Assembly: GCF_003201475.1 (NCBI RefSeq)
Contig: NZ_QJJK01000009.1
Span: 248,001 to 312,000 of the forward strand
From: Chelatococcus asaccharovorans
Lineage (GTDB): Bacteria; Pseudomonadota; Alphaproteobacteria; Rhizobiales; Beijerinckiaceae
Length of the DNA: 64,000 bases
Direction: 5' to 3'
The notes beneath the pieces are model-generated. The model was not told the DNA's origin, did not search any database, and worked only from the letters and a program-made list of their open reading frames with translations. Of this stretch, positions 1 to 64,000 are shown piece by piece. Positions within the stretch are counted from its first letter, which is position 1. Each line of letters starts with the position of its first letter. The position numbers and the translations under genes were made by a program.

Positions 1-2
1 CC

Positions 3-1073
3 GGCACCCACGGCAAGACGACCACGACCTCGATCGTCGCGACGCTGCTCGATGCCGGGAATTTCGACCCGACGGTCATCAACGGCGGCATCATCAATGC
101 CTATGGCACCAATGCCCGGCTCGGTGCCGGCGACTGGATGGTGGTCGAGGCGGATGAATCCGACGGCACGTTCCTCAAGCTGCCGGCCGATATCGCCATC
201 GTCACCAATATCGACGCCGAGCATCTCGACCACTTCAAGACTTTCGACGCCGTGAAGGGCGCGTTCCGCTCCTTCGTCGACAATATCCCGTTCTATGGCT
301 TTGCCGTGATGTGTATCGACCATCCGGTCGTCCAGGATCTTGTCGGCCATATCGAGGATCGCCGGATCATCACCTATGGCGAGAACCCGCAAGCCGACGT
401 ACGTCTGGTGGTCGACGACCTCACCGGCGGCAAGAGCCAGTTCATCGTCATCATTCGCGACCGCAAGACCGGCGCGAAGGTCGTCATCGACGACCTCGTC
501 ATGCCGATGCCCGGCCATCACAATGCGCTCAATGCGACGGCGGCGATCGCGGTGGCCTATGAGCTTGGCATGCAGCCGGACACCATCCGCAAGGCGCTCG
601 CCTCCTTCGGCGGGGTCAAGCGGCGCTTCACACGCACCGGCGAATGGAACGGCGTCACCATTTTCGACGACTACGGCCACCATCCCGTGGAGATCGCCGC
701 CGTGTTGAAGGCGGCGCGGGCCTCCACCAAGGGGCAGGTCATCGCGGTGATGCAGCCGCATCGCTACAGCCGGCTCTCATCGCTGTTCGACAGCTTCTGC
801 ACCTGCTTCAACGACGCCGACGCCGTGATCGTCGCGCCGGTCTATGCCGCGGGCGAGCAGCCGATCCCCGGCGCTGACCGCGACAGCCTGGTGGCCGGCA
901 TGAAGGCGCGCGGCCATCGCAACGTGCTGGCGCTCGCCGAGCCCGCGGCGCTCGCCGGAATGGTGCGCGACGTCGCCAAGCCGGGCGACTACGTGGTCTG
1001 TCTCGGCGCCGGCACGATCACGGCCTGGGCCTATGCGCTGCCGGGTGAACTCGCGGCGGGGGATGCTGCGTGA
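3..1073 (+). CDS. murC: UDP-N-acetylmuramate--L-alanine ligase, 5' end outside window
   Basis: Cytoplasmic Mur ligase that adds L-alanine to UDP-N-acetylmuramic acid, the first amino acid of the peptidoglycan stem peptide. The reading frame is already open at the left edge and begins with GTHGKTTTT, the ATP-binding P-loop of MurC. It continues through the central Mur ligase domain ([37 protein letters not shown]) and the C-terminal domain ([19 protein letters not shown]). About 100 N-terminal residues (the UDP-substrate domain) lie outside the window. The stop is clean and the product is expected to be full length. It heads the cell-wall and division cluster and is followed by an unusually long gap before murB. 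Confidence 0.97.
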
Positions 1074-1437
1074 CGCCGATTGGCCCCCACCCCTTACCCC
1101 TCCCCGCAAGGGGGAGGGGCGCGTCGGACGTTGCGGCTTTTCCGGAAAGGCCGGCTCTGATCCCTCCCCTCCAGGGGAGGGTGGATCCGCGCGTAGCGCG
1201 GAGCCGGGTGGGGTTGGTGAAGCGCACGCCCTGCGTCGCCGCGAGCCGCGTATACCTCTCCCCGGCGGGGAGAGGTCGCTCGCGCAGCGAGCGGGTGAGG
1301 GGGATTGTCTCCCGGCGGTTCGATGCGATGCCCTCACCCTGTCCCTCTCCCCGCCGGGGAGAGGGAACGCAACCGTCAATGAAGCTGTCATGGGGCCTCG
1401 CCCTGTTGCGGAAGGCGGGGGAGAGAAGGGCCACGCC
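1074..1437. repeat. murC-murB gap filled with palindromic repeats
   Basis: This 364-base gap holds no convincing gene. It contains at least four short GC-rich palindromes: CCCCTCCCCGCAAGGGGGAGG within 1084-1119, CCCTCCCC..GGGGAGGG at 1162-1181, CCTCTCCCCGGCGGGGAGAGG at 1255-1275 and CCCTCTCC..GGAGAGGG at 1343-1365. Smaller hairpins (CCGCGCGTAGCGCGG, CGCTCGCGCAGCGAGCG) lie between them. The first unit recurs almost unchanged near 22.04 kb and, inverted, near 22.21 kb, so this is a dispersed repeat family and not a local terminator. A run of open reading frame crosses it in the murB frame, but the murB family start is downstream. Confidence 0.85.
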
Positions 1438-2373
1438 ATGACAACGCCCCTCGTTGCGCCTTTCCCCGACATCACGGGCGAGCTCGGAGCGATCCCCGGC
1501 CTGCGCGGCAGGCTTGAGGCCAATGCGCCGATGGCGCCGTTGTCGTGGTTCCGCACGGGCGGACCGGCGCAGGTGCTGTTCACCCCGGTCGACGAGGACG
1601 ATCTGGCGCTCTTCCTGGCGAACACGCCCCGGGAGCTGCCGCTCATCGTCGTCGGGCTGGGGTCCAATCTCCTCGTCCGCGATGGCGGCGTGCCCGGCGT
1701 GGTGGTCCGCCTCGGCAAGGGCTTCGGCGGGATCACGGTGGAGCTGGGGCATCACGTGCGTGCCGGTGCCGCCGCACCGGACGTGAAGGTGGCGCGGGTG
1801 GCGGCGGAGGCCGGCATCGACGGGCTCGCCTTCCTCAGGGGTATCCCCGGCGCCATCGGCGGCGCGCTGCGGATGAATGGCGGCGCCTATGGGGGCGAGA
1901 CGGCGGACGTCCTCGTCAGCGCGCGGGCGCTCGACCGGGCGGGAAACCGCCACGAGCTCACCGCCGCCGCCATGGGCTTTACTTACCGGCACTGCGATGC
2001 GCCGGAGGACTTCATCTTCGTCGAGGGACTGTTTTCCGGGCGCCCGGGGGATCCCGCGGAGATCCTGGCGCGCATGAACGCCATCACCGAGGCGCGGGCG
2101 TCCTCGCAGCCGGTGAATACGCGCACCGGCGGGTCCACCTTCAAGAACCCGCCCGGCGCCAAGGCCTGGGAACTCGTCGATCGCGCCGGCGGGCGGGGCC
2201 TGCGCCGCGGCATGGCGCAGGTCTCGGAGATGCATTGCAACTTCCTCGTCAATCTCGGCGGGGCGACGGCGGCCGACATCGAGGGGCTCGGCGAGGAGCT
2301 GCGCAGCCGCGTCCGCGAATCAGCGGGCATCGAGCTCGAATGGGAAATCAGGCGCATCGGCCTGGCGGCTTGA
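1438..2373 (+). CDS. murB: UDP-N-acetylenolpyruvoylglucosamine reductase
   Basis: FAD-dependent, NADPH-using enzyme that reduces UDP-GlcNAc-enolpyruvate to UDP-MurNAc in the cytoplasm. The 311-residue product shows the FAD-binding segments [13 protein letters not shown] and [20 protein letters not shown]. It also has [11 protein letters not shown], which carries the catalytic serine of the family, and the C-terminal [25 protein letters not shown]. The frame is open upstream to about 1033, but the homologous sequence begins at the ATG used here and the upstream part is repeat DNA. It has the length of the short type II MurB. It is followed 26 bases later by ddl. Confidence 0.95.
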
Positions 2374-2399
2374 GCCGGACCGGACAGCGGAGGACAGTC

Positions 2400-3323
2400 A
2401 TGACGCAACATGTCGCGGTTCTGATGGGCGGATGGTCGGCCGAGCGGGACGTCTCGCTGTCGTCCGGCAACGGCTGCGCGGAGGCGCTCGAGGGCAAGGG
2501 CTACCGCGTGACGCGGGTGGATGTCGGGCGTGACATCGCGGCCGTGCTGGCCGATCTCAAGCCCGACGTCGCCTTCAATGCGCTGCATGGGCGCGTAGGG
2601 GAAGATGGCACCGTCCAGGGCATCCTGGAAGTCATGCGCATTCCCTACACGCATTCCGGGGTTCTGGCGTCCGCGCTCGCCATGCAGAAGGACAAGGCCA
2701 AGCTCATCCTGGCCGCCGCAGGCGTGCCCGTGGCGCATGGCATCGTCGTCCACCGCCGCGAGGCGGCCAAGCGGCATGTTCTGCCGCCGCCCTATGTGCT
2801 GAAGCCGGTCAATGAGGGATCGTCCTTCGGGGTGGTTATCGTGCGGGAGGACCGCACCCATCCTCCACAGGAATTGTTAAGGGACGACTGGGCCTACGGG
2901 GACTATCTCCTGGCCGAAAAATTCATCGCCGGCCGCGAGCTGACCTGCGCCGTGATGGGCGACAAGGCGTTGGATATCATCGATATCAGGCCCGCCACCG
3001 GTCAGTTCTACGACTACGACGCGAAATATGCCAAGGGCGGGTCAATTCACGTCCTCCCGGCACAAATTAAACCGAATATTTACCAACAGGTTCAACAGTT
3101 GGCGTTAACGGCGCATCAAGCTCTCGGCTGTCGAGGCGTCAGTCGCGCCGACTTTCGCTATGACGACCGCCCCGAGGGGAGGGGAGAACTTGTGTGCCTC
3201 GAAGTGAACACTCAACCGGGAATGACGGCGACGAGTCTGGTGCCGGAAGCGGCGGCCTATGCCGGCTATTCCTTCGGTGAGCTCGTGCAATGGATGGTGA
3301 AGGACGCTTCCTGCGATCGCTAG
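2400..3323 (+). CDS. ddl: D-alanine--D-alanine ligase
   Basis: ATP-grasp enzyme that joins two D-alanines for the peptidoglycan pentapeptide. The 307-residue product begins MTQHVAVLMGGWSAERDVSL, has NALHGRVGEDGTVQGILE for substrate binding, the ATP-grasp segment PYVLKPVNEGSSFGVVIV and the metal-binding CLEVNTQPGMTATSLVPE. The ATG follows an AGGACAG stretch a few bases upstream. A frame open from 1545 joins it but is only the +1 shadow of murB. The last ~280 bases are less GC-rich than the rest, notably around 3050-3110, where the Caulobacter equivalent carries the ftsQA promoter. Confidence 0.95.
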   Translation: MTQHVAVLMGGWSAERDVSLSSGNGCAEALEGKGYRVTRVDVGRDIAAVLADLKPDVAFNALHGRVGEDGTVQGILEVMRIPYTHSGVLASALAMQKDKAKLILAAAGVPVAHGIVVHRREAAKRHVLPPPYVLKPVNEGSSFGVVIVREDRTHPPQELLRDDWAYGDYLLAEKFIAGRELTCAVMGDKALDIIDIRPATGQFYDYDAKYAKGGSIHVLPAQIKPNIYQQVQQLALTAHQALGCRGVSRADFRYDDRPEGRGELVCLEVNTQPGMTATSLVPEAAAYAGYSFGELVQWMVKDASCDR

Positions 3324-3376
3324 CATTCGCGGCCGGGGAAGGCGTAGCAGCAAGAAGTGTGGCCGGGAGTAGCAAC

Positions 3377-4264
3377 GTGTCCGCGTCCATCTTAGGTGTG
3401 ATGACAGGTAGACGTCGCAGGTCGCGCGCGGGGGCTGCCGCCGCGACCTCGTTCGAACAGCGTCTGCCCCGTGGAACGGGCAGCGCGCTGACGCTTGGCT
3501 TCCTGGCGGCCGTCAGCATCTATGGCATCGTGCTCGGCGGCCATGTCGAGGACTTTCGCCAGGCCTATGGTGAACCGCGGCATGCCATCGCGCGGGCTCT
3601 GGGCTTCGGCATCAACCAGATCAACATCTCCGGCCTGGTCGAGCTCTCCCCCACGGAAGTGCTCGGCGCAGCCGGCATCTCGCCGAAGATCTCGCTCGCG
3701 CTGCTCGATGCGGCCGAGGTGCGCCAGCGGCTCGAACTCGTGCCCCTCATCAAGGAGGCATCGGTCCGCAAGCTCTATCCGAACGAGTTGTCGATCAGCA
3801 TCACCGAGCGCAAGCCGCACGCCATCTGGCAGCAGAACGGCGAGCTCTTCGTGATCGCCACGGACGGCACCGTCATCGACATGCTGAACGATGCGCGTTT
3901 CGTGCGGCTGCCGCTCGTTGTCGGCGACCAGGCCAATGTGCAGTCGAAAGACTATCTGAAGCTGCGCGAGGAAGCCGGGCCGCTGAAGCAGCGCATCCGC
4001 GCCGGCATCCTCGTCGCCGGGCGCCGCTGGGACCTCAAGCTCGACAATGGCGTGGATATCCGCCTGCCCGAGGAGGGCGCGGGCGCCGCCATCGCGCGGC
4101 TCGCCGCCCTGGAGCGCGACCAGCACATCCTGGACAAGGACATTCTGTCCGTCGACATGCGCATGGGCGACCGTCTCGTCCTGCGCCTGAGCGAAGAGGC
4201 AGCGCAGATCCGGGCCGACCGGCTCAACAAGAAACCCAACAAGCAGAAGGGGCCGGAGATATGA
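3377..4264 (+). CDS. ftsQ: Cell division protein FtsQ
   Basis: Bitopic inner-membrane divisome protein that links early and late division proteins. The 295-residue product has a basic cytoplasmic N-terminus, one membrane segment (LTLGFLAAVSIYGIVLGG, about residues 40-57), a POTRA domain (FGINQINISGLVELSPTEVLGAAGI) and the FtsQ/DivIB domain (KLYPNELSISITERKPHAIWQ). I chose the GTG start because GGGAG lies seven bases upstream. An ATG at 3290, inside the end of ddl, would add 29 residues but lacks a ribosome-binding site, and an ATG at 3401 is also possible. Its stop overlaps the ftsA start by four bases (ATGA), so the two are translationally coupled. Confidence 0.9.
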   Translation: MSASILGVMTGRRRRSRAGAAAATSFEQRLPRGTGSALTLGFLAAVSIYGIVLGGHVEDFRQAYGEPRHAIARALGFGINQINISGLVELSPTEVLGAAGISPKISLALLDAAEVRQRLELVPLIKEASVRKLYPNELSISITERKPHAIWQQNGELFVIATDGTVIDMLNDARFVRLPLVVGDQANVQSKDYLKLREEAGPLKQRIRAGILVAGRRWDLKLDNGVDIRLPEEGAGAAIARLAALERDQHILDKDILSVDMRMGDRLVLRLSEEAAQIRADRLNKKPNKQKGPEI

Positions 4265-5598
4265 GCTTCAGCAACGGTCTCACACCTCGGCTGAAGCCGC
4301 TGTCGGCGCGCAAAAGTGCGATCCTCTCTGTCCTCGACGTGGGCACGAGCAAGGTGGTCTGCCTCATTGCGCAGCTCAATCCCGTCTCGGAAGGCGAGGC
4401 GCTGCGCGGCCGCACCCATCTCGCCCGGGTTCTCGGCATCGGTCACCAGCGCTCTCTCGGCCTGAAGGGCGGCATCATCGTCGACCTGGAAGCCGCCGAA
4501 CGCTCCATCCGCCAGGCGGTGGATGCGGCCGAACGCATGGCCAAGGTCGAGGTGCGCTCAGTTCTCGTCAACCTCACGGGCGGGCGCACCGGCTCGCAGA
4601 GCTATGCCGCGAATGTCGGCGTGCGCTCCGGCTCGGTCTCCAACGGCGACATCCACCGTGTGCTCGATGCGGCGAGCGCCTATAGCGTCCGTCCCGGGCG
4701 GGCCGTGCTGCACGCCCTGCCGACCGGCTTCTCGCTCGACGGACAGACCGGGATCCTCGATCCCGCCGGCATGATCGGCCAGAACCTCGGCGTCGACATG
4801 CATGTCGTGACGGCCGACAGCGCGGCTGCGCGCAACCTCATGCTCGCCGTCGAGCGCTGCCATCTCGATGTCGAGGCGATTATCTCCACGCCTTATGCGG
4901 CCGGCCTTTCGGCGCTCGTCGACGACGAGGCCGAGATCGGCGCCACCCTCATCGACATGGGCGGGGGCACGACCTCGGTCGGCGTCTTCGCCGGCGGGCA
5001 TCTGGTGCATGTGGATGCGCTCGCGGTCGGCGGGCACCATGTGACCATGGATATCGCCCGCGGGCTCTCCACCCGCGTGGCTGTCGCCGAGCGTCTGAAG
5101 ACACTCTACGGCTCGGCGATATCGTCACCTTCGGATGAGCGGGAAATTATTTCCGTTCCGCAGGTAGACGAAGAAGAGCGCGATGTTGCCAATCATATGC
5201 CAAAGTCTAGTCTAGTGCGAATCATCAAGCCACGCGTCGAGGAAATACTTGAACTGGTGCGTGATCGATTGAGGCGTGCGGGCTTCGCGGCGGGTGCAGG
5301 CCGTCGCGTTGTTCTCACAGGCGGTGCAAGTCAGCTGACCGGCGTGCCGGAAATGGCGCGTCGCATTCTCGGTGGTGACAAGGGAGCGGCCCAGGTGCGT
5401 ATCGGCCGGCCGCTCGGTGTGAAGGGGTTGCCGGAGGCGGCAAAGGGGCCTGCCTTCTCGGTTGGGATTGGCCTTCTGGTTTATCCGCAGGTGGCCCATG
5501 TGGAGCATTTCGAGCCGAACACCGGGGGGGTCTATCTCGGCACAGGCACGGATGGGTATTTGGCGCGTATGGGGCGGTGGATCAAAGATAGTTTTTGA
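4261..5598 (+). CDS. ftsA: Cell division protein FtsA
   Basis: Actin-like ATPase that anchors FtsZ filaments to the membrane and recruits later divisome proteins. The 445-residue product has the phosphate-1 motif [17 protein letters not shown], the 1C insertion domain ([20 protein letters not shown]), the phosphate-2 motif [16 protein letters not shown] and the adenosine motif [18 protein letters not shown]. The C-terminus [13 protein letters not shown] is the expected amphipathic membrane-targeting helix. It overlaps ftsQ by four bases. The stretch at about 5140-5240 is richer in A+T than the rest of the gene and could hold promoter elements for ftsZ, though I see no clear consensus. Confidence 0.97.
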
Positions 5599-5705
5599 CC
5601 GCCAAGAGCTTTGACCGATGGCGGCGCGGCGGCCGCTACGAGGTCCGGGATAGGCACGGAGAGGCGCGCAGCCGAGCGCCGTTAAGTACAAGAAGAGGCC
5701 ACGAC

Positions 5706-7421
5706 ATGGCGATCAATCTGCAAGCCCCGGACATCCGGGAACTCAAGCCGCATATCACGGTGCTCGGCGTCGGCGGCGCGGGTGGCAACGCGGTCAACAA
5801 CATGATCGATTCCGGATTGATGGGAGTCGAGTTCTGTGTTGCGAACACCGACGCCCAGGCCTTGTCGAGTTCGCATTGCGAACGCATCATCCAGATGGGC
5901 CTGGAAGTGACGCAGGGGCTCGGCGCCGGCTCACAGCCGGAGATCGGCCGGGCTGCCGCCGAGGAAGTGATCGACGAGATCCGCGATCAGCTGTCCGGCG
6001 CGCATATGGTGTTCATCACCGCCGGCATGGGTGGTGGCACCGGCACGGGTGCTGCCCCCGTGATTGCGCGTGCGGCCCGCGACATGGGCATACTCACCGT
6101 CGGTGTCGTGACCAAGCCGTTCCAGTTCGAGGGCATGCGCCGCATGAAAGTGGCGGAGGCCGGCATCGTCGAGCTGCAGCAGGCCGTCGACACGCTGATC
6201 GTCATCCCGAATCAGAACCTCTTCCGCGTCGCCAACGAGCGCACCACCTTCGCCGACGCCTTCGCGATGGCCGACCAGGTGCTCTATTCGGGCGTTGCCT
6301 GCATCACCGACCTCATGGTCAAGGAAGGTCTCATCAACCTCGACTTCGCCGACGTGCGCGCCATCATGCGCGGCATGGGCAAGGCGATGATGGGCACGGG
6401 CGAAGCCTCCGGCGAGCGCCGCGCCATCACCGCCGCCGAGGCGGCGATCGCCAATCCGCTGCTCGATGACGTCTCGATGAAGGGCGCGCGCGGCCTCCTC
6501 ATCTCGATCACCGGCGGCAACGACCTCACCCTCTACGAAGTCGACGAAGCCGCGACCCGCATCCGCGAGGAGGTGGACCACGAGGCCAACATCATCCTCG
6601 GCGCGACCTTCGATTCGAGCCTCGACGGGGTGATCCGCGTGTCCGTGGTCGCCACGGGGATCGACCATGCCCTGCTCGAAGGTGCGCAGGATCCCTCGCT
6701 CACCGAGCAGCGCATCGCTGAAGTGGCCGAGCGCCTCCGCACGGAAGCGCGGCAGCGCGTCGCGCCTGCGATCCCGGCGGCGCCCCAGTCGGTCGCCCCG
6801 AACGCCAGCCTGCCCGAGCCCGCTTTCGTGCCCCCGGCGTCGGCTGATATGGTCCAGCAGGCGCCTGCCGCGGTGGTGCATCGCGACGTCACGATCGAGC
6901 CGGCCCAGCCGCGCCCGAGCATGGCCTCCCAGCCCGCTATGACCCCGGCCCCGGCGGAGGCTGCACCGCATCCGCAGCATTTCATTCCGCCCCAGGCGGA
7001 GCGCGCGACCATCCGCCCGGCCCGCATGCCGCGCGTGGATGAACTGCCGCTGCCGGCGCAGAACCAGATCCGGGCCACGCGCGGCGAGGTCGACAACCGC
7101 GCGGCTGCGGCCGACACGAAGCGCATGACGCTGCTGCAGCGTCTTGCGTCCGTTGGCCTTGGCCGCAAGGAAGAGCCCCAGCCGCAGCCGGAGCCTCGTC
7201 AGCAGCGCCAGGCGCCGCCGGCTGGCTACCAGCAGGCCCCGGTGCAGCCCTCGGCGACCCATGCCGAATACGGCAAGCGCCCGAACCAGCCTCAGGCTCC
7301 GCAGGGCTATCGTCCGGCGCAGGGTAATCTCGATCAACACGGCCGCGCCCCTCAGCAGGCGCGTCCGACGGAAGATGATCAGCTGGAGATTCCGGCTTTC
7401 CTGCGCCGGCAGGCCAATTGA
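5706..7421 (+). CDS. ftsZ: Cell division protein FtsZ
   Basis: Tubulin-like GTPase that forms the cytokinetic ring. The 571-residue product has the N-terminal GTP-binding loop [12 protein letters not shown] (about residues 22-33), the tubulin signature [10 protein letters not shown] (near 109) and the T7-loop region [11 protein letters not shown]. After about residue 330 a long, low-complexity Pro/Gln/Ala linker runs to the conserved C-terminal peptide [15 protein letters not shown], which binds FtsA and other partners. Such long linkers are normal in Rhizobiales FtsZ. The ATG is preceded by AAGAAGAGG at a good distance. A frame open from 5595 adds 37 residues unlike the family. Confidence 0.98.
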
Positions 7422-7538
7422 TCGATTCGGTTTCCAAGTTGAGTTGATCGCGATCACGCGCGACGCAAGGAATGATTCGTAAACGCGTGGCGCCGCGGCC
7501 TGTCAAAGCTGTTGACGGGTCCGCGGCGTCTCGTGTTT

Positions 7539-7563
7539 CAGGGCGGATCGAGCCGCCCTGTTT
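7539..7563 (+). terminator. Probable terminator after ftsZ
   Basis: An 8-bp GC-rich stem CAGGGCGG / CCGCCCTG with a six-base loop is followed by TTTGC. The U-tract is short, so termination may be partial. It sits in the 326-base gap between ftsZ and lpxC. The rest of the gap is A+T-rich at 7565-7600 and probably holds the lpxC promoter, but I cannot assign -35 and -10 boxes with confidence. Confidence 0.5.
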
Positions 7564-7747
7564 GCAATTCGTAAACTATTGATTAATAGATTGAATTCGA
7601 CGCGGCCTTGCGCCGCTGCGTTGTTACAGAACGTAAGGAAGCGTGATTTGGCCTCTTATGAGGCGACGCGTATGGTGCGCCGGACATTGTGGATTGGCGG
7701 GTGATTTTCTATCGGTTTCCCAGCGATCGGCATGTCATTAGTTGCTT

Positions 7748-8773
7748 ATGAAACGAACCCTCGCGCCGCGAGGACGCAACCGGACACGAATGATGCCATC
7801 AAGCAAACAGACGACCCTTGCAGCCGTAGTAACGCTCGATGGCATCGGCGTTCATTCCGGCAAGCCGGTCAGTCTGGCGCTTCACCCCGCCGATATCGGG
7901 CATGGTATCGTGTTTCTGCGCACCGGCCTCGAGGGTCGTGCGGATCGCCTGATCGAGGCTAGCCATCGCTATGTTTCCGCGACAGAGCTCTGCACGGTTG
8001 TCGGCGACGAGTCCGGTGGTGTGGTTGCGACCATCGAGCATCTGATGTCCGCCCTTTACGGTTTGGGCGTCGACAACGTGCTTGTCGAGATCGATGGCGC
8101 CGAGGTCCCGATCCTGGACGGAAGTGCGGCGCGCTTCGTGGAGGCCATACTCCAGGCTGGCATCGTGTCCCAGAAGGCCCAGCGTCGTTTTGTCAAGGTG
8201 TTGCGTCCGGTCCGCATCGACCAGGGGCGTGCCTTTGCCGAGCTGCGGCCTTACGACCACGGTTTCCAACTCGACGTCGAGATCAATTTCGACGATGCCG
8301 TCATCGGCCGCCAGCGCAAGATCGTCGATCTCGACGAACATGTCTTCCGCCGCGAGATCGCCAGCGCCCGTACATTCGGTTTCATGCGCGACGTCGAGCG
8401 TTACTGGAAGGCCGGCTTCGCCCTTGGCTCGTCGCTGGAGAACACCGTGGCGGTTGGCGACGATGGTGTCGTCAATGCCGAGGGTCTGCGCTTCCCCGAC
8501 GAATTCGTGCGCCACAAGCTGCTTGATGCGGTGGGCGATCTCGCGCTCGCAGGTTACCCCATTCTGGGGGCATACCGCGCCTATTGCGGTGGCCATCGCA
8601 TGAATTTCGGTATCCTGCGGGAGCTGTTCAGCGATCGCGCGAATTACGCGCTTGTCGACGGGCCGAAGGTGGAGCGGACCAAGGGCGAAACGATCAAGGC
8701 GCGACGCGATGGTGGTCATGCCGAAATGCCGGCTGGCATGGCCGTCGCGGCTTTTGCGCCTGAGGTGAATTGA
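7748..8773 (+). CDS. lpxC: UDP-3-O-acyl-N-acetylglucosamine deacetylase
   Basis: Zinc deacetylase that performs the committed step of lipid A synthesis. The product shows RQ-type N-terminal sequence TTLAAVVTLDGIGVHSGKP, the zinc motif IEHLMSALYGLGVDN, and the second zinc/catalytic motif HKLLDAVGDLALAG, followed by GHRMNFGILREL. This start gives 341 residues. ATGs at 7790 and 7793 would give about 327 residues and match the usual length (about 310-320) better, but none of the candidates has a strong ribosome-binding site. LpxC levels are often protease-controlled through the C-terminus, which here ends in AVAAFAPEVN. Confidence 0.95.
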   Translation: MKRTLAPRGRNRTRMMPSSKQTTLAAVVTLDGIGVHSGKPVSLALHPADIGHGIVFLRTGLEGRADRLIEASHRYVSATELCTVVGDESGGVVATIEHLMSALYGLGVDNVLVEIDGAEVPILDGSAARFVEAILQAGIVSQKAQRRFVKVLRPVRIDQGRAFAELRPYDHGFQLDVEINFDDAVIGRQRKIVDLDEHVFRREIASARTFGFMRDVERYWKAGFALGSSLENTVAVGDDGVVNAEGLRFPDEFVRHKLLDAVGDLALAGYPILGAYRAYCGGHRMNFGILRELFSDRANYALVDGPKVERTKGETIKARRDGGHAEMPAGMAVAAFAPEVN

Positions 8774-8958
8774 TCCGGGGGCAATGAAGCAATATGGCTT
8801 TTTTGCCTTGGAAAGGTCATTTTCCCCCTGAAATTTCCACAGCGTCACTATCCTGGTGAACCGTCGCGTCGCTTGGCGTATGCCCGTCGTTAGGGTAAAC
8901 AGCCGGGGGCGTGACTGATTGCGCCATTGGATGCACCGACTTGGAGGACCTTCCAGGG

Positions 8959-9852
8959 ATGTATTTCTCATATCTGTCGAGGATCGGGCGGTCTGGTCGC
9001 CGTACCGCTCTCCTGAGGGGAACGGTGCTCGTCCTCGCCAGCTTTCCGCTGGCGGGCTGCGATTCGCTTTCGTCGCTCAATCCGTTCGACAAGACCGAAA
9101 AGTACAAGCCCGAGATTATTCCGGAAGTTCCGGCTGATCAGATCTATAACGAGGGTTTGGCCCATATCGACAAGCGCAACTATAGCGATGCTGCGAAGAA
9201 GTTCGATGCGCTCGACAAGCAGTATCCCTATTCGCAGTGGTCGCAGAAGGCGCTCATCATGAACACCTACGCCAATTATGAGGGCGGGGCGTATGATGAT
9301 GCGATCAGTTCGGCAAGGCGCTATCTCGCCCTGCATCCGGCGAGCCAGGATGCGGCCTATGCGCAATATCTGATGGCCATGTCCTACTACAAGGAAGTGC
9401 CGGATGTATCGCGTGACCAGGAGCGGGCCGAGAAGGCGCTTGTCGCCCTGCAGGAGCTGGTCGATCGGTATCCGAAGTCCGAATATGTGCCCGACGCCAA
9501 GTTCAAGATCCAGGTGCTGCGCGACCAGCTCGCCGGCAAGGAGATGGAAGTTGGCCGCTACTACCTGAAAAAGCGCAACTACACCGCGGCGATCAACCGC
9601 TTCCGCATCGTCGTGAGCAAGTATCAGACGACCCGCCATGTCGAGGAAGCGCTGGAGCGTCTCGTGGAAGCCTATATGGCTCTCGGTATCGTTGCGGAGG
9701 CGCAGACCGCGGCGGCCGTGCTCGGCCACAACTTCCCGGACAGCCAGTGGTATAAAGATGCCTATGCGCTTCTTGCCAAGGACGGGATCCAGCCGCGTGA
9801 AGACACCGGCTCGTGGATCAGCAAGATCTTCAGCGGTGGCCGCCTGGGCTGA
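8959..9852 (+). CDS. bamD: Outer membrane assembly lipoprotein BamD
   Basis: Lipoprotein of the BAM complex that inserts beta-barrel proteins into the outer membrane. The 297-residue product has an N-terminal signal with lipobox LAGC (RGTVLVLASFPLAGCDSL), giving a lipidated Cys at about residue 35. It is followed by a row of tetratricopeptide repeats (NEGLAHIDKRNYSDAAKKF, ALIMNTYANYEGGAYDDAI and AKFKIQVLRDQLAGKEM). GGAGG lies 11 bases before the ATG. A start at 8911 would put 16 extra residues before the signal peptide and is less likely. It stands alone between lpxC and recN, as in many alphaproteobacteria. Confidence 0.93.
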   Translation: MYFSYLSRIGRSGRRTALLRGTVLVLASFPLAGCDSLSSLNPFDKTEKYKPEIIPEVPADQIYNEGLAHIDKRNYSDAAKKFDALDKQYPYSQWSQKALIMNTYANYEGGAYDDAISSARRYLALHPASQDAAYAQYLMAMSYYKEVPDVSRDQERAEKALVALQELVDRYPKSEYVPDAKFKIQVLRDQLAGKEMEVGRYYLKKRNYTAAINRFRIVVSKYQTTRHVEEALERLVEAYMALGIVAEAQTAAAVLGHNFPDSQWYKDAYALLAKDGIQPREDTGSWISKIFSGGRLG

Positions 9853-9954
9853 TTCGGTTTCCATGCTGGCGCCGCCGCGATTGGCGCGCGCCTGCATGGC
9901 GCAAGTGCATCATTTCGGTTGCATTCTCCCCCCTTGTTGCGTTGAGACTGGCTT

Positions 9955-11628
9955 ATGCTGATCCAGCTCACCATTCGCGACATCGTCCTCATAGACCGCC
10001 TCGATCTGACGTTCGATGGCGGTCTCAGTGTTTTGACGGGCGAAACCGGCGCCGGCAAATCGATCCTGCTTGATGCCTTTGCGTTGGCTCTTGGCGGGCG
10101 TGGCGATGGCTCGCTGACGCGGCACGGCCAATCCCAGGGGCAGGTCACGGCGGTCTTCGACCTCGCCAGCGATCACCCCGTCCGCCGGTCGCTGGCCGGC
10201 TACGATATCGAATCAGACGGCGATCTCATTCTGCGTCGGGTGCAATATGCCGATGGCCGGACGCGCGCCTTCGTCAATGACCAGCCGGTCAGCGTGCAGG
10301 TGCTGAAGGGAATCGGCAGCGAGCTGGTCGAGATCCACGGCCAGCACGACGACCGCGCGCTGGTCGATCCTGCGCAGCATCGTTCCCTGCTGGATGCCTT
10401 TGGCGGGCTCGGTGCCGATGCAACGGCCCTGCGCGAGGCGCAGGCCAGGCTCGCCGAAACGCGCGGTGCCCTGAAACGCCACACCGACCGGATGGAGGCC
10501 GCGCGCAAGGAAGTCGACTTCCTCAGGCATGCGGTGGAGGAGCTCTCGCGGCTGGCGCCGGAGGCGGGCGAGGAAGAGCGGCTGGCCGAACGCCGCCAGA
10601 CCATGATGCAGGCGGAGAAGGTCGCGAAAGATCTTGCCGAGGCCTTCGATGCCGTCGGCGGGCCGGCCTCGCCGGTTCCGGTGCTGTCGGCCGCGGTGCG
10701 GCGCCTCGAACGGCGCGCGACCCAGGCGCCGCAACTGGTCGAACCCTGTGTGAAGGCCCTCGACGCGGCGCTGGTTGCCCTCGACGATGCGCGCGCGGTG
10801 ATCGAGACCGCCTTGCGCGATGCCGAATTCGATCCGCGCGACCTGGAGATGGTGGAGGAGCGGCTGTTTGCGCTGCGGGCCGCGTCGCGCAAATACGACG
10901 TGCCGGCAGACGACCTCGCCGCGCTCTGCGAGCGCTATACGGCCGATGTGGCCAGCATCGACGCCGGGGAGGCGGAACTTGCGGCTCTCGAGGGAGCCGT
11001 CGCCGCCGCGGAGGCGCTCTATGTCAGGAAGGCCGGCGCTCTCAGCAAGGCGCGCCAGAAGGTGGCGGCGAAGCTTGATGCAGCCGTCAATGCCGAGTTG
11101 CCGCCGCTGAAGCTCGAACGGGCGCGCTTTATTACGCGGGTCGACGTCGACGAGACGGCGCGGCTGGCGGACGGCTTCGACCGCGTCGAGTTCTGGGTCG
11201 AGACCAATCCCGGCACGCGGCCGGGGCCCTTGATGAAAGTCGCGTCCGGCGGTGAGCTGTCGCGTTTCATGCTGGCCTTGAAGGTGGTGCTCGCCGATCG
11301 TGGCTCGGCGCCGACGCTCGTTTTCGACGAGATCGATACCGGCGTCGGCGGCGCGGTCGCGGATGCCATCGGTGCGCGGCTCGGGCGGATGGCCGGCCAG
11401 GTCCAGGTGATCGCCGTCACCCATGCGCCGCAGGTGGCGGCGCGCGCCGGCAGCCATTTCCTTATCGCCAAGGAGGCGGTGGCCGGGGAGGCTGCGCGCG
11501 TGGCGACACGAGTGTTGCCGCTCGCGGCGGATACGCGGCGCGAGGAAATCGCCCGCATGCTGGCCGGCGCCACCATCACCGAGGAGGCGCGCGCCGCCGC
11601 CGCGCGGCTGCTGGAAGCGGCGGGGTGA
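9955..11628 (+). CDS. recN: DNA repair protein RecN
   Basis: SMC-like ATPase that acts in recombinational repair of double-strand breaks. The 557-residue product has Walker A GETGAGKS (about residues 27-34), a long central coiled-coil region (REAQARLAETRGALKRH, and so on), the ABC signature KVASGGELSRFMLALK and Walker B TLVFDEIDTGVGG. It ends with the conserved VITHAPQVAARA-like D-loop/H-loop region (VTHAPQVAARAGSHFLIAKE). Length is normal for the family. I see no LexA-type box in the 102 bases upstream that I would defend. It is followed by ligA in the same direction after 87 bases. Confidence 0.97.
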   Translation: MLIQLTIRDIVLIDRLDLTFDGGLSVLTGETGAGKSILLDAFALALGGRGDGSLTRHGQSQGQVTAVFDLASDHPVRRSLAGYDIESDGDLILRRVQYADGRTRAFVNDQPVSVQVLKGIGSELVEIHGQHDDRALVDPAQHRSLLDAFGGLGADATALREAQARLAETRGALKRHTDRMEAARKEVDFLRHAVEELSRLAPEAGEEERLAERRQTMMQAEKVAKDLAEAFDAVGGPASPVPVLSAAVRRLERRATQAPQLVEPCVKALDAALVALDDARAVIETALRDAEFDPRDLEMVEERLFALRAASRKYDVPADDLAALCERYTADVASIDAGEAELAALEGAVAAAEALYVRKAGALSKARQKVAAKLDAAVNAELPPLKLERARFITRVDVDETARLADGFDRVEFWVETNPGTRPGPLMKVASGGELSRFMLALKVVLADRGSAPTLVFDEIDTGVGGAVADAIGARLGRMAGQVQVIAVTHAPQVAARAGSHFLIAKEAVAGEAARVATRVLPLAADTRREEIARMLAGATITEEARAAAARLLEAAG

Positions 11629-13839
<2,211 letters not shown>

Positions 13840-13848
13840 GAATAAGGG

Positions 13849-13956
13849 GTGTCATCCCCGGCGGGCTGCTCTGCAGCCCGGGAAGGGGATCCAGAAATCA
13901 ACCACCATCGCTCGTGGATCCCCTTCCCGTCGCTATGCGACGCCGGGGAGGACACG
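13849..13956. repeat. Two-armed palindromic repeat, copy 1
   Basis: About 107 bases with imperfect inverted ends (GTGTCATCCCCGG and CCGGGGAGGACAC). Each arm contains its own small hairpin and GGAAGGGGATCCA, mirrored as TGGATCCCCTTCC. The centre (about 20 bases) is not conserved with the second copy near 54.5 kb. The copy there is arranged in the opposite orientation: the arm with GGGCTGC-type hairpin is on the left here and on the right there. It starts ten bases after the ligA stop and could act as a terminator or mRNA 3' stabiliser. Confidence 0.8.
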
Positions 13957-14063
13957 GGCATTTGCGTCCGGCCAATTCACCTTCCGGGCGTGACATTGCC
14001 GCGCCGCTGTGGTCATTGCATCGGCAAAGTTCTTATGGCTGTCGTTGATTGTGATTGGTTCCC

Positions 14064-15041
14064 ATGCTCGAAGGCCTGCCTCCCCACAAACCCACCCATG
14101 TCCTGCGCATCGAAACCGACGAAGGTTCTGCGCGGCGCCTGACGGACCTGCTCGGGGAGGTGTTCGACCCGGCGGAGACGGCGGTCGCCGCTTTTGAGAT
14201 CGAGCCGGCCGATCCGAAGGAGGGTAATGCTGCGCCGCAGCCCTGGCTGCTCGAGGCCTATTTTTCGCGGGAGCCGGACGAGACGGCCATCCGCGACCTT
14301 CTGCGCCTCATTGTCGGGGAGAAGGCTGATACGGCGGTGTTCGACGCGGTCGCCGCCAAAGACTGGGTCAAGGCCAGCCTCGACGGGCTGAAACCGGTAC
14401 GGGCCGGCCGGTTCCTGGTGCATGGCGGGCATGACCGCGATGTGGTGAAAACCAACGACATCGCGCTCGAGATCGAGGCGGCCCTGGCCTTCGGCACCGG
14501 CCACCACGGCACGACACTCGGTTGCCTGATGGCGCTGAAGGACGTGCTGAAGCAGCGCCGGCCGCGCCATGTGCTGGATGTCGGCACCGGCACCGGCATC
14601 CTGGGGATCGCGGCGGCCAAGGCGCTCAAGGCGCGGGTTGTCGCCGGCGACATCGATCCGATCGCGGTCGAGGTGGCGCGCCGCAACGCGCAGCTCAACG
14701 CAGCGGCGGGCCATCTCCATCTTTATGTCGCGCCCGGGGTTCGTCACGCCCTGGCCGCGCGGCCCCGACGCTTCGACCTCGTGTTTGCCAATATTCTGGC
14801 GCGGCCGCTCAAGCGTCTGGCGCCTTCCATCGCGGCCGTGCTCGCGCCCAATGGTATGCTCGTCCTGTCGGGGTTGCTGCCCGGCGATGTTCCGGGCGTG
14901 CTCTCGGCCTATGCGGCCCAGGGCTTGCGCCTTGCCCAGAAGAGCCAGCGCGACGGCTGGGCGACGCTGCGGCTCAGCCGCGCCGGCGCGGCGTCCCGCA
15001 AGGTGAGGCAGTCACACGCAAAAGCCCGCCCCTGGATGTGA
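14064..15041 (+). CDS. prmA: Ribosomal protein L11 methyltransferase
   Basis: SAM-dependent enzyme that methylates ribosomal protein L11. The 325-residue product has a variable N-terminal L11-recognition domain and a Rossmann domain with ALAFGTGHHGTTLGCL, the SAM-binding motif VLDVGTGTGILGIAAAKAL, and FDLVFANILARPL, which matches the NILA-type substrate motif of PrmA. The ATG is the third codon after a TTG that would add three residues. Its 3' end runs into a strong hairpin, so the stop codon lies inside the loop of the terminator shared with the convergent small gene. Confidence 0.93.
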   Translation: MLEGLPPHKPTHVLRIETDEGSARRLTDLLGEVFDPAETAVAAFEIEPADPKEGNAAPQPWLLEAYFSREPDETAIRDLLRLIVGEKADTAVFDAVAAKDWVKASLDGLKPVRAGRFLVHGGHDRDVVKTNDIALEIEAALAFGTGHHGTTLGCLMALKDVLKQRRPRHVLDVGTGTGILGIAAAKALKARVVAGDIDPIAVEVARRNAQLNAAAGHLHLYVAPGVRHALAARPRRFDLVFANILARPLKRLAPSIAAVLAPNGMLVLSGLLPGDVPGVLSAYAAQGLRLAQKSQRDGWATLRLSRAGAASRKVRQSHAKARPWM

Positions 15042-15053
15042 CCGGGCGGGCTT
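15022..15053. terminator. Bidirectional hairpin between prmA and the leftward small gene
   Basis: The 10-bp stem AAGCCCGCCC / GGGCGGGCTT encloses the prmA stop codon. On the minus strand it is followed by TTTTG, so it looks like a genuine intrinsic terminator for leftward transcripts. On the plus strand the trailing bases are TTGTG, a weaker signal. Confidence 0.65.
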
Positions 15054-15116
15054 GTGAACGCAACCATCTCGGCTGTCCGGAAGGCGGTTGTCGCTCCGGG
15101 CAGATCGGACTGATGG

Positions 15117-15239
15117 TTAGATATGCGGGTAGCGCTTCGCCATCTCGTCACGCAGCGCGAGGGCTTCGAGAACGATGTCACGGGTTGCGGCGATAAAGCG
15201 GGCTACGCTGTTGAAGAGGGTCACCAGGATCATCTTCAT
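15117..15239 (-). CDS. Small hypothetical protein (40 residues)
   Basis: A 40-residue protein, MKMILVTLFNSVARFIAATRD at the N-terminus and DEMAKRYPHI at the C-terminus. The ATG is preceded by AAAGGAAC, a good ribosome-binding site, which is the main reason to accept it. The first half is hydrophobic to amphipathic and could sit on the membrane surface; the second half is charged. It lies 84 bases downstream of another small protein gene on the same strand and ends just before a leftward terminator hairpin. I do not recognise the family. It might be distantly related to the short DUF1127-type proteins, but the typical Arg-rich motif is absent. Confidence 0.6.
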   Translation of the reverse strand: MKMILVTLFNSVARFIAATRDIVLEALALRDEMAKRYPHI

Positions 15240-15323
15240 GTTCCTTTCTGTGCTTCCCAACCGGACCCCGACATCGCGGAAGCGGCGATGACGGATCGAG
15301 CGAGGCCCCCAGGGCTTCGCCAA

Positions 15324-15518
15324 TTAGTTCGCGGATTTGTCCGCCTTGTGCATCGCCACCAACTCGCGTGCCAGGGCAGGGTAGTGCTGCTCGAAATAGC
15401 GCTGGGCCTTGGCCATCTGCGCCGCTTCAATCCGCGCCCACATCCGCTCGATAAAGCTGACTGCCTTCTGCGGCTTGTTCGCCGCCACGGCATAGCCGGA
15501 TACTGCTACTTCTGCCAT
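15324..15518 (-). CDS. Small hypothetical protein (64 residues)
   Basis: A 64-residue, mostly helical protein (KAVSFIERMWARIEAAQMAK, then RYFEQHYPALARELVAMHKA). GGAGG lies five bases before the ATG, a near-perfect ribosome-binding site. No signal peptide or Cys. It is probably co-transcribed with the 40-residue gene downstream. The A+T-richer region at 15540-15760 upstream probably contains the promoter. Function unknown; the strong start signal and the paired layout support it being real. Confidence 0.65.
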   Translation of the reverse strand: MAEVAVSGYAVAANKPQKAVSFIERMWARIEAAQMAKAQRYFEQHYPALARELVAMHKADKSAN

Positions 15519-15798
15519 CGACGCCTCCGCGTTGCGACGGCCACCGCCGTCTCGTCATGCATTGCAATATAGGGCATGTTGCATGTGCGAAGAAGATGGG
15601 TCAGTGCATGTGACCTAAACGAGCCATGCGATGAGCGCATGTCTCGTGCAGTGATTGCGGCACTGTGCTCACGAAATGCCCGTTGCCTGCATGTTTCGGT
15701 GTCAAAGCGGGTAAAAACCGCGCTGACGCGTTGTGGCGCCGTTAACCGGCTATTAGTGTTGAATGCATCGGCTCGCGGATGAATGTGGTGGGATCTCA

Positions 15799-17625
15799 AT
15801 GGCGTCTTGTGTTTATCAGAGCTTCGACAAGCCCACGTCGGCAGCGACGGGCGGTCCGCGTCTCAAGGCGCTGCGTGACGAGCTTGCGCGACGGGGGATC
15901 GATGGCTTCGTGGTGCCCCGCGCGGATCAGCATCAAGGGGAATATGTCCCCCCGAGCGATGATCGTCTTGCATGGCTGACCAGCTTCTCGGGATCGGCGG
16001 GCTATGCCGTCGTGCTCGCCGACGCTGCTGCCGTCCTGGTGGACGGGCGCTATACGCTGCAGGTGCGAGATGAAATCGACCTCGACGCCTTCACACCCGT
16101 TGCGCTCGCCGAGACGAGCGTCGAGGCGTGGATCGAGGCGCATCTGAAGCCCGGCGGCAAGCTCGGCTACGACCCTTGGCTCCATACGGTGCAGCAGACT
16201 GAGCGCCTGGCCGCCGCGGTCGGGGCGGCGGGCGGGGAGCTCGTGGCGCTCACCTCTAATCCGATCGACGCGGTTTGGGCGGAGCGTCCCGCGCCCCCGT
16301 CCTCGCCGGTTGTTGCGCAGCCCCTGGAATTTGCCGGTGAAGCGGCGAGCGCCAAGATCGCCAAGGTGCAGGACGCGCTCGCCAAGGCGCGGGTGGGGGC
16401 GTTGGTCATCAGCGATCCGCATAATCTCGCCTGGCTCCTCAATATCCGCGGCAGCGACGTCACCCATACGCCGCTCGTGCTCGCCTATGCCCTGCTGCCC
16501 ACGGAGGGGCAGCCGACCTTGTTCGTCGATTCCACGCGCATCGATGACGCGGTGTCCGCGCATCTCGCCGGTGTCGCCGCTGTCGCCGCGCCGTCATCCT
16601 TTGCGGCGGCGCTTGCGGCCGTCGCGGCCAAGGGTGCCCCGGTGCGTCTCGACGCGGCGACAGGTGCCATGGCGTTGAAACAGGCGATCGAGCAGGGCGG
16701 GGGCAAGGCGGATATCGGCGCCGATCCCATCACGCGTCTCAAGGCCGTGAAGAATGTGGTCGAGCAGCAGGGCAGCCGCAGCGCGCACCGGCGCGACGGC
16801 GTTGCCATGGCGCGGTTTCTCGCCTGGTTTGCGCGGGAGGCGCCCGGCGGCAAACTCACGGAGATCGCCGCAGTCGAGGCGCTGGAGTCGTTTCGCCGGC
16901 AGACCAATGCGCTCATGGATGTGTCGTTCCCGACCATCGCCGGTGCTGGCCCGCATGCAGCCATGCCGCATTATCGCGTCACGCGCGCTTCGGACCGGAC
17001 GATCGAGCCGGGGATCTTTCTCGTCGATTCCGGCGGGCAATATCGCGACGGCACCACCGACATCACCCGCACCGTCAGCGTGGGCGAGGTGACAGACGAG
17101 ATGCGCGACCGTTTCACGCGCGTGCTCAAGGGGCATATCGCCATCGCGACGGCGATCTTCCCGAAGGGCACCTCCGGCGCGCAGCTCGATGCGCTGGCGC
17201 GCCTCTCGCTCTGGCAGGCGGGAACCGATTTCGACCACGGCACCGGCCATGGCGTCGGCTCCTATCTTTCGGTGCATGAAGGGCCGCAGCGTCTGTCGAA
17301 GCTCGGAACCGTGCCGCTCGAACCGGGCATGATCCTGTCCAATGAGCCGGGTTACTACAAGGAGGGGGCCTACGGCATCCGCATCGAGAATCTGATCCTC
17401 GTGGAGCCGCGCGAGGTCGCGGGGGGCGAGCGGCCGATGCTTGGCTTCGAGACCTTGAGCTTCACGCCGATCGATCGGGCGTTGATCGATCCGTCCTTGA
17501 TGACCGAGGATGAAATCGCCTGGCTCGACGCCTACCACGCCGATGTACTCGCCCATATCGGGCCGCTCGTCGACGCGGAGACGCTCCTGTGGTTGCAGGA
17601 GACGACCCGTCCTCTCCTGTCCTGA
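15799..17625 (+). CDS. M24-family aminopeptidase P (Xaa-Pro aminopeptidase)
   Basis: Metallopeptidase that removes the N-terminal residue before proline. The 608-residue product has two N-terminal creatinase-like domains (RLKALRDELARRGIDGFVVPR, then PHNLAWLLNIRGSDV) and a C-terminal pita-bread domain. The metal ligands of the M24B family are visible: the Asp pair in DSGGQYRDGTTDITRT, the His in GTGHGVGSYLSVHEGP, and the Glu pair in LSNEPGYYKEGAYGIRIENL. It has the length of the long APP1-type enzymes (about 600 residues). An open frame from 15763 would add 12 residues; the start used begins the conserved sequence. No signal peptide, so cytoplasmic. Confidence 0.93.
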   Translation: MASCVYQSFDKPTSAATGGPRLKALRDELARRGIDGFVVPRADQHQGEYVPPSDDRLAWLTSFSGSAGYAVVLADAAAVLVDGRYTLQVRDEIDLDAFTPVALAETSVEAWIEAHLKPGGKLGYDPWLHTVQQTERLAAAVGAAGGELVALTSNPIDAVWAERPAPPSSPVVAQPLEFAGEAASAKIAKVQDALAKARVGALVISDPHNLAWLLNIRGSDVTHTPLVLAYALLPTEGQPTLFVDSTRIDDAVSAHLAGVAAVAAPSSFAAALAAVAAKGAPVRLDAATGAMALKQAIEQGGGKADIGADPITRLKAVKNVVEQQGSRSAHRRDGVAMARFLAWFAREAPGGKLTEIAAVEALESFRRQTNALMDVSFPTIAGAGPHAAMPHYRVTRASDRTIEPGIFLVDSGGQYRDGTTDITRTVSVGEVTDEMRDRFTRVLKGHIAIATAIFPKGTSGAQLDALARLSLWQAGTDFDHGTGHGVGSYLSVHEGPQRLSKLGTVPLEPGMILSNEPGYYKEGAYGIRIENLILVEPREVAGGERPMLGFETLSFTPIDRALIDPSLMTEDEIAWLDAYHADVLAHIGPLVDAETLLWLQETTRPLLS

Positions 17626-17652
17626 GGCCGCGAGGCATCGCGACCTCGGCTC

Positions 17653-17955
17653 CTATGCCGCCAATGCCCTGAGGCCGACGACGGCGAGAACGCCGATCGC
17701 AACGGTGACGAGCAGGGGCAGGCGTGTCGCTGACAAGGCGGCAATGCCTGCTGCGGCGGTCTCGGGCCAGCCGGTCGCCAGCGCGCTCGGCGCAATCACG
17801 GCGACGAGAACCGCCGGTGGAATGGCATCGAAAGCCGCTTTGGCGCGCCCGGAGAGGGCGAGCCTGCCGGCGAGCGCAATGCCCGCGATGCGCGTGAGAT
17901 AGGTCACCGCGGCCATGGCGAGAATGGCGATCAGGGCGGAACTGTCGATGCTCAT
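17653..17955 (-). CDS. azlD: AzlD-family branched-chain amino acid exporter subunit
   Basis: Small integral membrane protein of the AzlD family (about 100 residues, here exactly 100). It acts with AzlC as the LIV-E type exporter of branched-chain amino acids. Three to four hydrophobic segments are visible (ALIAILAMAAVTYLTRIAGIA, AIPPAVLVAVIAPSALATG and VTVAIGVLAVVGLRALA). The family motif YLTRIAG is present near the N-terminus. It starts seven bases after the azlC stop, so they form one leftward operon. An upstream in-frame extension overlapping azlC is less likely. Confidence 0.88.
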   Translation of the reverse strand: MSIDSSALIAILAMAAVTYLTRIAGIALAGRLALSGRAKAAFDAIPPAVLVAVIAPSALATGWPETAAAGIAALSATRLPLLVTVAIGVLAVVGLRALAA

Positions 17956-17962
17956 CGTGAAC

Positions 17963-18712
17963 TCATGGACATGTCCGTGGCGTGCCTTCGCAACCGGCGC
18001 TCGCATAGGCGGCAGCAATCCCGGCGATCGCGCCGGCGACCACATGCCAGGGAGCGCCGACGGCGCAATGGGCGAGGGCTGCCGTCATGGAGCTCGCCAC
18101 GACGGCGGCGAGGGCCAGGCGGCTCGTGGTGAAGCTGGCAATCAACCAGATCAACAGGGCGGTGAAGGCGAAATCGGCGCCGATCGCGCCGGGATCCCCC
18201 AGGCAGTTGCCGAGCTGTGTGCCGATCAAGGTGCCGGCGATCCACGGAGCGGGCACCATGAGCGCCAGCGGAAACCAGAAGGCGGGCGTGAGCGGTCTGT
18301 GCAGAGCCCGCCGTTCGGACAGCGCCCAGGCCTCGTCTGTCAGGAAGAAGAACGCCGCGATCCGTTGCCGTGACGTGAAGGCCTGGGTCTTTGGTGCGAG
18401 CGAAACCCCCATAAGGATATGGCGGGCGTTGATCAGGAAAGTGGAGAGCACGATCGCCGCGATAGGGACCGGTGCAACCCACAGGTCCACCGCGGCGATC
18501 TGGGCGCCGCCAGCAAAAACCAGCATGGACATCAGGCTGGCCTCGAGGACGGTCAGTCCTTTGGCCGTCGAGACGGCGCCGAACAGGACGCCGACGGGCA
18601 TGACGATGGCGGCCACCGGGGCGATGGCGATCAGCCCGTCCAGCCATTCGGCCTGCGCGGTTGCGGGGACGACGCCCTCCTCCTCCAGAGGTATCTCCTT
18701 CACCCCGGTCAT
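17963..18712 (-). CDS. azlC: AzlC-family branched-chain amino acid permease
   Basis: Integral membrane permease of the AzlC family, 249 residues. Conserved segments include IAPVAAIVMPVGVLFGAVSTAKG, SLMSMLVFAGGAQIAAVDLW, LINARHILMGVSLAPK and FFLTDEAWAL, all diagnostic of AzlC. Together with the adjacent azlD it should form a two-subunit exporter of branched-chain amino acids or related compounds. The first ATG gives a short acidic cytoplasmic tail before the first membrane segment. A second azlC lies upstream on the same strand, separated by about 300 bases of A+T-rich DNA that probably carries this operon's promoter. Confidence 0.9.
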   Translation of the reverse strand: MTGVKEIPLEEEGVVPATAQAEWLDGLIAIAPVAAIVMPVGVLFGAVSTAKGLTVLEASLMSMLVFAGGAQIAAVDLWVAPVPIAAIVLSTFLINARHILMGVSLAPKTQAFTSRQRIAAFFFLTDEAWALSERRALHRPLTPAFWFPLALMVPAPWIAGTLIGTQLGNCLGDPGAIGADFAFTALLIWLIASFTTSRLALAAVVASSMTAALAHCAVGAPWHVVAGAIAGIAAAYASAGCEGTPRTCP

Positions 18713-19015
18713 CGCGCGATGACTTTGGGGCGCGCGGATGGCCGACCGCGGATAGGCATCGCATATGCAGCGTGACTGAAGTGAGAAGAACAATAACGCA
18801 TCGGTTTTCTCTTCAATTTTTAAATATTTACCGGATCTGTCAGTCATATGGGTGCGGTGAAGATAATAAAATGCTTCGTTATCACGATCTAAAATGTATT
18901 GTTTTTTCTGCACATGGAGGCTCAATCGATGTCATCGGGCGCAAGGTGCCAGTATCGGTGGGCCGTTGTTGGGGATTGACGCACCATTTTGCCAAAATAA
19001 CCGGGTGATTTCTGG
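18713..19015. other. A+T-rich gap between the two azlC genes
   Basis: About 300 bases without a gene I can support. The part from 18780 to 18915 is much richer in A+T than its surroundings (runs such as TTTTTAAATATTTACC and AGATAATAAAATG). It is the likely promoter region of the leftward azlC-azlD pair, but no clean -35/-10 pair can be assigned. Confidence 0.6.
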
Positions 19016-19798
19016 CTATTCCATGTCGTGCACCGGGGCTTGCGATGCCGGTGCCGCTTCCGCGGCGGGCACGTCGCTGTCCAGGGGGCCTGGCGCCGTG
19101 ACATAGGCCGCGGCGATGCCGGCCAGGGCGCCCGCGGCGACATGCCAGGGCGGGCCGAGCGTGAGATAGGTGAGGGCGGCTGTCCCGCCGCTCGCCGCGA
19201 TCGTGGCGGCGGTGCTACGCCCCTTCCAGAATCCGGCAATCAGTCCGATGAAGAGGGCGGTGAAGGCGAAATCGGCGCCGATGCTCCTGGGGTTGCCGAG
19301 AAGGGAACCAGCCGCGGCTCCGGCGAGGGTCGAGCCAACCCATGCCGTGGGCAGCACCGTCGCCATGGCAAACCAATAGGCGGGCGTCAGGGGGGCGGTA
19401 GCGGCGCGCCGTTCCGCGAGCGCCCAGGTCTCGTCCGTCAGGAAGTGGAAGCCGAGATAGCGCTGCAAGGGCGAGAACAGCCCCGTCTTGGGGGTAAGCG
19501 ACGCGCTCATCAGCACGTGTCGCGCGTTGATCAGCAAGGTCGAGAAGACAATCGCGGCAACGGGGACCGGCGTCGTCCACAATTCGACGGCGGCGAACTG
19601 GGACCCTCCCGCGAAGACGAGCACGGACATCAGTCCCGCCTCGGCGATCGTAAGCCCCTTGGCACTGCAGAGAGCACCGAGCAGAAGTCCGATCGGGATG
19701 GCGGCGATGGCGACGGGCGCGATCGCGGCGATACCGGCACGCCATTCGCGGGCCCGGGCCTTGCTCCGCGAAGGCATCGGCTGTGCACGATCATGCAT
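19016..19798 (-). CDS. Second AzlC-family permease, without its own AzlD
   Basis: A 260-residue AzlC paralogue with the same landmarks as its neighbour: IAPVAIAAIPIGLLLGALCSAKG, GLMSVLVFAGGSQFAAVELW, LINARHVLMSASLTPK and FLTDETWALAERR. GAGGTGGGAC precedes the ATG at good distance. No azlD follows it; the next gene leftward is the other azlC. It starts 43 bases after the AraC-family regulator, so it may be controlled by, or co-transcribed with, that regulator. It might share the single AzlD, or work alone. The C-terminal tail is short, Ala/Pro-rich and soluble. Confidence 0.88.
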   Translation of the reverse strand: MHDRAQPMPSRSKARAREWRAGIAAIAPVAIAAIPIGLLLGALCSAKGLTIAEAGLMSVLVFAGGSQFAAVELWTTPVPVAAIVFSTLLINARHVLMSASLTPKTGLFSPLQRYLGFHFLTDETWALAERRAATAPLTPAYWFAMATVLPTAWVGSTLAGAAAGSLLGNPRSIGADFAFTALFIGLIAGFWKGRSTAATIAASGGTAALTYLTLGPPWHVAAGALAGIAAAYVTAPGPLDSDVPAAEAAPASQAPVHDME

Positions 19799-19841
19799 GT
19801 CCCACCTCGAAAGCATGCAACGGGATGTCAGGGCAGCGGTG

Positions 19842-20771
19842 TCAAGATACCGCGGCGCGATAGGCGCCGGGCGTGATACCGATGCGGGCCTTGAACGCAC
19901 GGGTGAGATGCGCCTGGTCGCAGAAGCCCGTCGCGGCGGCCGCTTCGGCCGACGTTGCCCCGCGCCGCAGTTCCCCTTGCGCGGCGATCACCCGCCGGTC
20001 GACGAGGAAGGCATGGGGTGTCAGACCGGTCTCCCGGCGGAAGGCGCGGATGAGGCGATGGCGCGGCAGACCTGCCTCCGCCGCCAACCGGCTCAGGGAC
20101 AGGTCGTCCGCGTAGCATTCCGCGATCAGACGGCCGAGACGCGCCACACGGTCCGCCTCACGGCCGGTCGCCGCGCGCGGGGTGAGCCGGGCATGATGGG
20201 TCAGGCAGTGGGCATAGGCGCGGTAGAGGAGCTCCTCGCCGGCCTGGATGTCGCCGGCCTGGATGTCGCCGGCCTGGGTGTCGCCGGCCTGGGTGTCGCC
20301 CTGGGCATCCATCGCCGCGTGGGCGGCAACGAAGAGCGAGACGCCGGCGGGATCATGCACCACGGTGTCCGGAAAATATGGGATGTCCGTCGCGTTCTTC
20401 TCACTGAGTTCAGCCGCGATCTCCCGCATGAGGTCCACGGACGGGTAACTCATGCGGTAGCAATATCCGCCGCCATGGGGCGCGCCGTCATGCACCTCGC
20501 CGGGGTTGACGAAGACGAAGTCGCCGGGCCCGGCATAACCGCGCACGCCGCGAACGGTCCAAGTCTCGCAGCCGGCGATAACCGAGCCGATGACAAAGGT
20601 GTCGTGCGTGTGCGGGACATAGCGATAGGTGCGGAATGTCGCTGTCAGGCAATCGAGTTCCGCGAAATTCGGGCAGGCGAAGAAACGCGTGCGCTCGCCC
20701 TCCGCCAGGGTGAAAATGCCCATGGCTTCGTTGGTGGCCGCCTTGCGGCTGGCGTTCGTGTTTCCTTCCAT
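19842..20771 (-). CDS. AraC-family transcriptional regulator
   Basis: A 309-residue one-component regulator. The N-terminal cupin-like sensor domain has YVPHTHDTFVIGSVIAG and GPGDFVFVNPGEVHDG. The C-terminal third carries two helix-turn-helix motifs typical of AraC/XylS (LSRLAAEAGLPRHRLIRAF and SAEAAAATGFCDQAHLTRAFK). Between them sits a perfect-phase 15-bp tandem repeat that encodes GDTQAGDTQAGDIQAGDIQAG, a likely flexible linker of variable length. AraC regulators next to AzlC or other exporters usually control the exporter in response to a small molecule; here the azlC directly downstream is the obvious target. No strong ribosome-binding site precedes the ATG. Confidence 0.9.
   Translation of the reverse strand: MEGNTNASRKAATNEAMGIFTLAEGERTRFFACPNFAELDCLTATFRTYRYVPHTHDTFVIGSVIAGCETWTVRGVRGYAGPGDFVFVNPGEVHDGAPHGGGYCYRMSYPSVDLMREIAAELSEKNATDIPYFPDTVVHDPAGVSLFVAAHAAMDAQGDTQAGDTQAGDIQAGDIQAGEELLYRAYAHCLTHHARLTPRAATGREADRVARLGRLIAECYADDLSLSRLAAEAGLPRHRLIRAFRRETGLTPHAFLVDRRVIAAQGELRRGATSAEAAAATGFCDQAHLTRAFKARIGITPGAYRAAVS
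20241..20300. repeat. 15-bp in-frame tandem repeat inside the AraC gene
   Basis: Four contiguous copies on the plus strand: GGCCTGGATGTCGCC twice, then GGCCTGGGTGTCGCC twice. Because 15 is a multiple of three, copy-number change would lengthen or shorten the linker without a frameshift. Confidence 0.9.
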
Positions 20772-20886
20772 GCGCGAATTCTAGCGCAGCCAAATCCGCT
20801 GTCTTGAAAAAAAGTTATGGCCGGCTCAGGCTGCGCCCGAACCGACCGCCTTCGTGCTGGTCAAACGTCAATCCGACGCCGCCGGC

Positions 20887-21069
20887 TTATTTCCGGTGGG
20901 ATTGGTCTTTGTCCTTGCCGGCCCCGGGAGCGGACTGCGGGCTCTGCTGGCCGTGAGAGCCGGACGCGCTCTTGCCGCTGCCCGATGTATGACCCTGGGA
21001 CGGATGCATATCCTTGTGCATGCCCTTCTGGTCCTGCTTGCCCGTGTCGTGTCCACCTTGGTTCGGCAT
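20887..21069 (-). CDS. Small hydrophilic Gly/Lys/Gln-rich protein (60 residues)
   Basis: Product begins MPNQGGHDTGKQDQKGMHKD and continues as a low-complexity, highly charged and Ser/Gly/Gln-rich chain without any hydrophobic stretch, so it should be disordered. AAGGAG stands six bases before the chosen ATG; another ATG two codons upstream directly abuts the AAGGAG and is too close. The composition recalls small stress-induced hydrophilic proteins of soil alphaproteobacteria, but I do not recognise a named domain. It is a single-gene leftward unit. Confidence 0.6.
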   Translation of the reverse strand: MPNQGGHDTGKQDQKGMHKDMHPSQGHTSGSGKSASGSHGQQSPQSAPGAGKDKDQSHRK

Positions 21070-21467
21070 GATCATCTCCTTATGACCGTATGCGTGACCG
21101 AATGTGCCGGCGAGACGTCGACCAGATCTCCCGGTCGCACCGCCATCCGTCGCCGGCGCAATAGGTAATAGCTGGGTCGGGTCTTTGTTCCGGTATCTAC
21201 TGGCGAAACATCAAACAACCATCTGCGAACCGTCAATATGTCGCAAGTGTGATCTTATATTGATCATTATAGGAATAAATTTTATTTGGATTTATTGCCA
21301 AGATAGCGCTTCTGCGGCCCGGTATCGGCTGTATTGTCTATAGAGATTGCTTTGAACGTTCAGTCGTTTCAACCTGCGGCCGGAGCCAACCGTCGAACAT
21401 TTGCGCATTGCCGCGTCGCAGCCTGGAGTCAATTCGCCGTGAGAAAACGGGGGGCGGATGTTCGTGG
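21070..21467. other. Gene-free stretch with an A+T-rich core
   Basis: About 400 bases without a credible gene between two leftward genes. The region 21190-21345 is strikingly A+T-rich for this chromosome (for example TTATTTGGATTTATTG). It may hold the promoter of the 60-residue protein. I could not identify a convincing sigma-70 or general-stress sigma promoter. Confidence 0.5.
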
Positions 21468-21944
21468 CTAAGGCGTCTCGTCGAGGCGCTTTCGGAAGAA
21501 GACAACCCGTTCCGTTTCGGCAAAGCCGAGTGCGGCATGCATGGCATGGCTCGCGTCGTTGTCGGCGCGTGCATCGGAGGCGAATTCGCGACAGCCAAGC
21601 TTACGGCCCCAGGCGGCGACGGCGGCCACGAGGGCACGGGCCACACCCTGGCGGCGAAAGGCAGGCGTCACGAAGATGCCCTCGAGAAAGACGACGGGTG
21701 ACGTCTCGCAGCCGTTGACATAGTCATGCCGCAGGCTCGCCTCGGCAAAGCCGGTGATCTCACCGGCATCCGATAGGGCCATGAGCGCCAACAGCCGCTG
21801 CGGCTCTGCCAGTACGGCCGCGATCTCGCTGCGATGGTCGGCGGTGGGGCAGTCCGGCCAGAGCGCCGCCCGCAACGCGAGCCAGCCGGCTTCATCATCC
21901 TGCCGGGCGTGCGTGACCTGTACCATGCTGGGCTCGAACGACAT
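21468..21944 (-). CDS. GNAT acetyltransferase resembling aminoglycoside 6'-N-acetyltransferase
   Basis: A 158-residue GNAT-fold enzyme. Its sequence follows the chromosomal AAC(6')-I pattern closely: LRAALWPDCPTADHRSEI, GFAEASLRHDYVNGCETSP, VVFLEGIFVTPAFRRQGVA (acetyl-CoA loop), WGRKLGCREFASDA and ALGFAETERVVFFRK. These blocks match, from memory, the Salmonella AAC(6')-Iy type. The family acetylates the 6'-amino group of aminoglycosides; chromosomal members may have another natural substrate and be silent. An ATG six codons in is an alternative start. AAGGAG lies 11 bases upstream of the start used. Stand-alone gene with no mobile-element context. Confidence 0.85.
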   Translation of the reverse strand: MSFEPSMVQVTHARQDDEAGWLALRAALWPDCPTADHRSEIAAVLAEPQRLLALMALSDAGEITGFAEASLRHDYVNGCETSPVVFLEGIFVTPAFRRQGVARALVAAVAAWGRKLGCREFASDARADNDASHAMHAALGFAETERVVFFRKRLDETP

Positions 21945-22035
21945 GCAGGATGGTTCTCCTTAGTCCTAGCATCCTCCGCGCGGAGGGCAATCGTGTTGGC
22001 ACGGCGGCGATCACGGCGCTTCGTGGAAGGTCTTC

Positions 22036-22074
22036 ACCCCCCACCCCTTACCCCTCCCCGCAAGGGGGAGGGGG
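22036..22074. repeat. Palindromic repeat unit, same family as at 1084-1119
   Basis: Contains CCCCACCCCTTACCCCTCCC followed by CGCAAGGGGGAGGGG. It is identical over more than 30 bases to the unit in the murC-murB gap, and lies in inverted orientation to the copy at 22208-22243. Confidence 0.85.
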
Positions 22075-22123
22075 ATCGGCTGGCGGCGTTGTCCATTTTC
22101 CAGCCACTCTGCGTGGGTCGGGA

Positions 22124-22192
22124 GATGGCGGTCTTGAGAGATGGCGCACTTGAGAGATGGCGGACTTGGGAGATGGCGCACTTGGGAGATGC
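22124..22192. repeat. 16-bp tandem repeat
   Basis: Four imperfect copies of GAGATGGCGCACTTGG (variants GAGATGGCGGTCTTGA and GAGATGGCGGACTTGG) plus a partial fifth. It lies between the two inverted palindromic units near 22.04 and 22.21 kb. No coding role is apparent. Confidence 0.85.
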
Positions 22193-22207
22193 CCGCGACG
22201 TTTCCGC

Positions 22208-22243
22208 GCCCCTCCCCGCAAGGGGGAGGGGTAGGGGGTGGGG
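22208..22243. repeat. Palindromic repeat unit, inverted copy
   Basis: CCCCTCCCCGCAAGGGGGAG followed by GGGTAGGGGGTGGGG; the reverse complement of the unit at 22036-22074 with small differences. The pair could fold into a large stem enclosing the 16-bp tandem repeat. Confidence 0.8.
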
Positions 22244-22255
22244 AATAACCCCTGC

Positions 22256-22360
22256 TAGAGCATTTTCGCGTTTCTCCGAATCGCGAAAATGCTCTATGTC
22301 TTTGTTTTAGCGCATTTTCTTCACGCGAACCGGTGTCCACTTCGCTCGAAAATGCTCTAG
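22256..22360. repeat. TAGAGCATTTTCG palindromic element overlapping the helicase stop
   Basis: A ~105-base element with ends TAGAGCATTTTCG and CGAAAATGCTCTA. The left half is itself a near-perfect hairpin (AGAGCATTTTCGCG / CGCGAAAATGCTCT). This type of AGAGCA-ended palindrome is widely repeated in Rhizobiales chromosomes. Its right end overlaps the stop codon of the leftward helicase gene: the TAG stop is the TAG of TAGAGCA. Confidence 0.85.
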
Positions 22361-24780
22361 CCCTGCCGCTGGACGAAGCTGTCGAGCACCATCTTGCGGC
22401 CGGCCTTGTCGAAATCGACCGTCAGCTTGTTGCCGTCGACCGCGGCCACCGAGCCCGGCCCGAACTTGATGTGGAACACCCGATCCGCGGGTGCGAATTC
22501 GGAAGCGGGGCCCGACGACTTGGCGACAAGTTCCCCCTCGATCAGCAGGCCGCCGCGCCCTGAACCGGATGCGCCGCCGTAGCCGCCGCGTCCCTGTGCG
22601 AAACCGCCGCGGCTGCCGCCGCCGCTAAAACCTCCCCTGTTCTGGGCACGCTGCCAGCCTGGTGTGGCATAGGATGAGGAGAAGGAGTCCACCTCATCGA
22701 AACGGCTCTTGCCATAGCCGCCATAGGAGAAGGCGGCGGGGGCCTCGGTGACCTCGACGTGGTCCTCGGGCAATTCGTCGATGAAGCGGCTTGGGATCGT
22801 CGCGTTCCACAGGCCGTGGATGCGGCGGTTGGAGGCGAAGAAGATTTTGGCGCGGCGCCGGGCGCGCGTGATGCCGACATGGGCGAGGCGGCGCTCCTCC
22901 TCGAGCCCCGCGCGACCGCTTTCGTCGAGGGCGCGCTGGTTGGGAAAGAGCCCTTCCTCCCAGCCGGGCAGGAAGACCGTGTCGAACTCCAGGCCCTTGG
23001 CCGCATGCAGCGTCATCAGGCTGACGCGGTCTTCCGTGTCGTTCTCGACCGCGTCCATGACCAGCGAGACATGCTCGAGGAAGGCCCGGAGATCAGGGAA
23101 TTCCTCGAGGCTGCGGACCAACTCCTTGAGGTTCTCCAGGCGCCCGGCAGCCTCCGCCGAGCGGTCCTTCTGCCACATCTCGGTGTAGCCGGATTCCTCA
23201 AGGATCATCTCGGCAAGCTCGGTCTGCGGCGTCGTGTCGATCAGCGAACTCCATCGCGAGAAGGCCGAGAGCAATTCGCGCAAGGCGCCGCGTGGCTTCG
23301 GCTTCAGCTCCTCCGTCTCGACGATGAAGCGCGCCGCCTCCATCAGCGGGATGCGGGCTGCCCGCGCATGCGCATGCAGAACCTGCACGGTCGCATCGCC
23401 AAGGCCGCGCTTCGGCGTATTCAGGATGCGCTCGAAGGCGAGATCGTCGGCGGGCTGGGCCACGCAGCGGAAATAGGCGAGCGCGTCGCGGATCTCCATG
23501 CGCTCGTAGAAGCGCGGGCCGCCGATGACGCGGTACGGCAGGCCGAGCTGCACGAAACGATCTTCCAGCTCGCGCATCTGGGCGGAGATGCGCACGAGGA
23601 TGGCGATCTCTGAAAGATTGTGCCCCTTGGCCTGGAGCGCCTCGATCTCCTCGCCGACGAGGCGCGCCTCCTCCTCCGAATCCCAGGCGCCGGTGATCGT
23701 CACCTTCTCGCCCGGCTCGTCGTCGGTGCGCAGCGTCTTGCCGAGCCGGCCTTCATTATGCGCGATGAGATGGGAGGCCGTGGCCAGGATATGGGCGTGC
23801 GAGCGATAATTGCGCTCCAGCCGCACCACCACGGCGCCGGGAAAATCGTGCTCGAAGCGCAGGATGTTATCGACTTCCGCGCCGCGCCAGCCGTAGATCG
23901 ACTGGTCGTCATCACCCACACAGGCGAGGTTGCGGTGGCCGGGCTCGCGCCCCTGGGCGAGCAGACGGAGCCAGAGGTACTGGGCGACGTTGGTATCCTG
24001 ATACTCGTCCACCAGCATGTAGCGGAAGCGCTGCTGATACTGAGCGAGGACATCCGGGTGCTCGCGGAACAGCCGGATGGTTTCGGTGAGGAGATCGCCG
24101 AAATCAGCCGCGTTCAGGATCTTCAGGCGTTCCTGGTAGTGGCGGTAGAGCTCCGCGCCGCGGCCGTTGGCAAAGGCGGCGGCTTCGCCATGCGGCACCT
24201 GGTCCGGCCCGAGCGCCCGGTTCTTCCAGCCGTCGATATGGCTCGCGAGCTGGCGAGCCGGCCAGCGCTTCTCGTCGAGATTGGCAGCCTGAAGCACCTG
24301 CTTCAGGAGGCGGATCTGATCATCCACGTCGAGGATGGTGAAATCGCTCCGCAGACCGACGAGTTCGGCATGACGGCGCAGGATCTTCGTCGAGATGGCG
24401 TGGAACGTGCCGAGCCAGGGCATGCCCTCGGCGGCGGGGCCGGCGAGCATGCCGACGCGCGCCTTCATTTCGCGCGCCGCCTTGTTGGTGAAGGTGACGG
24501 CGAGAATGTCCGAAGGCCGTGCCCGGCCGGTGGCGATGAGATGGGCGATCCGTGTTGTGAGCACCCGGGTCTTGCCCGTGCCGGCGCCGGCAAGCACGAG
24601 CACCGGCCCCTCCGTGGTCTCGACGGCCAGGCGCTGCTCGTGGTTGAGGCCGGCGAGATAGGCCGCGGGCGCTGCGGCCGCACGCGCGCGCTCGCTGAGG
24701 CTCCCGCTGCGCGGCGCGATCCGTGACGCCTCGGCATCGCTCTCGCGCTTCGGGGGAGGGTGGTTCAAACCTTGATTCAT
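22357..24780 (-). CDS. uvrD: UvrD/PcrA-family ATP-dependent DNA helicase
   Basis: Superfamily 1A 3'-5' helicase for nucleotide-excision and mismatch repair. The 807-residue product has LNHEQRLAVETTEGPVLVLAG with Walker A GAGTGKT, motif Ia VTFTNKAAREMKAR, motif II VDEYQDTN, motif III CVGDDDQSIYGWRGA, motif IV ERNYRSHAHILATA, motif V LMTLHAAKGLEFDTVFLPG and motif VI EERRLAHVGITRARR. After the motor core a Gly/Ser/Arg-rich linker leads to a C-terminal domain (FHIKFGPGSVAAVDGNKLTV) that in PcrA-type helicases binds partners. AAGG lies upstream of the ATG; an in-frame TTG six codons earlier is unlikely. The stop codon is donated by a palindromic repeat. Confidence 0.95.
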   Translation of the reverse strand: MNQGLNHPPPKRESDAEASRIAPRSGSLSERARAAAAPAAYLAGLNHEQRLAVETTEGPVLVLAGAGTGKTRVLTTRIAHLIATGRARPSDILAVTFTNKAAREMKARVGMLAGPAAEGMPWLGTFHAISTKILRRHAELVGLRSDFTILDVDDQIRLLKQVLQAANLDEKRWPARQLASHIDGWKNRALGPDQVPHGEAAAFANGRGAELYRHYQERLKILNAADFGDLLTETIRLFREHPDVLAQYQQRFRYMLVDEYQDTNVAQYLWLRLLAQGREPGHRNLACVGDDDQSIYGWRGAEVDNILRFEHDFPGAVVVRLERNYRSHAHILATASHLIAHNEGRLGKTLRTDDEPGEKVTITGAWDSEEEARLVGEEIEALQAKGHNLSEIAILVRISAQMRELEDRFVQLGLPYRVIGGPRFYERMEIRDALAYFRCVAQPADDLAFERILNTPKRGLGDATVQVLHAHARAARIPLMEAARFIVETEELKPKPRGALRELLSAFSRWSSLIDTTPQTELAEMILEESGYTEMWQKDRSAEAAGRLENLKELVRSLEEFPDLRAFLEHVSLVMDAVENDTEDRVSLMTLHAAKGLEFDTVFLPGWEEGLFPNQRALDESGRAGLEEERRLAHVGITRARRRAKIFFASNRRIHGLWNATIPSRFIDELPEDHVEVTEAPAAFSYGGYGKSRFDEVDSFSSSYATPGWQRAQNRGGFSGGGSRGGFAQGRGGYGGASGSGRGGLLIEGELVAKSSGPASEFAPADRVFHIKFGPGSVAAVDGNKLTVDFDKAGRKMVLDSFVQRQG

Positions 24781-24949
24781 GTGCCGACCTTGGACCAAAA
24801 CGCGAACGGCGTCGAGCTTTCACAGGGCACGGGTGGCGCGATTGCGGCGCTGCCCACACCAAAACCGTGGTGCCTGACGGCTTTGATCCCCATATTGATG
24901 ATACGCCCTGATATAAGTACCGGGAGCGTTCGATGGGAGGGTCGGTGCG

Positions 24950-25357
24950 ATGTGTACCGCAATGCGTGCGAGTGTTTCTTGGGATCGATCAATGGGTTGG
25001 GGTCGAGCCATGGGTTGGGATCGATCCATGGGTTCCTTGAAGCAAGACAGTCTTGCGCCGCCAGCGACAGGCGCAGGGAGCGCGGGGAAGAGCATTCCCA
25101 GGAAGACTTTCTCCGGGATTGCGGGCGTGTTGCTGATTTTGGCCGGTGCCCAGGCCGCTTTTGCCCAGGCCGATAGCCAGCTCCAGCGCAACTATGAGCA
25201 GCAGAATCGCGCCATCGAGCGCCAGTTGCAGGACAACAGCCAGCAACAGCTTCAGCAGCAACAGCTGAACCAGATCCGCGGCCAGCAGATGCGCCAGCAG
25301 CTCACGCCTCCGCCTTACGTGCCACCGCCGCCGCCGGTGCAGAACTTCAGGCGGTAG
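24950..25357 (+). CDS. Secreted Gln-rich hypothetical protein
   Basis: A 135-residue protein with a hydrophobic signal-like segment (KTFSGIAGVLLILAGAQAAFA, cleavage probable after AFA) and a short mature part. The mature part is rich in Gln (SQLQRNYEQQNRAIERQLQD, then a QQQ-rich stretch) and ends in a Pro-rich tail PPPYVPPPPPVQNFRR. GGGAGGG stands eight bases before the ATG used. The N-terminal ~35 residues before the signal include the repeat MGWGRAMGWDRSMG, from an 18-bp tandem repeat; this makes an unusually long n-region, so the true start could be the ATG at 25028. Probably periplasmic; function unknown. Confidence 0.6.
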   Translation: MCTAMRASVSWDRSMGWGRAMGWDRSMGSLKQDSLAPPATGAGSAGKSIPRKTFSGIAGVLLILAGAQAAFAQADSQLQRNYEQQNRAIERQLQDNSQQQLQQQQLNQIRGQQMRQQLTPPPYVPPPPPVQNFRR

Positions 25358-25566
25358 GTCAGGCGGCGTCATTCGCCGCGCGCGCCGCAGGGCAGGCCGG
25401 TGTGCAAAGAGGTTCTGTGAGCGCCTGTTTGCGCGGCGCCCGTGTTTTCCTTTCGACACGGGCCAACCGTCGACACGGGCCGCGCGCGCCGCTACAAGAG
25501 CCGCGGACCTGGCTGCCGCAGCGCCTTGCGTGCTGCGCATAACGCAAGAACAAGGGGCTGATCGAG

Positions 25567-26979
25567 ATGTTGCAAGCCGCGCCAACCGGCATCCGTCCTT
25601 CACCGGAAGCCGTCGCCGCCGTCATCAACGCGCTGGCCGCTGATTTCGGCGCGCGGCTCGTCACCAGCCACGCCGTCCGCGAGCAGCATAGCAACACGCT
25701 GACCTGGGTTCCGAGCCAGCCGCCGGATGCCGTCGTCTTCCCCGAGACGGAGGAGGAGGTGGTCGCTGTCGTCAAGCTGTGCGCCGCCCATCGCGTGCCG
25801 GTCATCCCGTTCGGCACCGGCACGTCCTTCGAGGGGCATGTGAACGCGCCGCTGGGTGGCATCTCGATCGATACCAGCCTGATGAAGCGTGTCGTCGCGG
25901 TGCATGCGGAGGATTTGAGCTGCACCGTCGAGCCCGGCGTGACGCGCAAGGAACTCAACGACTTTCTGCGTGACCAGGGCCTGTTCTTCCCCATCGATCC
26001 CGGCGCCGATGCCTCCATCGGCGGGATGGCTGCGACGCGCGCGTCCGGCACCAATGCCGTCCGCTACGGCACGATGAAGGACAATGTGCTGTCGCTCACC
26101 GTCGTGACGCCGGAGGGCGAGGTCGTCAAGACCGCAAGCCGCGCCAAGAAGTCCTCCGCCGGCTATGATCTGACGCGGCTCTTCGTCGGCTCTGAAGGCA
26201 CGCTCGGCGTCATCACCTCCATCACGCTGAAGCTGCATGGGATCCCGGAAGCGGTATCCGCCGGCATCTGCCCGTTCCCAACGGTCCATGCCGCCTGCGA
26301 CGCCACGATCCTGACCATCCAGACGGGTATTCCCGTCGCGCGCATCGAGCTTCTGGACCAGACCATGGTCCGGGCGGTGAACCTGCATTCAAAGCTTGGG
26401 CTGCCTGAGAGCCCGCTGCTGCTGGTCGAGTTCCACGGCACCGATGCGAGCGTGCGTGAGCAAGCGGAGCGCTTCGACGAGATCGCCAGGGATCTGGGCG
26501 GCGGCCCCTTCATCTGGGAGACCAAGGCGGAGGACAGGTCGCGTCTGTGGCAGGCGCGTCATGACGCCTATTGGGCGACGCTTGCGCTGCGCCCCGGCAC
26601 CCGTCCGGTGCCGACCGATGTCTGCGTGCCGATCTCGCGCCTTGCCGATTGTGTCGAGGAGACGCGCGCCGACATTGCCGAGGCCGGATTGATCGCGCCC
26701 ATCGTCGGTCATGTCGGCGACGGCAATTTCCATGTCCAGCCCCTCGTGAATACGGACGATCCGGCCGAGATCGAGGTGCTCGAAGCCTTCCTGCAGCGCC
26801 TCGTGATGCGTGCGCTCGCGATGGGCGGCACCTGCACCGGTGAACATGGCGTCGGCCAGAAGAAGATGCATTATCTGGAGGCTGAGCATGGCGCACCCGC
26901 ACTCGACCTGATGGCGCGGATCAAGCGGGCGATCGATCCGCTCAACATCATGAATCCCGGCAAGATCGTCGATGTTTAA
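25567..26979 (+). CDS. FAD-linked oxidase of the GlcD / D-lactate dehydrogenase type
   Basis: A 470-residue flavoprotein oxidising a 2-hydroxy acid (glycolate, D-lactate or similar). The N-terminal PCMH-type FAD domain has VIPFGTGTSFEGHVNAPLGG and the long stretch around GADASIGGMAATRASGTNAVRYG. The C-terminal cap domain has PIVGHVGDGNFHVQPLV, with its catalytic/metal His residues, and GGTCTGEHGVGQKKMHYL, ending in INIMNPGKIVDV-like sequence (NIMNPGKIVDV). No GlcE/GlcF partners are nearby, so it resembles the single-subunit DLD type. The exact substrate cannot be told from sequence. Confidence 0.9.
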   Translation: MLQAAPTGIRPSPEAVAAVINALAADFGARLVTSHAVREQHSNTLTWVPSQPPDAVVFPETEEEVVAVVKLCAAHRVPVIPFGTGTSFEGHVNAPLGGISIDTSLMKRVVAVHAEDLSCTVEPGVTRKELNDFLRDQGLFFPIDPGADASIGGMAATRASGTNAVRYGTMKDNVLSLTVVTPEGEVVKTASRAKKSSAGYDLTRLFVGSEGTLGVITSITLKLHGIPEAVSAGICPFPTVHAACDATILTIQTGIPVARIELLDQTMVRAVNLHSKLGLPESPLLLVEFHGTDASVREQAERFDEIARDLGGGPFIWETKAEDRSRLWQARHDAYWATLALRPGTRPVPTDVCVPISRLADCVEETRADIAEAGLIAPIVGHVGDGNFHVQPLVNTDDPAEIEVLEAFLQRLVMRALAMGGTCTGEHGVGQKKMHYLEAEHGAPALDLMARIKRAIDPLNIMNPGKIVDV

Positions 26980-27322
26980 TGCGCGGATGCCCTCGCAATG
27001 CCCATCGAGGACGATACGGTGCTGGAGGTCGTGTCATCGTAGAAGCGTCGCAGGGATGCGTCGCCACCGGGTGTGAAGAGTTAGGTTTGCGGCCGGAATA
27101 CGTCCCCGTTTCAGGGCCGTGAGGCTCGGGCCGTGCGAGGATGTGATCCTATCTCTTTGTGCGAGCATCGGATTTCTTCGACGGCGGGGAGAGCCTTTTC
27201 GGTCCGATGCTCTGGCCATTTTCGCGCGAAGTTCGTTAGTATAAGTGAGACTGTAACAGCCGCTGGACCCTGTTTCCTCAGGCCGGCTGTCCCATGACCG
27301 ATCGATCGATGAGCCGTTAAGC
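26980..27322. other. Gap with an inverted repeat, before the AsmA-like gene
   Basis: A 343-base gap with no supported gene. It holds an inverted repeat, GAGCATCGGA at 27163 and TCCGATGCTC ending at 27212, around a ~30-base centre with TTCTTCG. The arms resemble the AGAGCATCGGAC-type palindromes common in Rhizobiales and may be another dispersed repeat family. The A+T-richer 27230-27260 (GTTAGTATAAGTGAGACTG) could be part of the promoter of the next gene. Confidence 0.6.
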
Positions 27323-30300
27323 GTGCGCGATATCCTGACGATCATCGCTGGCCTCGTTGTCGTCGTGCTCTGCGCGGCGCTCGCCGTGCCGTATTTCGTC
27401 GATTGGGAGGCGCGGCGCGGCGACGTGGAGCTTGCGCTGTCGCGCGCGCTCGGCTTGCCGGTGATGACGCAGGGCGACATCAATCTCAGGCTCCTGCCCA
27501 CGCCACGGGTGGTGCTCGGCCGGGTCACGATCGGGACGCCGTCCGCCGGCCGCCCCGGCATCACCGCCAATACCCTGTCGGTCGAGCTCGAGACCGCGGC
27601 CTTGCTCTCGGGAGCGATCCGCGTGGTCGAGGCGCGGTTCGTGCGCCCGGTGGTGACGGCGGTCGTCGAGGATGACGGGCGCGTGCTGCTTCCCGAGCTC
27701 AGCAACTCCCTATCCATGCCGATCACGGCCTTCGGCATCGAGAAGCTCGAGGTCGATGACGGAAGGCTGCACATCATCGAAGCGGAGGGCGGCGTCCGCG
27801 ACATCGGGCCGATCAACGCCGAGATCCAGGCTGCGGCCCTCGCTGGACCCTGGCGGATCACGGGGCGTGTCGGCGACATTCCCCTGCGCCTGTCGACCGG
27901 TACCGTCGATGCCGACGGGCGCCTTCGGGTCAAGGGGGGGATCGGCGATCTCACCGCGCCCCATCTCGATATCGATGGCGATGTCACCCTGGCGTCCGCC
28001 GCGCCCGGCCCATCGCGCGCGCTCGCGCCGGCGTTCACGGGCAAGCTCGGGGTGGTGATACCGCTGCCCCAGGCCGAGGCCGCACGCGCGGAGCCGGCGC
28101 ATCAGGGGGCTGAGGCGCCCCCGGCATTGGCCATGACGGCGACTGTGACGACATCCGGACGGCGCCTGAGGGCCGAGATGGTCGAGGTGACCAATGCCAA
28201 TGGCGGCTCCAGCCTCGCGCTGACGGGCACCGGTGAACTCGACCTCGGACGGAACGGCCCGGCCTTGTCGATGGCGCTGACGTCGCGCCGGTTGGAGGTG
28301 GCCCAGGGCAACGGTTTTGCCGGTCATTTCGGCGCCGTCGGCGAGACGCTCGTCACGACCCTGCCGTCGCTGAAGGCGTCCATCGGTATCCAGGCCGCGA
28401 GTTTCGCATTCGCCGGCGAGGAGTTCGGGCCGCTCGACCTCGTCATCGCGCGGCAGGGCGGCAAGGCCACGATCGAGCGTCTGACCCTCGCAGGGGCGGG
28501 TGACGCGCGGCTGGAGGCCGCGGGCGATATCGCCTTCGGCACGGCAACCGCGTTTTCCGGACGTGTCCAGTTCAGTACAAAGGAGCCGGCGCGCCTGGCC
28601 CTTTCGCTGGGACGCATCGGCCTGTCCAGACCCTTGACGGAAGCAATCGCCGCGCTGCCGGCCGCGCGGGGCACGGCCGACCTCTCCCTGTCCCCGGCCG
28701 TGTTCGCCGCGCGCAACATTCGTTTCACATCTGGTGATGCCACGCTCTCCGGCCTGTTCCGCTATACGCCTCCGACCGGGGCGGAGCGGGCTCGTTTTGA
28801 CGCGCAGCTCGCCGGCAAGGGACTGGATCTCGCCAGCCTGCCGTTGCTTGACACCGGCGCAGGTGGCTTGACAGGGGCGGACCTCGGCCTGGCGATCGAT
28901 CTTGAGGCGCCCCGCTTCGGGACGATCGCCTCTCCGGGAGGCCGACTGAAGGCGCGCATCACGCGTGATGCCGAGGCGCTGACAATCGCCAGCGCCGAGA
29001 TGACGAATGTCGATGGCGCGAATATGAGCCTTGCCGGTCGCATCGGCCGCGCTGGGGGCCAGATCGATGGGCGCTTGACCGCGCCGCGTCCGGCGGTGGT
29101 GGCGGCGCTTGCCGCGCGCTTCCTGCCGCCTTCTGTCGCCGGGCCGCTGCAACGTCTCGCGCCGCTGGCCGCCCCCCTGACCCTGTCCCTGAAGGCCGAG
29201 CGGCGCGATGCGGGCGCCCCTGTGTCGGCCACCATCGAAGGGGAGGCCGGCGGCACCGCCTTCCGGACGGCGCTCAATCTGCCCGCCCAGGAGGTGCAGA
29301 AGGCAGCCAAGGCCGATGATGCCCGCGTCGCTGTCGAGCTCGTCGCACCCGATGGCGTCAATCTCCTGCGGCAGCTGGGCGCTGACGTCGTGCCTCTGCC
29401 CGGCATCGGCGAAGGGCGGCTTGTCCTCGATGCGAAGGGCCCGACCCTGGCCGATCTCGCCGGCACGGCCGAGCTCAAGGTGGCAGGCGCGGCACTCTCG
29501 GTGGCGGGGCGCCTCGGCGCGCCGGAGCGGCCCGGTGGCGCGGCGGTGCTGGCGCAAGGCAAGGTGAAGTTCGCCACGGAGGATCTGGCGCCGCTGGCGC
29601 AGGTTCTCGCGCGTTCGTTTCCCGGGCTTCAGTCCGGAATGGCCGCCAATCTGGAGGCCGATGGCCGCCTGACCGCGGAGGGCGTCGCCCTCACGGGTCT
29701 CAAGGGGGATGTGGCGGGATCCCCTGTCGCGGGCCGGCTTGCCATCAATGAGGATGGCCGGATCGACGGGGCGCTCACCGTCCCGCGCGTTGCCTTTGCC
29801 GATCTTGCCGCGCTGGCGCTGGGGCCGGTGGCGCCGCCGGCCAAGGGGCAGATCTGGTCCTCGCAACGCTTCGTCCAGGCGGCGCCACCGGTCATCGGCA
29901 AGGTGGAGCTCGGCTTCGGCCAGCTCGACGTCGTCGACGGCATGGCCTTGACCGAAGGCAAGCTCGTGCTGGACCTCGCCCCCAACGGCGTTACCGTGAG
30001 CGATGTCACGGGGCGCTTCGGCGGCGGCTCGGTGCTTGCCACTCTGAGGCTCCAGCGGCAGGGGTCCCTCGCCACGCTGACAGCCAATGTCGGGCTCAAA
30101 GACGTGGCCGCGGCGGCCCTCTTCGGCAGTGCGCGGGGTGAGCAGCCTTCCGGGCGGCTTTCCGGGCATATGGAGGCCGGCAGCTCCGGCGAGAGCGTCG
30201 CGACCCTGGTCGCCAACATGGCGGGCGGGGGCGAATTGCGCAGCGTCGGCGCAACGATCCCCGCGCTTGATCCGGCCGCGATCGCGCGTGGCCTTGGCAA

Positions 30301-31153
30301 GCTCATGGCGCAGGAACCCATTCGGGCCGAGGCGGCCCTGGTTCGCGACGCCATCGCAACCGAGCTCGACAGGTCGCACTGGGTTCTTCCCGAGGTGGTG
30401 CTGCCCTTGTCCGTCTCGGGCGGGACACTGCGTTTCGGGCCGGTCGCGGTCGAGGATCGCGATACGCAGTTGCGGCTCGCAGGCACGGTCGACCTCGGAG
30501 CTCTCACCCTCGACGCGCGCGGCCTGATGGTTTCGCGGCAGTTGCCGCAAGGCTGGAGCGGGGCGGCTCCCGAGATTGCTGTGTCATGGCGTGGTCCGCT
30601 CACGCATCCCGCGCGCAGCGTCGAGGCGGCAGCGCTCGCCAATGGCCTTGCGGTCATTGCACTGGCGCGCGAACTCGACCGTATCGACAAGCTGGAGGCG
30701 GATGCCAAGGAGCGTGCCGAGCGGATCCGTCAGCTGCGCCTGGAGCGCGAGCGACTGGCGGCGGAGAAGCGGGCCGCCGAACAACGCGATAGCCAGGACC
30801 CCAAAAGGCAGGAACCGGCGACCACGGGTGGCACCAACAGCCTGCCGTCGCAGGAGCCGCCGCCTCCGGCCGACAGCAGTCCGGCGGCGCCAATCGTCTC
30901 ACCTCGCTCGGAGATCCCGGCGATCGTGCCCGCGTTCGCGGGCGATGAGAGTACGGCGATCGGTGCGGGGGAAAGGGAACCGCAGGACAGGCCATCGCTG
31001 AGCAGCCATGGTGTACGCCCCGCTCAATCCGTGCGCGTCCCGACCCAGCCGGCGACGAGCGCACATGCGCCATTGAGCGTGCAATCCTTGCCGCTGCCGC
31101 GGGCCAGTGCTCCGCTCGACCTCCGCCCGCCGAGCTCCGTTCCCTTGCGGTAG
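27323..31153 (+). CDS. Large AsmA-family protein
   Basis: A 1276-residue envelope protein of the AsmA/TamB-like superfamily, whose members bridge inner and outer membrane and are linked to lipid transport. One N-terminal membrane anchor (ILTIIAGLVVVVLCAALAVP, residues 4-23) is followed directly by the AsmA signature (RALGLPVMTQGDINLRLLPT, PRVVLGRVTIG). A long beta-rich periplasmic region with many repeated FSGRVQ/LAGRIG-type strands follows. A C-terminal AsmA_2-like part (ARGLMVSRQLPQGWSGAAP) leads to a short charged coiled coil (KLEADAKERAERIRQLRLER) and a Pro-rich disordered tail. It starts with GTG. The TAG stop belongs to a palindromic repeat. Confidence 0.9.
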   Translation: MRDILTIIAGLVVVVLCAALAVPYFVDWEARRGDVELALSRALGLPVMTQGDINLRLLPTPRVVLGRVTIGTPSAGRPGITANTLSVELETAALLSGAIRVVEARFVRPVVTAVVEDDGRVLLPELSNSLSMPITAFGIEKLEVDDGRLHIIEAEGGVRDIGPINAEIQAAALAGPWRITGRVGDIPLRLSTGTVDADGRLRVKGGIGDLTAPHLDIDGDVTLASAAPGPSRALAPAFTGKLGVVIPLPQAEAARAEPAHQGAEAPPALAMTATVTTSGRRLRAEMVEVTNANGGSSLALTGTGELDLGRNGPALSMALTSRRLEVAQGNGFAGHFGAVGETLVTTLPSLKASIGIQAASFAFAGEEFGPLDLVIARQGGKATIERLTLAGAGDARLEAAGDIAFGTATAFSGRVQFSTKEPARLALSLGRIGLSRPLTEAIAALPAARGTADLSLSPAVFAARNIRFTSGDATLSGLFRYTPPTGAERARFDAQLAGKGLDLASLPLLDTGAGGLTGADLGLAIDLEAPRFGTIASPGGRLKARITRDAEALTIASAEMTNVDGANMSLAGRIGRAGGQIDGRLTAPRPAVVAALAARFLPPSVAGPLQRLAPLAAPLTLSLKAERRDAGAPVSATIEGEAGGTAFRTALNLPAQEVQKAAKADDARVAVELVAPDGVNLLRQLGADVVPLPGIGEGRLVLDAKGPTLADLAGTAELKVAGAALSVAGRLGAPERPGGAAVLAQGKVKFATEDLAPLAQVLARSFPGLQSGMAANLEADGRLTAEGVALTGLKGDVAGSPVAGRLAINEDGRIDGALTVPRVAFADLAALALGPVAPPAKGQIWSSQRFVQAAPPVIGKVELGFGQLDVVDGMALTEGKLVLDLAPNGVTVSDVTGRFGGGSVLATLRLQRQGSLATLTANVGLKDVAAAALFGSARGEQPSGRLSGHMEAGSSGESVATLVANMAGGGELRSVGATIPALDPAAIARGLGKLMAQEPIRAEAALVRDAIATELDRSHWVLPEVVLPLSVSGGTLRFGPVAVEDRDTQLRLAGTVDLGALTLDARGLMVSRQLPQGWSGAAPEIAVSWRGPLTHPARSVEAAALANGLAVIALARELDRIDKLEADAKERAERIRQLRLERERLAAEKRAAEQRDSQDPKRQEPATTGGTNSLPSQEPPPPADSSPAAPIVSPRSEIPAIVPAFAGDESTAIGAGEREPQDRPSLSSHGVRPAQSVRVPTQPATSAHAPLSVQSLPLPRASAPLDLRPPSSVPLR

Positions 31154-31253
31154 AGCAAATCCGCTTGGATGGAATCGTCTGATGCCATCTAAGCCGGTGA
31201 ATTTGCTCGTCTATTTCTATGCGGAGCCGATCTGCGAAAGACGGATTTGCTCT
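31151..31253. repeat. TAGAGCAAATCCG palindromic element overlapping the AsmA-like stop
   Basis: A ~103-base element bounded by TAGAGCAAATCCG and CGGATTTGCTCT. An internal GAATTTGCTC arm divides it into two lobes. It has the same TAGAGCA end and two-lobed layout as the element at 22256-22360 but a different core. Its first three bases are the stop codon of the AsmA-like gene. Confidence 0.8.
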
Positions 31254-31265
31254 CGCCGGGGGCTT

Positions 31266-31520
31266 TCAGTTCACGGCACGCTTGCGATAGTGCTCAAGGA
31301 TCGTGACCCGGATCGCCGAGGACAGATTATTCCCGGCGCGGCTCGCATCGATCGCTGCGATGAATTCCGCAATGGGCCGCCCTTGCTCTGCGGCGATTTC
31401 CTTCAGCGCTTCCCAAAAAGGTTCTTCAAGCGAGACACTCGTGCGATGGCCGGCGATAACGACCGATCGCTTGGCGACCAGGTTACGCCCCGCGGCCGCC
31501 TTCTGGTCGGTGGCCATCAT
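31266..31520 (-). CDS. Ribbon-helix-helix domain protein (RHH_4 type)
   Basis: An 84-residue protein with the RHH_4 pattern: KRSVVIAGHRTSVSLEEPFW as the beta-strand and first helix, then ALKEIAAEQGRPIAEFIAAI as the second helix, and SSAIRVTILEHYRK at the end. RHH proteins are usually small DNA-binding regulators acting as dimers. Its start overlaps the end of the DUF4169 gene by four bases, so the two are coupled. The target is unknown; conservation of the fumC / DUF4169 / RHH neighbourhood in Rhizobiales suggests a linked role. Confidence 0.85.
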   Translation of the reverse strand: MMATDQKAAAGRNLVAKRSVVIAGHRTSVSLEEPFWEALKEIAAEQGRPIAEFIAAIDASRAGNNLSSAIRVTILEHYRKRAVN

Positions 31521-31735
31521 GATGCGGGTTCGCCGTCGGCGCTCCCTTCAACGCCTGGGGACTGTCCCAGGCGATGGGCTTCAAGCCGGCGCTTGTCGCG
31601 CTCGTTCTGAACGTCACGCGCCCGGCGGAGAGCCGAGGGCTCTCCAAACCGAGCGCGGTTATGGTCCGCCTGCGTCTCGCGCTCAGCACGAAGCTTCGCT
31701 TTACGCATCTGCCTCAGATTGACGATTTCAGCCAT
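31517..31735 (-). CDS. DUF4169 family protein
   Basis: A 72-residue, very basic protein. The N-terminus MAEIVNLRQMRKAKLRAERE, followed by ADHNRARFGE and DKRRLEAHRLG, matches the DUF4169 pattern as I know it (MAEIxNLRxxRKxxxRxxxE, NRxxFG, LDxHR). It should be one long helix with a disordered acidic tail. No function is established for the family. It lies 118 bases downstream of fumC and overlaps the RHH gene. Confidence 0.85.
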   Translation of the reverse strand: MAEIVNLRQMRKAKLRAERETQADHNRARFGEPSALRRARDVQNERDKRRLEAHRLGQSPGVEGSADGEPAS

Positions 31736-31853
31736 ATTCGCCCCGTCCTGCGGTGGCCGGAACTGGATAGCCGGCTCAAGCTCTTGTTAGGCGGGCATCA
31801 TATCGCAAGTTGCGGCTTTCTGGAGGCAGCCCTGGAAGTCGTAAGCTCCTATG

Positions 31854-33245
31854 CTAATGGGGGCTCAGCATATCCTCCGGCCGGACGATGGCATCGAATT
31901 CCTCTGCCGTCACCGCACCCGATTTCAAGGCCTCTTCGCGCAGCGTGGTGCCATTGTGATGGGCCGCCTTGGCGATGGAGGCCGCCTTGTCGTAGCCGAC
32001 CTTGGGTGCGAGCGCCGTCACCAGCATGAGCGAACGCTGCATGAGCTCGTTGATGCGGCTGGTATTCGCCTCGATGCCGACCACGCAGTTGTCGGCGAAG
32101 CTCACGGCTGCGTCCCCGAGCAGCCGGACCGACTGCAGGAAGGCATAGCCGATCACAGGCTTGAACACGTTGAGTTCGAGATGGCCCTGGGAGCCCGCGA
32201 CGGAGATCGTCGTTTCGTTGCCCAGCACCTGGGCCGCGACCATTGTGATGGCCTCGCACTGGGTGGGGTTCACCTTGCCGGGCATGATCGAGGAACCGGG
32301 CTCGTTCTCCGGCAGCGACAGCTCGCCGAGCCCCGAGCGCGGGCCGGAGCCGAGCAGGCGGATATCATTGGCGATCTTGTTGAGACCGGTGGCAACGCTG
32401 ACAAGCGCGCCATGGGCGAAGACCATCGCGTCATGGGTCGCGAGAGCCTCGAACTTGTTCGGTGCGGAGGTGAAGGGCAGGCCGGTCAGCTCGGCGACCT
32501 TGGCGGCGAAGGCCTCGGCGAATTGCGGATGGGCGTTGAGGCCCGTGCCGACGGCCGTTCCACCCTGCGCCAGGCGGTAGAGATCCTCGAGCGTCTTGTT
32601 GATGCGGGCCATGCCGAGTTCCATCTGCATGGCATAGCCGGAGAATTCCTGACCGAGCGTGACGGGCGTCGCATCCTGCAAATGGGTGCGGCCGATTTTC
32701 ACGACATCCTTGAAGGCTTCGGCCTTGTCGCTCAGCGCCTTGTGGAGGTGGGCGAGCGACGGCAGGAGGTGGGCGGTGATCGAACGGGCCGCAGCGATGT
32801 GCATCGCGGTCGGGAAGGAGTCGTTCGATGACTGGCCGCGGTTCACGTGGTCATTGGGGTGGACCGGCTTCTTCGAGCCGAGTTCACCGCCGAGGATCTC
32901 GCTGGCGCGGTTGCCGATGACCTCGTTGGCATTCATGTTCGACTGGGTGCCGGAGCCCGTCTGCCAGACGACAAGGGGGAAATGGTCGTCGAACTTGCCG
33001 TCCATGACCTCCGTGGCGGCGGTCGCGATCGCGTCGGCAAGCGTCGGATCAAGCGTGCCGAGGTCCTTGTTGACGAGCGCGGCGGCGCGCTTCACCAGCG
33101 CCAGCGCGTGAACGAGAGGAAGGGGCAGGCGCTCGCCACCAATGCGGAAATTCTGCAGAGAGCGCTGCGTCTGCGCGCCCCAATAGCGGTCCGCGTCGAC
33201 ATCGATGGGGCCAAAGGAATCAGTTTCGCTGCGGATCTTGGGCAT
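31854..33245 (-). CDS. fumC: Class II fumarate hydratase
   Basis: Iron-independent TCA-cycle enzyme that hydrates fumarate to L-malate. The 463-residue product has the N-terminal [24 protein letters not shown] (only its first part quoted as family hallmark: [12 protein letters not shown]). It also has [31 protein letters not shown] and the fumarase/aspartase signature [13 protein letters not shown], which holds the catalytic Ser loop (near residue 320). AGGAG is six bases upstream of the ATG used; a TTG one codon earlier is ignored. Length is normal. The gene runs leftward with DUF4169 and the RHH protein behind it. Confidence 0.96.
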
Positions 33246-33310
33246 CAAGCGCTCCTGTCACGGTTTGGGCAGGCCATATAAGCCTTGAGGCCCGGAGTCG
33301 AGAGGCACCC

Positions 33311-33350
33311 GCAGGAGAAATGTCATTGCAGCAGGAGAAATGTCATCGCA
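33311..33350. repeat. 20-bp tandem duplication upstream of fumC
   Basis: Two adjacent copies of GCAGGAGAAATGTCATTGCA that differ at one base (T to C). Each copy contains AGGAG-AA-ATG, a decoy translation-start look-alike on the plus strand, but no gene follows. It lies in the ~240-base gap between fumC and sspB. Confidence 0.85.
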
Positions 33351-33487
33351 GGGTCTTTTTTGATCCGTCGCCGGCGCGAAGACGAACGTCCCCTGCACCC
33401 ACGCAAGGGCCAGCCCCGGAACGCGCTGCGCCGCAGGTGAACGCAGCCAGGTCCCGAAACTCAGTCCTGGCGCGGATCCTCTGGCGG

Positions 33488-34096
33488 TCAGGTCTTTTTG
33501 CGAAATGCGTCGAGGCTGACCACCTCGGCCCCCGCTTCCGCGCCGGCTTCCGCCGGTTCAGAGGCAGGTGATGATTTCACGGCGGGCTTTGCCTTCGAGG
33601 GGGTCGCGCCAGCATCATCAACGCCCGCGCGCGGATCAGGGCGCTTGGCCGGAGCAATGCCCGGCGTCCCCGACTTGTCGGTCTCCGCTCGCGGCCCGGA
33701 AACAGGGCCTGCACCCTTGGCGTCGTCGGCCTCCGCTTCGCTGTCCGTCTCGAATTTCAGTCCGAAATCGACGGAGGGGTCGAAGAAGCCGGTGACGGCC
33801 TCGAAGGGCACGAGGAGGCGCTCGGAGACGCCGGAGAATGAAAGCGACACTTCGAAGGCGTAGTCCGTGACCGCGAGATCCCAGAACTGATGCTGGAGCA
33901 CAATGGTCATATCGTCCGGATAGCGCTCGCGCATGCGCGCCGACAGCCTGACGCCGGGAAAGCGTGTGCGGAATGAGATGAAGAAATGATGGTCGCCAGG
34001 CAAGCCATCACGCGCGACTTCGGAAAGAATCTTGCGCACGGCGCCGCGCAAGGCTTCCTGGACGTGGAGATCGTAGCGAATTTGATCCTGGGCCAT
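33488..34096 (-). CDS. sspB: SspB family ClpXP adaptor
   Basis: Adaptor that binds the ssrA tag on stalled-translation products and delivers them to the ClpXP protease. The 202-residue product has the SspB fold in its first ~125 residues (QIRYDLHVQEALRGAVRKIL, HHFFISFRTRFPGVRLSARM and TIVLQHQFWDLAVTDYAFEV). A long Ala/Pro/Glu-rich disordered linker follows, then a short conserved C-terminal peptide (VVSLDAFRKK). In SspB such a tail peptide docks on the ClpX zinc-binding domain. It sits directly downstream of the tmRNA gene on the same strand, so tag donor and tag reader are neighbours. Confidence 0.92.
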   Translation of the reverse strand: MAQDQIRYDLHVQEALRGAVRKILSEVARDGLPGDHHFFISFRTRFPGVRLSARMRERYPDDMTIVLQHQFWDLAVTDYAFEVSLSFSGVSERLLVPFEAVTGFFDPSVDFGLKFETDSEAEADDAKGAGPVSGPRAETDKSGTPGIAPAKRPDPRAGVDDAGATPSKAKPAVKSSPASEPAEAGAEAGAEVVSLDAFRKKT

Positions 34097-34141
34097 CAGC
34101 TCGGAACGCTTGGGACAAACAACGGACAGGCGGAAAGAAGT

Positions 34142-34167
34142 GGAGGCTTCTGTTGCCAGGTGCCTCC
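34142..34167 (-). terminator. Possible terminator hairpin after the tmRNA gene
   Basis: On the minus strand GGAGGC and GCCTCC form a 6-bp stem around a 14-base loop, followed by ACTTCTTTCC. A second short stem (CCCCG/CGGGG around TCGGG) lies just upstream at about 34173-34188. Either could mark the 3' end of the precursor; neither has a clean U-tract. Confidence 0.35.
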
Positions 34168-34169
34168 GA

Positions 34170-34476
34170 ACCCCGCCCGACGGGGCTAACCGCCGGGACT
34201 TTGAATCGGATACCTAAACTGCGTTACGCAGCCTGGGCAACCGGAGCATAGTTGTCGTTGGCAACTATATGTTCGGCCCGATAACGGCGGAACCATGCCG
34301 AGCAAAAGTCCACCCTTTACACCCTCGTCGATCCTATTTCGCCCCCGCCGAAGGGCAGCCGCCGCGCATGCACGCTGTCGCCGCTGCCCTTTGGTGGAGG
34401 CGCCGGGTACCGCCCCCGGGTCCGAAAGGCTTATTGCGATGGCCGTTTATCGCCATAGCCGTCTTGCGACGGCACC
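34170..34476 (-). ncRNA. ssrA: Circularly permuted two-piece tmRNA
   Basis: Rescues stalled ribosomes and adds a degradation tag. On the minus strand the acceptor piece comes first and ends CGCCTCCACCA (CCA at 34392-34394). After a ~45-base intervening segment that folds on itself (AAGGGCAGC / GCTGCCCTT), the coding piece begins GGGGGCGAAATAGGATCGACG at 34346. The two form a 7-bp acceptor stem, GGGGGCG with CGCCTCC, that includes a G3-U70 wobble, the alanine identity element. The tag frame at 34227-34262 reads ANDNYAPVAQAA followed by TAA. The T-stem CCGGG/CCCGG is perfect but its loop GGCGGTA is atypical. The outer ends are estimated: the 5' end from the promoter, the 3' end from hairpins. 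Confidence 0.93.
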
Positions 34477-34481
34477 AATAA

Positions 34482-34511
34482 TATAGGGGGCTTGATGGCC
34501 GCTGGGAAGAT
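34482..34511 (-). promoter_or_regulatory. Likely sigma-70 promoter of the tmRNA gene
   Basis: On the minus strand TTCCCA (four of six matches to TTGACA) is followed 17 bases later by TATATT (five of six matches to TATAAT). Transcription would begin a few bases before the acceptor piece (GTGCCGTCGCAAGACGGC). Position and spacing fit a strong housekeeping RNA promoter, but no experiment supports it. Confidence 0.55.
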
Positions 34512-34903
34512 CGTCCGAGCGCGTGATGCACAATCAGGGATACGCTCCCCGTATTTTTTTGGCGCGGGCGGGCTCCCGTCCGGCTTCATCTCCATGGAAT
34601 GAAGGGCCGGCGCTCGTCCCAACAGAACCGAGTGCCGAGCGCTGCAACGCGACATGTTTCGCGCCTTCTTCCCACGCGCGGCGGATATGGGCTTTCTCAT
34701 CAAGCGAGGGGAAGCCAGCGGCCGCTGACACCCAGGATATGGCGGTGATGTATCAGGATTGGCGCCAGATGCGCCGTAACATTCGAAAATCCCTAGTGTT
34801 TTTCGCATATAGGCTCGCTGCCCCCGCATCGTGAAACCAAATGCATTCCCGAAGTATTGTCATTCCGATCAGCATTTTCTGATCGCCTTTGTGAGGTAAT
34901 GAC
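34512..34903. other. Gene-free stretch between tmRNA and the secreted Val-rich protein
   Basis: About 390 bases without a gene I can defend. A leftward 65-codon frame starting with GTG (34534-34731) is open but lacks a ribosome-binding site and a recognisable family. The last ~100 bases are A+T-richer and should contain the promoter of the following gene. Confidence 0.5.
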
Positions 34904-35377
34904 ATGTTGAAACGTTCATTGCTCGTTGCTGCGGCCGCAATTGCTGGCGGCATCGTATTCTCCGCACCGGCCTCGGCTCAGGTTCTCCTGGCTGGCAACT
35001 ATCTCGCGGGTACGGGCTATCTCGCGGGTACGAGCTATATCGCGGGCGGCCCCGTCTATTTCGGCGGTCCGGTTGCCGGTCCCTTCGTGCCCGGCTACGC
35101 GCTGGCTTCTGGTGAGTTCGGCGAGCGCGTCTATGTGCGTGCGGCTCCGCTCGTCACGCATGTCGTGGCTGCGCCCGTCACGCAATTCGTGGCTGCTCCT
35201 CAAGTGCGTACACGCGTCATCACCACACGTGTCGTCTCGACCCCTGTGGTGACAACGCGGGTTGTGCGCCGTCATTACGTCGTGGCCACGCAGCGCCAGG
35301 TGATCCGTCGTGTGATCCACCGGGCCGCCTACACGACAGTGTCCCCTTGGACGAATGCGGTTTACTACAGCTACTAA
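34904..35377 (+). CDS. Secreted Val/Arg-rich repetitive protein
   Basis: A 157-residue protein with a clear Sec signal peptide ([20 protein letters not shown], cleavage likely after ASA). The mature part opens with Gly/Tyr-rich near-repeats ([19 protein letters not shown]) and then a beta-like region with repeated VV/TT/R patterns ([20 protein letters not shown]), ending in YYSY. The ribosome-binding site GTGAGGT is five to six bases upstream. Such V/T/R and Y/G-rich short exported proteins are common in alphaproteobacteria but have no assigned function. Possibly outer-surface or periplasmic. A plus-strand A+T-rich promoter region precedes it. Confidence 0.75.
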
Positions 35378-35744
35378 CGCTTTGAATGATTGCGAATTTG
35401 TATGGGCACGTGCTCACAGTACCGTTGACTTGCACAATGCGGCTTTTCGGATCGCGCGCATATCTGGATCCAAAGGTCCGAAGGCATCTGGTAGGGTGAC
35501 GATTCGACCGGAACAGGGCATTGTGCCGGGATCTGTGGTGGGGCGGCCGCCGGCTAGCGGGGCTGCCCCCCACATCGTTGTTGATGATGGCGAATCGGCA
35601 GACAATCGAACTCTGCGGGAGCCATGCCGTCTGCTATGGATAGGCTTGAAGCTTCGGCGCGCCGGAACCATCTTGAGCGGGCCCGGCGGCTATCGCGTCT
35701 TCGGCCCGTCCGGCGGCGCCTCCGGCTTATGCGGCAGGTGGACC
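35378..35744. other. Gene-free stretch before thyA
   Basis: About 370 bases. An open frame runs in phase with thyA for 130 codons, but its sequence is unlike thymidylate synthase and codon use is poor; I regard it as untranslated upstream DNA. No strong repeat or terminator was noticed. Confidence 0.5.
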
Positions 35745-36539
35745 ATGCAGGCCTATCACGACCTTTTGCGGCGCATTCTCGACGAAGGGCATTCGAAGTC
35801 CGACCGCACCGGTACGGGCACCCTTTCGTTATTTGGCTATCAGATGCGGTTTGATTTGACGCAAGGGTTCCCCCTCGTCACGACCAAGCGCGTGCATCTG
35901 AAATCGGTGGTGCACGAGCTTATCTGGTTCCTCAAGGGCGACACCAATATTCGCTATCTCAAGGACCACGGCGTCAGCATCTGGGACGAATGGGCCGACG
36001 CGAATGGCGATCTCGGCCCCGTCTATGGCCGCCAGTGGCGCTCCTGGGCCGCGCCGGACGGCAAGACGGTCGATCAGATCGCCTGGGTCGTCAACGAGAT
36101 CAAGCGTAACCCCGATTCGCGGCGCCTCGTCGTCAGTGCCTGGAATCCGGCCGATCTCGACAAGATGGCGCTCGCCCCCTGTCATTGCCTGTTCCAGTTC
36201 TACGTTGCCGACGGCCGTCTCTCGTGCCAGCTCTACCAGCGGTCCGCCGATGTGTTTCTGGGCGTGCCGTTCAATATCGCGAGCTATGCCCTGCTGACCC
36301 ATCTCGTCGCGCATGAATGCGGGCTCGGCGTCGGCGATTTCGTGCACAGCTTCGGCGACGTGCATCTCTATATCAACCATATCGAACAGGCACGCCTGCA
36401 GCTGTCGCGCGATATCAGGCCCTTGCCGCATCTCAGGCTCAATCCGGCCGTCCGGTCTTTGTTCGACATCGGCTTCGACGACATCGCGTTCGAAGGCTAC
36501 GCGCCCCATCCGGCCATCAAGGCGCCCGTTGCCGTTTGA
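35745..36539 (+). CDS. thyA: Thymidylate synthase
   Basis: Makes dTMP from dUMP with methylene-tetrahydrofolate as methyl donor and reductant. The 264-residue product is exactly the length of the E. coli enzyme and matches it block by block: [50 protein letters not shown] and the active-site [14 protein letters not shown] with the nucleophilic Cys near 146. It also has [19 protein letters not shown] and the C-terminal [16 protein letters not shown] precedes the ATG. An upstream in-frame extension from 35355 is not supported. Followed by folA, the enzyme that recycles the dihydrofolate it produces. Confidence 0.97.
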
Positions 36540-36674
36540 ACGCCGCTTCCGGGTTGCGCCAACGGCGGCCAAGCTGCACCGGCCATGGCTGGCCGATGGT
36601 CGGTGGCTGGCGTTGAACCCTGTTAACGAGAATGCGATGATGCCGTTTCCCGCCTTCAGGCGCCATCATTCCGT

Positions 36675-37193
36675 ATGCCGATGACCAGGCCTCTCGCTTT
36701 GATCGCGGCGGTTGCCGACAATGGCGTCATCGGCGACGGCAATCGCCTGCTGTGGCATCTGCGCACCGATCTCCAGCGTTTTCGGGGCCTGACCCAGGGG
36801 CGACCGCTTCTCATGGGGCGGAAGACTTACGATTCCATCGGCCGGCCCTTGCCAGGACGCGCCATCGTCGTGTTGACGCGGGACGTTGCCTTCGCGCCGG
36901 AGGGTGTCGCGGTGGCGCACGATCTGGCGGACGCGCTGCGGCGCGCGGAGGCGGCGGCGGAGCGCCTCGGCGCCGACACGGTGATGGTGGCCGGAGGCGG
37001 AGAGATCTACGCATTGACCTTGCACCTCGCCGCCCGCCTTCACCTCACGCGCGTGCATGCTGCGCCGGACGGCGACACGGTCTTTCCCACCTTCGATCCC
37101 TGCGATTTCAGGGAGACTCTGCGCGAGGAGCATCTGGCCGGGCCGCATGACGATCACGCCTTCACTTTCATCGACTATGTCAGGCGCGGGTGA
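36675..37193 (+). CDS. folA: Dihydrofolate reductase
   Basis: NADPH-dependent enzyme that reduces dihydrofolate, the by-product of ThyA, to tetrahydrofolate. The 172-residue product has ALIAAVADNGVIGDGNRLLWHL (substrate and Met20-type loop), the nucleotide-binding MGRKTYDSIGRPLPGR, VMVAGGGEIYALTL and the C-terminal HAFTFIDYVRR. The catalytic acidic residue is the Asp of the family's RTDLQRFR segment. A second ATG two codons in is an equally good start. It lies 135 bases after thyA, so the pair probably forms one unit, as is usual. Confidence 0.95.
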   Translation: MPMTRPLALIAAVADNGVIGDGNRLLWHLRTDLQRFRGLTQGRPLLMGRKTYDSIGRPLPGRAIVVLTRDVAFAPEGVAVAHDLADALRRAEAAAERLGADTVMVAGGGEIYALTLHLAARLHLTRVHAAPDGDTVFPTFDPCDFRETLREEHLAGPHDDHAFTFIDYVRRG

Positions 37194-37504
37194 GGGATCG
37201 CCTCTCCACGTTCGGACAATGTTTGGATTTTCTTGGCTTTCCGCCATCCCTGATACGCTCGTGAGTTGACGAAGCGCGGTTTTAACCCCACTTGCGCTTG
37301 ACATGGGCCCCCCAGGCAACCCATCAACCTTGAGCAAACTCTTCGCGGGCGCGCCATGCGGAGGTGCTGATGACCTGTCGCAGGGGGGCGGCCCCGGCGT
37401 CTGAACGGGGCGGAATTTGATGGTTTGGGATCAGGCTCGGGCCGGCTTTCGCGCCGGAATGGACCGGAACACCAGAACACGGCGGTAGTGAGGAACGGCT
37501 AAGC
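37194..37504. other. Gap before hflK with a heat-shock-like promoter
   Basis: A 311-base gap. At 37297-37326 the plus strand has CTTGACA followed 17 bases later by CCATCA. The pattern fits the CTTGA(A/C)-N17-CCAT form of alphaproteobacterial RpoH (sigma-32) promoters better than sigma-70, because the -10 is C-rich. hflK-hflC and the downstream protease are plausible heat-shock genes. No gene supported. Confidence 0.45.
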
Positions 37505-38641
37505 ATGTCTTGGAGCAACCACAGCGGCGGTCCGTGGGGCCAAAAGCCCGGCGGTCCTTGGGGATCGGGCCCTTCGGGAGGCGGCGGCGGCAATCCGCCC
37601 GATCTCGAGGACTTCATCCGGCGTGGCCAGGACAAGCTGCGCAATATCATTCCGGGCGGCGGCGCCAGCGGGCGTGGCATCGCGCTGATCGCACTAGGCG
37701 CTGTGCTGCTGTGGCTCGCCACGGGCTTCTATACGGTCCGTCCCGACGAGGTCGGCATCAACATGATCTTCGGCCGCTATGTCGGCACGACCGGCGAAGG
37801 TCTGCGCTATAATTTTCCCTATCCCATCGGCTCGGTGATCAAGCCGCAGGTGACGACGGTCAACACGATCGAAGTCGGCCAGCGCACGGGCGATACCTCG
37901 CGCCGTGTTGCGACGGCACGCGAGGTGCCGGAAGAGAGCCTGATGCTCACCGGCGACGAGAATATCGTCGACATCAACTTCACGGTGCAGTGGCAGGTCA
38001 GCCCGTCGCGGCCGCAGGATTATGTCTTCAACCTGCAGAACCCGGACGCGGCCATCAAGGCAGCGGCCGAGAGCACCATGCGCGAGATCGTTGGACGGCG
38101 TAACATCCAGTCGGTGCTGACGACCGATCGCGGCGCGATCGAAGCTGAGGTTCGCCAGTCGATGCAGAAACTGCTCGACGAATATGGCGCCGGCGTCGAA
38201 ATCCGCCAGGTTCAGCTCCAGAAGGTCGACCCGCCGCAGCAGGTCATCGATGCCTTCCGCGACGTGCAGGCGGCCCGCCAGGATCAGGACCGCATTCGCA
38301 ATGAGGCCGAGACCTATGCGAGCCGCGTCGTGCCGGAGGCGCGTGGTGAGGCCACGCGCATCATCCAGGCGGCCGAGGGCTATCGTGAACGCGCCGTCGC
38401 GGAAGCGCGCGGTGCCGCATCGCGATTCACGCAGGTCTACGAGGCCTATGCTGCGGCACCGGACGTCACCCGTGAGCGCATGTTCATCGAGACGATGGAG
38501 CGTGTGTTGTCCGGGTCGGACAAGGTGCTGATCGATTCCAAGGAGGGCCAGGGCGTCGTGCCGTATCTGCCATTGGGTGAACTGCAGCGGTCGACGCCGC
38601 CTGTACAGGGTTCGACGGTGCGTCAGGGAGCCACGCGATGA
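37505..38641 (+). CDS. hflK: FtsH protease modulator HflK
   Basis: SPFH/band-7 membrane protein that with HflC forms a large cage around the FtsH protease and limits its access to membrane substrates. The 378-residue product has a Gly-rich cytoplasmic N-terminus (SGGPWGQKPGGPWGSGPSGG), one membrane segment (IALIALGAVLLWLATGFYTV, about residues 60-79) and the SPFH domain (FTVQWQV, VLTTDRGAIEAEV). A coiled-coil stretch (RNEAETYASRVVPEARGEA) follows, with a C-terminal tail that ends in Pro/Thr-rich sequence. Its stop overlaps the hflC start by four bases, showing coupling. Confidence 0.95.
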   Translation: MSWSNHSGGPWGQKPGGPWGSGPSGGGGGNPPDLEDFIRRGQDKLRNIIPGGGASGRGIALIALGAVLLWLATGFYTVRPDEVGINMIFGRYVGTTGEGLRYNFPYPIGSVIKPQVTTVNTIEVGQRTGDTSRRVATAREVPEESLMLTGDENIVDINFTVQWQVSPSRPQDYVFNLQNPDAAIKAAAESTMREIVGRRNIQSVLTTDRGAIEAEVRQSMQKLLDEYGAGVEIRQVQLQKVDPPQQVIDAFRDVQAARQDQDRIRNEAETYASRVVPEARGEATRIIQAAEGYRERAVAEARGAASRFTQVYEAYAAAPDVTRERMFIETMERVLSGSDKVLIDSKEGQGVVPYLPLGELQRSTPPVQGSTVRQGATR

Positions 38642-39573
38642 GCAGCGCCCTCAAGACCGTCGGCATCATCGCCGTCCTCATCCTCCTCGTGGTCTTCTAC
38701 AGCGCGACTTTTGTCGTCAGCCAGACCCAGCAGGCTCTCGTTCTGCGCTTCGGCGGCGTGCGCCAGGTCATTTCGAGCCCTGGCCTCTACTTCAAGGTGC
38801 CGTTGATCGAGAGCGTGGTCTATCTCGACAAGCGTGTGCTGGACCTCAACCTGCCCGAGCAGGAGGTGATCGCCTCCGACCAGAAGCGTCTCGTCGTCGA
38901 TGCCTTCACGCGCTATCGCATTACGGATCCCGTGCGCTTCTACCAGACGGTCAGCAACGTGGCCGGCGCCAATCTCCGGCTCGCCAATATCATCAATTCG
39001 ACGGTTCGCCAGTTTGTGGCTGACGCGACCTTCACGGAGATCGTGCGGACGCGCCGCGAGGAGCTGATGCAGCGTATCCGTCAGGAAGTGAACACCCAGG
39101 CGAACGGCCTCGGCATTTCCGTGGTGGATGTGCGGCTGCGCCGCGTGGACCTGCCGCAGCAGAACAGCCAGGCCGTGTTCCAGCGCATGCAGACCGAACG
39201 CCAGCGCGAGGCCGCCGACATTCGCGCCCAGGGCTCCGAGCTTGCGCAGGGCATCAGGGCTCGTGCCGACCGCGAGGTGACGGTTATCAAGGCCGAGGCG
39301 AGCCAGAAGGCGGAAACCTTGCGCGGCGAGGGCGATGCGGAGAGCAACCGCATCTACGCCGAAGCCTATAATCGCGATCCGAGCTTCTTCGCCTTCTTCC
39401 GCTCCATGCAGGCCTATGAAACGGGGCTTGGCGCGCAGGCCGCGGGGGGGACACGGCTCGTGCTCTCACCGAACTCGGATTTCTTCCGCTACTTCGTTGA
39501 TCCGGCGGGGAAACTGCCCGGGCAGGCGACGCCACCTGCTGCCCGCCAGGGCGCACCGGCCGCCAATCCCTGA
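38638..39573 (+). CDS. hflC: FtsH protease modulator HflC
   Basis: Partner of HflK, 311 residues, with the same layout: a short N-terminus, a membrane anchor (TVGIIAVLILLVVFYSATFV), the SPFH domain (TQQALVLRFGGVRQVISSPG, LNLPEQEVIASDQKRLVVDAF) and an alpha-helical, charged region (RMQTERQREAADIRAQGSEL). The periplasmic HflKC complex regulates FtsH. The last ~45 residues are Pro/Ala-rich. The ATGA overlap with hflK and the DUF2065 gene downstream are the standard arrangement. Confidence 0.95.
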   Translation: MSSALKTVGIIAVLILLVVFYSATFVVSQTQQALVLRFGGVRQVISSPGLYFKVPLIESVVYLDKRVLDLNLPEQEVIASDQKRLVVDAFTRYRITDPVRFYQTVSNVAGANLRLANIINSTVRQFVADATFTEIVRTRREELMQRIRQEVNTQANGLGISVVDVRLRRVDLPQQNSQAVFQRMQTERQREAADIRAQGSELAQGIRARADREVTVIKAEASQKAETLRGEGDAESNRIYAEAYNRDPSFFAFFRSMQAYETGLGAQAAGGTRLVLSPNSDFFRYFVDPAGKLPGQATPPAARQGAPAANP

Positions 39574-39730
39574 TCAAGCATGCGGCGGGATCCGGACCGT
39601 GGCAGCAGCGCGCTCGCGTACAAGAAAAAATGGCGGGTGGATATGGCGGGTGGACATTGCATGTGGACATGGCATGTGAAGGAGGACGCCCCTCCTTCAT
39701 TTGTATCGTGATGGCAAGCAGGGGCTTGGC

Positions 39731-39925
39731 ATGACCGATTTCTTGGCCGCGTTGGGCTTGTTGCTCGCCATTGAAGGAATCGTGTTCGCCGCCTTTCCCG
39801 CCGCAACGCGCAAAGCGCTCGCAGAGGCTGCGGAGGCTCCAGTCGAACGGATGCGTGTCGTCGGCGTTATTTCAGCGGTCGCCGGCGTTTTCATCGTCTG
39901 GGTTGTGCGAAGTGGCGTGATCTAG
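39731..39925 (+). CDS. DUF2065 family small membrane protein
   Basis: A 64-residue protein with two hydrophobic segments (FLAALGLLLAIEGIVFAAFP and VVGVISAVAGVFIVWVV), matching DUF2065. These small proteins are found next to hflK-hflC across proteobacteria and are probably membrane-embedded, but have no known function. The ATG begins the conserved MTDFLAALGL; an in-frame TTG ten codons upstream is unlikely. It follows hflC by ~157 bases, a gap that contains short near-repeats of GGCGGGTGGA/CATGTGGACATGG type. Confidence 0.85.
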   Translation: MTDFLAALGLLLAIEGIVFAAFPAATRKALAEAAEAPVERMRVVGVISAVAGVFIVWVVRSGVI

Positions 39926-40105
39926 GGTCAGAAGAACGCCGGCGGAATTTGATCGGGCCTTTGCATCCGCTGCCATATCTCTGCCGTCGCCGTGAGCCAC
40001 TCGTTGACGGGGAAGTGACAGAGGAGCCGTCGCAGGGCTGCCTCATTCGTGCTTCAATAGGTGCCGCCCAGAGGCGGCGTTGGTTTCAAGAGATAGAGGG
40101 CTTCC

Positions 40106-41593
40106 ATGGCCGGTTTTCCGACGTTATCGATGTCCTTGGTGGCGACGAAGGCAAGGCGGGTCGCATCTGCGATAGCGATTGTGTCGGCCGTCACGCTCGC
40201 GGCACCGCTGCCAGCATCGGCGCGGGGCCCGGAGTCCTTCGCAGATCTCGCCGACCAGGTGACGGATGCCGTGGTCAATATTTCCGCGGCCACGACGGGC
40301 GGGACGACGCGGGAGCGCGCGATGCCGCAGTTGCCGCCGGGCACGCCCTTCGAGGATCTGTTCGAGGAGTTTTTCAAGCGCCGTGGGCAGGGGGGCGATG
40401 CGCCGCAGGCCCCGCGCCGCGCAAGCTCGCTCGGCTCGGGCTTCGTGATCGATTCCACGGGTATCATCGTGACCAACAACCACGTCATCGGTGAGGCCAA
40501 CGAGATCACCGCCATCTTCAATGACGGCACAAGGTTGAAGGCCGAGCTTCTGGGCAAGGACGCGAAGCTCGATCTCGCGGTGCTCAAGGTCAAGCCCGAC
40601 AAGCCGCTGAAGGCGGTGAAATTCGGCGATTCCGACAAGCTGCGCATCGGCGACTGGGTGATCGCGATCGGCAATCCGTTCGGGCTCGGCGGCTCGGTCT
40701 CGGCGGGCATCGTGTCCGCGCACAACCGCAACATCGATCAGGGCCCGTACGACAACTACATCCAGACGGACGCGGCCATCAACCGTGGCAACTCGGGCGG
40801 CCCGCTGTTCAACATGGCCGGCGAAGTGGTCGGTATCAACACGGCGATCCTGTCGCCGACGGGCGGATCGGTCGGCATCGGCTTTGCCGTCCCCTCGTCC
40901 ATGGCGGCGACGGTCGTCGACCAGTTGCGTGAATTCGGCGAAACCCGCCGCGGCTGGCTCGGCGTGCGGATCCAGGGCGTCGATGACCAGACCGCCGAGG
41001 CGCTGGGGCTGGAGAAGGCCCGTGGCGCGCTTGTGGCCGGGGTCGACGAGAAGGGGCCTGCCAAGCCCATCGGTATGGAAATCGGTGACGTCATCGTCAA
41101 GTTCGACGGCAAGGACGTGAAGAGCGCCCGAGATCTGCCGCGTATGGTGGCGGCGACCCCCGTTGGCAAGGATGTCGAGGTTGTTTACCTCCGCAAGGGC
41201 AAGGAAACCACGGCCACGGTGAAGCTCGGCCGGCTCGAGGACGGCGAAAAGCAGGCGAATTTGGCGAAGGATAGCGGCGTCGAGAAGCCGGTGGCGCGCA
41301 AGGCGCTCGGCCTCGATCTGTCCAGCATCACCGACGATCTGCGCCGCCGGTATTCGATCAAGGATGACCTGAAGGGCGTGGTCGTCACGCGGGTCGATCC
41401 CAATTCCTCGGCCGCCGACAAGCGGATCCAGAGCGGCGACGTCATCATGGAGGTCGGCCAGGAGTCCGTCTCCTCGCCGGCCGACGTCACCAAGCGTGTT
41501 GAGGCCTTGAAGAAGGATGGGAAGAAGTCCGCCCTTCTTCTGGTGGCCAATGCGCAGGGCGAGGTCCGCTTTGTCGCCGTGACCATCGAGTAG
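40106..41593 (+). CDS. Do-family (DegP/DegQ-type) periplasmic serine endopeptidase
   Basis: Envelope protease and chaperone for misfolded proteins. The 495-residue product has a signal peptide (ASAIAIVSAVTLAAPLPASA). Its trypsin-like domain has the catalytic His126 (VTNNHVIGEA), Asp156 (AKLDLAVLKV) and Ser230 (RGNSGGPLF). Two PDZ domains follow (GWLGVRIQGVDDQTAEALGL; GVVVTRVDPNSSAADKRIQS). Length and layout match Do proteases. Located just downstream of hflK-hflC-DUF2065, which fits a membrane quality-control neighbourhood. A signal-peptide ATG nearer (residue 9) is also possible. Confidence 0.95.
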   Translation: MAGFPTLSMSLVATKARRVASAIAIVSAVTLAAPLPASARGPESFADLADQVTDAVVNISAATTGGTTRERAMPQLPPGTPFEDLFEEFFKRRGQGGDAPQAPRRASSLGSGFVIDSTGIIVTNNHVIGEANEITAIFNDGTRLKAELLGKDAKLDLAVLKVKPDKPLKAVKFGDSDKLRIGDWVIAIGNPFGLGGSVSAGIVSAHNRNIDQGPYDNYIQTDAAINRGNSGGPLFNMAGEVVGINTAILSPTGGSVGIGFAVPSSMAATVVDQLREFGETRRGWLGVRIQGVDDQTAEALGLEKARGALVAGVDEKGPAKPIGMEIGDVIVKFDGKDVKSARDLPRMVAATPVGKDVEVVYLRKGKETTATVKLGRLEDGEKQANLAKDSGVEKPVARKALGLDLSSITDDLRRRYSIKDDLKGVVVTRVDPNSSAADKRIQSGDVIMEVGQESVSSPADVTKRVEALKKDGKKSALLLVANAQGEVRFVAVTIE

Positions 41594-41637
41594 TAGCGCA
41601 GGCGGGGCTATCCTCAGCCTCTCATCAATGTTTATGG

Positions 41638-41673
41638 CGGTCGTCCCGATGGTTCGGGACGACCGTTTTCTTT
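41638..41673. terminator. Strong terminator after the Do protease
   Basis: A perfect 12-bp stem CGGTCGTCCCGA / TCGGGACGACCG with a TGGT loop is followed by TTTTCTTT, an intrinsic terminator for the rightward protease gene. It touches the stop codon of the convergent lipid-kinase gene, so it may also end that transcript from the other side. Confidence 0.88.
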
Positions 41674-42553
41674 ATGACGGAGGCCGCGTGTAGACAGAGA
41701 CCGCGCCCGGGACGACATGGAAGCTCGCCGGCGTCTTCCCCGTCAGCTCGCCATCGGTATTGATGCTGCGCGGACGGCGAGTCTCGACCGTGCAGGCCGT
41801 CGTGGCGAAGGTCATGACGTCGCGCCAGCGTCCCTGCGTGCCCTGCTTGAGGGCGGGGACGAGGGCGAGCAATTGCCACCAGTGCTGAACGCCGAGGCTG
41901 TAGACGTGAAGCAGGCCGTCATCCGGCCGCGCGTCGAGGTCGACTGTGAGGCCGCCGCCGTAGTGGCGACCGTTCCCCACCGACACCTGGACGGTACGGA
42001 GGACCTTGCGCTTGTCGTCGTGCTCGATCGTCACGGTGAAGGGACGCATGCGCGCCAGGATGCGCAGGCCCGCGAGCGCATAACCAAGGGTGCCGAACCG
42101 CTTCTTGGCGTCGGCTGTCAGCTCCCGCGCGAGATCGGCGCTGAAGCCGATGCTGGCGACATTGAAGAAGGGGACGCCGTTCACCTCGCCGAGATCGATG
42201 GGGCGGTGATGGCCTTCCACGATGATGGCGGCCGCCTCCACCGGGACGGCGGGGATGCCGAGGCTGCGGGCGAGATCATTGGCGGTTCCCAGAGGGAGAA
42301 TGCCGAGCGGCAGATCAGTCCGGGCGAGAGCAGGGGCGGCGCGGTTCAGCGTGCCGTCACCGCCGCCGATGATGACGCAGTCGCAACCGGCTTCGCGCGC
42401 CTTGTCGATGGAAACAGCGACTTCCAGCGGATCGGCCTCCATGAGCGCGATGCCACCGGCGCGCAGGCGGTTGAGCGCCGCCTCGGGGACTCGGGATCCG
42501 TTGCGCGCCTGCCGATTGACAACCAGCAGGGCCTTGCGGGCGGTTTCTGGCAC
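41672..42553 (-). CDS. Diacylglycerol kinase-fold lipid kinase (first)
   Basis: A 293-residue member of the DAGK catalytic-domain superfamily (YegS/BmrU-like). The hallmark glycine-rich loop VIIGGGDGTLNRAAPAL, PLGILPLGTANDLARSLGI and the later NVASIGFSADL are all present. Family members phosphorylate diacylglycerol, sphingoid bases or other lipids with ATP. Ends against a shared terminator. A second, divergent-in-sequence kinase of the same fold lies 0.9 kb away, with a PAP2 phosphatase between them. Leftward, single gene; the true substrate is unknown. Confidence 0.9.
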   Translation of the reverse strand: MPETARKALLVVNRQARNGSRVPEAALNRLRAGGIALMEADPLEVAVSIDKAREAGCDCVIIGGGDGTLNRAAPALARTDLPLGILPLGTANDLARSLGIPAVPVEAAAIIVEGHHRPIDLGEVNGVPFFNVASIGFSADLARELTADAKKRFGTLGYALAGLRILARMRPFTVTIEHDDKRKVLRTVQVSVGNGRHYGGGLTVDLDARPDDGLLHVYSLGVQHWWQLLALVPALKQGTQGRWRDVMTFATTACTVETRRPRSINTDGELTGKTPASFHVVPGAVSVYTRPPS

Positions 42554-42756
42554 GATGATCTCCGCGTGGCTGCATCGCCCTGGCGAGCAGCATGACAGGC
42601 TGATAGTTGCAGTGAGGTTTCCGGGGAATGATTATGGCGCCGTTGCCACTCCTGCCGCACCGGATAGGCAGACAGCGGCGTCCACATCGATCTTCTTCAC
42701 CATGCCCCATATTGTGGGGGGACCACGGTCACACAACGGCGCGATGAGGATAAAGA

Positions 42757-43506
42757 TTGCGGTTCGATCTGACGGCTATGTCAAAGGGCCTGATGCGCGA
42801 GGTCGGCCTGGTCGCCGCTCTCCTGGTGGCGGCCGGCGGCATTCTGGGCTTTCTGGCAGTTGCCGAGGACATGCGGGAAGGCGAATTGCAGGCTTTCGAC
42901 ACCGGCATCCTGCTCGCCTTGCGCAACCCCCAGGATCTCGCCGATCCCATCGGACCCCAATGGCTGGAGATCGGCATGCGGGATATCACGAGCCTCGGCA
43001 GCATTCCGGTGCTCGCGCTGATCGTTGCCGTGGTGATCGGCTATCTCGTCCTGGCACGCAAGCCCGGCGTCGCTCTGCTCGTCGCGATCTCCGTCGGCGG
43101 CGGATTGCTGCTCGGTCATCTCCTGAAGCTTCGCTTCGAGAGGCCGCGGCCGGATCTCGTCGCCCATCTCGTCGATATTCATTCGCTCAGCTTCCCCAGC
43201 AGCCACGCCATGCTTTCGGCCGTCACCTATCTCACGATCGGGGCTCTTCTGACGCGCGTCGAGCGAAGGCGCATCGTCCGCCTGTATATCCTCGTGGTTG
43301 CCGTCGGCCTGACGTTGCTCGTCGGCCTGAGCCGGATCTATCTCGGCGTGCACTGGCCAAGCGACGTCTTGGCGGGCTGGTGTGCCGGCGCGGCCTGGGC
43401 CATGGGCTGCTGGGTCGTGCTTGCCCTGGCTCAGGGGCGGTGGGTGCGGGGAAGGGATGGCGTGACGCCACCGCCTTCGGCGAGGAGCGCGGTCGAGCCG
43501 AGGTGA
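42757..43506 (+). CDS. PAP2-family phosphatase (membrane lipid phosphatase)
   Basis: A 249-residue integral membrane phosphatase. It carries the three PAP2 motifs: KLRFERPRPD (KX6RP), SFPSSHAMLSA (PSGH type) and SRIYLGVHWPSDVLAG (SRX5HXXXD). About six membrane segments are visible (for example LVAALLVAAGGILGFLAVA, VLALIVAVVIGYLVLA). Substrates include phosphatidic acid, phosphatidylglycerol phosphate or undecaprenyl pyrophosphate. TTG is used as start because GAGGA lies six bases upstream; ATG eight codons in is an alternative. Its 3' end overlaps the end of the convergent second lipid kinase by 76 bases. Confidence 0.9.
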   Translation: MRFDLTAMSKGLMREVGLVAALLVAAGGILGFLAVAEDMREGELQAFDTGILLALRNPQDLADPIGPQWLEIGMRDITSLGSIPVLALIVAVVIGYLVLARKPGVALLVAISVGGGLLLGHLLKLRFERPRPDLVAHLVDIHSLSFPSSHAMLSAVTYLTIGALLTRVERRRIVRLYILVVAVGLTLLVGLSRIYLGVHWPSDVLAGWCAGAAWAMGCWVVLALAQGRWVRGRDGVTPPPSARSAVEPR

Positions 43507-44390
43507 ACGGCCAGCGCGCGGCGCACGCAAAGGGCGTGGAACTGCGTCGTGTGCATGGGTTCTCCATCGAGATTGACGTGCAACACGTCATCCGAGGTGA
43601 AGTCGATCCATGGGCTCTTCACGCGGATCACGAGCTCCTCGATCGCGACCGCGCCTTGGCTGAGCAGGCGGCCGAACGCATCCAGGCGCTTGTCCGGACT
43701 GAGTTCCGGCAGGATCATCAGGTCAAGCAGGCCGTCGTCGATGAGCGCATCGGGGCACAGGCGGATGCCGCCGCCGGCCTGCCTGCCGTTGCCGATGGCG
43801 AGCGCGAGAAAGCGTCCCTCCCATTCAAAGCCCTCGGCGCGGAAACGGCCGCTGTTGGACGAGAGTTCCCGGAACCGGGACAGGCCCGTGAGCAGATAGG
43901 CAAGCCCGCCGAGGTGGCGTTTCAGTTCAGGGTCTGTCTCGACGGTGACGCGTGAGCCGAAACCGCCCGTCATGACATTGATGAAACCGCGGTCGTTGAT
44001 GCGCCCGACATCGATGACATGCGCGGGTCCCTCCGCGGCCAATCGCAGGGCCGCCGTCATGTCGGTGACGGGGATTTCCGCAGCTCGCGCGAAATCATTG
44101 GCGGTGCCCAGCGGAAGGATACCGAAAGAGCAGCGCTCTGGCGGACGGGCGGTCAGGCCCGCGGAGAAGACCTCGTTGACCGTGCCGTCGCCGCCACCGG
44201 CGACAATGACATCGACATCCCCGTGGCGTGCGGCTTCCACGGCCTCCTGCGCCATCCGGGCCGCATCGCCGGCTTCGTAGGTCACGCGAACGCCAATGCC
44301 ATGGCCGTCGCGGCGCAAGCTGCGGACCGCCTGGCGTACCCTCAGATCACCGGCGGCCTTGCCATGCAGAATGATGCGGAGCTTCGTCAT
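43431..44390 (-). CDS. Diacylglycerol kinase-fold lipid kinase (second)
   Basis: A 319-residue YegS-like lipid kinase with VIVAGGGDGTVNEVFSAGL, FGILPLGTANDFARAAEIP, FINVMTGGFGSRV and NLDGEPMHTTQFHALCVR, which include the conserved glycine-rich and metal/ATP-contact segments. It is only distantly similar to the first kinase, so this is not a recent duplication. Its C-terminal coding region overlaps the PAP2 gene on the opposite strand. A kinase that makes a lipid phosphate next to a phosphatase that removes one suggests a linked lipid cycle, but the substrate is unknown. Confidence 0.9.
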   Translation of the reverse strand: MTKLRIILHGKAAGDLRVRQAVRSLRRDGHGIGVRVTYEAGDAARMAQEAVEAARHGDVDVIVAGGGDGTVNEVFSAGLTARPPERCSFGILPLGTANDFARAAEIPVTDMTAALRLAAEGPAHVIDVGRINDRGFINVMTGGFGSRVTVETDPELKRHLGGLAYLLTGLSRFRELSSNSGRFRAEGFEWEGRFLALAIGNGRQAGGGIRLCPDALIDDGLLDLMILPELSPDKRLDAFGRLLSQGAVAIEELVIRVKSPWIDFTSDDVLHVNLDGEPMHTTQFHALCVRRALAVHLGSTALLAEGGGVTPSLPRTHRP

Positions 44391-44396
44391 GATCCG

Positions 44397-45497
44397 TCAC
44401 CTTAAGCCTTCTGTTGGCGCCCGTGTGAGAGCCGGGATACCCGGCACACCAGCGCGGATCGCTTGCGAGAAGTCCGAGCTCCCGTCGGCCGCGATGGCAC
44501 GCTCCGTGATGCGGCCCCGCGCCCTGAGCGCCTCGACGCTGGTGTGGGTGTCGAGGCCGCCGACGTCGTAGATATACTCCGGCAGGTACCCTGACAGCAC
44601 CAGCCGGTAGTCCATGGGCAGGCCCGGCACGATCCGCTTCACCATTTCATAGACGATGGTGGTGCAGTTGGCGGTGATGGTGTTGTAGAAGCGAGGCCGT
44701 TCGATGAGCGCATTCGCCGCCTCGACATAGGCGATGAAGAGTGAGCGCGCGGCCTCCTTCGGCATGCGGATCCGGTAGATATAGGTGTCCTCGCCGCGCA
44801 CATTCGGACGCAGCCGGATGATATCGCGCTCGTCAGCGGCGACGATGCTGGTCTCGAACTCCTTGAAGAAGCCGCCGATCTCCGAGAAGCTTTCATTCTT
44901 TTCCTTGCGGATCTCGACCGAGAAGACGACGAACTGGCCGTCGGCGAAGCCGAAAGATACCAGCGTGTGGGCGATTCCCGGCCGTCCCCAGTAGGAGAGA
45001 ATCATGTCGACGGAGGTCAGCGTGTCGAGGTCATAGCGGCGTGTTTCCCAGCGCGGCGTGTAGTCGGTCTCCGTCCGCCACGCGAAGTTGCGGACGTTAT
45101 GCAAGGTGACGCTGTTGCCGTTGATCTCCGCCGAGAGCATCTCGGCGACGTCGTCCGCCCATTGGCGGTTGTTCGATGGCTTGATGCTGCTCCACCACAG
45201 GCCAAGCCCGATGAGCACCACGGCATAGAGGAGAAGCGATCGCCAGTCTCCCCGGACCAGCATGACGATGGTCAGGAGCGAAAGTAGCCCCCATGCGGCC
45301 ATTGCCGCGTAGCGACCGTAGACGCCGACAGGGAGCCTGAACCACAAGGCCCCTGACCACCAGATCCCGCAGAGGATGATCGCGACCACGAGAAGGGCGA
45401 CCACGATCATGCGCAAACCTCGTGGAATGGGGGAGCGGTGATGCGTGGCGAGGGGCGGTGCCTGCCGCAGGTCAGTCGGCTCGTCGGGTGAATTCAT
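44397..45497 (-). CDS. DUF4105 (Lnb N-terminal periplasmic domain) protein
   Basis: A 366-residue protein with two to three N-terminal membrane segments ([37 protein letters not shown] and [17 protein letters not shown]). A periplasmic DUF4105 domain follows ([56 protein letters not shown]). DUF4105 contains a conserved His ([10 protein letters not shown]) and Cys (ITANCTT) that suggest a papain-like or NlpC-type hydrolase. Function is not established. The start overlaps the serB 3' end by 26 bases, so the two leftward genes may be coupled. Confidence 0.85.
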
Positions 45498-46404
45498 CAC
45501 TGTGGTAGCCCTGGGCGAAGAGGAGGGCCGTGAGATCGGCGTGGTCGAGGCGCGCATGGGCGGCCGCGGCCACGGCTGGCTTGGCGCGGAAGGCGACGCC
45601 GAGGCCGGCTTCCCCCAGCATGGCGAGGTCGTTCGCGCCGTCGCCGATGGCCACCACCTCATGAGCGGCAAGCCCGAGTTTTTCGCGCAGCTCCTGCAAG
45701 GTGGCGAGCTTTGCCTCGCGCCCGAGGATAGGCTCCTCGACCGTGCCCGAAAGCCTGCCCGCCTCGGTGATGAGCCTGTTGGCGCGGTTCTCGTGGAAGC
45801 CGAGGGTCTCGGCGATCTTGTCCGTGAACAGGGTGAAGCCCCCCGAGACGAGGCAGGTATAGGCGCCGTTGGCGCGCATGGTCGCGAGCAGCGTGCCGCC
45901 ACCTGGGGTGAGCGTGATGCGCTCGGCGATGATGCGATCGACGACCCCGACGTCGAGCCCCGCCAGCAGGGCGACCCGTTCGCGCAAGGCCGGCTCGAAG
46001 GCGATCTCGCCGCGCATGGCGCGTTCTGTAATGGTCGCGACCTTGTCCTTCAGGCCGACGAAGTCGGCGAGTTCATCGATGCATTCCTGGCCGATCATGG
46101 TGGAATCCATGTCGGCGAGGAACAGCCGCTTGCGCCGATCGGCCAGCCGCTGGACGATGACATCGACCGGCAATCCGTCGAGGGCAACATGCACGCGCTT
46201 GGCCATCACGCGCGGGTCGGGGTCGGCTGCGTCTTCGATCGCCGGCCGGAAGGTGATGTCCACGGCGATCGCCGGATCGAGCCTTCTGGACGCGCCCGCT
46301 GCGGGGAGGGCTTGCGCCACGCGGGCGATCAGGGCATCGCTGAGGAGATCGCTTCCCGGGGCGGCGACCAGCGTTGCGACATGCGTCTCAGGGGTGTCGG
46401 TCAT
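45472..46404 (-). CDS. serB: Phosphoserine phosphatase
   Basis: HAD-family enzyme that releases serine from phosphoserine, the final step of serine synthesis. The 310-residue product has an N-terminal ACT-like region (residues 1-85). The HAD core has motif [14 protein letters not shown] with nucleophile Asp98 and general acid Asp100, motif [14 protein letters not shown], and motif [23 protein letters not shown]. Length is typical. It is divergent from miaA, with only ~50 bases between starts. The ATG at 46404 begins the conserved MTDTPE region; an upstream TTG is disregarded. Confidence 0.94.
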
Positions 46405-46452
46405 GCGATTTCGGTGGCCATGCAAACGGGGTGGATCGGAAAGGACGTGAAC

Positions 46453-47448
46453 GTGTCGGACAGACTGCGAGCCATTCTCATCGCAGGGCCGACCGCATCA
46501 GGCAAGTCCGCCTTGGCGATAAGCCTCGCGCGGCGGTGCGGCGGCGTTGTCGTCAACGCGGATTCGATGCAGGTCTATCGCGACCTCAGGATCATCACTG
46601 CGCGGCCGGATGAAGACGAGGAGGCCATGGCGCCCCATGACCTCTATGGCCATGTCGACGGCGCGGAGAACTATTCCGTCGGCCGCTACCTCGCCGACAT
46701 CGCGCCCGTGCTCGAATCGGCGCGGGCTGCGGACCGGCCGGTCATCATCACGGGTGGTACGGGCCTTTACTTCAAGGCGCTGCTCGAAGGCCTGTCGGAT
46801 ATCCCGACGGTACCCGAGGAGGTGCGGCGCGACGTCCGCACGCGCGCCGAAGGCCGCGACACGCCTTTGCTCTACGCTGATCTGGCTGTGCGCGACCCCG
46901 CGAGTGCGGCACGGATCGGGCCGACGGATCGCCAGCGCATCCTGCGCGCCATGGAGGTGCTGGCGGCGACGGGCCGTCCGCTCACGTTCTTCCGCAGCCA
47001 CAAGCGGCCGGGCCTTCTCGCGAAGGCCGAGCGGCTCGCCCTGTTCCTCATGCCGGAGCGGGCCGAACTCGTCCGCCGCATCGATGCGCGCTTCCTCGCG
47101 ATGATGGAACTAGGGGCGCTCAAGGAGGTGAGGGCGCTCGCGGCGCGCGGGCTCGACCCGGATCTTCCGGTGATGCGCGCACACGGGGTGCCGTGGCTCG
47201 TGCGCCATCTCCGGGGGGAGATCGAACTCGACGCGGCGGTGCGGGAGGCGCAGGGCGACACGCGCCGCTATGCCAAACGGCAGTTCACCTTCTTCCGGCA
47301 CCAGCTCGCGGGCTTCCGCTGGGTCACACCGGAGGAAGCGGGTTCCGTCGTCGCGGACCAGGGATGGCTGGCGCTTGCGAAGGCTCGCAGCGCGGAGGGG
47401 GGTGAGATCCGTTCCGCTGTCACATCAACGCCATCGACATCGCGCTAG
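46453..47448 (+). CDS. miaA: tRNA dimethylallyltransferase
   Basis: Transfers the dimethylallyl group to A37 of tRNAs that read UNN codons. The 331-residue product has the P-loop [14 protein letters not shown] (residues 8-21), then [36 protein letters not shown] and the tRNA-binding [34 protein letters not shown] is chosen because AAGGA lies seven bases before it; ATG at 46420 would add 11 residues but has no ribosome-binding site and sits close to the divergent serB start. The very long open frame upstream in this phase is the antisense shadow of serB. Confidence 0.93.
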
Positions 47449-47480
47449 GAGGAGCCGCACCTCATCCCAGGAGCGGCCCA

Positions 47481-48416
47481 ATGATCACGCGACGCAGTAC
47501 CCTGAAAATCGGCGGCATGGCCGCCCTCATGGCTCCCTTTGCGGGCTTCGGCGCCACAAGCGCCGGCGCGCAGGCCGGTCCGGATTTTCGCTTCGGCATC
47601 ATCGCCGATCCGCAATATGCGCCGGTCGTGCCGAACCTGAAATCGAACCGATACTACGCCAACAGCCTGTGGAAGCTGTCTGAAGCCATCACCACCCTGA
47701 ACAGGGAGGATCTGCAGTTCGTAGCCACCCTTGGCGATATCATAGATCGTCACTGGCAGAGCTTCGACGATATCATGCCGCTCTATGATGCGCTGAAGCA
47801 CAAGAAATTCTTCCTGCTCGGCAACCACGACTATGATGTAGCTGCCGACTATCTCAACTCCGTTGTGCGGACGGCGGGGATGCCGAGCGCCTATTACGAC
47901 TTTACCGGCGGTGGCTATCGCTTCATCGTCCTCGACGGCAATGACGTCAGCCTGTTTTCGACGCCCAAGGGCCATCCGAAGCAGGAGATCGCCCGCGAAC
48001 GTCTGAGGAAACTGCAGGAGGCCAACGCCATGAACGCGATGACCTGGAACGGTTCGCTCAGCGACGAGCAGTTTGCATGGCTGCAAGCGACCCTGGACAA
48101 GGCCAAGCAGGCAGGCGAAAAGGTCATCATACTCTGCCACTATCCCGTCTTTCCCGCCAATGTGCACAATCTGTGGGACAGCGAGCGGATCGTGGATCTC
48201 CTGACGAGCTACGACAATTTCGTGGCCTATTTCAACGGCCACAATCACGCCGGCAACTACGGCGAAGTGTCCGGCAAGTATTTCGTCAATTTCAAGGGCA
48301 TGGTCGACACGCCCGATATCTCGGCGTTTTCCGTGATCGAGGTGTATGGTGACAAGATCGCGATCCGAGGTTTCGGCCGTGAGACGAGCCGAAGCCTGAG
48401 CATCCGCACCGTCTGA
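47481..48416 (+). CDS. Tat-exported metallophosphoesterase
   Basis: A 311-residue calcineurin-like phosphoesterase. The N-terminus MITRRSTLKIGGMAALMAP has the twin-arginine pattern (RRSTLK), so it is exported folded. The metal-binding motifs are IIADPQYAP, ATLGDIIDRH, LLGNHDYD, ILCHYPVF and YFNGHNHAGNYG. The sequence resembles ADP-ribose/CDP-alcohol diphosphatase-type phosphoesterases, but the substrate is not determined here. It is convergent with the transglutaminase pair downstream, leaving a nine-base gap. Confidence 0.88.
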   Translation: MITRRSTLKIGGMAALMAPFAGFGATSAGAQAGPDFRFGIIADPQYAPVVPNLKSNRYYANSLWKLSEAITTLNREDLQFVATLGDIIDRHWQSFDDIMPLYDALKHKKFFLLGNHDYDVAADYLNSVVRTAGMPSAYYDFTGGGYRFIVLDGNDVSLFSTPKGHPKQEIARERLRKLQEANAMNAMTWNGSLSDEQFAWLQATLDKAKQAGEKVIILCHYPVFPANVHNLWDSERIVDLLTSYDNFVAYFNGHNHAGNYGEVSGKYFVNFKGMVDTPDISAFSVIEVYGDKIAIRGFGRETSRSLSIRTV

Positions 48417-48425
48417 AGCTGCGGC

Positions 48426-49232
48426 TCACACCAGCTCGTCGGTCACCACGGTGAACTCAGCGAGGCTCGCTGGCCCGAAGCTGGTCGAGATGGCGACGTC
48501 GGTTGCATCACGGCCGGTCGCCATCAGGATGCGGCCGATGCGCGGCGTATTGTGCCGGGCATCGAAGGTGTGCCAGCGGCCACCGAGCCAGACCTCGAAC
48601 CAGGCGCTGAAATCCATCGGATAATCGACAGGCGGGATCCCGATGTCGCCGAGATAGCCGGTGCAATAGCGCGCCGGAATATTCATGCAGCGGCACAAGG
48701 TTATGGCGAGATGCGCGTAGTCGCGGCAGACGCCGATGCGGTCCGCGAAACCGCCGGCGGCCGTGCGCGCCGTCGAGGCGTGTTCATAGCCGAAGGTGAT
48801 ATGGTCGTGCACGAAATCGCAGATGGCCTGGACGCGCGCCCAGCCGGGCGCAGTCTGCCCGAAGCGGCTCCAGGCTTCATCCGATAGCTTGTCGGTGTCG
48901 CAATAGCGGCTGCCGAGAAGATAGATCAGAACGTCGTCCGGCAGGTCCTCAATGGGATGCTGCTCCGCGTCCGGCGTCACCGGGTCCGGCTCGCCGCTGT
49001 CGGCCATGACGAAGTCCGTCGACAGGGTCAGTATCCCGGCAGGAGCGGTGAGGCGGCCGCAGCGATTGCCCATGCTGTCGATGTAGAAGGAGATAGGCAC
49101 CGGCGGATCGGTGGCGATGATGTGCGGTGTCAGGAGATCGGCGTCGCGCGAGGGATGGATGCTGAGAAGAATGAGCATCGGCGTCGGCTGAGGGCAGTCG
49201 TAGGCGATCTGATACCCCGCACGAATCTTCAT
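48426..49232 (-). CDS. Transglutaminase-like protein (first)
   Basis: A 268-residue protein of the transglutaminase-like superfamily with the Cys-His-Asp triad segments: Cys in FADRIGVCRDYAHLAI, His and Asp in GGRWHTFDARHNTPRIGR. The N-terminal beta domain (AYDCPQPTPMLILLSIHPSR) is the bacterial transglutaminase-like N-terminal region. In bacteria such proteins are often proteases or hydrolases, and the substrate is unknown. GGGAG is five bases upstream of the ATG. It lies 120 bases from a second paralogue on the same strand; no signal peptide, so probably cytoplasmic. Confidence 0.88.
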   Translation of the reverse strand: MKIRAGYQIAYDCPQPTPMLILLSIHPSRDADLLTPHIIATDPPVPISFYIDSMGNRCGRLTAPAGILTLSTDFVMADSGEPDPVTPDAEQHPIEDLPDDVLIYLLGSRYCDTDKLSDEAWSRFGQTAPGWARVQAICDFVHDHITFGYEHASTARTAAGGFADRIGVCRDYAHLAITLCRCMNIPARYCTGYLGDIGIPPVDYPMDFSAWFEVWLGGRWHTFDARHNTPRIGRILMATGRDATDVAISTSFGPASLAEFTVVTDELV

Positions 49233-49352
49233 TGCGACTCCCTTTTTGACTACGCCCAGCATCACCCGATACCAACCGGCACGCGGGGTGGAGCACCGCG
49301 GCCTTGCAAGGTCAGTTCTATGAAACGGCCTGATAAATAGGCAATGTCTGCG

Positions 49353-50330
49353 CTAATATCGCTGATCCACAACGCGTCGCTCGCCGTCGCGTTCCGCTGC
49401 TCCGGCCGGAATCTCCGCTTGGCCTGCGTCAGATCGATCCGACGCACGATCTGACGACGGATCTGACGAGACTTGCACTTCGACGACCATGTCGAGCGCA
49501 TCGCCCGACAGGCCGATCCATGTGCCGGACAGCGGCACCGCCTGGCTCGGGTCCCGGGCGACAGCCACCCGGATGAGATCCTTGTTGCCGATGATGCCGT
49601 TGGTGGGGTCGAATTCCACCCAGCCGGCGCCAGGCAGATAAACCTGGCACCAGGCATGGGTCGCCCCTCCGCCGAGCCGTGCGGGGCCGTCGCGATCCGG
49701 CACGTAGAGATAGCCCGTGACGAAACGCGCCGCGAGACCGAGCGAGCGGACCGCTTCCATCATCAGCAGCGCGAAATCGCGGCAGGTTCCCTGGCGCAGC
49801 GCCAGCGTCATGGCGGGAGGCTGGATCCCGGCCTCACTCCGCCGGCTGTACCGGAAGCTCTCCTGGATGGCGCAGGTCATCGTCATCAGGAGCGTGCCGG
49901 TATCCGTCGGATGGCCGACGCGCAGGAACTGGCGTGCCCAGTTGGACACGACGTGGTCGGGATCGGGATAGTGGGGCTCCATGCAGCGGGCGAGATCCGG
50001 CAGTTCCTCGGCGCTATAGGCGAAGGGATAGGTCTTCGCGTCGGCATCCATCTGGAAGTCCGGGGCGTTGAGCGGCGAGTGTTCGAGCTGGATCCGGCTG
50101 TCGAAAGTCAGCTCGCTGGCGCGGCCGGAGAAGCGGGCCAGTGCGACGCAATTGCCGAAGACATCGTGAATCCAGCGGATCGAGACGGGCTTCGGCGTGA
50201 TCATCAGCTGGCTTTCCAGGAGCCGCTGGTCATAGCTGTCGCGGGGGCGGAACATCATGCGATGCTCGCCGAAGGCGACCGGTTGCCGGTAGCGATAGGT
50301 CGTGACATGCCTGACGGTGAGGACGGTCAT
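49353..50330 (-). CDS. Transglutaminase-like protein (second)
   Basis: A 325-residue homologue of the neighbouring gene with the extended bacterial form: N-terminal domain VRHVTTYRYRQPVAFGEHRM, catalytic Cys in RQGTCRDFALLMMEAVR, His in GGGATHAWCQVYLPGAG and Asp in WVEFDPTNGIIG. The pair of long and short forms in tandem is common in alphaproteobacteria and may be linked to cyanophycin-like or protein modification, but I cannot assign a substrate. The ATG used begins the conserved domain; an in-frame run upstream to 50546 is not family-like. Confidence 0.88.
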   Translation of the reverse strand: MTVLTVRHVTTYRYRQPVAFGEHRMMFRPRDSYDQRLLESQLMITPKPVSIRWIHDVFGNCVALARFSGRASELTFDSRIQLEHSPLNAPDFQMDADAKTYPFAYSAEELPDLARCMEPHYPDPDHVVSNWARQFLRVGHPTDTGTLLMTMTCAIQESFRYSRRSEAGIQPPAMTLALRQGTCRDFALLMMEAVRSLGLAARFVTGYLYVPDRDGPARLGGGATHAWCQVYLPGAGWVEFDPTNGIIGNKDLIRVAVARDPSQAVPLSGTWIGLSGDALDMVVEVQVSSDPSSDRASDRSDAGQAEIPAGAAERDGERRVVDQRY

Positions 50331-50806
50331 CGCGGCGTTGCCGGATAACAGAATATCCGATCGCGGGGCCGGGCCAGGCTCCGCCCCATGCGGATCATCA
50401 TACAGGTCCTGAGCGCGATCCTCGCGATCGCGCCTGTGCTCCGGTCTGGGCATGGCCAACGGCCTGTCACCTTCATCATCGTTCGATCCCCGTCGCAGCG
50501 TGTCACGATTCGCAAAGCCGGGGTTTGCGAAAATCGTACCAGCCAAAAGGATCTCTTGCGTCTGGCATTGTCAGTCTATCACCGATCGCGGGGAATGCCC
50601 CGCGAGGCGCCCTTCTCGGGGAAGACTGTGGCCGTTTCGCGAGAGGCGGCCCTCCGCATCGCGATCGGGACACCGGCTGTGGCCGACAGGCAGCAGTCAC
50701 ACGGAGCGGTCATGGAATGAGCGGCGATTGCCCAGGGGATGGGCAGCTGGAGGGCGGGGCGGGCAATTAAATTTCGCCCTTGCCCGTCTTAATGGCAATT
50801 TCTGTC
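50331..50806. other. Gene-free stretch before the ilvI leader
   Basis: About 475 bases with several open frames on both strands (for example 50388-50720 on the plus strand) but none with a ribosome-binding site, normal codon use or a recognisable family. I see no large repeat. It is the upstream part of a 740-base interval before ilvI. Confidence 0.5.
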
Positions 50807-50835
50807 TTGACCCGATCCGGGCTCTCTACTAACGT
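50807..50835 (+). promoter_or_regulatory. Likely promoter of the ilvI leader transcript
   Basis: TTGACC (five of six matches to TTGACA) is followed by CGATCC and then CTCTCTACTAACGT. A -10 of TAACGT at 17-base spacing or TACTAA at 14-base spacing is possible; neither is strong. It stands about 30 bases before the leader peptide start. Confidence 0.45.
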
Positions 50836-50866
50836 CCCGCCAATTCTGGTTGAGGATGACGAGCGC

Positions 50867-50917
50867 ATGCGCGTGAAGCTTATTGTATCGGGGGCGCCAT
50901 CGACGGAGCGGGATTGA
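50867..50917 (+). CDS. ilvI leader peptide (16 residues)
   Basis: Short frame ATG..TGA with the sequence MRVKLIVSGAPSTERD. The cluster Val-Lys-Leu-Ile-Val is made of three branched-chain residue types in a row, the pattern expected of a leader peptide for attenuation by starvation for Val, Leu or Ile. GAGGA lies about ten bases upstream. The frame ends inside the loop of the long hairpin at 50894-50941, so ribosome position would decide which RNA structures form. Confidence 0.7.
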   Translation: MRVKLIVSGAPSTERD

Positions 50918-50969
50918 CCCCGCAGGTCCGTTTGGTGGCGCATGCAAGGCTCCTTCGGGGGCCTTTTTT
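50894..50969 (+). promoter_or_regulatory. Attenuator of the ilvI operon
   Basis: Two hairpins. The first pairs GCGCCA (50894) with TGGCGC (ending 50941), with inner stems ACGGA/TCCGT and GCGGG/CCCGC. The second is a terminator: AAGGCTCC / GGGGCCTT with a TTCG loop at 50946-50965, followed by TTTTG. A short antiterminator pair is possible between GGAGC in the first stem and GCTCC in the terminator stem. Attenuation of the Caulobacter ilvBN operon is known, and this is a comparable arrangement. Confidence 0.75.
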
Positions 50970-51014
50970 GTTGCCCGATCCGGATCCGTCTCCCAAGCGC
51001 GACGCAAGACGTAG

Positions 51015-51062
51015 CGACTTCTACTCGTCGCGATCTCCACTCGGAGCGACTTCCACTCGGAG
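51015..51062. repeat. 16-bp tandem repeat carrying the ilvI ribosome-binding site
   Basis: Three contiguous copies: CGACTTCTACTCGTCG, CGATCTCCACTCGGAG and CGACTTCCACTCGGAG. The GGAG of the third copy is eight bases before the ilvI ATG and acts as its Shine-Dalgarno. Confidence 0.8.
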
Positions 51063-51070
51063 CGAATTTC

Positions 51071-52867
51071 ATGAGCAAGACCAAGAGCGAAACGGTGAGC
51101 GAAACAGCAAACGAGACCATGAGCGGCGCCGAGATGGTCGTGCGGGCGCTCCAGGATCAGGGCGTCGAGCATCTCTTCGGCTATCCCGGCGGTGCTGTAC
51201 TTCCCATTTATGATGCGCTGTTCCACCAGGACACCGTTCGCCACATTCTGGTCCGGCATGAGCAGGCGGCGGTTCATGCGGCCGAGGGCTATGCCCGCTC
51301 GTCGGGCAAGGTCGGCTGCGTGCTCGTGACCTCCGGCCCGGGCGCGACCAATGCCGTGACCGGCCTGACGGATGCGCTCATGGATTCGATCCCGGTCGTC
51401 TGCATCACCGGCCAGGTGCCGACGCAGTTGATCGGCTCGGACGCCTTCCAGGAGGCGGATACCGTCGGCATCACCCGTCACTGCACCAAGCACAACTATC
51501 TCGTGAAGCGGATCGAGGATCTGCCGCGCGTCCTGCACGAGGCCTTCTATGTGGCCTCGCATGGTCGGCCGGGTCCGGTTGTCATCGACATCCCGAAGGA
51601 CATCCAGTTTGCCAAGGGCGCCTATGCGCGGCCGACGGACAACCAGCACAAGACGTACCGTCCGGTGGTCTCCGGCGATATCGAGAGGATCCGCGCCGCG
51701 GTCGCGCTGATGGCCTCGGCCAAGCGTCCGATCTTCTACACCGGCGGCGGCGTCATCAATTCCGGCCCTGAGGCGGCCAGGCTGTTGCGCGAACTGGTGC
51801 GGCTGACGGGATTTCCCATCACATCCACCCTGATGGGTCTCGGCGCCTATCCGGCCTCCGACCAGCAGTTCCTGGGCATGCTCGGTATGCACGGCACCTA
51901 CGAGGCCAACCATGCGATGCATGACTGTGACGTCATGATCAATATCGGCGCCCGTTTCGACGACCGGATCACCGGGCGCATCGACGCGTTCTCGCCGGGC
52001 TCACGCAAGATCCACATCGATATCGATCCCTCGTCGATCAACAAGAACGTCAAGGCCGATATCGGGATCGTCGGCGATTGCGCCCACGTGCTCGAGGATA
52101 TGCTGCGCCTCTGGAAGGGCTTGCCACAAGACGTCGAGAAGCCGAGCCTGAAGGGCTGGTGGGGCAAGATCGCGGGTTGGCGGGCGCGCAACTGCCTCGC
52201 CTATCGGCCTTCGGACACGGTCATCAAGCCGCAATATGCCCTGGAGCGTCTGCAGGCCCTGACGGAAGGTCGCGACACCTACATCACGACGGAAGTCGGA
52301 CAACACCAGATGTGGGCGGCCCAGTTCCTGAAGTTCGACGAGCCCAATCGCTGGATGACCTCCGGCGGCCTCGGCACCATGGGCTACGGCCTGCCGGCCG
52401 CCATCGGTGCGCAGATCGCCCATCCCGAGGCGCTTGTCATCGACGTGGCGGGCGAGGCGTCCATCCTCATGAACATGCAGGAGATGTCCACCGCTCTGCA
52501 GCACCGTCTGCCGATCAAGGTCTTCATCCTGAACAACGAATATATGGGGATGGTGCGCCAGTGGCAGGAATTGCTGCACGGCGGCCGCTATTCGGAGAGC
52601 TATTCGCATTCGCTCCCCGATTTCGTGAAGCTGGCGGAGGCCTATGGCGGCGTCGGCATCCGCTGCGACAATCCTGCCGATCTCGACGCGGCGATCCTCG
52701 AGATGATCGATACGCCGCGCCCGGTGATCTTCGACTGTATCGTCGACAAGATGGAGAACTGCTTCCCCATGATCCCGTCGGGCAAGGCGCATAACGAGAT
52801 GATCCTCGGCGACGCCGCGGAGGATATCGGCGCGATCATCGACGAGAAGGGCAAGGCGCTGGTGTGA
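51071..52867 (+). CDS. ilvI: Acetolactate synthase large subunit
   Basis: TPP-dependent enzyme for the first common step of valine, leucine and isoleucine synthesis; also makes acetohydroxybutyrate. The 598-residue product has the catalytic Glu64 in LVRHEQAAVHAAEGYARSS, the central FAD-binding region, and a C-terminal TPP domain with GEASILMNMQE (residues 461-471) and ILNNEYMGMV (from 486). The Asp normally found in GDxS is Glu462 here. The first ~18 residues are a low-complexity Ser/Thr/Glu extension. The start follows GGAG by eight bases. Regulated by the leader attenuator upstream and, through IlvN, by feedback. Confidence 0.96.
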   Translation: MSKTKSETVSETANETMSGAEMVVRALQDQGVEHLFGYPGGAVLPIYDALFHQDTVRHILVRHEQAAVHAAEGYARSSGKVGCVLVTSGPGATNAVTGLTDALMDSIPVVCITGQVPTQLIGSDAFQEADTVGITRHCTKHNYLVKRIEDLPRVLHEAFYVASHGRPGPVVIDIPKDIQFAKGAYARPTDNQHKTYRPVVSGDIERIRAAVALMASAKRPIFYTGGGVINSGPEAARLLRELVRLTGFPITSTLMGLGAYPASDQQFLGMLGMHGTYEANHAMHDCDVMINIGARFDDRITGRIDAFSPGSRKIHIDIDPSSINKNVKADIGIVGDCAHVLEDMLRLWKGLPQDVEKPSLKGWWGKIAGWRARNCLAYRPSDTVIKPQYALERLQALTEGRDTYITTEVGQHQMWAAQFLKFDEPNRWMTSGGLGTMGYGLPAAIGAQIAHPEALVIDVAGEASILMNMQEMSTALQHRLPIKVFILNNEYMGMVRQWQELLHGGRYSESYSHSLPDFVKLAEAYGGVGIRCDNPADLDAAILEMIDTPRPVIFDCIVDKMENCFPMIPSGKAHNEMILGDAAEDIGAIIDEKGKALV

Positions 52868-52882
52868 GTGGCTGTCGGATTG

Positions 52883-53020
52883 GTCATCCCGGGGCGCTGC
52901 GTCAGCGGCGAGCCCGGGATCCAGAACCGATGCCCGTCCACGCTGGCCGGGATTGGCCAGGGCTTGAAACGTCTCGGTTCTGGATCCCGGACAGGCCCTG
53001 ACCGGGCCTTCCGGGATGAC
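52883..53020. repeat. Palindromic repeat after ilvI
   Basis: About 138 bases with inverted arms: GTCATCCCGG..GGGATCCAGAACC on the left and GGTTCTGGATCCC..CCGGGATGAC on the right. Each arm carries an internal hairpin (GCTGCGTCAGCG-type and GGCCCTGACCGGGCC). It is related in layout, but not in detail, to the repeats at 13.85 kb and 54.49 kb. Confidence 0.8.
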
Positions 53021-53138
53021 AGGGGGCAATCTCACTGAGTGTCAGGCGAGATGATCGGTTCCCTCACAATTTTTCATTGGAACGCGTGTGATCTCGGCGT
53101 CACGGTCAGTGACCACCCTCGTCAGAACGGAACCTTCC

Positions 53139-53834
53139 ATGCCGACGCTCGTCATCGCCAACAAGCTCTATTCCTCCTGGTCGCTGCGGCCGTGGATTCT
53201 CCTGCGCCAGCTCGGCATTCCCTTCGAGGAGGTGCTGATCCCGCTGGATCAGCCCGACACCAAGGCGCGCATCCTCGCGCTGTCGCCCGGCGGCACCGTA
53301 CCCATCCTCATCGACGAGGGGGCGACCGTATGGGAATCCGCGGCGATCATGGACTATGCGCATGAGCGTTGGCCCGAGGCCGGCGTATGGCCGAAAGACC
53401 GGATCGCGCGCGCGGTCGCGCGCTCCGTTTCCGGCGAGATGCATGCGGGGTTCCGGGGGCTGCGCGCCGCCTGTCCGATGAACCTTGGCAAGGTCTTTGC
53501 CGCGCGGGATCGCGGGCCCGACGTTGAGCGCGACGTCGATCGCATCACGGCGATCTGGCGTGATGCGCGCAAGCGTTTCGGCGCGGGCGGGCCCTTCCTG
53601 TTCGGCGCTTTCTCAGCCGCCGACGCGATGTTCGCGCCGGTCGTCACGCGCTTCATCTCCTATTCCATCCCGGTGGACCCGGACACCCGCCACTACATGG
53701 ATGCCGTCATCGGCACGGCCGCGTTCCAGGAATGGAAGGATGCGGCCCTCAAGGAAACATGGGTCGTCGCCCATGACGAGCCGGATGAGCCCGTCGTGAC
53801 CGATCTCCGACCCAATCGGCCTGGAAAGACCTGA
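53139..53834 (+). CDS. Glutathione S-transferase family protein
   Basis: A 231-residue protein with an N-terminal thioredoxin-like GST domain (MPTLVIANKLYSSWSLRPWI) containing the Ser of the SSWS region as the probable catalytic residue. It has SPGGTVPILID and WESAAIMDYAHER for glutathione binding and a C-terminal helical domain (GPFLFGAFSAADAMFAPVV). Resembles the YfcF/zeta-like bacterial GSTs. It is inserted between the large and small acetolactate synthase genes, without an obvious link to the pathway. A start at 53088 would add 17 residues. Confidence 0.88.
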   Translation: MPTLVIANKLYSSWSLRPWILLRQLGIPFEEVLIPLDQPDTKARILALSPGGTVPILIDEGATVWESAAIMDYAHERWPEAGVWPKDRIARAVARSVSGEMHAGFRGLRAACPMNLGKVFAARDRGPDVERDVDRITAIWRDARKRFGAGGPFLFGAFSAADAMFAPVVTRFISYSIPVDPDTRHYMDAVIGTAAFQEWKDAALKETWVVAHDEPDEPVVTDLRPNRPGKT

Positions 53835-53874
53835 CATTATGCGCCATTTCCCACCCCCTTCACGAGGCAACCCC

Positions 53875-54408
53875 ATGTCGTCCGTCTATTCGGAACCGTC
53901 GCCCGCCGCGCCCACGTCGCGTCATACCCTCGCGGTCATCGTCGATAACGAGCCCGGCGTTCTCGCTCGCATCGCGGGGCTGTTCTCGGGGCGCGGCTAC
54001 AATATCGAGAGCCTGACGGTCTCGGAGACGGAACACGAGAAGCATCTCTCGCGCATCACGATCGTCACGACCGGTACGGAAGCCGAGATCGAGCAGATCA
54101 AGGCGCAGCTCGCGCGGCTCGTGCCGGTGCATCGGGTGCGTGATCTGTCCGACGAGGGGCCAGCGATCGAGCGCGAGCTCGTGCTCCTGAAGGTGGTGGG
54201 GCAAGGCGATCAGCGCGTCGAGGCGTTGCGACTGGCGCAGGCCTTCGGCGCCCGCACCCTTGATGCGACGCTGTCCTCGTTCATCTTCGAGTTCACCGGT
54301 GCCTTGGAGGATGTGGAGCGCTTCATCGGCATCATGGCCGATTGCGGCCTCGTCGAGGTGTCGCGCACCGGCGTCGCAGCGATGAGCCGCGGCGCAGAAG
54401 CGATGTGA
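53875..54408 (+). CDS. ilvN: Acetolactate synthase small (regulatory) subunit
   Basis: Regulatory partner of IlvI that confers valine feedback inhibition and full activity. The 177-residue product has an N-terminal ACT domain (HTLAVIVDNEPGVLARIAGLFSGR is the ACT core, quoted here as DNEPGVLARIAGLFSGRGYN) and a C-terminal ALS_ss_C domain (LVLLKVVGQGDQRVEALRL, FIGIMADCGLVEVSRTGVAA). GAGG is seven bases before the ATG; an in-frame ATG 12 codons earlier is less likely. It is separated from ilvI by the GST gene and a repeat, so it may have its own promoter. Confidence 0.94.
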   Translation: MSSVYSEPSPAAPTSRHTLAVIVDNEPGVLARIAGLFSGRGYNIESLTVSETEHEKHLSRITIVTTGTEAEIEQIKAQLARLVPVHRVRDLSDEGPAIERELVLLKVVGQGDQRVEALRLAQAFGARTLDATLSSFIFEFTGALEDVERFIGIMADCGLVEVSRTGVAAMSRGAEAM

Positions 54409-54486
54409 CGCCGGACGCCGAGCGGGGATGACACCGTGATCGGATCATCGCCTGTCCGATATTCAGGGGCGGAGGCAATCCAGTTC

Positions 54487-54593
54487 GTGTCATCCCCGGC
54501 GTCGCGTAGCGACGGGAAGGGGATCCATGAATTGGGACGCTTTCTCTTTGGATCCCCTTCCCGGGCTGCTGCGCATCCCGCCGGGGATGACAC
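54487..54593. repeat. Two-armed palindromic repeat, copy 2
   Basis: About 107 bases with perfect inverted ends GTGTCATCCCCGG / CCGGGGATGACAC. The left arm has GCGTCGCGTAGCGACGGGAA and the right arm GGGCTGCTGCGCATCC. It is the reverse orientation of the repeat at 13849-13956 with arms swapped, and lies in the gap after ilvN. Confidence 0.85.
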
Positions 54594-54664
54594 GGAGGGG
54601 TCTCGTGCGGACTTTGCGGCGTCATGGTCGGGCTTGTCCCGACTATCCCTGAATGCCCGCCCGC

Positions 54665-55213
54665 TCAGCCGGCGAAGCCGCCCTCGTCGAGAAAGCGCTG
54701 CTCGTCCTCCGTCATGGCGCGGCCGAGCAGGGGGTTGCGATGCGGAAAACGACCGAAGCGGACGATGATGGCGCGATGTTCCTCGGCAAAGGGCAGGCCT
54801 TCGGCCGGGCCGTTGGCCTTATAGAGCGCGAGGCAATGATCCTGGTCGGCGAGGTCCTCGGAATGCATGAGCGGCAGATAAAAGAACTGCCGTTCGATTG
54901 GTTCGACCGTGCGGTCAAAGCCGCGCAGGATGGCGCGGCCGGCCACCTCGCGGGCGAGCGGATCGGTCGCGAAGCTGCGTGCGGTGCCGCGGAACATGTT
55001 GCGCGGGAATTGGTCGAGCAGGATGATGAGGGCGAGCGCTGCCTTCGGCACCTGCTCCCAGGCGGTCAGCCCTCCTTCCGCGGCCTGCTCATGCAGCGCC
55101 AGGAAGCGCGCGCGGACTTCCTCGTCGAAGCTGGCGTCCTTGGTATACCAACGGTCCGGCCCCGCTTCGAACCAAAAAGTCAGGACATCCCTGATGCCGG
55201 GGTGAGTGGTCAT
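54665..55213 (-). CDS. DUF924 family protein
   Basis: A 182-residue all-helical protein with the DUF924 pattern: VLTFWFEAGPDRWYTKDASF, ALALIILLDQFPRNMFRGTA, FFYLPLMHSEDLADQDHCLA and FGRFPHRNPLLGRAMTEDEQ. The fold is TPR-like; no enzymatic role is established. Leftward, alone between ilvN and ilvC. No unusual features besides a ribosome-binding site AGGAGGCAACCC just upstream of the ATG. Confidence 0.9.
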   Translation of the reverse strand: MTTHPGIRDVLTFWFEAGPDRWYTKDASFDEEVRARFLALHEQAAEGGLTAWEQVPKAALALIILLDQFPRNMFRGTARSFATDPLAREVAGRAILRGFDRTVEPIERQFFYLPLMHSEDLADQDHCLALYKANGPAEGLPFAEEHRAIIVRFGRFPHRNPLLGRAMTEDEQRFLDEGGFAG

Positions 55214-55337
55214 GGGTTGCCTCCTCCAATCGACTGAAACTTGAGTGTGGCGTTTCGTGCAAACCGCTCATTCGCGAATGCCACTTGACCGAACGCGCCA
55301 CTCACGCTTTACCGCCGCCAGTGCAGCGGCAGTATGA

Positions 55338-56411
<1,074 letters not shown>

Positions 56412-56444
56412 TTGCCGACGGCGATCACTCGGTTTCTGCGAAAG

Positions 56445-56470
56445 GGCGGCTCAGGCCGCCCTTTTTTGTT
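56445..56470 (+). terminator. Terminator after ilvC
   Basis: A 6-bp stem GGGCGG / CCGCCC with loop CTCAGG, followed by TTTTTTG; a clear intrinsic terminator about 35 bases after the ilvC stop. Confidence 0.9.
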
Positions 56471-56489
56471 GGCGACGCGGCCGGGCTGC

Positions 56490-56645
56490 GCCGATCCCTC
56501 CCCTCAGGGGAGGGGGGCGCCGCAGGCGCCGGGTGGGGTCCACCGGAGGTTGACCCAACGGCAATATTGGCCGGCCTGGTATCGTCTACTGCGGCGTGCT
56601 CCCCACCCGACCTCGCTGGCGCGAGGCCACCGGAGGGATCAGCGC
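56490..56645. repeat. Palindromic repeat cluster after ilvC
   Basis: Contains CCCTCCCCTCAGGGGAGGG and GGCGCCGCAGGCGCC, followed by a GTGGGGTCCACC segment and, further on, CTCCCCACCC..GAGGCCACCGGAGGGATCAG. It resembles the second palindrome of the murC-murB gap (1160-1215), including the GGGTGGGG tail. Confidence 0.75.
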
Positions 56646-56687
56646 GGGCTGCACCCCTTTTCATCTCCCTCGTGCGAGGCACGTCCT

Positions 56688-57398
56688 CTACGCCGCGCGT
56701 TCCGCCGGCTTCTCCCATTCCATGATGTGGCAATAGGGCATGCTGTGATAGCGCGCGCGCCTGTCGGCGGGGCCGCTTGTCGCATCGGGCTCGTCGAAAT
56801 GGCGCAGGATCAGACCGGCTTCGATGAGCGCCTTCATGTAGCGCGACAGGGGCCGGTGCCAGCTCCTGATGCGGATGCCGCGCCACTCCGCCCATTCGGC
56901 GCGCTCGTCGAGATAGTCGCGGATCACGAAGCGCGTTTTCGCCGGCGGGTCGTCCCAATGGCCGGCCGTGGCGAAGCCGTTGAGATTGACGATGATGAGG
57001 CTGCCGCCGGGCTCGAGCACACGGGCCATCTCGCGGATGGCTGCTGTTGCGTCCGTGATGTCGATCAGCGAGAGATAGCTGACGACGAGATCAAAACTGC
57101 CGTCGGCGAAGGGCAGGGCCTCGGCATATCCCTGACGATAATCGCCGGCGGGATCGCGGCGTCTGGCTTCTGCCAGCATCGCCTCGGTTGGATCGAGGCC
57201 GATGGCGCTGATGCCGCGTTCCTGCAACATGCGGCAGAAGCGGCCCTCGCCGCAGCCGACATCGAGGGCCTTGCGGTGGCCGCGCCCCTCGATCCGTTGC
57301 AGGACGGGCCTGTCGGTCACACATTGGCGGGTGAAATCGCCATGCTCGCCCATGTCGGCGATCCAGGCGGCCGCCGATTCAGTCCATCCCTGTGACAT
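56688..57398 (-). CDS. Class I SAM-dependent methyltransferase
   Basis: A 236-residue enzyme with the Rossmann methyltransferase fold: motif I ALDVGCGEGRFCRMLQERG, motif II around SYLSLIDITDATAAIREMAR, and motif III PGGSLIIVNLNGF. It belongs to the Methyltransf_11/25-like group with unknown substrate. The DUF-like C-terminus ends with YCHIMEWEKPAERAA. Its 3' side abuts the palindromic cluster after ilvC. Leftward, single gene. Confidence 0.88.
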   Translation of the reverse strand: MSQGWTESAAAWIADMGEHGDFTRQCVTDRPVLQRIEGRGHRKALDVGCGEGRFCRMLQERGISAIGLDPTEAMLAEARRRDPAGDYRQGYAEALPFADGSFDLVVSYLSLIDITDATAAIREMARVLEPGGSLIIVNLNGFATAGHWDDPPAKTRFVIRDYLDERAEWAEWRGIRIRSWHRPLSRYMKALIEAGLILRHFDEPDATSGPADRRARYHSMPYCHIMEWEKPAERAA

Positions 57399-57577
57399 GG
57401 AGCGCTCCTTGTGGCTCTAAAAGCGGGGCGCGGACTTCGCATGAACGGCTTGTGGCGTCAAGCAATGGTCATCGCGCGGGGTGGATGCGCCGCGCCGGGA
57501 GACGCGCGGCATGGCACTGCAGCGCAAGGGTGCCTATATTGGCCGGGGATGCTTGATCATCGGCGGGGACAGCCATC

Positions 57578-58714
57578 ATGAGCGCGGCCGATTTCTACGC
57601 AGACGTGCCCGTCTTCTCCCACTTCGCCGACATTCTCGAGGAAGAGCACTACCGGCCTTTGCCGGATCAATGGCTCATCGGCCTGTCGGATGTGGTGTCG
57701 TCGACCGTGGCGATCGCGGAGGGCCGCTACAAGGCCGTCAATATTGCAGGCGCCGCGGTTATCGCGGCCGTCGCGAATGCCCTCGGCAATATGGACTTTC
57801 CCTATGTCTTCGAAGGGGATGGCGCCAGTTTCGCCGTGCCCGCCGACCAGGAGGCGGCGGCGCGGGCGGCGCTGGCGGCGACAGCAGGGTGGGTCGGGGA
57901 AGATCTTGGCCTCGATTTGCGCGTCGCGCTGCTGCCCGTCGCCGCCGTGCGCCAGGCCGGCTTCGATCTCAGGGTGGCCCGCTTTGCGGCCTCGCCCCAC
58001 GTCAATTACGCCATGTTTTCGGGGGGCGGGCTTGCCTGGGCCGTGGCGGCCATGAAGGCCGGTGCGTTCGCGATCGCCCCGGACGCCGCCGAGCCGCCGG
58101 ACCTGACGGGGCTTTCCTGCCGTTGGGCGGAAATCCCGGCCGAGCGGGGCACTATCCTGTCGCTGATCGTGACCCCGATGGACGACAAGCCGACCGGCGC
58201 ATTCCGGAAGGTGGTCGAGGATGTGCTCGATCTGGCGCAGTCCGCTGGCCGGCCAACCCCGTCGATTGCGCGCGGCTGGTCGCGCACCGGCGCCGATCTC
58301 GAAGCCCTCGCGATGAAGCGTCAGGGAGGGCCATTGGTTCTCCGGCGCGTGCTCGCGCGGCTGAAAGTGATGGGCAGTGCCGTGGCTCTGCGGCGCAAGC
58401 GCATCGGATCGTTCGATTCGTCCGTCTACCTGCGTGAAATCGGCGAGAATACCGATTTCCGCAAATATGGTGACGGCCTGCGCATGACGATCGATTGCAC
58501 CTTAGAGGAGGCTGAGGCGATCGAGCGCTATCTGGCCGAGGCGGCCGCGCGCGGCGCTGCCCGGGTCGGTACGCATCGCCAGGAGGCCGCGTTGATGACC
58601 TGCCTCGTACCCTCCGCCATGAACAGCAACCACGTGCATTTCGTGGACGGGGCCGACGGCGGCTATGCGGCCGCTGCGGTCAAGCTGAAAACGCCGGCAT
58701 CCGTGGCGGAGTAG
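57578..58714 (+). CDS. DUF3095 domain-containing protein
   Basis: A 378-residue protein spanning almost the whole DUF3095 family. Conserved segments are FYADVPVFSHFADILEEEHY, YVFEGDGASFAVPADQEAAA, and IGENTDFRKYGDGLRMTIDC with the downstream MTCLVPSAMNSNHVHFVDGA. It contains a GGDEF/class III cyclase-like arrangement in its first half (WLIGLSDVVSSTVAIAEG), so a nucleotide-related role has been proposed for the family; I see no membrane segments. Function unknown. Possible transcription with nothing: both neighbours are on the opposite strand. Confidence 0.85.
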   Translation: MSAADFYADVPVFSHFADILEEEHYRPLPDQWLIGLSDVVSSTVAIAEGRYKAVNIAGAAVIAAVANALGNMDFPYVFEGDGASFAVPADQEAAARAALAATAGWVGEDLGLDLRVALLPVAAVRQAGFDLRVARFAASPHVNYAMFSGGGLAWAVAAMKAGAFAIAPDAAEPPDLTGLSCRWAEIPAERGTILSLIVTPMDDKPTGAFRKVVEDVLDLAQSAGRPTPSIARGWSRTGADLEALAMKRQGGPLVLRRVLARLKVMGSAVALRRKRIGSFDSSVYLREIGENTDFRKYGDGLRMTIDCTLEEAEAIERYLAEAAARGAARVGTHRQEAALMTCLVPSAMNSNHVHFVDGADGGYAAAAVKLKTPASVAE

Positions 58715-58728
58715 CACCGCCGCCAGGC

Positions 58729-59253
58729 TTAGCTTGGCAGGAGCGCGCGCAGGGTGGCCGCCGCCGGTGCAAGCACCAGGAAGGCCCAGACCATGGCTGA
58801 GGCGATATTGGCCATGTGGAAGACCAGCGCCGGTGTGCCGAACATGCCGGCGACGAGCGCACCGACCCCATGCAGCGGTCCCGAGAAGCGGGTTAGAAAC
58901 ACCGTCCAGGATCCCCAGCGCTCGAAGAAGCGTTGGCCCGCCGCCATGGTTTCGGGATAGCGATTGAAGGGCCACATCGTCAGGATGCGCTCGCCATAGT
59001 GACGGCCGAACCAGAACGAGACGAGATTGCCGAGCGAGGCCCCGGCGGCCGCGGCGAGCCACGAGGGCCAGAGCTCGATGCCGCCGGCACCGATCAGTGC
59101 ACCGATGGCCAGCAGGATCACCGTGCCCCACACGAACAGGGAGATGATGACGACCGACTCGCCGAAGGCGAGGGCAAAGGCGAGGGGCGGCGCCCAGGCG
59201 GAATGGCTCTGAACGAAGCTGATGATATCGGCGGTGATACTGGCGAAGGTCAT
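58729..59253 (-). CDS. DedA family membrane protein
   Basis: A 174-residue integral membrane protein of the DedA/SNARE-associated family, with members implicated in undecaprenyl-phosphate flipping and membrane homeostasis. Family segments include FALAFGESVVIISLFVWGTV, AAAGASLGNLVSFWFGRHYG and TVFLTRFSGPLHGVGALVAG (the R-x-x-G-like motif). It is shorter than E. coli DedA/YqjA, with about four membrane segments. Leftward; its start is ~130 bases from the divergent lipoprotein gene. Confidence 0.88.
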   Translation of the reverse strand: MTFASITADIISFVQSHSAWAPPLAFALAFGESVVIISLFVWGTVILLAIGALIGAGGIELWPSWLAAAAGASLGNLVSFWFGRHYGERILTMWPFNRYPETMAAGQRFFERWGSWTVFLTRFSGPLHGVGALVAGMFGTPALVFHMANIASAMVWAFLVLAPAAATLRALLPS

Positions 59254-59386
59254 CGGTCAGCTATGGCGGCAGGCCGGCATGGCGGTCAAGGGCTCTGGTG
59301 CGCAGCCGCATGGAAGCAATTTCGCAACGGACATGTGCTATGGGCACCTCCGTCCGCCCTGGAGGGCGCTTTGCGGAAGGTGCTTT

Positions 59387-59785
59387 ATGCGTCCAGTTGT
59401 GTTGACCGGCCTGATACTGGGGTCTCTCCTCCTCGCCGGCTGCGTTTCGACAACGTCCAATCCGGAGGCGCTCAAGGAGCGGCATCGCCAGCAATGCAGC
59501 GACTTCGGCTTCGAGCCCGGAACCGACGGCTTCGCCACCTGCATGATGGAGCAGTGGGAGCGCGCCGAGGACCGCGAGGCGGAGGACCGTCGCCGGACGA
59601 ATGACATGATCCGCGAGAACAACCGGCGCGCGGCCCAGGCCGATGCCATCAAGGCCCAGAACAAGCAGATGAGCTTCATGCGGGCCGGAAACACCAGCTT
59701 CCCCATCTGCAATGCGGCGAGCCCGGGCGCGGGCCTCGATGTCTCCTCCGGCAAATGGTACGGAAACGCCTGCCGCGCCTATTGA
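59387..59785 (+). CDS. Hypothetical lipoprotein
   Basis: A 132-residue protein with a lipoprotein signal (MRPVVLTGLILGSLLLAGCV; lipobox LAGC, lipidated Cys at residue 19). The mature region is hydrophilic, very charged (EQWERAEDREAEDRRRTND, MIRENNRRAAQADAIKAQNK) and has a conserved-looking pair of Cys residues at the end (FPICNAASPG, GNACRAY), which may form a disulfide. GGAAGG is seven bases upstream of the ATG. No named family recognised; similar short lipoproteins with DFGF.PGTDxFAxCM occur in Rhizobiales. The longer frame from 59222 is not supported. Confidence 0.8.
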   Translation: MRPVVLTGLILGSLLLAGCVSTTSNPEALKERHRQQCSDFGFEPGTDGFATCMMEQWERAEDREAEDRRRTNDMIRENNRRAAQADAIKAQNKQMSFMRAGNTSFPICNAASPGAGLDVSSGKWYGNACRAY

Positions 59786-60035
59786 TCAGCGGGGTGTTCG
59801 CCTTCGCGCGGCCATGGCGCCGCCGCGCCTGATGCGCCGATCTCAACGGTTCTCGATCCCGGGCTCAAGCCTCCGGCTGCCCCCGGGACAATGTTGCGAC
59901 GTAAGGCCGTCGCGAAAACCCTTGTCCGCCATGGTCACGCTCGCGCTTTCGGGTATCCGCGCGGACAGGATTGGAGTAAACGATCGTCTGACCGGATGGA
60001 CATCCGCATGAAGACACGCTCATGAAGACTTCCTC

Positions 60036-60884
60036 ATGAATATTCTCTCGATCCAGTCCCATGTCGCCTACGGCCATGTCGGCAACGCCGCAGCCGTCTT
60101 TCCCTTGCAGCGCCTCGGCGTCGAGGTCTGGCCGATCCATACGGTGCAGTTCTCGAATCATACCGGATATGGTCAATGGAAGGGGCGTGTCTTCGACGGG
60201 CCGGCCATCGAGGAGGTGGTGGAGGGCATCGCCGAGCGCGGGGTGCTGCCGCGCTGTGACGGTGTGCTCTCAGGCTATATGGGTGCGGTCGATATCGGCA
60301 ATGCCATCCTTTCGACCGTGGCGCGCGTGCGCGCCGCCAACAGCCGCGCGCTCTACTGCTGCGATCCCGTCATCGGCGACATGGGACGCGGCATTTTCGT
60401 GCGGCCTGGTATCGCCGAATTCATGCGTGACCAGGCGGTTCCGGCCGCCGACGTGGTGACGCCGAACCAGTTCGAACTCGCCCTCTTGGCGGGGCATGAC
60501 ATCGCCAGTCTGGCCGATGCCAGGCGGGCCATAGCGGCCGTGCATGCGGCGGGGCCGCGCGTCGTGATGGTGACATCCCTCGAAATCGACGACATGCCCG
60601 GCGATGCGCTCGATCTGCTCGCCTCGGACGGCACCTCCCTGTGGCGTGTGCGCACGCCGCGTCTCGATCTGGCGATCAATGGCGCGGGCGACGCGATCGC
60701 CGCCCTGTTCTTCGTCCATTACCTCCGGACCGGCAGTGCGGCGGAAGCGCTTTCGCTGGCCGCCTCTTCGGTGCACGGCTTGCTGAAGCGCACCGCCGCG
60801 GAGGGCTCGCGCGAGATCCTGCTCGTCGCCGCGCAGGACGAATTCGTCACGCCGAGCCGGCGTTTCACCGCGGAGATGGTGTGA
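60036..60884 (+). CDS. pdxY: Pyridoxal kinase PdxY
   Basis: Salvage kinase that phosphorylates pyridoxal to PLP. The 282-residue ribokinase-fold enzyme has ILSIQSHVAYGHVGNAAAVF, QFSNHTGYGQWKGRVF, the DVVTPNQFELALLAG block and the phosphate-binding NGAGDAIAALFFVHYLRTG (the GAGD anion hole; canonical GTGD). It heads a three-gene rightward operon: TGATG overlap with the phzF gene and GTGA overlap with the nudix gene. Confidence 0.92.
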   Translation: MNILSIQSHVAYGHVGNAAAVFPLQRLGVEVWPIHTVQFSNHTGYGQWKGRVFDGPAIEEVVEGIAERGVLPRCDGVLSGYMGAVDIGNAILSTVARVRAANSRALYCCDPVIGDMGRGIFVRPGIAEFMRDQAVPAADVVTPNQFELALLAGHDIASLADARRAIAAVHAAGPRVVMVTSLEIDDMPGDALDLLASDGTSLWRVRTPRLDLAINGAGDAIAALFFVHYLRTGSAAEALSLAASSVHGLLKRTAAEGSREILLVAAQDEFVTPSRRFTAEMV

Positions 60885-61801
60885 TGGCCTCGCTTTCAAC
60901 CCGCCCCGGCCGCCGCTTTCATACGCTCGACGTGTTCACCGGCAAGGCGCTCTGCGGTAATCCACTCGCTGTCGTGCTCGATGCGGCGGGCCTCGACGAT
61001 CTCGCGATGCAGGCGATCGCCGCCGAGTTCAACCTGTCCGAGACGGTCTTCGTCCTGCCGCCGGAGGACATCGCCCATCGCGCAAGGCTGCGCATTTTCA
61101 CGCCGAAGCAGGAGCTCCCCTTCGCCGGGCACCCGACGGTCGGCACGGCGGTCCTTCTCGGCCTGCTGGATGGGGCACCGGCAGGAGCCTTCACGGTCGA
61201 GGAGCGGGTGGGGATCGTGCCCTGCGCCGTTGCGATCACCGGCGACGGCGTCGGCGAGGCGACCTTCACCCTGCCGCGGCTCCCCGAGCGCCTGGGCGCG
61301 CTGCCGGATGCATCGGTCATCGCCGCAGCACTGGGACTTCAGGGCAGTGACATCGGGTTCGCGCGTCACGTGCCAGCGCAATATTCCGCCGGCTCGCCCT
61401 TCGCGATGGTTCCTGTGGCAAGCCGCGCCGCCGTCGATCGTGCGGCGAGCGTGAGAACGGCCTGGGACGCCGCCTTCGGGCAGGTGAACCGCAGCAGCGC
61501 CTTCATCTATTGCAGCGAGCCTGTCGATCCCGCGCATCGCTTCTATGCGCGCATGTTCGCGCCGAGCCTTGGCATCGGCGAGGATCCGGCGACAGGCTCG
61601 GCGGTGGCGGCCTTTGCCGGGGCCGTCATGGACCATGAGGCGCTCGGTGACGGCGAGCATCGGATCGTCGTGGAGCAGGGCTATGCGATGGGGCGGCCGT
61701 CGCAGATCGTCCTGACTTTGACTTTGGAGGACGGAGCGCTGGTGAAGGCGACGATCGGCGGCAAGGCGGTGCTTCTCAGCGAAGGCAGGCTGTTCGCGTG
61801 A
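60884..61801 (+). CDS. PhzF-family isomerase
   Basis: A 305-residue member of the phenazine-biosynthesis PhzF/diaminopimelate-epimerase fold. Typical segments are FHTLDVFTGKALCGNPLAVV, FNLSETVFVLPP (catalytic Glu), LRIFTPKQELPFAGHPTVGT and GIGEDPATGSAVAAFAG. Most bacterial PhzF relatives have unknown substrates and are not phenazine genes. Translationally coupled to pdxY by the TGATG overlap and to the nudix gene by a four-base GTGA overlap. The upstream in-frame extension overlapping pdxY is not plausible. Confidence 0.9.
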   Translation: MASLSTRPGRRFHTLDVFTGKALCGNPLAVVLDAAGLDDLAMQAIAAEFNLSETVFVLPPEDIAHRARLRIFTPKQELPFAGHPTVGTAVLLGLLDGAPAGAFTVEERVGIVPCAVAITGDGVGEATFTLPRLPERLGALPDASVIAAALGLQGSDIGFARHVPAQYSAGSPFAMVPVASRAAVDRAASVRTAWDAAFGQVNRSSAFIYCSEPVDPAHRFYARMFAPSLGIGEDPATGSAVAAFAGAVMDHEALGDGEHRIVVEQGYAMGRPSQIVLTLTLEDGALVKATIGGKAVLLSEGRLFA

Positions 61802-62520
61802 GTGAGATTGTGTCCGGACAGGGCGGGACAATCGTGCCGCTCGACGATGTCGAGATGTATCTCACGGCCGGGGAATGGCCCTGGGCCGCCGAGAACCGTG
61901 AGCGCATCGATGCCCACTGGCTGCGCCTGAAGGCCGAGAAGCCGGCGCTCTTCAATGGGCAGGTGCTCGTCATGTGCGAAAGCCGGATCGCCGACCGCAG
62001 GCTGACCGGCCGCTACATCGCCACCGACTACGCGAGTTTCCTGGCCATGCGCGATTTCGGCGTGCCCGCGCCTGGGACCGGCAATTGTTTCGCCATGGCC
62101 GCGTTGCGCGCGGCCGACGGCGCTTTCGTGCTCGGCGTCATGGGCGAGCATACGGCCAATGCCGGCAAGGCCTATTTTCCGGCGGGGACGCCCGATCTTG
62201 CCGATGTGCGCCCGGATGGACGGGTTGATCTCCTCGGCAGCGTCGGCCGCGAATTGGCCGAGGAAACCGGCCTCGGGGCGGGCGACGTAACCATTGGCGA
62301 CGGTTGGACGGCCGTCCTCGACGGCGCGCGGCTCGCCTTGATGCGCCCCGTGCAGTCAGAGCTGCCGGCCGAGACGCTGGTCGCCCGGATCCGGCATTTT
62401 CTCGCTGCCGAGGCTGAGCCTGAACTCGCCGACGTCAGGCTGGTGCGCAGGGCCGCCGATATCGATCCCGCAACCATGCCGCCCTTTCTCCAGCGTTACC
62501 TCAGGCATGTTCTGGGGTAA
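61798..62520 (+). CDS. NUDIX hydrolase
   Basis: A 240-residue nudix-like protein. The C-terminal half has the nudix-box pattern around GRVDLLGSVGRELAEETGLG (GX..REx2EExGx), with the acidic metal ligands in RELAEETG. The N-terminal half (MYLTAGEWPWAAENRERIDA, ARLDFGVPAPG-like MRDFGVPAPGTGNCFAMAA) is found in a subset of larger nudix proteins. It starts with GTG in overlap with phzF. Substrate unknown. The pdxY-phzF-nudix trio suggests a role in cofactor or nucleotide clean-up. Confidence 0.85.
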   Translation: MSEIVSGQGGTIVPLDDVEMYLTAGEWPWAAENRERIDAHWLRLKAEKPALFNGQVLVMCESRIADRRLTGRYIATDYASFLAMRDFGVPAPGTGNCFAMAALRAADGAFVLGVMGEHTANAGKAYFPAGTPDLADVRPDGRVDLLGSVGRELAEETGLGAGDVTIGDGWTAVLDGARLALMRPVQSELPAETLVARIRHFLAAEAEPELADVRLVRRAADIDPATMPPFLQRYLRHVLG

Positions 62521-62541
62521 CGCAGGATGCCCGGCGACGGC

Positions 62542-62886
62542 TTATGGATAGCCGTTGCGCGACTTGACGGCCGCGAGCATGGCGAGCGCCTGTCCGTCGT
62601 TGCCCTGGGCGCAGGCATTGGCGGCACGGCCGACTTCAGGCGCCATGGCCTTGTAGACCGACGGGGAGAGATGGCCGACCTGGACGTCGCTGTCGATGAT
62701 GCGACGGAAGCCGAGGATCGGCGCACCGCAGCTTCGACCCGCGAGGCTTGCGCTGTCGAGCGGCGCGGCGACCGTGGCGTCGGGCGCGGCCGCATAGGCC
62801 TGGGCAGCAGGCGGCTTCTCCGCGGTCGTGTTGCAGGCGGCCAGGCCCAACAGAAGCGGCACGGCAAAGGTCAAACGGCTCAGCAT
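62542..62886 (-). CDS. Hypothetical lipoprotein
   Basis: A 114-residue protein with a lipoprotein signal (MLSRLTFAVPLLLGLAACNT; lipobox LAAC, lipidated Cys at residue 18) and an Ala-rich, low-complexity stretch up to ~60. It ends with a conserved-looking helical part (HLSPSVYKAMAPEVGRAANA, DGQALAMLAAVKSRNGYP) and two further Cys residues. GAGGACAACG stands before the ATG; the ATG at 62937 is an unlikely longer start. Leftward, convergent with the nudix gene. Function unknown. Confidence 0.75.
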   Translation of the reverse strand: MLSRLTFAVPLLLGLAACNTTAEKPPAAQAYAAAPDATVAAPLDSASLAGRSCGAPILGFRRIIDSDVQVGHLSPSVYKAMAPEVGRAANACAQGNDGQALAMLAAVKSRNGYP

Positions 62887-63099
62887 CGTTGTCCTCGGGT
62901 CTGATTCCAGGGTGTCGCCAGCATTTTCAATTGTCATGACCGGGTCAACCGGATGATTGACGACTTGTCAGCGCCTATTCGTCTCGGGTACAACCCTTTG
63001 AGCGATCGTCGTTGACGCGAAGCGTCCGCGGTTGCGTTGCAGAGGGATTAAGGTTCGGTGATTGCGACAGCTTTCAAGATTGCGCCGGGGACCGCGGAT
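62887..63099. other. Upstream region of the leuA leader
   Basis: About 210 bases between the divergent lipoprotein gene and the leuA leader peptide. I see no repeat or further gene; it should contain both promoters, but no reliable boxes can be picked. Confidence 0.4.
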
Positions 63100-63180
63100 A
63101 TGTCCGCCGTCGCTCGCGACGCGCGTCTCGGGCTGTCTGCGCGCCTTGGCCTCATTAGCCTTCTCCTTAGCCGCCCCTGA
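63100..63180 (+). CDS. leuA leader peptide (26 residues)
   Basis: Short frame of 26 codons upstream of leuA, with GGGGA before it. The middle reads RLGLSARLGLISLLLSRP: seven of 26 residues are leucine, three of them consecutive. Such a Leu-rich peptide is the expected sensor for leucine attenuation. Its stop lies inside the left arm of the strong hairpin described next. Too short for normal gene calling. Confidence 0.7.
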   Translation: MSAVARDARLGLSARLGLISLLLSRP

Positions 63181-63214
63181 GGGCCGGCCGGGCTTTGCCT
63201 GGGCCTTCAGGGGA
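63174..63214 (+). promoter_or_regulatory. Hairpin of the leuA leader
   Basis: CCCCTGAGGGCC pairs with GGCCTTCAGGGG (one G-T wobble) around a ~16-base loop. The left arm covers the leader peptide stop, so a ribosome stalled on Leu codons or at the stop would change folding. There is no U-tract after it; control may be at Rho-dependent termination or translation initiation. Confidence 0.6.
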
Positions 63215-63276
63215 TGTGACGGCACCGCGATTGAGCGCCGCCCCCCGTGAGAAGCGCTCCCAGCTCAAGGACGAAT

Positions 63277-64000
63277 ATGATGAACTCTCCGGTATCGGCG
63301 TCCGACAAGGACCGCGTCGTTATCTTCGATACCACCCTGCGGGATGGTGAACAGTGCCCCGGCGCCTCGATGACCTTCGAGGAAAAGCTGGAAGTGGCCG
63401 ACATTCTCGACACCATGGGCGTGGACATCATCGAGGCAGGGTTTCCCATTGCCTCGGTCGGTGATTTCGAGTCCGTCGCCGAAGTGGCACGGCGCGCCCG
63501 GAATGCTGTCATCGCCGGCCTTGCCCGTGCCATCCCCGCCGATATAGCCCGCGCGGGCGAAGCCGTGCGCCATGCGCGGCGGCCGCGCATCCATACCTTC
63601 GTGTCCACCTCGCCGATCCATCTCGCGCACCAGATGCGCAAGAGCGAGGAAGAGGTGCTGGAGATCATCGCGGCGACGGTGGCCCAGGCGCGCAACCTGG
63701 TGGATGATGTCGAATGGTCCGCTATGGATGCGACCCGCACGCCGCTCGCCTATCTGGCGCGCTGTGTGGACGCGGCGATCAAGGCGGGCGCGACAACCAT
63801 CAACCTGCCTGACACGGTGGGCTATGCGACGCCGGACGAGTATCGTGCCATGTTCCGCACCATGCGGGAAACGGTGGCGAATGCCGACAAGGCGGTGTTC
63901 TCGGTCCATTGCCATGACGATCTGGGGCTGGCCGTCGCCAACTCCCTGGCGGGCGTCGAGGGTGGTGCGCGCCAGGTGGAATGCACCATCAACGGTCTTG
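63277..64000 (+). CDS. leuA: 2-Isopropylmalate synthase, 3' end outside window
   Basis: First committed enzyme of leucine synthesis; condenses acetyl-CoA with 2-oxoisovalerate. About 241 residues of the N-terminal TIM-barrel are present. The HMGL-like catalytic motif is VVIFDTTLRDGEQCPGASMT, with the acidic metal-binding residues of FDTTLRDGE, then DIIEAGFPIASVGDF and the His motif VFSVHCHDDLGLAVANSLAG. AAGGA precedes two tandem ATGs, and the first is used. It continues beyond the right edge. Regulated, as inferred, by the Leu-rich leader upstream. Confidence 0.95.
   Translation, partial: MMNSPVSASDKDRVVIFDTTLRDGEQCPGASMTFEEKLEVADILDTMGVDIIEAGFPIASVGDFESVAEVARRARNAVIAGLARAIPADIARAGEAVRHARRPRIHTFVSTSPIHLAHQMRKSEEEVLEIIAATVAQARNLVDDVEWSAMDATRTPLAYLARCVDAAIKAGATTINLPDTVGYATPDEYRAMFRTMRETVANADKAVFSVHCHDDLGLAVANSLAGVEGGARQVECTINGL

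Follow-up and report, generated by a model that had tools for sequence, protein, structure and literature searches.

INTRODUCTION

tmRNA writes a degradation tag, and the adaptor SspB reads this tag for ClpXP. Excerpts of the study of Ulve et al. 2007 (PMC2245857) count tmRNA among three alphaproteobacterial RNAs with conservation of the genes on either side, and they call a functional link between tmRNA and these genes uncertain because smpB lies 1.1 Mb away. sspB is not named in those excerpts. The same excerpts describe tmRNA as ending in a predicted terminator formed by P6 and P7, with pieces of 204 and 82 nt in S. meliloti, and mention the smpB-ssrA linkage of other bacteria. In that linkage, the tmRNA gene likewise lies beside a partner gene of the same pathway; the partner there is SmpB, which loads tmRNA, whereas sspB, at the locus studied here, encodes the adaptor by which the tag is read afterwards. 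An excerpt of PMC2573895 places SMc01450 downstream of ssrA on the same strand in S. meliloti. The adjacency of tmRNA and sspB goes unmentioned in the excerpts of PMC8119881, PMC11915505, PMC4287350, PMC2881028, and PMC3616915, and it is named in no title or abstract opening found by literature searching.

Here, we analyzed a 64-kb stretch of Chelatococcus asaccharovorans DNA (hereafter, the window), in which a tmRNA gene lies directly upstream of sspB on the minus strand, and surveyed this arrangement among relatives, across the class Alphaproteobacteria, and outside the class.

RESULTS

A sequence-only reading of the window had placed a permuted tmRNA on the minus strand and had named the Rfam alpha-tmRNA model and ARAGORN as ways to check it. 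Both confirmed the gene. RF01849 (alpha_tmRNA) matched 34139–34512 (minus) over its full length (model positions 1–355) with 306.8 bits, compared to a gathering score of 50, and ARAGORN called a permuted-type tmRNA at 34133–34487 (minus) with the tag ANDNYAPVAQAA, which was the single tmRNA called in the window. The general permuted model RF04321 gave 153 bits for the same gene, and the window tmRNA was the one RF01849 match in the 7.25-Mb genome. The acceptor piece (34392–34473, minus) ends with CCA at 34392, as had been read from the letters; its 5ʹ end is approximate and follows the length of the S. meliloti piece (82 nt) in the excerpts of PMC2245857. Between CCA and GGGGGCG lies an intervening segment (34347–34391, minus), the removal of which is expected and the identity of which within the genus (67–84%) is lower than that of both tmRNA pieces. 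The coding piece (34139–34346, minus; 3ʹ end approximate) has a length consistent with the 204-nt S. meliloti piece of the same source. Its start, GGGGGCG at 34346, and its tag reading frame with stop (34224–34262, minus) were seen where the sequence-only reading had put them. Its permuted order, with CCA ahead of the coding piece, and its tag frame, which ends in AA, mark the window tmRNA gene as a standard alphaproteobacterial two-piece gene and an ordinary member of RF01849. It shares with the RF01849 tmRNAs of Caulobacter and S. meliloti the full-length model match, permuted order, CCA, tag frame, and 3ʹ hairpin, and its piece lengths fit those given for S. meliloti in the excerpts; the RNA itself shows no difference, and the gene neighborhood alone is at issue.

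The next gene on the same strand is sspB (33488–34096, minus), again as previously read, with a PF04386 match of 165.4 bits (curated cut-off of 27 bits). The predicted ClpXP adaptor has 202 aa and the C-terminal tail VVSLDAFRKKT, and it matched the solved structures 2nys (named AGR_C_3712p), 2qas, and 2qaz, which we take to be SspB structures from Agrobacterium and Caulobacter. The tail is presumably the ClpX-binding part, a role assumed from E. coli SspB. E. coli-type NCBIfam SspB models gave 22 to 23 bits, far under cut-off. With the profile matches, structure matches, and tail of alphaproteobacterial SspB, from which no difference was found, the window SspB is by these comparisons an ordinary member of PF04386 of the alpha type. 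The distance of 70–80 bases that the sequence-only reading had given between the two genes is wrong, as the ATG of sspB lies 42 nt from the RF01849 end (spacer at 34097–34138, minus) or 36 nt from the ARAGORN end. Downstream of sspB, the next gene on the same strand is fumC (31854–33248, minus).

The survey of gene order, which had also been proposed with that reading, revealed a conserved arrangement in all three samples taken within the class. The first comprised 60 genomes, that of the window among them, which belong at least to the same order. A tmRNA was found in 58 and an SspB match in 58, the same 58 holding both. The two genes lay on different contigs in 6 of these, and in 49 of the 52 one-contig relatives sspB was directly downstream on the same strand, within 300 nt in 48 and at 387 nt in one; the exceptions were the genomes G011, G016, and G045. 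The second sample consisted of the best 80 of 577 loci by SspB similarity, mostly Hyphomicrobiales by title (hereafter, named loci). With ARAGORN, 68 of the 80 showed a tmRNA on the strand of sspB and upstream of it, close by in 65. Six of the 12 remaining loci gained a tmRNA with Rfam, five of these being truncated at the contig start, and at one (L279) just the 3ʹ hairpin of tmRNA was visible, with the contig starting close by, which brought the adjacency total to 72/80. At L259, L261, and L313, tmRNA was about 0.8–1.5 kb from sspB, and at L237, L240, L242, L248, and L269 it was not found in the upstream flank examined. The third sample, 190 genomes drawn evenly across the class, had tmRNA in 176 and an SspB match in 168. 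Places were known for the best 150 of each, the weaker 26 and 18 being left out, and both genes were placed in 130 genomes. sspB followed tmRNA on the same strand within 300 nt in 91, at 300–1000 nt in 7, and at 1–5 kb in 11, and it lay elsewhere on the contig in 5; the genes were on opposite strands in 4 and on different contigs in 12. The adjacency was thus present in 91 of the 118 class genomes with both genes placed on one contig and lost in 27 that keep both, which indicates that it is not required. Outside the class, the comparison covered those genomes of a phylum sample in which SspB matched below E 1e-20 and a standard tmRNA scored over the cut-off (n = 29). None of these 29 had the adjacency; the genes were on one contig at a distance of at least 235 kb in 11 and on different contigs in 18. 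The counts from relatives, class, and outside the class rule out a chance or purely local adjacency, and the order and strand of the proposed tmRNA-sspB unit are conserved. Among SspB open reading frames (ORFs) reaching a stop, 76 of 79 from the named loci and 89 of 106 from the class had the C-terminal tail pattern.

Such an order might merely have been fixed in the ancestor of the class and have persisted by slow rearrangement, without function. Every adjacent case lies within one class, so a single origin would be enough, and the loss of the adjacency in the 27 genomes above is also in line with this explanation. However, the genes around the pair do not show the same persistence. Among the 96 class loci with an intact pair (the 91 plus 5 with weaker SspB), FumC followed sspB in 14 of 94 with room, and ThyA was nearby in 20 of 95 with room, the window's genome being counted in both. 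As fumC and thyA are mostly scattered, the tmRNA-sspB pair appears to be specifically kept while its surroundings scatter, although the comparison favors the pair because it was made only where the pair is intact and the counts ignore relatedness. We consider mere shared ancestry very unlikely. An ORF on the plus strand of the window (34904–35377, 157 aa) had no Pfam or NCBIfam match; it was absent from the 1.5-kb flanks of the other 95 class loci and present in the window's own genome alone.

Several loci at which the pair is separated or broken were inspected. In G045, which belongs to the same order, tmRNA and sspB are separated by some 17 kb of prophage-like sequence (L319:1199–18996). Its genes include integrase, terminase, portal, and capsid, and the integrase adjoins the tmRNA 3ʹ end. 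The last 13 nt of tmRNA recur exactly a short way before sspB, as would be expected for an attachment site, although a match of this kind has an E of 0.18. Mobile-element insertion was rejected as a general cause of separation, since integrase was absent in the 32 of 39 non-adjacent class loci that were scanned for one or two ORFs downstream of tmRNA per locus; these ORFs were ordinary genes or had no Pfam match, and the one at L196 was SspB itself. In G011, a genome of the same family, a divergent tmRNA (L317:1020–1347, 114.6 bits, without an ARAGORN call) is about 105 kb from sspB, which is on the other strand. Draft contigs started inside the tmRNA gene or at the tmRNA 3ʹ end at L238, L241, L287, L295, and L310 and in G007 C20, G032 C49, and G046 C12; this could reflect variable insertions at the site or assembly trouble.

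The coding piece ends in a 3ʹ hairpin, GGAGGC-loop-GCCTCC (34142–34167, minus), which we call P7 after the excerpts of PMC2245857. All 150 class loci examined had the loop letters AACAGAA. Its six stem pairs formed in 127, 142, 146, 145, 139, and 114 of 149 class loci, compared to shuffle means of 110, 117, 120, 114, 113, and 84, and the stem pairs covary. As the hairpin occurs with or without an adjacent sspB, it belongs to tmRNA. Straight 3ʹ of it lies a terminator-like, T-rich tract, TTCTTT (34134–34139, minus). At least 4 of the 8 letters after the hairpin were T in 58/71 named loci, compared to 10% of control windows. The same held for 45/96 adjacent class loci, compared to 16% of control windows, and for 35/51 other class loci. 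A weaker T-tract where sspB follows was not accepted, with a Mann-Whitney p of 0.07 on scores and confounding by base composition, and the strength of the T-tract showed no correlation with spacer length in the 96 class loci. The consensus scanner omitted the window hairpin because it allows loops of 3–8 only; its single terminator-like site sits inside sspB (1.5 expected by chance).

The hairpin with its T-tract raises the alternative that tmRNA and sspB are conserved neighbors and separate units, in which transcription of tmRNA ends at the hairpin and that of sspB starts separately, from a promoter in the spacer or within the tmRNA gene. The frequency of the T-tract at the named loci and the terminator predicted from P6 and P7 in the excerpts of Ulve et al. 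2007 (PMC2245857) favor this alternative, as do long spacers (see below) and some of the promoter signals. Across the 96 class loci, promoter-like sites were found in the spacer region of 26, compared to 12.6 expected, and before tmRNA in 59, compared to 24.5, with mononucleotide shuffles only in both cases; in 80, the RF01849 match had a TATA-type box among its first 46 nt. Since the spacer-region sites exceed shuffles, sspB may have a promoter of its own in some lineages. In the window, however, the sole promoter-like site between 33400 and 34950 is that before the acceptor piece (34480–34508, minus; TTCCCA, 17 nt, TATATT; 9 of 12 consensus matches; 0.2 expected from shuffles), which is conserved in four genomes of the genus. 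The sequence-only reading had named a strong terminator together with a separate sspB promoter, alongside absence of the adjacency from all relatives, as evidence that would count against it; the terminator-like hairpin and T-tract are present, but a separate promoter-like site between tmRNA and sspB was not found in the window.

The length of the spacer bears on the same question. Measured between the RF01849 end and the sspB start that was chosen, it was 18–279 nt in the class loci, with a median of 80. It fell below 40 nt in 20 of 96, or in 12 of 96 even with the most downstream possible start; the start codons were chosen by script and are in some cases placed too far downstream, which may make spacers appear longer than they are. 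Among the named loci, 14 of 71 had spacers of 17–38 nt, all 14 with a terminator-like hairpin and T-tract, and in six Microvirga species the distance was 21–23 nt. Spacers of 17–38 nt leave no space for a promoter outside the tmRNA gene, so sspB would be expressed there through read-through or from a promoter inside that gene. Given these predicted boundaries, the expression of sspB in part of the lineages is compatible only with a route through or from within the tmRNA gene. Separate units would, moreover, leave the reason for keeping the pair unexplained, and we regard this alternative as rather doubtful, though deserving some weight.

Conservation of the spacer letters was also compared. 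In the genus of the window (four genomes), the spacer was 93–100% identical, compared to 60–72% at sspB third positions and 41–58% downstream of sspB, and nucleotide conservation of the Microvirga spacer was likewise strong. As a general feature, spacer conservation was rejected, as it exceeded sspB third-position identity in just 21 of 34 same-genus pairs from eight named genera (mean identity of 0.68 for the spacer and 0.66 for third positions), and the results in nine class pairs were mixed. No special fold beyond shuffles was found across the tmRNA-sspB junction (z 0.34).

We further compared the tag sequence with the presence of SspB. Among the tags called by ARAGORN, 113 of 125 from class genomes with SspB started with ANDN, compared to 3 of 8 from genomes without SspB (Fisher p 0.0008, a test that ignores relatedness and incomplete genomes). 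The group without SspB is small (n = 8) and includes two members of one genus, and the tags of odd genomes may be wrong; the exceptions are the 3 SspB-less genomes that retain ANDN and the 12 with SspB that lack it. This pattern fits an ANDN start that is kept for SspB and relaxed once SspB is lost. The SspB-less genomes in which the ANDN start is lost are G108, G232, G156, G176, and G192. Long ARAGORN tags of 23–32 residues were predicted in six genomes with SspB, G072, G143, G169, G199, G204, and G237 (L145, L215, L218, L213, L203, and L199, respectively); several of them contain repeated AN-N motifs and may be real or mispredicted.

DISCUSSION

The tight spacing suggests that tmRNA and sspB are often made from one transcript, and we consider read-through from the tmRNA promoter to be the best explanation of the conserved pair, with a probability of roughly 0.6. 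Transcription would start at the promoter before the acceptor piece, and many transcripts would probably end or be trimmed at the 3ʹ hairpin, giving the two tmRNA pieces. Some polymerases would continue past the hairpin into sspB, and the tag-writing RNA and the adaptor delivering tagged proteins to ClpXP would be produced jointly. Read-through would then be a main source of sspB mRNA, and the pair would be kept so that the writer and the reader of the tag are supplied in matched amounts. In favor of this explanation are the adjacency counts, the scatter of the other neighbors, the short spacers, the lone promoter-like site before tmRNA in the window, and the ANDN tags in genomes with SspB. 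Against read-through, termination at the hairpin and T-tract could be almost complete, and sspB may have a promoter in the spacer, where 26 of 96 class loci have promoter-like sites, or inside the tmRNA gene; the 27 class genomes with separated genes and the occurrence of the hairpin irrespective of sspB also count against it. Of what the sequence-only reading had proposed, the gene identities and the conserved adjacency stand, and co-transcription has indirect support from spacing and sequence signals.

We put forward a broader form of read-through more tentatively, at somewhat below an even chance. Across Alphaproteobacteria, tmRNA would be the first cistron of a two-gene unit in which a leaky terminator is formed by the hairpin and T-tract; expression of sspB would come mainly from read-through, and the strength of the terminator would set the ratio of writer to reader.

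If one promoter serves both genes in much of the class, this would explain how the writer and the reader of the tag are kept in step. The removal or disruption of ssrA may then lower sspB expression by polarity, and published ssrA phenotypes might need a second look.
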